Origin: a virus
IMG/VR virus record: IMGVR_UViG_3300033148_002659
Coordinates: 1 to 20,385 of that record
Strand: one strand, 5' to 3'
Length of the DNA: 20,385 nt
The notes beneath the pieces were generated by a model. It was not told the DNA's origin. It made no database searches and worked only from the letters and a program-made list of their open reading frames with translations. This document shows positions 1-20,385 of the stretch, piece after piece. Position 1 is the stretch's first letter, and each line of letters opens with the position of its first letter. The position numbers and the translations under genes were made by a program.

Positions 1-42
1 AAGAATTATCAAATCAGAGTTGGAAGAGCGATTATAGGTTAA
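1..42 (+). CDS. possible C-terminal end of an upstream gene (partial)
   Basis: Frame 1 is open from the window edge to a TAA at 40-42 and would encode the last 13 residues of a protein ending in RVGRAIIG. The fragment is too short to identify. It is followed within 25 bases by a bidirectional terminator and then by a convergent gene, which is what one expects at the end of a rightward gene. It could be the last head gene of the phage, but that is a guess from position only. Confidence 0.3.
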   Translation, partial: KNYQIRVGRAIIG

Positions 43-57
43 TCATTTTCGGGCAAT

Positions 58-99
58 AAAAAAAGCCACTGATAAATTAGACTATACCAGTGGCTTTTT
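58..99. terminator. bidirectional rho-independent terminator
   Basis: A 7-bp GC-rich stem (65-71 with 88-94, GCCACTG/CAGTGGC) is flanked by seven A on the left and five T on the right, so A:U pairs can extend the stem. Read leftward it gives a stem followed by a 7-U tract just after the stop codon of the leftward gene at 106-450. Read rightward it would end any transcript entering from the left. Confidence 0.85.
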
Positions 100-105
100 C
101 TGTTT

Positions 106-450
106 CTATTTGCTATCAAGAATTTCTACAATTGCATTGCATACCCCGCAAGGCAAAATGTTATAGAGTGGACTATTCATAAATTCGCCAGTGTTTTCAA
201 AGGTTTCTTCAACCATGTCGAAGCTAACCGCCGTTCTTCCTGAAAATAGCTGCAAATAGTCTTCCCCCGATTTTGTGGTTTGAATGACAGTGTATTCGAG
301 TCGTGTTGAGGCAAGTTCAATTAAACCATTAGCGAATAATAGGTCAAAGGTTTTTATACCAGCTTTATTGAGCCATTCGTCTAATGGGTAGCATTTATTG
401 TTAGTGGCTTCAAGTCCGGTTTCCTCTAATTCAGTAAGTAAATTGCGCAT
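106..450 (-). CDS. hypothetical protein, 114 aa, leftward
   Basis: The protein is not recognised. It is a small acidic soluble protein with no membrane segment and no clear DNA-binding motif. A Cys-Gly-Val-Cys pair lies near the C-terminus (about residues 101-104). It is the only leftward gene in the window. The ATG is preceded by an SD sequence (AAGGAG, about 8 bases upstream) and a near-perfect sigma70-like promoter, and a terminator follows the stop, so it forms a complete single-gene unit. The position, diverging from the cargo operon, would suit a regulator or an early host-takeover protein, but nothing in the sequence proves either. Confidence 0.75.
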   Translation of the reverse strand: MRNLLTELEETGLEATNNKCYPLDEWLNKAGIKTFDLLFANGLIELASTRLEYTVIQTTKSGEDYLQLFSGRTAVSFDMVEETFENTGEFMNSPLYNILPCGVCNAIVEILDSK

Positions 451-489
451 TTTGGTTTCTCCTTGTCGGTTTGTTTTTAACTTACCTTT

Positions 490-517
490 ATTATATAGGC
501 ATATTCGTGTTTGTCAA
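490..517 (-). promoter_or_regulatory. sigma70-like promoter of the leftward gene
   Basis: Read leftward: TTGACA (517-512), a 16-base spacer, then TATAAT (495-490). Both hexamers are perfect consensus. Seven bases downstream of the -10 lies AGTTAAAAACAAA (482-470), a version of a box also found after two rightward promoters in this window. Confidence 0.85.
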
Positions 518-576
518 TAGGCAAATTTGAGCAATTTTCAAAATAAGGATAAATGTCATATTCCAGAATTTGCCCC

Positions 577-604
577 TTGACTTTTTGAAAAGCTGTGTTA
601 TAAT
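577..604 (+). promoter_or_regulatory. sigma70-like promoter of the cargo operon
   Basis: TTGACT (577-582), a 16-base spacer, then TATAAT (599-604). The ATG at 642 lies about 30 bases after the expected start site and has the SD AAAGGA. It stands back to back with the leftward promoter, the two -35 elements being 59 bases apart. It probably drives the whole set of overlapping genes to 7135, since no terminator is visible between them. Confidence 0.85.
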
Positions 605-612
605 GTAATTAG

Positions 613-627
613 AGTTAAGAAAACAAA
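613..627 (+). promoter_or_regulatory. conserved transcription-start-proximal box, copy 1
   Basis: AGTTAA-GA-AAACAAA begins 8 bases after the -10 element, so it would cover about +2 to +16 of the transcript. The same box with CT in the middle occurs at 7210-7224 and a 13-base form at 470-482 on the other strand, each 7-8 bases after a -10. It may be an operator or a conserved initial transcribed sequence. Confidence 0.55.
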
Positions 628-641
628 TCAAAGGAATTGAA

Positions 642-1004
642 ATGAAAGAGCTGTGGAGTTTGGACAAGAGCGCGGTCAAGATTTATGGTGACTATTCCCC
701 ACACCCGGTGATTGTAACCAAAGACGTGTATGAGCATTTTGGCGGGGAAACAGAAAAGGTATTTCATAGTATTCAGGGGATGATGAAAGAAATGCCCCGT
801 CTCCGGTCTTCTGAGTGTCATCCGTTTTCTATGATTGATATAACGTTTGCTGATGAAAATTCTTATAGGGGCACTTCTGGCAGTAATCGCCACTGGAAAT
901 TTGGCACATTGTCCAATTCAAGGGAATTTGTCACGGGTTACTATTATATGTCAGAAGATGGTACTCAGGCAATTTTTAGTGGCGGGACAGTTTGGAGATT
1001 GTAG
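642..1004 (+). CDS. hypothetical protein, 120 aa, first gene of cargo operon
   Basis: The family is not recognised. It is a soluble protein with a central Ser/Asn/Gly-rich stretch and an aromatic GYYYMSEDG segment near the C-terminus, and no membrane segment. The start is firm: an ATG with an AAAGGA SD 6 bases upstream, about 30 bases after a strong promoter. The last 13 bases overlap the start of the helicase gene, so the two are likely translationally coupled. Being first after the promoter, it should be among the best expressed proteins of the cluster. Confidence 0.75.
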   Translation: MKELWSLDKSAVKIYGDYSPHPVIVTKDVYEHFGGETEKVFHSIQGMMKEMPRLRSSECHPFSMIDITFADENSYRGTSGSNRHWKFGTLSNSREFVTGYYYMSEDGTQAIFSGGTVWRL

Positions 1005-3046
1005 ATACCGTTCTTGTTTATCCAGAAGCCAGTTGTACTAAGTTTATTGTAAAGCTTGGTATGACTGGCAATTTGGCATATGTAAAATTATCTGAGAAAA
1101 ATGACAAATTTACAGAGATTGCCAAGTCTTTGCACTTGCGATGGAATTGGAGTAACTATAGACGTGAACGAATTGTAGGGCCGCTGGCAGGGAGTTTGCA
1201 AGATAGATTGGCGGAAATTGGGGCAACCTTTTTAAGTGAGGGCTTCCCGGTTGAGTTTCCCAATGAAGAGATTCGAGATATAGCCGTTAACCAGCAGTAT
1301 AAACCAGAATGCAGAAGATGGGTAGTGTTAGGTAAGGGGGAGTTTACGGGATGGCTTAGACTATGGTGGGGGTATGGGGAGCTCGATTTTTTTACTAGGG
1401 TTATGATGCTGGGTGGGGCGCGCTATGACAAAAAAGACACCAAGTGTGTTTGTATTCCTATTGAGAATTATGCAGAAGTTGTTGACTTTGCCGGAATGCA
1501 CAATTTTGGAATAGAGCCATTAGCACAATTAGCAATCAATAAGCAACAAGAAAAAGCAAAATCTGCAATGGTACTTGATATACAATTGAAAGATATGGCT
1601 CTTCCAGAATGGAGGAAAGAGTCTTTTCATAATGCAAGTTATACAGTTGGTGCGAACTTGATTGATTATGATTATTTGAAGAGATTTAGTACAATTTCAA
1701 CATTGTATGATTATCAGCAGTCGGCGATTGATAAAACTGCAAATCTGAAAGTCGCTGGGCTGTTCATGGATATGGGGCTTGGAAAGACCCGGTGCGCAAT
1801 TGAGCTTGTGAAGATTAGGCAACAAAGAATCAATCGAGTTGTGTGGATTTGTCCTGTATCGCTAAAAATAACTGCAAGGGAAGAAATTCTTAAACACACT
1901 GATTGTAAAAAAGAAGATATTTATTTGTTTGACAGTAAGACAAAATCTGACAATGTGCCAAAGGCGACTTGGTATATTGTGGGGCTAGAATCGTTTAGCT
2001 CAAGTAATAGAATGGTACTGGCGGCAAATAGTATTATAGATGAAAATACTTTTGTAGTGGTTGATGAATCAAGTTACATCAAGGGCCATTCATCAATTAG
2101 AACAAGGCGCATTACTCAAATGTGCCAACATGCTAAATATCGTTTGATTTTAACGGGCACCCCACTCTCGGAGGGGTATAAAGATTTGTATTCACAAATG
2201 GTGTTTTTAAGCTCTGAGATTTTGCAATATAATTCTTTCTACTCTTTTTCGGCGAATCATTTAGAGTATCATCCAGATTATCCAGGTATGGTGATAAAGG
2301 CGCATAATACGAAGCATCTTGCTTCAAAGATTGAGCCGTACATTTTTCAAATTACAAAAGATGAAGCGTTGGATTTACCTAAGAAGATTTATGAGTCTCG
2401 CTATTGTGGCCTGACAAATGCCCAACGCGAATATTACAACAAGGCAAAACAAGAAATCTTGGTAGAGAGTGATATTCAAGAAAGCTATTTAATTTTTCAG
2501 TTGTTTGGAGCTTTGCAACAAATAGTGTCGGGTTTTTGGAATTATGAGGGGGTGTTGCTTGAAATTGATAATGATAGAATGGATTTGTTGTCAGATGTTA
2601 TTGAGCAAATACCAGAAAGCGAAAGCGTCATTATTTGGTGCAAATATGTGTATAGCGTGCAAAAAATAGCTGACTTGCTGAAAGCTGATAGTGTGTTATA
2701 CTATGGGGGGATTAACGAGAATGAGAGACATAAGAATCTTGAATTGTGGAAAAGCGGAAGGAAGCGGTTTTTAATTGCGACTATGGCGACTGGGGGGCAT
2801 GGGATTGATTTAACTAAAGCTCGATATACAATTTTTTATGAGAATGAGTTCAAATATGCCCATAGAATACAGGCAGAAGATAGAGCGCACCGGATTGGAC
2901 AAGAGCAACGTCCCATTTATATCAGTCTGTATGCCTCTTGCGGCATTGAAAGTAGGATTGAGCGGGCTATTGCCAAAAAGGAGAATGTACTTGCTGGCTT
3001 TAGAAAGGAGTTGAAATGCAAAAAGAACTTAAATTCCCTTGTATGA
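992..3046 (+). CDS. SNF2-family DEAD/DEAH-like helicase
   Basis: A superfamily 2 ATP-dependent DNA helicase or translocase. Visible motifs: Walker A MGLGKT (residues 261-266, Lys265), motif II VVDESS (about 356-361, Asp358-Glu359; DESS rather than DEAH), motif III LTGTP (387-391) and motif VI EDRAHRIGQ (about 629-637), typical of the SNF2 group. The first 200 residues are not helicase; a stretch near residue 145 (GARYDKKDTKCVCIP, then a Tyr-Glu-Val pattern) resembles the HARP-like domain seen before SNF2 cores in SMARCAL1-type and phage proteins. The start is a TTG with a weak GGGA SD, overlapping the previous gene by 13 bases; an ATG at 1061 would remove 23 residues. Likely remodels DNA or displaces DNA-bound proteins; partner unknown. 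Confidence 0.93.
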   Translation: MEIVDTVLVYPEASCTKFIVKLGMTGNLAYVKLSEKNDKFTEIAKSLHLRWNWSNYRRERIVGPLAGSLQDRLAEIGATFLSEGFPVEFPNEEIRDIAVNQQYKPECRRWVVLGKGEFTGWLRLWWGYGELDFFTRVMMLGGARYDKKDTKCVCIPIENYAEVVDFAGMHNFGIEPLAQLAINKQQEKAKSAMVLDIQLKDMALPEWRKESFHNASYTVGANLIDYDYLKRFSTISTLYDYQQSAIDKTANLKVAGLFMDMGLGKTRCAIELVKIRQQRINRVVWICPVSLKITAREEILKHTDCKKEDIYLFDSKTKSDNVPKATWYIVGLESFSSSNRMVLAANSIIDENTFVVVDESSYIKGHSSIRTRRITQMCQHAKYRLILTGTPLSEGYKDLYSQMVFLSSEILQYNSFYSFSANHLEYHPDYPGMVIKAHNTKHLASKIEPYIFQITKDEALDLPKKIYESRYCGLTNAQREYYNKAKQEILVESDIQESYLIFQLFGALQQIVSGFWNYEGVLLEIDNDRMDLLSDVIEQIPESESVIIWCKYVYSVQKIADLLKADSVLYYGGINENERHKNLELWKSGRKRFLIATMATGGHGIDLTKARYTIFYENEFKYAHRIQAEDRAHRIGQEQRPIYISLYASCGIESRIERAIAKKENVLAGFRKELKCKKNLNSLV

Positions 3047-3519
3047 AGCCAGAGTTGGTGCCTCTTTGTAAGGTTGTATGTAATGGCTATAATCCAAACA
3101 ATGTTGCAAAACCAGAAATGGATTTGCTTGCATTGTCAATTGCAGAAGATGGGGTAACAATGCCTGTGGTAGTCTATCACGATATTGAAAATGATAAATA
3201 TATTGTAGTGGATGGGGAACATAGATATACAATTTTGAGAGATGTTTTTCATAGTAATGTTATTCCAGTTTCGATTATTGATAAAAACATTGATGAAAGA
3301 ATAGCTTCTACCATTAGACACAATCGGGCTAGGGGCGTGCATAAAATTATGAGTATGGCGGATATTGTGGCTAGATTAGTGAGGGGTAAGTGGGCAGATG
3401 AAGATATAGCTAGACATCTTGGAATGTCTGTTGAAGAGCTTTTGAGGCTCAAGCAAATTAAGGGCATTGCTCAAATTTTGGCAAATAAGGAGTATGGTAG
3501 AGAATGGATTATCAAATAG
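3016..3519 (+). CDS. ParB/sulfiredoxin-fold protein, IbrB-like
   Basis: A 167-residue protein with the ParB/Srx catalytic-domain pattern: a conserved NxxN-type segment near residues 24-29, VVDGEHRY at 64-71 (the GxHR-type motif) and RHNRARGVH at 101-109 (ParB box II-like). A helix-turn-helix-like segment follows at about 128-150 (EDIARHLGMSVEEL). Some proteins of this fold use CTP or ATP and some are nucleases; which applies here cannot be read off. The ATG has a strong SD (AAAGGAG) and overlaps the helicase by 31 bases. No ParA gene or parS-like repeat is visible, so a partition role is unlikely. Together with the IbrA-like gene at 5298 it recalls the IbrA/IbrB pair first described as regulators in E. 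coli. Confidence 0.85.
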   Translation: MQKELKFPCMKPELVPLCKVVCNGYNPNNVAKPEMDLLALSIAEDGVTMPVVVYHDIENDKYIVVDGEHRYTILRDVFHSNVIPVSIIDKNIDERIASTIRHNRARGVHKIMSMADIVARLVRGKWADEDIARHLGMSVEELLRLKQIKGIAQILANKEYGREWIIK

Positions 3520-4061
3520 TTTTGCGAATTTGTGAAGAGCGGACTAAGTACAGAGGCTATCTTGAGAGTAAAATTGAGGGGCTTCAAATAGTAGAAGATA
3601 CAGACAAAAATGCAATGCACACATTTTTGAACGCGCTTGATTTTGTGGGGGAGAATGCTGCCGTACATATTGAAGATGATATTATTGTAACTGCTGGTTT
3701 TCAGAGCAAGCTTGATTGTGTAATTCAGGATAATTCAGATACAGTAATTCAGTTTTTTAGTATGCGTAAAGATGACCTTTTAATTGGGAGCCGGTTAGAT
3801 TATGGGCGCAAGTTCATGATGTGTCAATGTTTTTATTTGCCGCCAAATTATTCAAAACTTTTGCTAGAATATCATTCCAAATGGGAGAAGAAAGAACAGC
3901 AGCTGCGCTCCGGGTACGATTTGTTAATTGCTGATTTTCTGAAAGCGCGCAAAGAGAAATACTGGATACATGTCCCTAGCCTTGTAGACCATAGGAAGGT
4001 GCGTAGTGCAATAAATAGGAGAAGGTCATCATTTAGACAATCAAAAACATTTGAATTGTAA
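3504..4061 (+). CDS. putative small GT-A glycosyltransferase-like protein
   Basis: A 185-residue protein. Residues 53-60 (AVHIEDDI) match the hydrophobic-strand plus Glu-Asp-Asp pattern with which GT25-like and other GT-A glycosyltransferases bind metal and sugar nucleotide. The C-terminal part has GYDLLIADF (about 137-145), then IHVPSLVDH (155-163), a His-containing segment often seen near the end of such enzymes. The length fits a minimal catalytic domain. It overlaps the ParB-like gene by 16 bases. The acceptor could be a modified DNA base, a protein or a cell-surface sugar; its place in a cluster of DNA-acting genes favours a nucleic acid, but this is inference. The very C-terminus is basic (NRRRSSFRQS). 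Confidence 0.6.
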   Translation: MDYQIVLRICEERTKYRGYLESKIEGLQIVEDTDKNAMHTFLNALDFVGENAAVHIEDDIIVTAGFQSKLDCVIQDNSDTVIQFFSMRKDDLLIGSRLDYGRKFMMCQCFYLPPNYSKLLLEYHSKWEKKEQQLRSGYDLLIADFLKARKEKYWIHVPSLVDHRKVRSAINRRRSSFRQSKTFEL

Positions 4062-4062
4062 G

Positions 4063-4467
4063 ATGATATATAAAATATACGAATCTGACTCTTTTGAGTT
4101 TTGGGGATATACTGGTTGGTTTTTTGCGTCCCGAATTGTCGAAAAAGAGCTTGGGTCAAAAATGCACTATGATAATAATATGACCTGGGTTATTGCAATA
4201 AATAATGATGATTGTGTTGGTATTTCTTGTATACAAACAAAGAAGGGATATGCGCTGTTTAAGCATAGTTACGTGCTTCCATTATATAGAGGGTGTGGTA
4301 TATATAAAGAGTTGGTTGCTAAACGGCTGCAATACGCAAAAGAAAACAATATATCAATTATCAAGACTTATTGCACGGATATGAGTAAGGGTGTTTTGGA
4401 GTTGTTCGGCTTTGTTCAAGGAGGCAATCGGGGGCGGTATAGCACAATGGAGTTAAAAATTGAGTAG
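4063..4467 (+). CDS. GNAT-family N-acetyltransferase
   Basis: A 134-residue protein of about the normal length for a single GNAT domain. Motif A is visible at 71-85: a beta strand (SYVLPLY) followed by RGCGIYKEL, matching the (Q/R)xxGx(G/A) acetyl-CoA pyrophosphate loop, with Tyr81 in place of the usual Gly/Ala. A C-terminal LFGFVQGG segment (about 114-121) matches the common 'YEKLGF' region. The ATG at 4063 lies one base after the stop of the previous gene; an in-frame TTG at 4051 would add four residues, and neither has a good SD, so re-initiation is likely. The substrate is unknown. Some phage GNATs (Mom of phage Mu) modify DNA bases, so a nucleic-acid substrate is possible but not shown. 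Confidence 0.8.
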   Translation: MIYKIYESDSFEFWGYTGWFFASRIVEKELGSKMHYDNNMTWVIAINNDDCVGISCIQTKKGYALFKHSYVLPLYRGCGIYKELVAKRLQYAKENNISIIKTYCTDMSKGVLELFGFVQGGNRGRYSTMELKIE

Positions 4468-5308
4468 CAGGGTGGTGTATTCAACCAATTTTAATGAGAT
4501 TGTGCTATATATTGAAAATATATTGCACTCTTACAAGCATGTATATTATGTTGAATCAAAAAGAAGTCAATTTGCCGATTTGTCAAGAATGCAATTTGGG
4601 GATAAGTTGCATTTTGTTGAATGGGAAAACCTGCTCAAGACCGTCAAATCTTTTAGAGTTGATGCTGATATTGGATTTATTGTGGATGGGGTGTATATAT
4701 CCTCTATACCCGATAGGAATTTAGGGGCCTTGCAACGTGCTTTTGGAGATAAGATAATTTTTGAGAATCATCCATTTGCCTCTAAGTCAGAAGTGTATTA
4801 TTGTTATTTTGCCTATAGCCTGGTAGACAAAACGCTATTGGGATACCCTCACAATTATGCTTTCCGGGACGCAATGGCTAATATTGAATACGATCCTTTC
4901 AATATTGAAATGCTTGCAAGTCATGTGTTTGAAGCAAGTGATGTGTATATACAATCAATTTTTGATATTGATAAAATTCAGTTTGTTCAAATGAACCTGA
5001 GTGATAAAGAACATAAAAAATATCAGGTCTTAAAAAAGAGTTTGTTTGAATCTGAGGTTACGGCGCATTCAATTATTAGCAAGCTGCATAGATTTGTGAA
5101 TAATACAGAATCAATGCAAGCAGTGTGTAACAAGCACTATAATTTGTTATACCCAAATCGTATTTTTGACCAATACAGGAAAGGGTTGCATGCATGTATT
5201 TATTCAGATGCAAAAGTTGATTTGTATTTACTCGCAGAATTCAAAAAATATATAAGTAATGCTAATGAATTTATGCAACATTTATGGGGGTTCTGTAATG
5301 GGCATTAA
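4460..5308 (+). CDS. unknown 282-aa protein of the ParB/IbrA cassette
   Basis: The family is not recognised. The N-terminal half alternates predicted strands and helices (for example VVYSTNFNEIVLYIENIL, then DADIGFIVDGVYIS near residues 73-86), suggesting an alpha/beta fold. The C-terminal half, from about residue 145, looks mostly helical and charged. There are no membrane segments. The TTG start is supported by GGAG seven bases upstream, and the gene overlaps both neighbours (8 and 11 bases). Its fixed place directly before the IbrA-like gene suggests it acts with it, perhaps as a substrate-specificity or adaptor subunit. Confidence 0.75.
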   Translation: MSSRVVYSTNFNEIVLYIENILHSYKHVYYVESKRSQFADLSRMQFGDKLHFVEWENLLKTVKSFRVDADIGFIVDGVYISSIPDRNLGALQRAFGDKIIFENHPFASKSEVYYCYFAYSLVDKTLLGYPHNYAFRDAMANIEYDPFNIEMLASHVFEASDVYIQSIFDIDKIQFVQMNLSDKEHKKYQVLKKSLFESEVTAHSIISKLHRFVNNTESMQAVCNKHYNLLYPNRIFDQYRKGLHACIYSDAKVDLYLLAEFKKYISNANEFMQHLWGFCNGH

Positions 5309-6380
5309 GGTGTTTACTAATAGGAGTTGTTGCGACGCGGCAAAAGAGCGTGTAAAATATGTATTTAACGAATTTGAAAATATAATTGTATCCATTAGTA
5401 GTGGGAAAGATAGCACGGTTTTATATTGGTTAGCAATCCAGGAAGCAATTTTAAGAAATAGGTTTATACGAGTTTTCTTTTTAGACCAAGAAGCAGAGTA
5501 TCAATCATCAATCGAGCTTATCGATCTAATGATGCGACATCCCAATGTTATCCCAGAGTGGTATCAGGTACCTATCAAACTAACAAATGCTTCCAGTTAT
5601 CGGGAAGAGTTTTTGTATGCTTGGGGCATGGGTGAATCGTGGGTTAGAGATAAAAACGAGATTGCTATTCATGAACTAGAAGATGATTATCCTCAACGGT
5701 TTTATGATTTTTTTTATTGGAAAGAATCTATAGAAAACAATACCGCCTTTTTGATTGGATTAAGGGCAGAAGAGTCTCTAAATAGGTTTAGGGCTGTTAC
5801 TAAAAAGGCGGGTTATCAAGATGTATTGTGGTCAACTCAGTCTCATAAAAATGATAGTGCGTATAGATTTTATCCAATTTATGATTGGGGAATGGGGGAC
5901 GTTTGGAAATACATTTATGAAAATGATATTGAGTATAATTCAGTGTATGACAAAATGTTTTCTGCAAATCATAACTACTATAATACAATGCGTGTATCAA
6001 ATTTAATTCATGAAAAGAGCTTCGGGTGTTTGTCAGATTTGCAGAAGTTAGAACCTGATACTTATGCTAGGCTACTTGTAAGATTGAAGGGCGTGCATTG
6101 TGCTGCTAAATATGTTGCAAGGGACGGGGTGTATAATGCGATTGATCTTCCAGATAATTTTGATAACTGGCTTCAATATCGTGATTATTTGTTTTTGTCA
6201 ACTCCGTACACTCACAAGAAGAGGTTTATGAATCGGTTTAATAAGCAACCGCCAGAAGAGTATATTTATCAACAACAAGTTAGGCAATTGTTAATCAATG
6301 ATTGGGAAAATAATACTCCAGTTAAGCGCAAAAAGAATAAGCGGAAAGAGCTTATTGACAAATGGTATTCAATCTTATAG
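5298..6380 (+). CDS. PP-loop ATPase of the PAPS-reductase superfamily, IbrA-like (DUF3440)
   Basis: A 360-residue protein with the ATP-pyrophosphatase PP-loop SISSGKDST at residues 32-40, followed by GLRAEESLNRFR at 154-165, a hallmark of IbrA/DUF3440 proteins, and FYPIYDWGMGDVW at 191-203. The C-terminal 160 residues are the DUF3440-like part and end in a basic KRKKNKRK stretch (about 343-350). Such enzymes adenylylate a substrate or act on PAPS-like nucleotides; the IbrA substrate is not established to my knowledge. The ATG at 5298 is preferred (GGGGG about 8 bases upstream, family-like N-terminus MGIKVF) over an in-frame ATG at 5259, which would extend far into the previous gene. Probable partner: the ParB-like protein at 3016. 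Confidence 0.88.
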   Translation: MGIKVFTNRSCCDAAKERVKYVFNEFENIIVSISSGKDSTVLYWLAIQEAILRNRFIRVFFLDQEAEYQSSIELIDLMMRHPNVIPEWYQVPIKLTNASSYREEFLYAWGMGESWVRDKNEIAIHELEDDYPQRFYDFFYWKESIENNTAFLIGLRAEESLNRFRAVTKKAGYQDVLWSTQSHKNDSAYRFYPIYDWGMGDVWKYIYENDIEYNSVYDKMFSANHNYYNTMRVSNLIHEKSFGCLSDLQKLEPDTYARLLVRLKGVHCAAKYVARDGVYNAIDLPDNFDNWLQYRDYLFLSTPYTHKKRFMNRFNKQPPEEYIYQQQVRQLLINDWENNTPVKRKKNKRKELIDKWYSIL

Positions 6381-6389
6381 GGAGGCGCT

Positions 6390-6758
6390 ATGCCAAAACA
6401 TACGCACCAAGAAGCAATGTCAATTACTATCTTGGATGATCCTCACAAGATTTTTAAGAAGGGTGCAAAGGTTAGCAAAATGTCAATTAGATATGGAATA
6501 GATTCTGGTACTCTGCAAAACGGTTTGCTGATGATGGATGAACCACCAAGAGGCTGCTATTCTGGTACGTGCAAGAAGCTATTGTATTATGAGGGCAAAC
6601 TATACAATATTACGTGCTGTGAGCAACTAGACCCGTCACAATGGATAATTGAGCTAGAGAACAAAAATTACAAAAGAGACAAACTAGAAAGAAGATTTAT
6701 GGTGTTGCTTATGTTTGCAAGGCTCTTGATAAAAAAGGCAGGAATACAACAGCAATGA
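6390..6758 (+). CDS. hypothetical protein, 122 aa
   Basis: The family is not recognised. It is basic with four cysteines in two pairs (CYSGTC near residue 56 and CC near 76), which could bind a metal. The C-terminal third is a basic helix (RRFMVLLMFARLLIKK, about 101-116). It has a strong SD (GGGAGG) 9 bases after the IbrA-like gene and overlaps the deaminase gene by the ATGA tetranucleotide, so it is co-translated with both. Confidence 0.7.
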   Translation: MPKHTHQEAMSITILDDPHKIFKKGAKVSKMSIRYGIDSGTLQNGLLMMDEPPRGCYSGTCKKLLYYEGKLYNITCCEQLDPSQWIIELENKNYKRDKLERRFMVLLMFARLLIKKAGIQQQ

Positions 6759-7135
6759 ATAATCTTTTGAATAAGGGTTTCTTCCGGTTGGCGCGCAATG
6801 CCAGCCTTGATAGTTGTCATCGGGTCAAGGTCGGGGCTGTGGTGGCGATCCACGGGAAGCCAGTAAGTGCTTGTTGTAATATAGACAAAAGCCATCCACT
6901 ATTTACTCAAAGTGAGAAGTGCCAAAGTATTCATGCTGAAATAAAGGCTATTCTATCGGCTAATACCTCAGTTAAGGGAGCCACGGTTTATGTCTATAGA
7001 GAGACTTGTGACGGGTTACCAGCACTAGCAAGACCGTGTAATAGCTGCTATCAGTTTATGAAGAAGCATCACATCAAGCGGGTTTATTATACCACCGGGG
7101 AACGGCCTTATTGGAACGTTGAAAAAATCAAATAA
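6755..7135 (+). CDS. deoxycytidylate/cytidine deaminase-family protein
   Basis: A 126-residue protein with the zinc-dependent deaminase signature: HAE at 60-62 (His ligand and catalytic Glu62) and PCNSC at 94-98 (Cys95 and Cys98 as zinc ligands). The N-terminal helix followed by KVGAVV (25-30) is typical of dCMP deaminase/ComEB-like and RibD-like members. The length is on the short side for dCMP deaminase. The substrate could be dCMP, giving dUMP for thymidylate synthesis, or another nucleotide; in a cassette of modification-like enzymes it might shape a precursor pool. The start is the ATG within an ATGA overlap. It is the last gene of the cargo operon; no clear terminator follows. Confidence 0.85.
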   Translation: MNNLLNKGFFRLARNASLDSCHRVKVGAVVAIHGKPVSACCNIDKSHPLFTQSEKCQSIHAEIKAILSANTSVKGATVYVYRETCDGLPALARPCNSCYQFMKKHHIKRVYYTTGERPYWNVEKIK

Positions 7136-7172
7136 TATTGACGGATTATTCTGAAAATACATCTCTAAAGCA

Positions 7173-7201
7173 TTGACAAAGTTTCTTTAATCTGTTATAC
7201 T
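7173..7201 (+). promoter_or_regulatory. sigma70-like promoter of the 141-aa gene
   Basis: TTGACA (7173-7178), a 17-base spacer, then TATACT (7196-7201). From the -10 onward the sequence through the SD to the ATG is nearly the same as that of the promoter at 577-604, apart from a short deletion and a few substitutions, so the two control regions are probably related by duplication or by common selection. Confidence 0.85.
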
Positions 7202-7209
7202 GTAAGCAG

Positions 7210-7224
7210 AGTTAACTAAACAAA
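7210..7224 (+). promoter_or_regulatory. conserved transcription-start-proximal box, copy 2
   Basis: AGTTAA-CT-AAACAAA starts 8 bases after the -10, the same place as the copy at 613-627. It is followed directly by the SD (AAAGGAA). Confidence 0.55.
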
Positions 7225-7233
7225 GGAACTGAA

Positions 7234-7659
7234 ATGAACAAGAAATTTAGGGTTGAGATAAAAAGTGTCAAAATTTCAAAGTTCTCAAGTCGGGAAACAT
7301 TTTGTTATCAAGCATCGGTTTATGTTAATGGGAAGCGAGCCTTTATTGCCAGCAATGATGGCTCAGGTGGTAGCGACCGCTATCTTTCAATTAACAAAAA
7401 TGTGTTTGACTCATTTTTCGACAGCGTCTCTCAGATTGATTGTGAAAGCTTGATTGCAGATTTGTTGGGACAATATCAGAAAATTAAAGATATGAACAGG
7501 GAGTCTAAGACTAAAACCATGTTCAAGAAATTGCCAGGAGATGATGTTTATTTCAGCGCAAATGCAGTCGGACAGCAAGCCATTGACTATATTTTGAGCA
7601 AATACCCAAATGCTGAAATTTATAGTACGAAAGGACACAAATACATAGCTATGATTTAG
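7234..7659 (+). CDS. hypothetical protein, 141 aa, own promoter and terminator
   Basis: The family is not recognised. It is a small soluble protein; the N-terminal half is rich in predicted strands (for example FCYQASVYVNGKRAFIA, about 23-39) with a Gly/Ser-rich turn (SNDGSGGSDR, 40-49), and the C-terminal 40 residues look like a separate small alpha/beta unit ending in KGHKYIAMI. It has a strong SD and a dedicated promoter and terminator, so it is a self-contained transcription unit expressed apart from the tail genes. Its control region resembles that of the helicase operon, so the two are likely expressed together. Confidence 0.8.
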   Translation: MNKKFRVEIKSVKISKFSSRETFCYQASVYVNGKRAFIASNDGSGGSDRYLSINKNVFDSFFDSVSQIDCESLIADLLGQYQKIKDMNRESKTKTMFKKLPGDDVYFSANAVGQQAIDYILSKYPNAEIYSTKGHKYIAMI

Positions 7660-7681
7660 CTAAACCCGGTCTTACATTTAA

Positions 7682-7708
7682 CCGCCCAAGAAATTGGGCG
7701 GGTTTTTT
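7682..7708 (+). terminator. strong rho-independent terminator
   Basis: A perfect 8-bp stem CCGCCCAA/TTGGGCGG (7682-7689 with 7694-7701) with a GAAA tetraloop, followed by G and six T. It closes the 141-aa gene and separates the cargo genes from the tail operon. Confidence 0.95.
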
Positions 7709-7713
7709 GTTAC

Positions 7714-7741
7714 TTGACAAATATTTATTTTGCGCTATAAT
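7714..7741 (+). promoter_or_regulatory. sigma70-like promoter placed for a leaderless tail-operon transcript
   Basis: TTGACA (7714-7719), a 16-base spacer, then TATAAT (7736-7741), both perfect consensus. The likely start codon ATG (7748) begins only six bases after the -10, so transcription would start at or within a base or two of the A of the ATG. No SD is present upstream. The shared box of the other promoters is absent. Confidence 0.8.
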
Positions 7742-7747
7742 GATGAT

Positions 7748-8059
7748 ATGAATATAGTTTATTTTTTAGTGTTGGCGCTGGCAACTTACAGGATGACTTC
7801 TTTGCTTTATCAAGAGAAGGGGCCTTTTAATCTATTTGGGGTGATTAGAAAAATGTTTGGGGTGATCCATGTGGACAAAGAACCCGTTGGATACCCTGAT
7901 ACCTTTGGCGGGAATTTGTTTGAATGTTTTTGGTGTTTGAGTGTGTGGGTGGGAGCAGGTGCAACTTTGGTGTATATTTTTTTGCCTGAAATTTCATTTT
8001 ATTTTGCACTCCCGCTCGCTTTAAGCACAATTTCTATTATTATAGAAGGGGGTTTATAA
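7748..8059 (+). CDS. DUF1360 family membrane protein
   Basis: A 103-residue protein with the DUF1360 pattern: a first hydrophobic helix (about 3-20) with ATYRMTSLLYQEKGPFN just inside and after it, then ECFWCLSVWVG (59-69, Cys60 and Cys63) opening a second membrane segment (about 62-80), and a third at 82-99. The family is common in phages and Gram-positive bacteria, and its function is not known to me. The reading frame extends upstream to a TTG at 7730, but that overlaps the promoter -10, so the ATG at 7748 is chosen. It is the first gene after the promoter of the tail operon and may be made from a leaderless message. Confidence 0.85.
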   Translation: MNIVYFLVLALATYRMTSLLYQEKGPFNLFGVIRKMFGVIHVDKEPVGYPDTFGGNLFECFWCLSVWVGAGATLVYIFLPEISFYFALPLALSTISIIIEGGL

Positions 8060-8060
8060 A

Positions 8061-8399
8061 ATGGCATGTACTAATTGCACGGGGAAAAAGCGCGCTGTTA
8101 AACCAACGACTCTACCAAAAAGGACGGCGGATTATATCGAAGGGGAAGATGGCTTTCTTGAAGTCGCTTATAAGGGAGTTCGGCTATCTGTTGTCGGAAG
8201 ATTCAGCTATCACCTGTACAAATTTGAACCGGGGGCCAAGAGACGTATTGATAAACGTGACGCTAAATGGTTTATTGAGAATATCAAGGGGTTTAGTGAG
8301 GTTAAACCAAAGCGCGTGTATAAGAAGAAATTATCCGAGGTAAAAAGTGGGACTGAAAGCGAAGACACCCCATCAATTAGCGTACCAGCAAATATTTAG
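8061..8399 (+). CDS. small phage protein, 112 aa, probable structural or assembly role
   Basis: Not firmly recognised. It begins with a CTNC cysteine pair (residues 3-6), then a region with a short predicted beta core (about 32-58: FLEVAYKGVRLSV, then YHLYKFEPG) and RRIDKRDAKWF (61-71), a pattern seen in small phage proteins of head or tail modules. The C-terminal 40 residues are basic and then Ser/Glu-rich, likely disordered. The SD is GGGGG about 8 bases upstream. It begins one base after the DUF1360 gene and lies just before the gp10-like gene. Confidence 0.7.
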   Translation: MACTNCTGKKRAVKPTTLPKRTADYIEGEDGFLEVAYKGVRLSVVGRFSYHLYKFEPGAKRRIDKRDAKWFIENIKGFSEVKPKRVYKKKLSEVKSGTESEDTPSISVPANI

Positions 8400-8814
8400 C
8401 AATGCTTTATGGTTTTTTGAAGAGGGCATGAAAGATTTTGTTGACTTGGTACATACCGACTTTCTACTTACTGTTAAGACCTGGAAAACCAAGCCTGTAT
8501 TTCAGAAAACTGTGAAGGATGCTCGAAAGGCTATTAAGGGGCAAGTCTCAACTGATAATGATATTTATAGGTATGTCAGTGCGGGAACGAAAGTGAGATA
8601 TGCCACTATGTCAATGGATTTTGCGGCGAAAACTAGACCGGGAAGTATTTCTAGTGGGAGTGGGCGTGGTGGTGTATTATTTGTGAATAAGAAATATCCA
8701 AGACCGGGGATCGAGGCAAGAAAATTTGACAAACAAATTAAGGATAGAAGAAAAGGGGCGTTCGTGTTAATTATGGAAACTAGATTAGTGCAAATAGCGG
8801 AGGCAATGCAATGA
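8347..8814 (+). CDS. HK97 gp10-like minor tail / tail-completion protein
   Basis: A 155-residue protein, the usual length for this group, with an N-terminal helix, a central segment DIYRYVSAGTKVRYATMS (about 72-89), a Gly/Ser-rich loop (98-110) and KKYPRPGIEARKFDKQIKD (114-132), as in proteins that join the head-tail connector to the tail tube. The position immediately before the major tail protein supports this. The start is uncertain: GTG at 8347 has a CCGAGG SD six bases upstream but overlaps the previous gene by 53 bases; an ATG at 8428 would give a shorter protein, with its SD too close. It ends in an ATGA overlap with the next gene. Confidence 0.7.
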   Translation: MGLKAKTPHQLAYQQIFSNALWFFEEGMKDFVDLVHTDFLLTVKTWKTKPVFQKTVKDARKAIKGQVSTDNDIYRYVSAGTKVRYATMSMDFAAKTRPGSISSGSGRGGVLFVNKKYPRPGIEARKFDKQIKDRRKGAFVLIMETRLVQIAEAMQ

Positions 8815-10280
8815 CAGGTGAAATTCATTTTGATGCTGGGATGACGGCTCTTTTCGCTCAACCAGGCGGGGCCGGGAAAGATATAGTGTATTTGGGATGT
8901 CACGATGTAGAAAGTATTGATGAGCCGCTTGGTGATTATACCCCTAGATTTTGTCCTGACCCAAGCGGGACTAATAGATGGCTTACCGTAGGTGAAGAGC
9001 ATGCGCCGCCAGAAGCCGTTACATTTGATATTACAGAAGATGTGACTGGCGCTCTATCTATTTTGAGAGAGCAAAAATGCCCAATTCCAATATATATCAA
9101 TTTAGCATGCGGTACGCGGCGCGATGTGTTTGTGGGTGCTGTCAAAACATTTATTGCCGACGTGCGTAAAATTACTAGCAGAACGATTAACAATCTCTTG
9201 ATGCGAGAAAGTAGTGAGCGGATGGAGGCAACCTATTCTTTAGCGGCGGCACCACCGCTAATTGAGATACGTAGCCTAACAGCGGTTACGCTAGAAGAAA
9301 GTGAAACAGAGACTCTTAATGACATTAGTTTTTGCAGTGACCAAAGATGTGCGGGTGTTTGCGGGGACGAATCAGAACTTTGTGAGGTTGGTTTTGTATC
9401 AGCAAGCGCGGGCACGGCGGCGGCGGCAAATATTCTAGGCACTACAAATAGTGGCGTGGATTGGGCATCAACCGCGACTCAGCCTTTTGCAATTGTAGAG
9501 GATGTTGTTAGTTCAACTTGTTTTGATATTGACAAAGACACTTCCAGATGGCTTGTAGTACGGGGTACAGAGGTTGCGCCCGCTAACCCAGTAGAAATCG
9601 CATATAGCGACGACTCCGGGGCGACTTGGGCGCTTGTAGACGTTGAGGCGGCGGATACCCGTTTTGCAAATGATAGCGGCGCGCTATGGTCATTGGATAG
9701 CCGTCATATTTGGCTAGTTGCGACTGAGGGGTATGTCTTCTTTTCTAGTGACGGCGGATTGACTTGGGCACCTCAAACAGAAGGTGACGTGACCGCCGAA
9801 GATATGAACGCGGTTCATTTTATCAATCAAAACGTTGGTGCTATTGCAGCAGATAATGGAATTGTATTGGTAACAGACGACGGCGGGACAACGTGGGCAA
9901 CAACCACAACAGTAGTGACGGGAACGCCAAATGTCTATTGTGTCAAGATTTTTAATGAAAATAAAATATACGTAGGTACAGCAGATGGTCATGTTTATGT
10001 GACCTTTGATGGGGGTGTTACTTGGGAGTCACAAGTTCAGGTATTGGCAGGGGCCGTGAATGATATTGATTTTTCTAATGAGTTTGTTTTGTGGGCGGTA
10101 ATTGATACAGCGGCACCGGTGGGAGCGGTTTATCGAACTAAAAACGGCGGCACTGATTGGGAAAGCATCACGACTCCTACAAATACAGGGTTAAATGCAA
10201 TTTATGCGTGTAACTCAAATACAGCATATGCAGTAGGCAGCGATGCTGGCGGGGCATTTATCACAAAGGTATATGGTTAA
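8811..10280 (+). CDS. major tail tube protein fused to an Asp-box beta-propeller
   Basis: Residues 1 to about 170 look like a phage tail tube subunit by composition and position (between the gp10-like gene and the chaperone/tape measure). A linker with four cysteines follows (174, 180, 184, 190). From about 205 to the end there are six Asp-box-type motifs (S/T-x-D/N-x-G-x-T/D-W) at 211-218, 266-273, 312-319, 355-362, 398-405 and 443-450, spaced 43-55 residues apart. This is the pattern of YCF48/sialidase-type beta-propellers, one motif per blade. At 489 residues it is about twice the usual tube protein; the extra domain should project from the tail surface and may bind glycans or host structures. 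No catalytic sialidase residues are recognisable. Confidence 0.8.
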   Translation: MTGEIHFDAGMTALFAQPGGAGKDIVYLGCHDVESIDEPLGDYTPRFCPDPSGTNRWLTVGEEHAPPEAVTFDITEDVTGALSILREQKCPIPIYINLACGTRRDVFVGAVKTFIADVRKITSRTINNLLMRESSERMEATYSLAAAPPLIEIRSLTAVTLEESETETLNDISFCSDQRCAGVCGDESELCEVGFVSASAGTAAAANILGTTNSGVDWASTATQPFAIVEDVVSSTCFDIDKDTSRWLVVRGTEVAPANPVEIAYSDDSGATWALVDVEAADTRFANDSGALWSLDSRHIWLVATEGYVFFSSDGGLTWAPQTEGDVTAEDMNAVHFINQNVGAIAADNGIVLVTDDGGTTWATTTTVVTGTPNVYCVKIFNENKIYVGTADGHVYVTFDGGVTWESQVQVLAGAVNDIDFSNEFVLWAVIDTAAPVGAVYRTKNGGTDWESITTPTNTGLNAIYACNSNTAYAVGSDAGGAFITKVYG

Positions 10281-10290
10281 TCAGTAGTCC

Positions 10291-10341
10291 CAGGCGGGCG
10301 CGTTAAGGATTTTGTCTCCTTTGCTTTAGCGCGTTCGCCTG
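10291..10341 (+). promoter_or_regulatory. 18-bp RNA hairpin with anti-SD loop before the chaperone gene
   Basis: Strand 10291-10308 (CAGGCGGGCGCGTTAAGG) pairs along all 18 bases with 10324-10341 when G-U pairs are allowed; the four G-U pairs work only in the rightward transcript. The 15-base loop contains TCTCCTTT (10315-10322), the exact complement of AAAGGAGA (10348-10355), the SD of the next gene. No proper U-tract follows (only TTTC), so it is a weak terminator at best. It may serve as an attenuator, RNA-processing or stability element, or translation switch between the abundant tail protein and the scarce chaperone. Confidence 0.8.
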
Positions 10342-10361
10342 TTTCAAAAAGGAGAATAATA

Positions 10362-10892
10362 ATGGTAGAGTACACATTAAAAGCAGTTTCGCAAATAGTA
10401 TTTCAAGAATTGCAGACCGGGACAAAACAGCAATTTATTAAAAATGGAAAAATCCTATCCCCGCCAACGTATGATACCGTATTACCCAACAACAAAACAC
10501 AGCAATTTGAACATGACGCAACTACAATCATTGATGAAAAGACAAGTGAAAAAGAACGCATTTTATGGCGGCGCTACTTGGCTGACACCAAAGAATTAGG
10601 AGTTGCCATAAACCAAAAACTCTTCAATTATATCTTCTTCGAGGGCGTGGATTGCGAGGTGTCAGAGGATTGGAAAAATAAAATGAAATGGCTTGGAGTT
10701 GAACTTCCAGACAACGATTTTGATATTAAGGTCAAGTTTGTCTCTTCTGAGATTGCCAAGACCCCGGAAGACATTATGACACTTTTTACTGAGGTAATGA
10801 AATTGAGCGCACGGGGGGTTGACCAGCAATTGATTGATAACGCTGAGGCCACATTTCGGGGTTCACTACCGAAGAAGGAACAAACAGATTGA
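10362..10892 (+). CDS. tail assembly chaperone, short form
   Basis: A 176-residue acidic/helical protein in the position of lambda gpG, between the tail tube and tape measure genes. The sequence shows an early TLKAVSQIVFQ strand/helix segment, a central WRRYLADTKELGVAINQKLF stretch (about 69-88), and a helical C-terminus (IMTLFTEVMKLSARG, about 138-152). Assignment rests mainly on gene order and the overlapping second frame. The SD (AAAGGAGA, GGAG seven bases from the ATG) is strong but complementary to the upstream hairpin loop. The C-terminal 53 bases lie in the overlap with an open frame in +1, where a ribosome shift would make a longer protein. Confidence 0.75.
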   Translation: MVEYTLKAVSQIVFQELQTGTKQQFIKNGKILSPPTYDTVLPNNKTQQFEHDATTIIDEKTSEKERILWRRYLADTKELGVAINQKLFNYIFFEGVDCEVSEDWKNKMKWLGVELPDNDFDIKVKFVSSEIAKTPEDIMTLFTEVMKLSARGVDQQLIDNAEATFRGSLPKKEQTD

Positions 10893-11112
10893 ACTCAGGA
10901 AGCTCTTAAACTGGAATGATAAACAATCAAACTGGATGTTTTCGCCAAGATTCCTTGAGCTTCAAACCGCTCACCATTGGGGCTACAAAGTGTATGAATG
11001 GGACACTCTGGAAACAGAGGAGCGCAAGGCTGAAGCAGTAGCATTTATGAATGTATCTAGCATGATGCAATTCTACAATAACTATCTGAATGAGAAAAAA
11101 CAGAAAAAATAA
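10834..11112 (+). CDS. tail assembly chaperone extension, read by +1 (or -2) frameshift
   Basis: An open frame in +1 relative to the chaperone gene, opening after a stop at 10831-10833 and ending just before the tape measure ATG. It has no SD-supported start early in the frame; the first ATG (10936) also lacks an SD. The content (for example WGYKVYEWDTLETEERKAEA, a 'W...W/Y-E-W-D...E-E' pattern) resembles the T-part of G/GT-type chaperones. The shift must happen between 10834 and 10892; one candidate is ACA TTT CGG at 10851-10859, where Phe-tRNA could re-pair from UUU to UUC with a rare-type CGG waiting. A shift there would give a 249-residue fusion. The site is not proven. Confidence 0.65.
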   Translation: MITLRPHFGVHYRRRNKQIELRKLLNWNDKQSNWMFSPRFLELQTAHHWGYKVYEWDTLETEERKAEAVAFMNVSSMMQFYNNYLNEKKQKK

Positions 11113-14100
11113 ATGGAAGAAATTGGTCTAGTAGCAATATTTGATGTCTCGCAATTTAGCCGGGGATTAAATCAATATATCCGAGGTGTTAATAGCGCTA
11201 CCAATGAGACAAAGAGCGCTGCTGACTCTGGATTCAGTTTTGCAAGAGTATTTGAGGTGGCGGTTGGGAATTCACTGGCATTTGTTGCCACACAAGTTAT
11301 ACCCCAACTCATTGGGGCGTTTAGTAAACTTGCAACCACAATTGTAGCAGATGCAATTTCTTTTGAGAGCGCGTGGGCCGGGGTCACAAAAACAACCGAT
11401 GGGTTAACAGACAGCACGGGGTATTTAACAGATGCGGGCTTTGAGTTGCAAACTCAATTTAGAGCACTCTCAAAAGAAATCCCCATCACCATCGAAGAGT
11501 TAATGGCTATTGGGGAAATTGGGGGGCAATTAGGAATTCAACAAGATAACCTGATTAGTTTTACTGAAACCGTAGCCGCTTTAGGAGAAACCACCAACCT
11601 AAGCACGGAAGCGGCTGCTATTGGGCTTGCTCAAATGGCAAATGTGATGGGAACAAGCCAGGATGAAATTAGTAATCTTGGCAGTGCTCTTGTTTATTTG
11701 GGGAATAACAGCGCAACCACAGAAAGAGATATTCTAAATTTTGCTCAACGAATAGCCGGGGCCGGGGCTATCGCAGGACTTACAGAAGGTGACGTGCTTG
11801 GCATCGGGGCCGCCTTTAGCAGTGTTGGAGTTAATGCAGAAGCAGGCGGCACGGCGGTTCAAAAGACTATTTTCTCTATGAATGAAGCCGTTTTAACTGG
11901 CGGCGATAAACTTGAAACTTTTGCTGAAACTGCTGGGTTAAGTGCAACTGATTTTGCTCAATTGTGGGAAGTTGACGCTTCTGAGGCGTTCACTATGTTT
12001 GTTGCCGGGCTGGGCAAAAGTGGCGATGAAGCATTGGGCGTCCTGAATGATTTAGAGTTAAAGGATTCGAGATTGCAGCAAGCATTTTTGTCACTAGCTC
12101 AAAATAGTGATATATTAAATGACTCAATCTATAATGCGAATGATGCGTTTGCAGAGAATACAGCATTGCAAACAGAGGCAGAACAAAGATACAGAACAAC
12201 CGCATCTCAGATGCAATTGATGAAAAATAACATTAGGGATGTTGGAATTGAAATGGGTTCTGCTCTGCTGCCAGCGATTAACGATTTTATAAGCGCAATC
12301 ATTCCTTTAGTCCAACAATACGGGCCGCAATTGCGCAAGTTTTTTGTTGAAATCGGGGAATTAGCATTGCAAGTAGTTGACATTTTTGCAAAATTCGCCA
12401 GCGGCGACATATCAGGCGGGTTTGAGTCGCTTGGAATAAGCTTTGAAACCGTGACTAGCGTTTTTGAGAAGGTCAAAGAAGTCGTTGGAATAGCAGTCGA
12501 TTTCTTCATGACTGACATTCTCCCACGGCTACAAGAATTTGCAAATAACATGATACCTGCTTTTGAGTACGTGCGTGATGAAGGTATTAAGATTTTTGAG
12601 GCATTTGTAGCAAATATTGGGCCTATATGGGAAGGTGTCAAGAAAATATTTATTGGGCTAACTGACTTTCTTACAGGATTTATTGAAATTGTTAGCGGTA
12701 TGTTTACAGGCGATTTTGGGTTAATTTGGGAAGGCGTTAAAACAATGCTTTCTGGGGTATGGACATTCATCATCGGTATTTTTCAAGCCGCCTTTGCGAC
12801 CATTGCCTCATTGCTGGGTGTTAAAATGACCGCTCTTCAAACAACTATTTCTCAAATATGGGAGATTATCAAAGCGGTATTCATTATTTCTTGGACTGCT
12901 ATCACAAATTGGTTAAGCACGGCGTGGGATAACATTGTAAAATTTACAGGAACCGCGCTTGAAAATATGTCTAATGGCGTCTCTAATGCAGTGCAATCTA
13001 TTAGGCAATTTTTTGTTAATGGTTTTAATGGCATTGCGAGTTTTATTTCTAATGTGCTTGATTCAATTGGGCAATTCTTTACAAAGGGATTTGAAAACAT
13101 TTTCAATATTACTTCTAGCACACTGCAATCAATATTTGCCTTTATTACAACAACTTTTGGGAATGTTAAAACGTTCATACAAAATACGTGGAGTGTTGTC
13201 GCTTCTATTACAAGTTCTGTATGGAATACTATTATATCTGGCATAACTGTTGCTTTGGCTTTTCTTACAACGGCTTTTGGAAATATTAAGACGTTCATAC
13301 AAAATACATGGGACACTATCGCTTCTGTTACGGGCTCTGTTTGGAGCGCTATCGTGTCTGGCATAGCTGCTGCCATAACATTTGTAAAGAATGTCTTGGC
13401 AGTTGCGCTAGGCGCAATTCTAGCATTAGTTACTGGCGATATGGAAAGTTTTAACCAAATTATTACGGCGGCATGGACAATCATTAAAGATTTCATTACC
13501 AATACAGTTAACAATATACTCACAGTTATTATTACTGTGTTTAATAATGTCAAAGATACAGTTATTGCAAATATTACAGAATTGGTTAATGCAACTATTG
13601 CTCTATTTATTGCCTTTGGAAACATGGTTGTCAACAATATCACAGAATTTGTGAATGCTACTATTGCCTTATTTGTTGCGCTTGGAAATATGATTGTCAA
13701 TAATATTACAACTTTTGTTAATGCTTCGGTGGCTCTGTTCATTGCCTTTAAGAATATGGCGATTAACAATATCACAATCTTTGTAAATGCAACAGTTGCA
13801 TTATTTGTTGCGCTTGGAAATATGATTGTGGCAAATATTACAACTTTTGTTAATGCTTCGGTGGCTCTATTTGTAGCATTTAAGAATATGGTTGTCAATA
13901 ATGTCACGACTTTTGTCAACGCAACCATTGCTTTATTTGTTGCTCTTGGCAATATGATTGTCAATAATATGACAGAATTTGTTAATGCTTCAATCGCTTT
14001 ATTCAATGTGCTAAAAGCAGAACTGCCCAGGATTGTTACAAATTTAGCCAGAGCGGTTGTAACAAAATTCAATGAAATAAAGGATAAGGTCACTAATGCT

Positions 14101-14592
14101 TTAGTCAATCTTGCATTAGCCGTGTCAGGAAAAATGCGAGATATAAAAGATTTTATTGTCGAAGGGATAGAAGATGCAATAGATTTTCTTAAAAGTATTG
14201 ACCTTGCTGAAATTGGGGCCAACTTAATCAAGGGCTTGGCAAAAGGCATTTCTAGTGCCGCATCTGCTGTCGGCGACGCAATTGAAAATGCCGTACAAGG
14301 CGCAATTGACAATGCCAAAAGCATTTTGGGGATTGACTCCCCGTCAAAAGTATTTGCTAGTATAGGAATGGACACTATGATTGGTATGCAAAAGGGTGTT
14401 AATCTTGGGGCTATGCTTCCAGAACGGGCCGTAAGTAATGTAGTGAATACTATGACAACGCAATCAAACAGTACAATTATCAATAATACTTACAATAATC
14501 AGAATAGTGTTAATTTTGCGGGTGGTGTATCTTCCGGGGCGCAAAGAAGCGCGTTCTTTAACGTGATTTCTGCAATGGAGTCTGTCCAATGA
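11113..14592 (+). CDS. tail tape measure protein (TP901 family)
   Basis: A 1159-residue protein that sets tail length and is threaded through the tube. The N-terminal region (about 80-330) carries the TP901 core pattern (ESAWAGVTKTTDG, then GEIGGQLGIQ, AALGETTNLS, GLAQMANVMG, and GGTAVQKTIFSMNEAV). Long hydrophobic helices follow. Residues 677-756 are two 40-residue repeats, and 821-974 are seven 22-residue repeats. Near the C-terminus, GIDSPSKVFASIGMDTMIGM (about 1076-1095) is typical of tape measure C-ends. With about 0.15 nm per residue, as known for other phages, the tail would be near 170 nm. It starts immediately after the chaperone frame with a weak SD, implying re-initiation, and ends in an ATGA overlap. 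Confidence 0.95.
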   Translation: MEEIGLVAIFDVSQFSRGLNQYIRGVNSATNETKSAADSGFSFARVFEVAVGNSLAFVATQVIPQLIGAFSKLATTIVADAISFESAWAGVTKTTDGLTDSTGYLTDAGFELQTQFRALSKEIPITIEELMAIGEIGGQLGIQQDNLISFTETVAALGETTNLSTEAAAIGLAQMANVMGTSQDEISNLGSALVYLGNNSATTERDILNFAQRIAGAGAIAGLTEGDVLGIGAAFSSVGVNAEAGGTAVQKTIFSMNEAVLTGGDKLETFAETAGLSATDFAQLWEVDASEAFTMFVAGLGKSGDEALGVLNDLELKDSRLQQAFLSLAQNSDILNDSIYNANDAFAENTALQTEAEQRYRTTASQMQLMKNNIRDVGIEMGSALLPAINDFISAIIPLVQQYGPQLRKFFVEIGELALQVVDIFAKFASGDISGGFESLGISFETVTSVFEKVKEVVGIAVDFFMTDILPRLQEFANNMIPAFEYVRDEGIKIFEAFVANIGPIWEGVKKIFIGLTDFLTGFIEIVSGMFTGDFGLIWEGVKTMLSGVWTFIIGIFQAAFATIASLLGVKMTALQTTISQIWEIIKAVFIISWTAITNWLSTAWDNIVKFTGTALENMSNGVSNAVQSIRQFFVNGFNGIASFISNVLDSIGQFFTKGFENIFNITSSTLQSIFAFITTTFGNVKTFIQNTWSVVASITSSVWNTIISGITVALAFLTTAFGNIKTFIQNTWDTIASVTGSVWSAIVSGIAAAITFVKNVLAVALGAILALVTGDMESFNQIITAAWTIIKDFITNTVNNILTVIITVFNNVKDTVIANITELVNATIALFIAFGNMVVNNITEFVNATIALFVALGNMIVNNITTFVNASVALFIAFKNMAINNITIFVNATVALFVALGNMIVANITTFVNASVALFVAFKNMVVNNVTTFVNATIALFVALGNMIVNNMTEFVNASIALFNVLKAELPRIVTNLARAVVTKFNEIKDKVTNALVNLALAVSGKMRDIKDFIVEGIEDAIDFLKSIDLAEIGANLIKGLAKGISSAASAVGDAIENAVQGAIDNAKSILGIDSPSKVFASIGMDTMIGMQKGVNLGAMLPERAVSNVVNTMTTQSNSTIINNTYNNQNSVNFAGGVSSGAQRSAFFNVISAMESVQ
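13141..13380 (+). repeat. two tandem 120-bp (40-aa) repeats in the tape measure gene
   Basis: Copies at 13141-13260 and 13261-13380, in frame. Both encode an F-(I/L)-T-T-(T/A)-FGN-(V/I)-KTFIQNTW core, followed by a similar hydrophobic half with SVW and ISG or VSG. The DNA is similar but diverged at many third positions, so the duplication is not recent. Confidence 0.85.
13573..14034 (+). repeat. seven tandem 66-bp (22-aa) repeats in the tape measure gene
   Basis: Seven in-frame units with no gaps, residues 821-842, 843-864, 865-886, 887-908, 909-930, 931-952 and 953-974. The consensus is (I/V/M)-T-x-(F/L)-V-N-A-(T/S)-(I/V)-A-L-F, then a hydrophobic half with N-M and ending in N. Units 3+4 and 5+6 are most alike as 132-bp pairs (GFN/GLG-type alternating with FKNM-type), which points to duplication of a pair. 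Twenty-two is two hendecads (11-residue helical repeats). Confidence 0.95.
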
Positions 14593-15599
14593 CAATTATA
14601 GAATTTGATATGTACATACCTCCCAATGTAGACATTAGCGATGCGGGAGTTATTGACCCAACGCAAACAGACGAAGTATACTACTTTAATGATAATGAGC
14701 AATTATTCTTGTGTAGTTTCTCCGGGTATGGATTTCCAGAGATAGAATACATTACACAAAGAGGGCCGTTCCAACACGGAAGAACAGCACTGGATTATAG
14801 GTTGCAGCCGCGCTTGATTAAGCTGGCTCATGAGCGTACAGGACAATGCAGGGAAGATTGGTGGGATAACCGCGCAGAATTACTTGACAAACTAAGACCT
14901 AATCGGCAATTAGTCAATACATTTAATCCCGGCGTACTCAGAAAGATTTTGCCGGGCGGCGCAACACGGGACTTGAAAGCGATTATTAGTTCGGGACCTC
15001 CGTTTTCACCTTCTGACACTTCAGTTAGTGATGAATTCCAGATTAAAGAAAGCATCATTTTTATAGCACACGACCCAATTCTTTTTAACCCGTCTCAATT
15101 TGAGGGTATATGGGTATTAGAAAGCCTTGAAAATTTGATATTTTACGAAAGCCCAAATTGGACAGATCGCCTAATCTTTGAGGGTAATTCGCTAACTTCT
15201 GGCGGTATTTGGTTCGGCGAAACAAGCATTGGGGATACCCTGGATGTAATCTATACCGGGACATGGTTAAGTTATCCCAAAATTATTATCACAGGGCCTT
15301 TGGATAACGTGCGGATTTTGAACAACACCACAGAAGAGCAAATTGAACTTGATTATGATATTGCACTTGGTGAAACCGTAACCATAAATCTTGACTACGG
15401 TAAAAAGACCATAACCAATAACACGAATGAGAATTTGATAGGGACGGCAACGCCAGAAAGCGATATTGCGACATTTCATATTGCGCCACACCCGGAAGCA
15501 CTGAATGGACTAAATGAATTGCAGGTTTTGGGTGATAATGCAGTTATTGGCAACACTGAAATTAAAATAACCTATTATGAAAGATACTTTGGGATTTAA
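14589..15599 (+). CDS. distal tail protein-like (Dit / siphovirus tail component)
   Basis: A 336-residue protein directly after the tape measure, where Dit-type proteins are coded. The N-terminal half holds a GPFQHGRTALDYRLQPR stretch (about 59-75) and a helix-rich RPNRQLVNTFNPG region (103-115). The C-terminal half (about 225-336) matches the beta-sandwich domain of such proteins: TWLSYPKIIITGPLDN near 227-242, LDYDIALGETVTINLDYG near 253-270 and a final KITYYERYFGI. Dit forms the ring that joins the tail tube to the baseplate hub and fibres. It overlaps the tape measure by ATGA. Confidence 0.8.
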   Translation: MTIIEFDMYIPPNVDISDAGVIDPTQTDEVYYFNDNEQLFLCSFSGYGFPEIEYITQRGPFQHGRTALDYRLQPRLIKLAHERTGQCREDWWDNRAELLDKLRPNRQLVNTFNPGVLRKILPGGATRDLKAIISSGPPFSPSDTSVSDEFQIKESIIFIAHDPILFNPSQFEGIWVLESLENLIFYESPNWTDRLIFEGNSLTSGGIWFGETSIGDTLDVIYTGTWLSYPKIIITGPLDNVRILNNTTEEQIELDYDIALGETVTINLDYGKKTITNNTNENLIGTATPESDIATFHIAPHPEALNGLNELQVLGDNAVIGNTEIKITYYERYFGI

Positions 15600-15611
15600 C
15601 GGAGGGATGAA

Positions 15612-16622
15612 ATGACAGAACTTTCAAGACCGTGGCCGGGCACCACAATTGGGGACGCCGGGCCATTCAATGTTGGGAATTGGTGGGATGTTTGGGCTGC
15701 TTTAATTAAGAGCGGGGTGGATCATGGTGATAGCGCGCTTTATAACTTGGGTGTATTTTACTCTATTAGAAATCAATTAGAGCCAACGGACGGGGGTACC
15801 ACTGTGGATGTTGATACCGGAGCATGCCTAGCTGATGGGCTGTATCACGAAAATGATGCTGCTGTAAATGTCGCAATTCCCGCTGCTGCTGGCGGATTAG
15901 CAAGAATTGATTACATTGTAGTTAGAAAGAACTATCAGCAAGCCGTTACATATACGCCAGCCGGGGCCGGGCCGGTGGTCGGGCCGCGTGAGGCACGTAT
16001 AACAGTTATCCGAGGTGCGGAAGCGGTCGGGCCGGTTGCCCCAAGTTTGGTACAAGATATCACAAGAGCCACTTATTGGGATATTCCAATAGCAACCGTG
16101 GAAGTGAGTGATGCGGGAGCATTATCAAGCCTGACTGATTTAAGAGAGTGGGCAGATATAGAAGAGGCTAGTGTTTTTGCGCCACCGCTTGTTGGGTATA
16201 ATGCTGGTACCGTCACTGATTTAACAGTAGGTAGCATTGTGGCTGTTGGGAATAATGCGGCTCCGGGCGTGTTAACAGACAATGTTAATTTTATTATAGC
16301 GTTGGGGAGAATAAGTATCCCGGAGAATGCTATTCTTGGACTGGGCGTAACCGTTACACCTACTTGCTATGAGGGGACTGGGGGTAACGTTCGTGCTCAA
16401 ACAGAAGTTGTTATAGACGCGGGAGCTCAGGCTAGTGGTTATTCAAATATAGCTGTTGGTGGCGGCACTGACTCACTTTTAACTGCAATCGCGGTATCCA
16501 TAGCCGGTTTATCTAAAACGAAAGCCTATAGTCTAAGGGCGTATAGAGATGGGGCCGCGCTCGCTTTGGGCGGCCCATTTGTATTCACTGGATGGAAAGT
16601 TAGCTATTGGAAATTTAGATAG
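15612..16622 (+). CDS. tail tip / baseplate-associated structural protein
   Basis: A 336-residue protein. Residues 1-80 contain a Trp-rich start and a region GGTTVDVDTGACLADGLYH (about 60-78), then GGLARIDYIVVRKN (about 93-106) and LTDLREW (about 178-184). This 'known quantity, coded value, R-I-D-x-V-V' arrangement is common in phage baseplate and fibre-base proteins that hold the appendages. The C-terminal third is rich in beta strands, Gly, Ala and Val, and ends in TGWKVSYWKFR; it may be a trimeric head domain. It has a strong SD (GGAGGG) and lies 12 bases after the Dit-like gene. Confidence 0.65.
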   Translation: MTELSRPWPGTTIGDAGPFNVGNWWDVWAALIKSGVDHGDSALYNLGVFYSIRNQLEPTDGGTTVDVDTGACLADGLYHENDAAVNVAIPAAAGGLARIDYIVVRKNYQQAVTYTPAGAGPVVGPREARITVIRGAEAVGPVAPSLVQDITRATYWDIPIATVEVSDAGALSSLTDLREWADIEEASVFAPPLVGYNAGTVTDLTVGSIVAVGNNAAPGVLTDNVNFIIALGRISIPENAILGLGVTVTPTCYEGTGGNVRAQTEVVIDAGAQASGYSNIAVGGGTDSLLTAIAVSIAGLSKTKAYSLRAYRDGAALALGGPFVFTGWKVSYWKFR

Positions 16623-16637
16623 TTTAATGAGGCTTAA

Positions 16638-17789
16638 ATGAGTTCTTTGTATGCAGATTATCAGGTCGCCTTGTATAGTCCGACTGGGGTCAGGCTTGCA
16701 ATTATAGACGACTATAGAAGCTTGCAATATCAAAGAAGTTTGAATAATACCGGTTTCTTCACGCTTATCATGGACGGGCGCAGCTCTAAAGTTTCGCTGT
16801 TTGAAAATAATGCACATATTGAGATAAAGCGCAAGATTCCAGGTGTCAAGAATTGGTATACAGATTTTGTGGGCATTGCAGAGAATTTTGATTTCACGCT
16901 TTTCCAGAATGGGAACTATCAATTTACTTGTGTGGGAAGTGGGCTCAATAGATTTCTCGCTTCAAGGATTATTGCATACCGGGACGCCACCGCTCAATCT
17001 AATAAGGCAGACGTTTCCGAAACCGTGATGAAAGAGTATGTCAAAGAAAACGCCGGGAGCGATGCAACCGTTCTCAATTCCAGGCTGGCAGATGGAGTAT
17101 TGTCTAATTTGAGCGTGGAAGCCGATGGGGGTAGCGGCGATGCTTGGAGTGGTGAGCGAAGCGGAAAACCCCTACTGGCAACTTTGCAAGACATTTCAAA
17201 CTTTGCATCAATAGATTTTGCAGTAGAAACCAATACTACAATTGGGACTTACATTTTTAGAACTTTTGATGGGCAGTTGGGGGAAGACCGCACCACAAGT
17301 GGATTGGATAGCAGCACTGGTAAAAATGCGGCTGGTAACTCCCCTCATATTTTTGCGCCCGAACGCGGCAATGTGCAAACTTCAAGAGTTATTGAGAAAC
17401 ATCGAAAAGAATCCAATCGAGTATTCGCATTTGGAAAAGGTTCCGGCGCGGGAAGAAGTATTGAGTATTCAGAAAATGCTATCAGCATCGGGACTGGCAA
17501 CATTAACCTAAAAGAGGTGATGCGCGGGGCTGGTAGTCAGGACATTGCGGCTGAGTTAGAGCGGTTGGCTAGTGAATGGTTAGACAAACTTATCACAGAA
17601 GAGCGCTTTGAGTTTTCGCCACAAGACATTGAGAGTAGCTTGTATGGCGTTCATTATACCTTTGGCGATAAGGTCACTGTAAAAGTGGGCGATGTTGAGC
17701 GGGATAAGAAGATTATTTCAGTTTCAATTTCAATTGGGGAGCGCGGGGAGTCTGACAAAAAGATTGTATTTGAGGACGTTGTGAGATGA
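16638..17789 (+). CDS. baseplate hub-like tail protein (ReqiPepy6 Gp37-like)
   Basis: A 383-residue protein resembling the siphovirus ReqiPepy6 Gp37-like family, the Tal/hub-type proteins at the tail tip. Visible features are an early YQVALYSPTGVRLAII strand pair (8-23), LNNTGFFTLIMDG (35-47), a central helical segment with a conserved-looking DISNFASIDFAVE stretch (about 185-197), and YGVHYTFGDKVTVKVGD (about 336-352) near the C-terminus, a beta domain shared by hub proteins. No peptidase or lysozyme motif is seen, so it is probably structural only. The SD is weak (GAGG). It ends in an ATGA overlap with the fibre gene. Confidence 0.7.
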   Translation: MSSLYADYQVALYSPTGVRLAIIDDYRSLQYQRSLNNTGFFTLIMDGRSSKVSLFENNAHIEIKRKIPGVKNWYTDFVGIAENFDFTLFQNGNYQFTCVGSGLNRFLASRIIAYRDATAQSNKADVSETVMKEYVKENAGSDATVLNSRLADGVLSNLSVEADGGSGDAWSGERSGKPLLATLQDISNFASIDFAVETNTTIGTYIFRTFDGQLGEDRTTSGLDSSTGKNAAGNSPHIFAPERGNVQTSRVIEKHRKESNRVFAFGKGSGAGRSIEYSENAISIGTGNINLKEVMRGAGSQDIAAELERLASEWLDKLITEERFEFSPQDIESSLYGVHYTFGDKVTVKVGDVERDKKIISVSISIGERGESDKKIVFEDVVR

Positions 17790-19807
17790 TAACCCAAGAA
17801 CTCGAAGAAGTTTTTAGTCAAATTACAACCAATTTCTCTTATTTGAGAGAACGGGTTGAACAACTAGAAGCCGCGCCTATGACAGGAGCTGGTGGCGGGG
17901 GCGCGCCAAGTAATGCTGAATATTTAGTCAACTCTGCAAATGCTATTCTAACGAATGAAATTGTAGTAACTGCTGTTGCTGGCAGAATAATGTATGGGAA
18001 CATTGCGAATGCTTGGACAACTCTAAATCATCCCGGCGCAGCCAATAAAGTATTTCAATCTTCAGCGGCACTTGTCCAATGGTCTATTCATGACCTGATT
18101 TTGAATGGGGATTTAACTGTCCCGGCAATTGGAGGAACTTCGGCGCTAGGAGCAGGCACGCTAACATACAATACAATTAACGATGCAACTTTAGCAAATC
18201 ATACACATGCAATCACAAATAGCTCAAACCCAGGTGCGGCACGTTTTATATTGTCAACGGATGCCAGCGGGCATTTAACACTTGTAGAACTAAATACCGT
18301 ATCACTAGATATGAGCGCGGGAACTGCTACAATCACGATTGACAATAACAATAATGACGCACTCCAAATTTCGTCACTGGCGGGCGTTACGTTTGTGGAT
18401 TTTGATACGCTGGGAACGCAAACACTCACAGTTAATCCCGCATCAGTTGCATTTCTAACGGTGGTGAACAAAGAGCTTCGGGTGGTGAATGACCCTGGCG
18501 GAGCCGGGGTGTCTTTATTGTGTGCTTCGTTTGACGGGCGTGGCACGGCGGCCATTAACAACGAAGGCTATAATCGTTATCGGCTACTAACTGATTTGCC
18601 GGGCATTGAAGAGTTTGCACGTTTTACATGGGTTAGTGTTGACCCGACATTTGGCTCAGAAGATGGCGCTATTTATTGGTCACTGGTAGAGGGTGGGTCA
18701 CTCACAAAAGAGTTGCACTTATCGGCAAGTGCGCTATATCCTGAGGCTGACGACGGGTTGGCGCTAGGTGCGGCAGGGCAGGGTTTCTCAGACGTGTTTT
18801 TAGCAGATGGGGCATTTGTAGGTGTACCAGCGGGGCCTGGATGGGTATTTGATGATACCAATAATGACATAACCACGAACGTGAAGGTGGGCATAAAAAC
18901 ACCCGCACCTCTTGGAACACTACATGTCGAAACCGGCTCTTCCGGGGCCTACACTCCGTCTGCATTATCCGATGACCTAGTCGTAGAACACAGCGGCACG
19001 GGTGGAATATCAATTGCTGTACCCGACGCATCAACGGCGCGCATTGCGTTTGGTTCTCCATCTGACTCGATTGGGGCGCTGCTGTTGTGGTCATATAGCG
19101 GCGACTTATTCAGTATAGGAACGGCAAAAGCCGGGAGCGATCTTCGACTTATGTCAGGCAATAACGCTGAGGCAATGCGAATTACGTCCGGACGGGACGT
19201 TGTCATCGGTGATACGGTGCCCGACCGCCGCCTACACGTCACAGAATCGGACGCGGTCACGGTGGCGATAACATACGCCCAACGCATCACCCACGAAACC
19301 AGTGGCATGGCCGCGCCTGGGTTCGGTGTAGGTATCGAAGCCGAACTCGAAAGCACAACTACCAACCGGCTCGCGGGTGCTATCTCTTGGGAATGGGACG
19401 TGGCGACCGACGCAATCCGCGCCAGTTCTGGACTACTGACCTCGTATTACATCGGCACGGAGCGAGACGCTATCGGTTGGCACGCACATTCGGATGGGAT
19501 CACCGTTGACCTGAGCGGGGGCCGGATTGTAGAAGTTACCGAGATAGCGGTCGGAGATTCGCCTTATACCGTAACCGCCAACGATTATGCAATATTCTGT
19601 GATAGCTCCGGTGGCGATATTACGGTGAACCTGCCCGCAATTGCAGGTATCACGGGCACCGTGTATTACATCGAAAATGACGGTGCGGGTACAGTCACGG
19701 TAGACGCCAGCGGTGCCGAGACCATTAACGGCGCGGCAACATTCGACTTGATTGACCAAGAAAGTATTACGATAATTTGTATGTCCACTGAATGGAGAAT
19801 TGTATGA
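17786..19807 (+). CDS. tail fibre / receptor-binding protein
   Basis: A 673-residue protein. Residues 1-31 are a short coiled coil (LEEVFSQITTNF and LRERVEQLEA) followed by a Gly-rich hinge (GAGGGGAPSNA, 35-45). The middle is a repetitive Asn/Thr/Gly/Ala-rich beta structure typical of trimeric fibres (for example LNGDLTVPAIGGTSALGAG and DASGHLTLVEL). A later part has LHVETGSSGAY and RRLHVTES units, known from fibres with intramolecular stalks, and the C-terminal 90 residues (from about VTEIAVGDSPYTVTANDYAI) form a repeated cap-like beta domain found at the end of many phage fibres. No chaperone is seen. Base composition rises strongly within the gene near 18,900. Confidence 0.85.
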   Translation: MITQELEEVFSQITTNFSYLRERVEQLEAAPMTGAGGGGAPSNAEYLVNSANAILTNEIVVTAVAGRIMYGNIANAWTTLNHPGAANKVFQSSAALVQWSIHDLILNGDLTVPAIGGTSALGAGTLTYNTINDATLANHTHAITNSSNPGAARFILSTDASGHLTLVELNTVSLDMSAGTATITIDNNNNDALQISSLAGVTFVDFDTLGTQTLTVNPASVAFLTVVNKELRVVNDPGGAGVSLLCASFDGRGTAAINNEGYNRYRLLTDLPGIEEFARFTWVSVDPTFGSEDGAIYWSLVEGGSLTKELHLSASALYPEADDGLALGAAGQGFSDVFLADGAFVGVPAGPGWVFDDTNNDITTNVKVGIKTPAPLGTLHVETGSSGAYTPSALSDDLVVEHSGTGGISIAVPDASTARIAFGSPSDSIGALLLWSYSGDLFSIGTAKAGSDLRLMSGNNAEAMRITSGRDVVIGDTVPDRRLHVTESDAVTVAITYAQRITHETSGMAAPGFGVGIEAELESTTTNRLAGAISWEWDVATDAIRASSGLLTSYYIGTERDAIGWHAHSDGITVDLSGGRIVEVTEIAVGDSPYTVTANDYAIFCDSSGGDITVNLPAIAGITGTVYYIENDGAGTVTVDASGAETINGAATFDLIDQESITIICMSTEWRIV

Positions 19808-20385
19808 CAATTTTGAGAGAACTAAAAGCGGAGGTTATTGACTCGATTATACCAACGCGCGGAGGACGGATTGCGCTGTCTGGTTGCCAGCGGGTATGTA
19901 CATCCACGCGGCTAGTCGGGACGGCGTTTGACGACGCAACAAAAGATACAAACTTTTGGACTGAAACCATCACGGGCTCCGGGTCTGTTTCTCAGGGCGG
20001 GGAGGCAGAACTCGATACCGGCATTGTGGCAAATTCAACAGTCGAATATCAAACCGTGCACACCGCTCGATTTGTACCAGCGGCGGCTCTGGAATTTATC
20101 GCTGCTGCGGAGTGGTTTACTGCCGGGACGGTTGACAACATCCGACGCATCGGGGCATATAACGACGATAATGGCTTTTTTGTGCAACTTGACGGCACCA
20201 CGTTCTCGATAGGCACGCGAACAGATTCGGCGGGCGGCGGCGGGGTTGATACTCTGGTATCTTCGGGCGCGTTCAACGGCGATTCAACCACCTACGTTAT
20301 GGACACTGCCCCGCATAAAATCAGCATTGAATACGGGATGATAGGTGTGTTTTTCTCGATTGACAACGTGCTCATTCACAAAGTC
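19804..20385 (+). CDS. second fibre / tail appendage protein, partial at right edge
   Basis: Open for 194 codons from the ATG at 19804 (ATGA overlap with the fibre gene) to the window end, with no stop. It starts MTILRELKAEVIDSI, then TRGGRIALSG. From residue 40 on the content (TNFWTETITGSG, GEAELDTGIVANST, EYQTVHTARFVPAAALEF, IEYGMIGVFFSIDNVLIH) resembles the beta-sandwich carbohydrate-binding-like modules of fibre and tail-spike proteins. It is GC-rich like the end of the preceding gene, consistent with one exchanged block. Its role is probably host-surface binding; the missing C-terminus decides it. Confidence 0.75.
   Translation, partial: MTILRELKAEVIDSIIPTRGGRIALSGCQRVCTSTRLVGTAFDDATKDTNFWTETITGSGSVSQGGEAELDTGIVANSTVEYQTVHTARFVPAAALEFIAAAEWFTAGTVDNIRRIGAYNDDNGFFVQLDGTTFSIGTRTDSAGGGGVDTLVSSGAFNGDSTTYVMDTAPHKISIEYGMIGVFFSIDNVLIHKV

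Follow-up and report, generated by a model that had tools for sequence, protein, structure and literature searches.

A widespread phage cassette centred on IbrA and IbrB, with a predicted pseudo-SNF2 protein and interchangeable transferases, as a candidate pathway of DNA hypermodification

The operon described here represents one form of a phage cassette that is widespread and has a conserved gene set, with the PP-loop ATPase IbrA and the ParB-like protein IbrB as its core. It comprises nine open reading frames on the + strand, spanning positions 642-7135 of the contig IMGVR_UViG_3300033148_002659, and the whole stretch of 20,385 nucleotides that we analysed is referred to as the window. A coherent unit of nucleotide-activating and decorating enzymes is conserved across the relatives of this operon, and we consider it probable, at roughly 60%, that the IbrA/IbrB cassette serves to hypermodify (decorate) a nucleotide of the phage's own DNA, by a chemistry that we infer. 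An earlier note, made from the sequence alone, had suggested a nucleic-acid modification; this is the best-supported reading, while the likeness to phosphorothioation that the note had also drawn did not hold. What is new is the assignment of the 282-aa protein of the operon (X282) as a pseudo-SNF2, a GT-A glycosyltransferase family tied to IbrA, and the swapping of decorating genes in fixed slots beside the terminase.

Operon organization and the IbrA-IbrB core

The nine overlapping or near-touching genes listed in the earlier note are all present; seven of their eight junctions are overlaps of 4-31 bp and one is a gap of 9 bp. The overlap at the 5' junction of IbrA becomes 50 bp if the start is placed at 5259. 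The family calls (SNF2, ParB-like, GNAT, PP-loop DUF3440 and deaminase) are upheld by profile matches. In the intergenic gap before the operon lies a sigma-70-like promoter on the + strand (577..604; TTGACT-16-TATAAT, with a TG before the -10), which matches the consensus at 11 of 12 positions, and a divergent promoter at 517-490 matches it at 12 of 12. Since the next strong + strand promoter is found downstream of the operon, at 7173-7201, and is followed by an intrinsic terminator at 7682-7701, the nine genes are compatible with a single transcription unit.

The IbrA-like PP-loop ATPase (5301..6380, + strand, with an alternative upstream ATG at 5259) contains the motifs SSGKDS and GLRAEESLNR, and its Pfam matches to PAPS_reduct (4.3e-16) and DUF3440 (4.2e-8) are both above the cut-off, so that it carries the PP-loop, the GxRxxES motif and the DUF3440 domain of its family. 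Among 90 IbrA sequences, the residues S, G, K, D and S of the SGGKDS pattern are invariant, and no cysteine column is conserved above about half of them. An identity as CysH PAPS reductase was rejected on scores of 22-36 bits against cut-offs of 154-254 and the lack of the conserved catalytic C-terminal cysteine.

Membership of the PAPS-reductase superfamily and weak matches to the DndC and BrxP models would favour phosphorothioation of the DNA backbone by a DndC-like IbrA. We regard this as highly improbable, given a score of 26 bits against the DndC model cut-off of 290, the lack of conserved cysteines, and the absence of DndA, DndD and DndE among the window genes. The Dnd/Ssp phosphorothioation systems also combine a PP-loop ATPase with a ParB-superfamily protein (DndC, DndB; PMC10853773), and the window differs from them on these same points.

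The IbrB-like protein (3016..3519, + strand) has the ParB/Srx fold and a DGEHRY box; it matches phrog_2159 at 4e-56, and its PF02195 match falls just below the cut-off. A partition ParB was set aside, with 27 bits against the 58 required by TIGR00180 and no ParA found in the scan of the window genes. The gene lies three genes upstream of IbrA, so that the pair proposed by the earlier note does share an operon but is not adjacent, the glycosyltransferase, GNAT and 282-aa genes standing between its members. The note had let its hypothesis depend on whether the two families occur together more often than by chance, and their association is far beyond chance: IbrA homologues are present in 215 and IbrB homologues in 220 of 50,697 phage records, with nearly identical tallies of host genera, and an IbrB-like gene lies within 3 kb of IbrA in 75 of the 78 IMG/VR contigs surveyed, the contig end coming first in the three exceptions. 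In practically every viral contig the two families are neighbours. In GC-rich loci, the IbrA and IbrB genes were checked by stop-to-stop frames.

IbrA and IbrB of E. coli and their phage homologues (phrog_2302 and phrog_2159) are likewise a PP-loop plus DUF3440 protein and a tightly linked ParB-like partner, and the matches to them are full-length. In the E. coli phage PhiR5_2 the two genes stand together alone, whereas in the window SNF2, pseudo-SNF2, GT-A and GNAT genes are interleaved with them.

The SNF2 motor and its predicted inactive relative

The SNF2 DNA translocase/helicase (992..3046, + strand; PF00176 1.8e-20, phrog_62 3e-103) looks active, as it keeps Walker A (MGLGKT), the DE-box (VVDES), motif III (LTGTP) and motif VI (QAEDRAHRIGQ) intact. 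Its homologues adjoin IbrAB in Flavobacterium, Streptococcus, Lactobacillus and Fusobacterium phages and in many contigs. Its best PADLOC scores are for ZorD and for DpdE of the 7-deazaguanine DNA-modification system, in which a ParB-like protein and an SNF2 helicase serve base modification; the DpdA (TGT-fold) transglycosylase of that system was not found in the window, which has a PP-loop ATPase instead.

The gene at 4460..5308 (+ strand), whose product the earlier note had left as unknown, is real, and its 282-aa product is identified in this analysis as a dead SNF2 ATPase, or pseudo-helicase, according to family profiles and a structure model, which alone bring out the fold. The predicted structure has two RecA lobes, and its best Foldseek matches are SNF2 ATPases; the comparison with CSB (VIA) gives a Z of 16.1 over 264 residues, covering both lobes, and the profile-profile comparison with the phage SNF2 family gives an E of 3e-6. 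Neither a GxGK[ST] Walker A nor an arginine-finger motif VI is found in any of the 19 X282 members. A single-sequence pattern search of viral contigs and a phmmer search of PDB sequences with X282 returned no match. Pattern scans relied on closer subsets and on single proteins, the broad X282 and glycosyltransferase alignments being too diverse for this purpose. With X282 as the sole query, we recovered 26 new contigs with DNA beyond X282, and IbrA is directly downstream in all 26.

Interchangeable transferases and the position of the cassette

The putative GT-A-fold glycosyltransferase (3504..4061, + strand) carries an EDD motif, an acidic motif of the DxD type in which one Asp is invariant, and a C-terminal PSLVDH...S. 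Its model (pLDDT 91.7) aligns with GlcNAc-transferase I at a Z of 14.6 over 170 residues, a structural comparison that bears out the GT-A-like fold named by the earlier note. As the sole query, it retrieved 19 contigs, 18 of them new, and IbrA is in the cassette in all. The GNAT acyltransferase (4051..4467, + strand; RGCGIY, PF00583 7.9e-7) belongs to a family found beside IbrA in 18 loci.

In the relatives, GNAT, GT-A, SAM-methyltransferase, DNA-methylase-like and oxygenase-like (HxD...H) genes replace one another in fixed positions; the DNA-methylase-like ones have only Pfam matches below the cut-off. Cultured Streptococcus, Lactobacillus and Flavobacterium phages have SNF2-IbrAB without GT or GNAT, which indicates that the decorating genes are optional. 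The large terminase subunit gene (TerL) lies at most 3 kb downstream of the cassette in 23 of the 78 contigs, and also in Bernardo, Laroye and FP_Taranis; none was seen in the 20-kb window. In the cultured Microbacterium phages Hendrix and Leaf, the shared features are the GT family, GNAT and IbrA, then IbrB and a terminase (in Hendrix, GT-GT-MTase-GNAT-IbrA / IbrB-ParB-ParB-HTH-terminase). Unlike the window, they have two additional ParBs as well as an N-domain SAM methyltransferase, and neither SNF2 nor X282 was detected in the stretches read.

The glycosyltransferase and GNAT could instead act on virion protein. Actinophages glycosylate virion proteins, tail genes lie 3' of the operon in the window (one tail protein, used as query, has no match in phage records), and many IbrAB phages lack both transferases, all of which would suit a module that decorates the virion or the cell surface and travels with IbrAB, leaving the action on DNA to SNF2, IbrB, X282 and IbrA alone. 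We think such a module quite unlikely, as all members of the GT family that we found are in IbrA cassettes (18 of 18 new contigs; in the 50,697 phage records, Hendrix only) and the gene is interleaved between IbrB and IbrA.

To our knowledge, the only published activity of IbrAB is that it activates expression of the eib genes in E. coli. This, together with the annotation of the family in many phages as "co-activator of prophage gene expression" and the fact that cassettes often open the late (packaging) region, could mean that IbrA and IbrB modify RNA polymerase, tRNA or a promoter region to turn on late genes, with GT and GNAT modifying host proteins. A role as regulator nevertheless seems unlikely to us: it leaves unexplained both the SNF2 pair and the exchange of GT, SAM-methyltransferase, DNA-methylase-like and oxygenase-like genes in fixed slots, and the E. 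coli phenotype could itself result from DNA modification.

We did not retain the deaminase-fold protein (6755..7135, + strand; cytidine/dCMP type, HAE and PCNSC, PF00383 1.6e-12) as a candidate for a base-converting step: the proteins related to it are ordinary dCMP deaminases of phages, and no homologue occurs in the IbrA loci scanned, so that a role in nucleotide metabolism, or as an accessory, is likely. Family and homologue searches were empty for the 120-aa protein (642..1004, + strand), which has no homologue in the relatives' cassettes, and for the 122-aa protein (6390..6758, + strand), which has no match in phage records either and is absent from the relatives' cassettes scanned. As these two genes and the deaminase gene were not found in the relatives' cassettes, their membership in the pathway is unsupported, and this includes the accessory step in the operon that the earlier note had given to the deaminase.

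Proposed DNA hypermodification and its relation to known systems

In the hypermodification pathway that we favour, the SNF2 motor would track on phage DNA and bring IbrA, with the dead SNF2 X282 as a possible scaffold or DNA clamp. IbrB may bind DNA or NTP and choose or open the target. IbrA would then adenylate a base oxygen or another oxyanion at the expense of ATP, and the adenylated oxygen would be replaced or extended, as in CysD, FAD synthase and TilS, with no sulphur relay; the PP-loop and the absence of a conserved cysteine in IbrA are observed, and the substrate is proposed. The new group might be capped with a sugar by the GT-A enzyme and an acyl group by the GNAT, in an order and on a target that are conjectural. 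The resulting mark would shield packaged DNA from host restriction, which agrees with the terminase-adjacent position of the cassette in relatives. The literature contains, as far as we found, no measured modified nucleoside for any cassette carrier, and this counts against hypermodification.

Phage PP-loop systems were reportedly predicted by Iyer, Aravind and colleagues in 2013 to make lysidine-like pyrimidines in DNA; the likeness lies in the general idea of phage PP-loop ATPases modifying DNA bases. The same logic of adding a handle and then decorating it is found in the hypermodification of phage DNA by CmoX/CmoY through carboxymethylcytosine, where a ParBc gene is often nearby and CmoX, a cytosine carboxymethyltransferase, works with an AMP-forming ligase (PMC12783734); neither a CmoX-type enzyme nor such a ligase was seen in the window.

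If the cassette does make a new DNA modification, it would account for a common but unread form of phage counter-defence and would add to the reagents of DNA chemistry. The proposal also brings together, as one testable pathway, genes that in hundreds of phages are annotated as "co-activator", "PAPS reductase", "ParB partition" or "hypothetical", and Hendrix offers a cultured phage for it.

Several loci of the relatives have integrases nearby or are carried by a plasmid, and in about eleven relatives type IV CRISPR csf genes lie beside or inside X282-IbrA-IbrB operons; no csf gene (csf2/csf3 effectors) matched in the window. These settings, and the resemblance of the SNF2 protein to ZorD, DpdE and DrmD, might point to a prophage-borne weapon against other phages or superinfection, in which the SNF2, ParB and PP-loop proteins sense or damage competitor DNA. 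We judge this very improbable, as no nuclease domain was found in the cassette and phage genomes commonly carry the gene set next to their packaging genes.

A bolder form of the hypermodification reading, which we put forward only tentatively, is that SNF2, X282, IbrB and IbrA form a motor-driven machine for a new, cysteine-independent base modification that GT and GNAT decorate, and that in the branch where X282-IbrA-IbrB is operonic with type IV-B csf genes, the csf complexes and their CysH-like protein may guide or share the chemistry. A new DNA modification made by the cassette would give a first concrete lead on the role of type IV-B CRISPR modules with that protein.

In phiFN37, SNF2-IbrA-IbrB adjoins a queuine-transglycosylase and a second ParB, company that, like the PADLOC scores of SNF2, speaks for an action on DNA. 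No CRISPR array turned up close to csf genes in a simple scan, other than repeats at a 60-bp spacing in locus L034.

The operon and the linkage of IbrA to IbrB

In the 20,385-bp virus record, nine plus-strand ORFs (642-7135), joined by overlaps or by one 9-bp gap, form an operon with a sigma-70-like promoter upstream (577-604, 11 of 12 consensus positions) and, past its end, a new promoter (7173-7201) and a terminator (7682-7701). Its G+C content (0.34-0.41) is lower than that of most of the downstream structural genes, and minor tail protein matches are found among the genes downstream. Family scans confirmed the earlier annotation of the SNF2 (992-3046), ParB-like (IbrB, 3016-3519), GNAT (4051-4467), PP-loop plus DUF3440 (IbrA, 5301-6380) and deaminase (6755-7135) genes; the deaminase and the 120-aa (642-1004) and 122-aa (6390-6758) genes had no counterpart among the relatives searched. 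No terminase was seen in the window, itself a fragment. Further downstream, a 489-aa protein (8811-10280) without a PHROG match carries BNR/YCF48-like repeats (DGGTTWAT, DGGVTWES), and the tape-measure-like protein that follows (13000-14200) shows, in translation, about ten near-repeats of 'FVNATIALFVALGNMIVNNIT'.

The earlier note called the ParB-like and IbrA-like genes a pair; in the window they stand three genes apart. The co-occurrence that it expected in other genomes is borne out, since tblastn found IbrA in 215 and IbrB in 220 of 50,697 phage records, with nearly equal tallies by genus (Flavobacterium 90/90, Mycobacterium 55/54, Streptococcus 21/21, Arthrobacter 12/12, Bacillus 6/6, Microbacterium 5/5, Rhizobium 4/4). 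The two genes adjoin or lie one to three genes apart in the 15 neighbourhoods inspected, from unrelated hosts. An IbrA profile search returned 80 viral contigs, and 75 of the 78 IMG/VR loci scored have a same-strand IbrB-like gene within 3 kb; in the three loci without one (L021, L040, L091), the contig stops within about 1.3 kb. Neither these nor the later contig counts represent independent events, as many of the contigs are relatives of one another.

Six loci (L023, L153, L159, L171, L172, L173) carry two different IbrA genes, and mostly two IbrB genes, which suggests two substrates or sequence specificities. In Mycobacterium phage Gaia, IbrB forms a fusion with an ectoine-synthase-like cupin (L008 7275-8174; PF06339, 1.3e-32), perhaps another decorating enzyme; in Pseudoalteromonas phage XCL1123 the cupin gene adjoins IbrB (L014 5604-6534). 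Large ORFs between or beside the cassette genes (L002 3905-6846 and 9270-10358; L021; L035 6612-8489) look, by sequence, like HNH/homing or IscB-like endonucleases.

X282 and the type IV CRISPR genes

The 282-aa protein (X282, 4460-5308), unknown in the earlier note, is now identified as a pseudo-SNF2 ATPase. Profile-profile comparison showed a link with the SNF2 family of phages (E 3e-6, probability 88%), and the top Foldseek hits of its AlphaFold2 model (mean pLDDT 79, pTM 0.79) are SNF2 ATPases; the model aligns to CSB residues 522-989 over 264 of 282 residues (Z 16.1, rmsd 3.4) and thus covers both lobes. All 6 SNF2 relatives have GxGK[ST] and motif VI; none of the 19 X282 members has either. 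The gene often comes immediately after an intact SNF2 gene. In 18 of 78 loci the gene just before IbrA belongs to the X282 family, and IbrA is next in all 26 new contigs with DNA past X282, obtained by two reverse searches using closer X282 subsets.

The most surprising lead, yet one outside the window, is a link to type IV CRISPR (csf) genes: the effector genes csf2 and csf3 occur within about 10 kb of X282-IbrA-IbrB, beside or inside the operon, in 11 loci (L019, L028, L033, L034, L147, L155, L168, L169, whose contig stops after X282, L178, the archaeal plasmid L124 and the Sorangium MAG L126). L155 also carries csf1 and cas11, and a simple scan recognised no CRISPR array near the csf genes of these loci. 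Several contain a separate CysH-like gene; the type IV-B CysH-like protein has been described as lacking the catalytic cysteine and as having an unknown role (PMC8175902).

Probable IbrA chemistry, the glycosyltransferase and the proposed working

All PP-loop motif residues of IbrA are conserved among 90 sequences, in which no cysteine column exceeds about half. The DndC, CysH and CysD models score it far under their cut-offs; together with the lack of a conserved cysteine, this excludes CysH or DndC membership and makes a cysteine sulphur relay unlikely. Among proteins of solved structure, those nearest to IbrA in sequence are FAD synthase, CysD and PAPS reductase. Adenylation of an oxygen is the common chemistry of the family (CysD, FAD synthase, TilS), and by analogy it remains the candidate option for IbrA. 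Iyer, Aravind and colleagues reportedly predicted, in 2013, lysidine-like DNA bases made by phage PP-loop ATPases.

The best structural matches of the glycosyltransferase (GT, 3504-4061; model pLDDT 91.7) are all GT-A: GlcNAc-transferase I (Z 14.6), mimivirus R655 (Z 14.4) and collagen galactosyltransferase (Z 14.2). A search with GT only gave 19 contigs, 18 of them previously unseen, and IbrA lies within the cassette in all 19, usually in the order N-domain/SAM-methyltransferase, GT, one of GNAT, HxD...H or DNA-methylase-like, IbrA, IbrB, second ParB, TerS, TerL. Among cultured phages GT matches only Hendrix, whose genome ends with GT, GT, methyltransferase, GNAT and IbrA and starts with IbrB, ParB, ParB, HTH and terminase. 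The small HxD...H protein of cluster c29 (3161-3700 in L064, also in relatives), which takes the place of GNAT between GT and IbrA, has no Pfam match and is possibly a 2OG-Fe(II) oxygenase. A stand-alone domain of about 90 aa (AKTMP..PH.Y; L043 8810-9097 and many relatives), also without a Pfam match, is elsewhere the N-terminus of the cassette SAM methyltransferase.

The analysis shows the classes and folds of the enzymes, the linkage of the genes and, among relatives, a position near terminase. In the working that we propose, SNF2 would serve as the DNA motor and X282 as the clamp, with IbrB as a selector binding DNA/NTP, IbrA as the activating enzyme, and GT and GNAT as decorators; we infer DNA as the substrate, the order of the steps and a protective role. 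A literature search found no reported nucleoside analysis for any cassette carrier. Analogies lend support to the proposed pathway. It resembles that of the CmoX phages in its handle-and-decorate logic and ParBc association (PMC12783734). The window SNF2 matches DpdE of the Dpd system, and in Fusobacterium phage phiFN37 a transglycosylase and a ParB adjoin SNF2-IbrAB: IbrA-IbrB-SNF2 is followed by second ParB-like, queuine tRNA-ribosyltransferase-like and queuosine-precursor transporter genes (L009 5989-12945), possibly two DNA-modification modules side by side.
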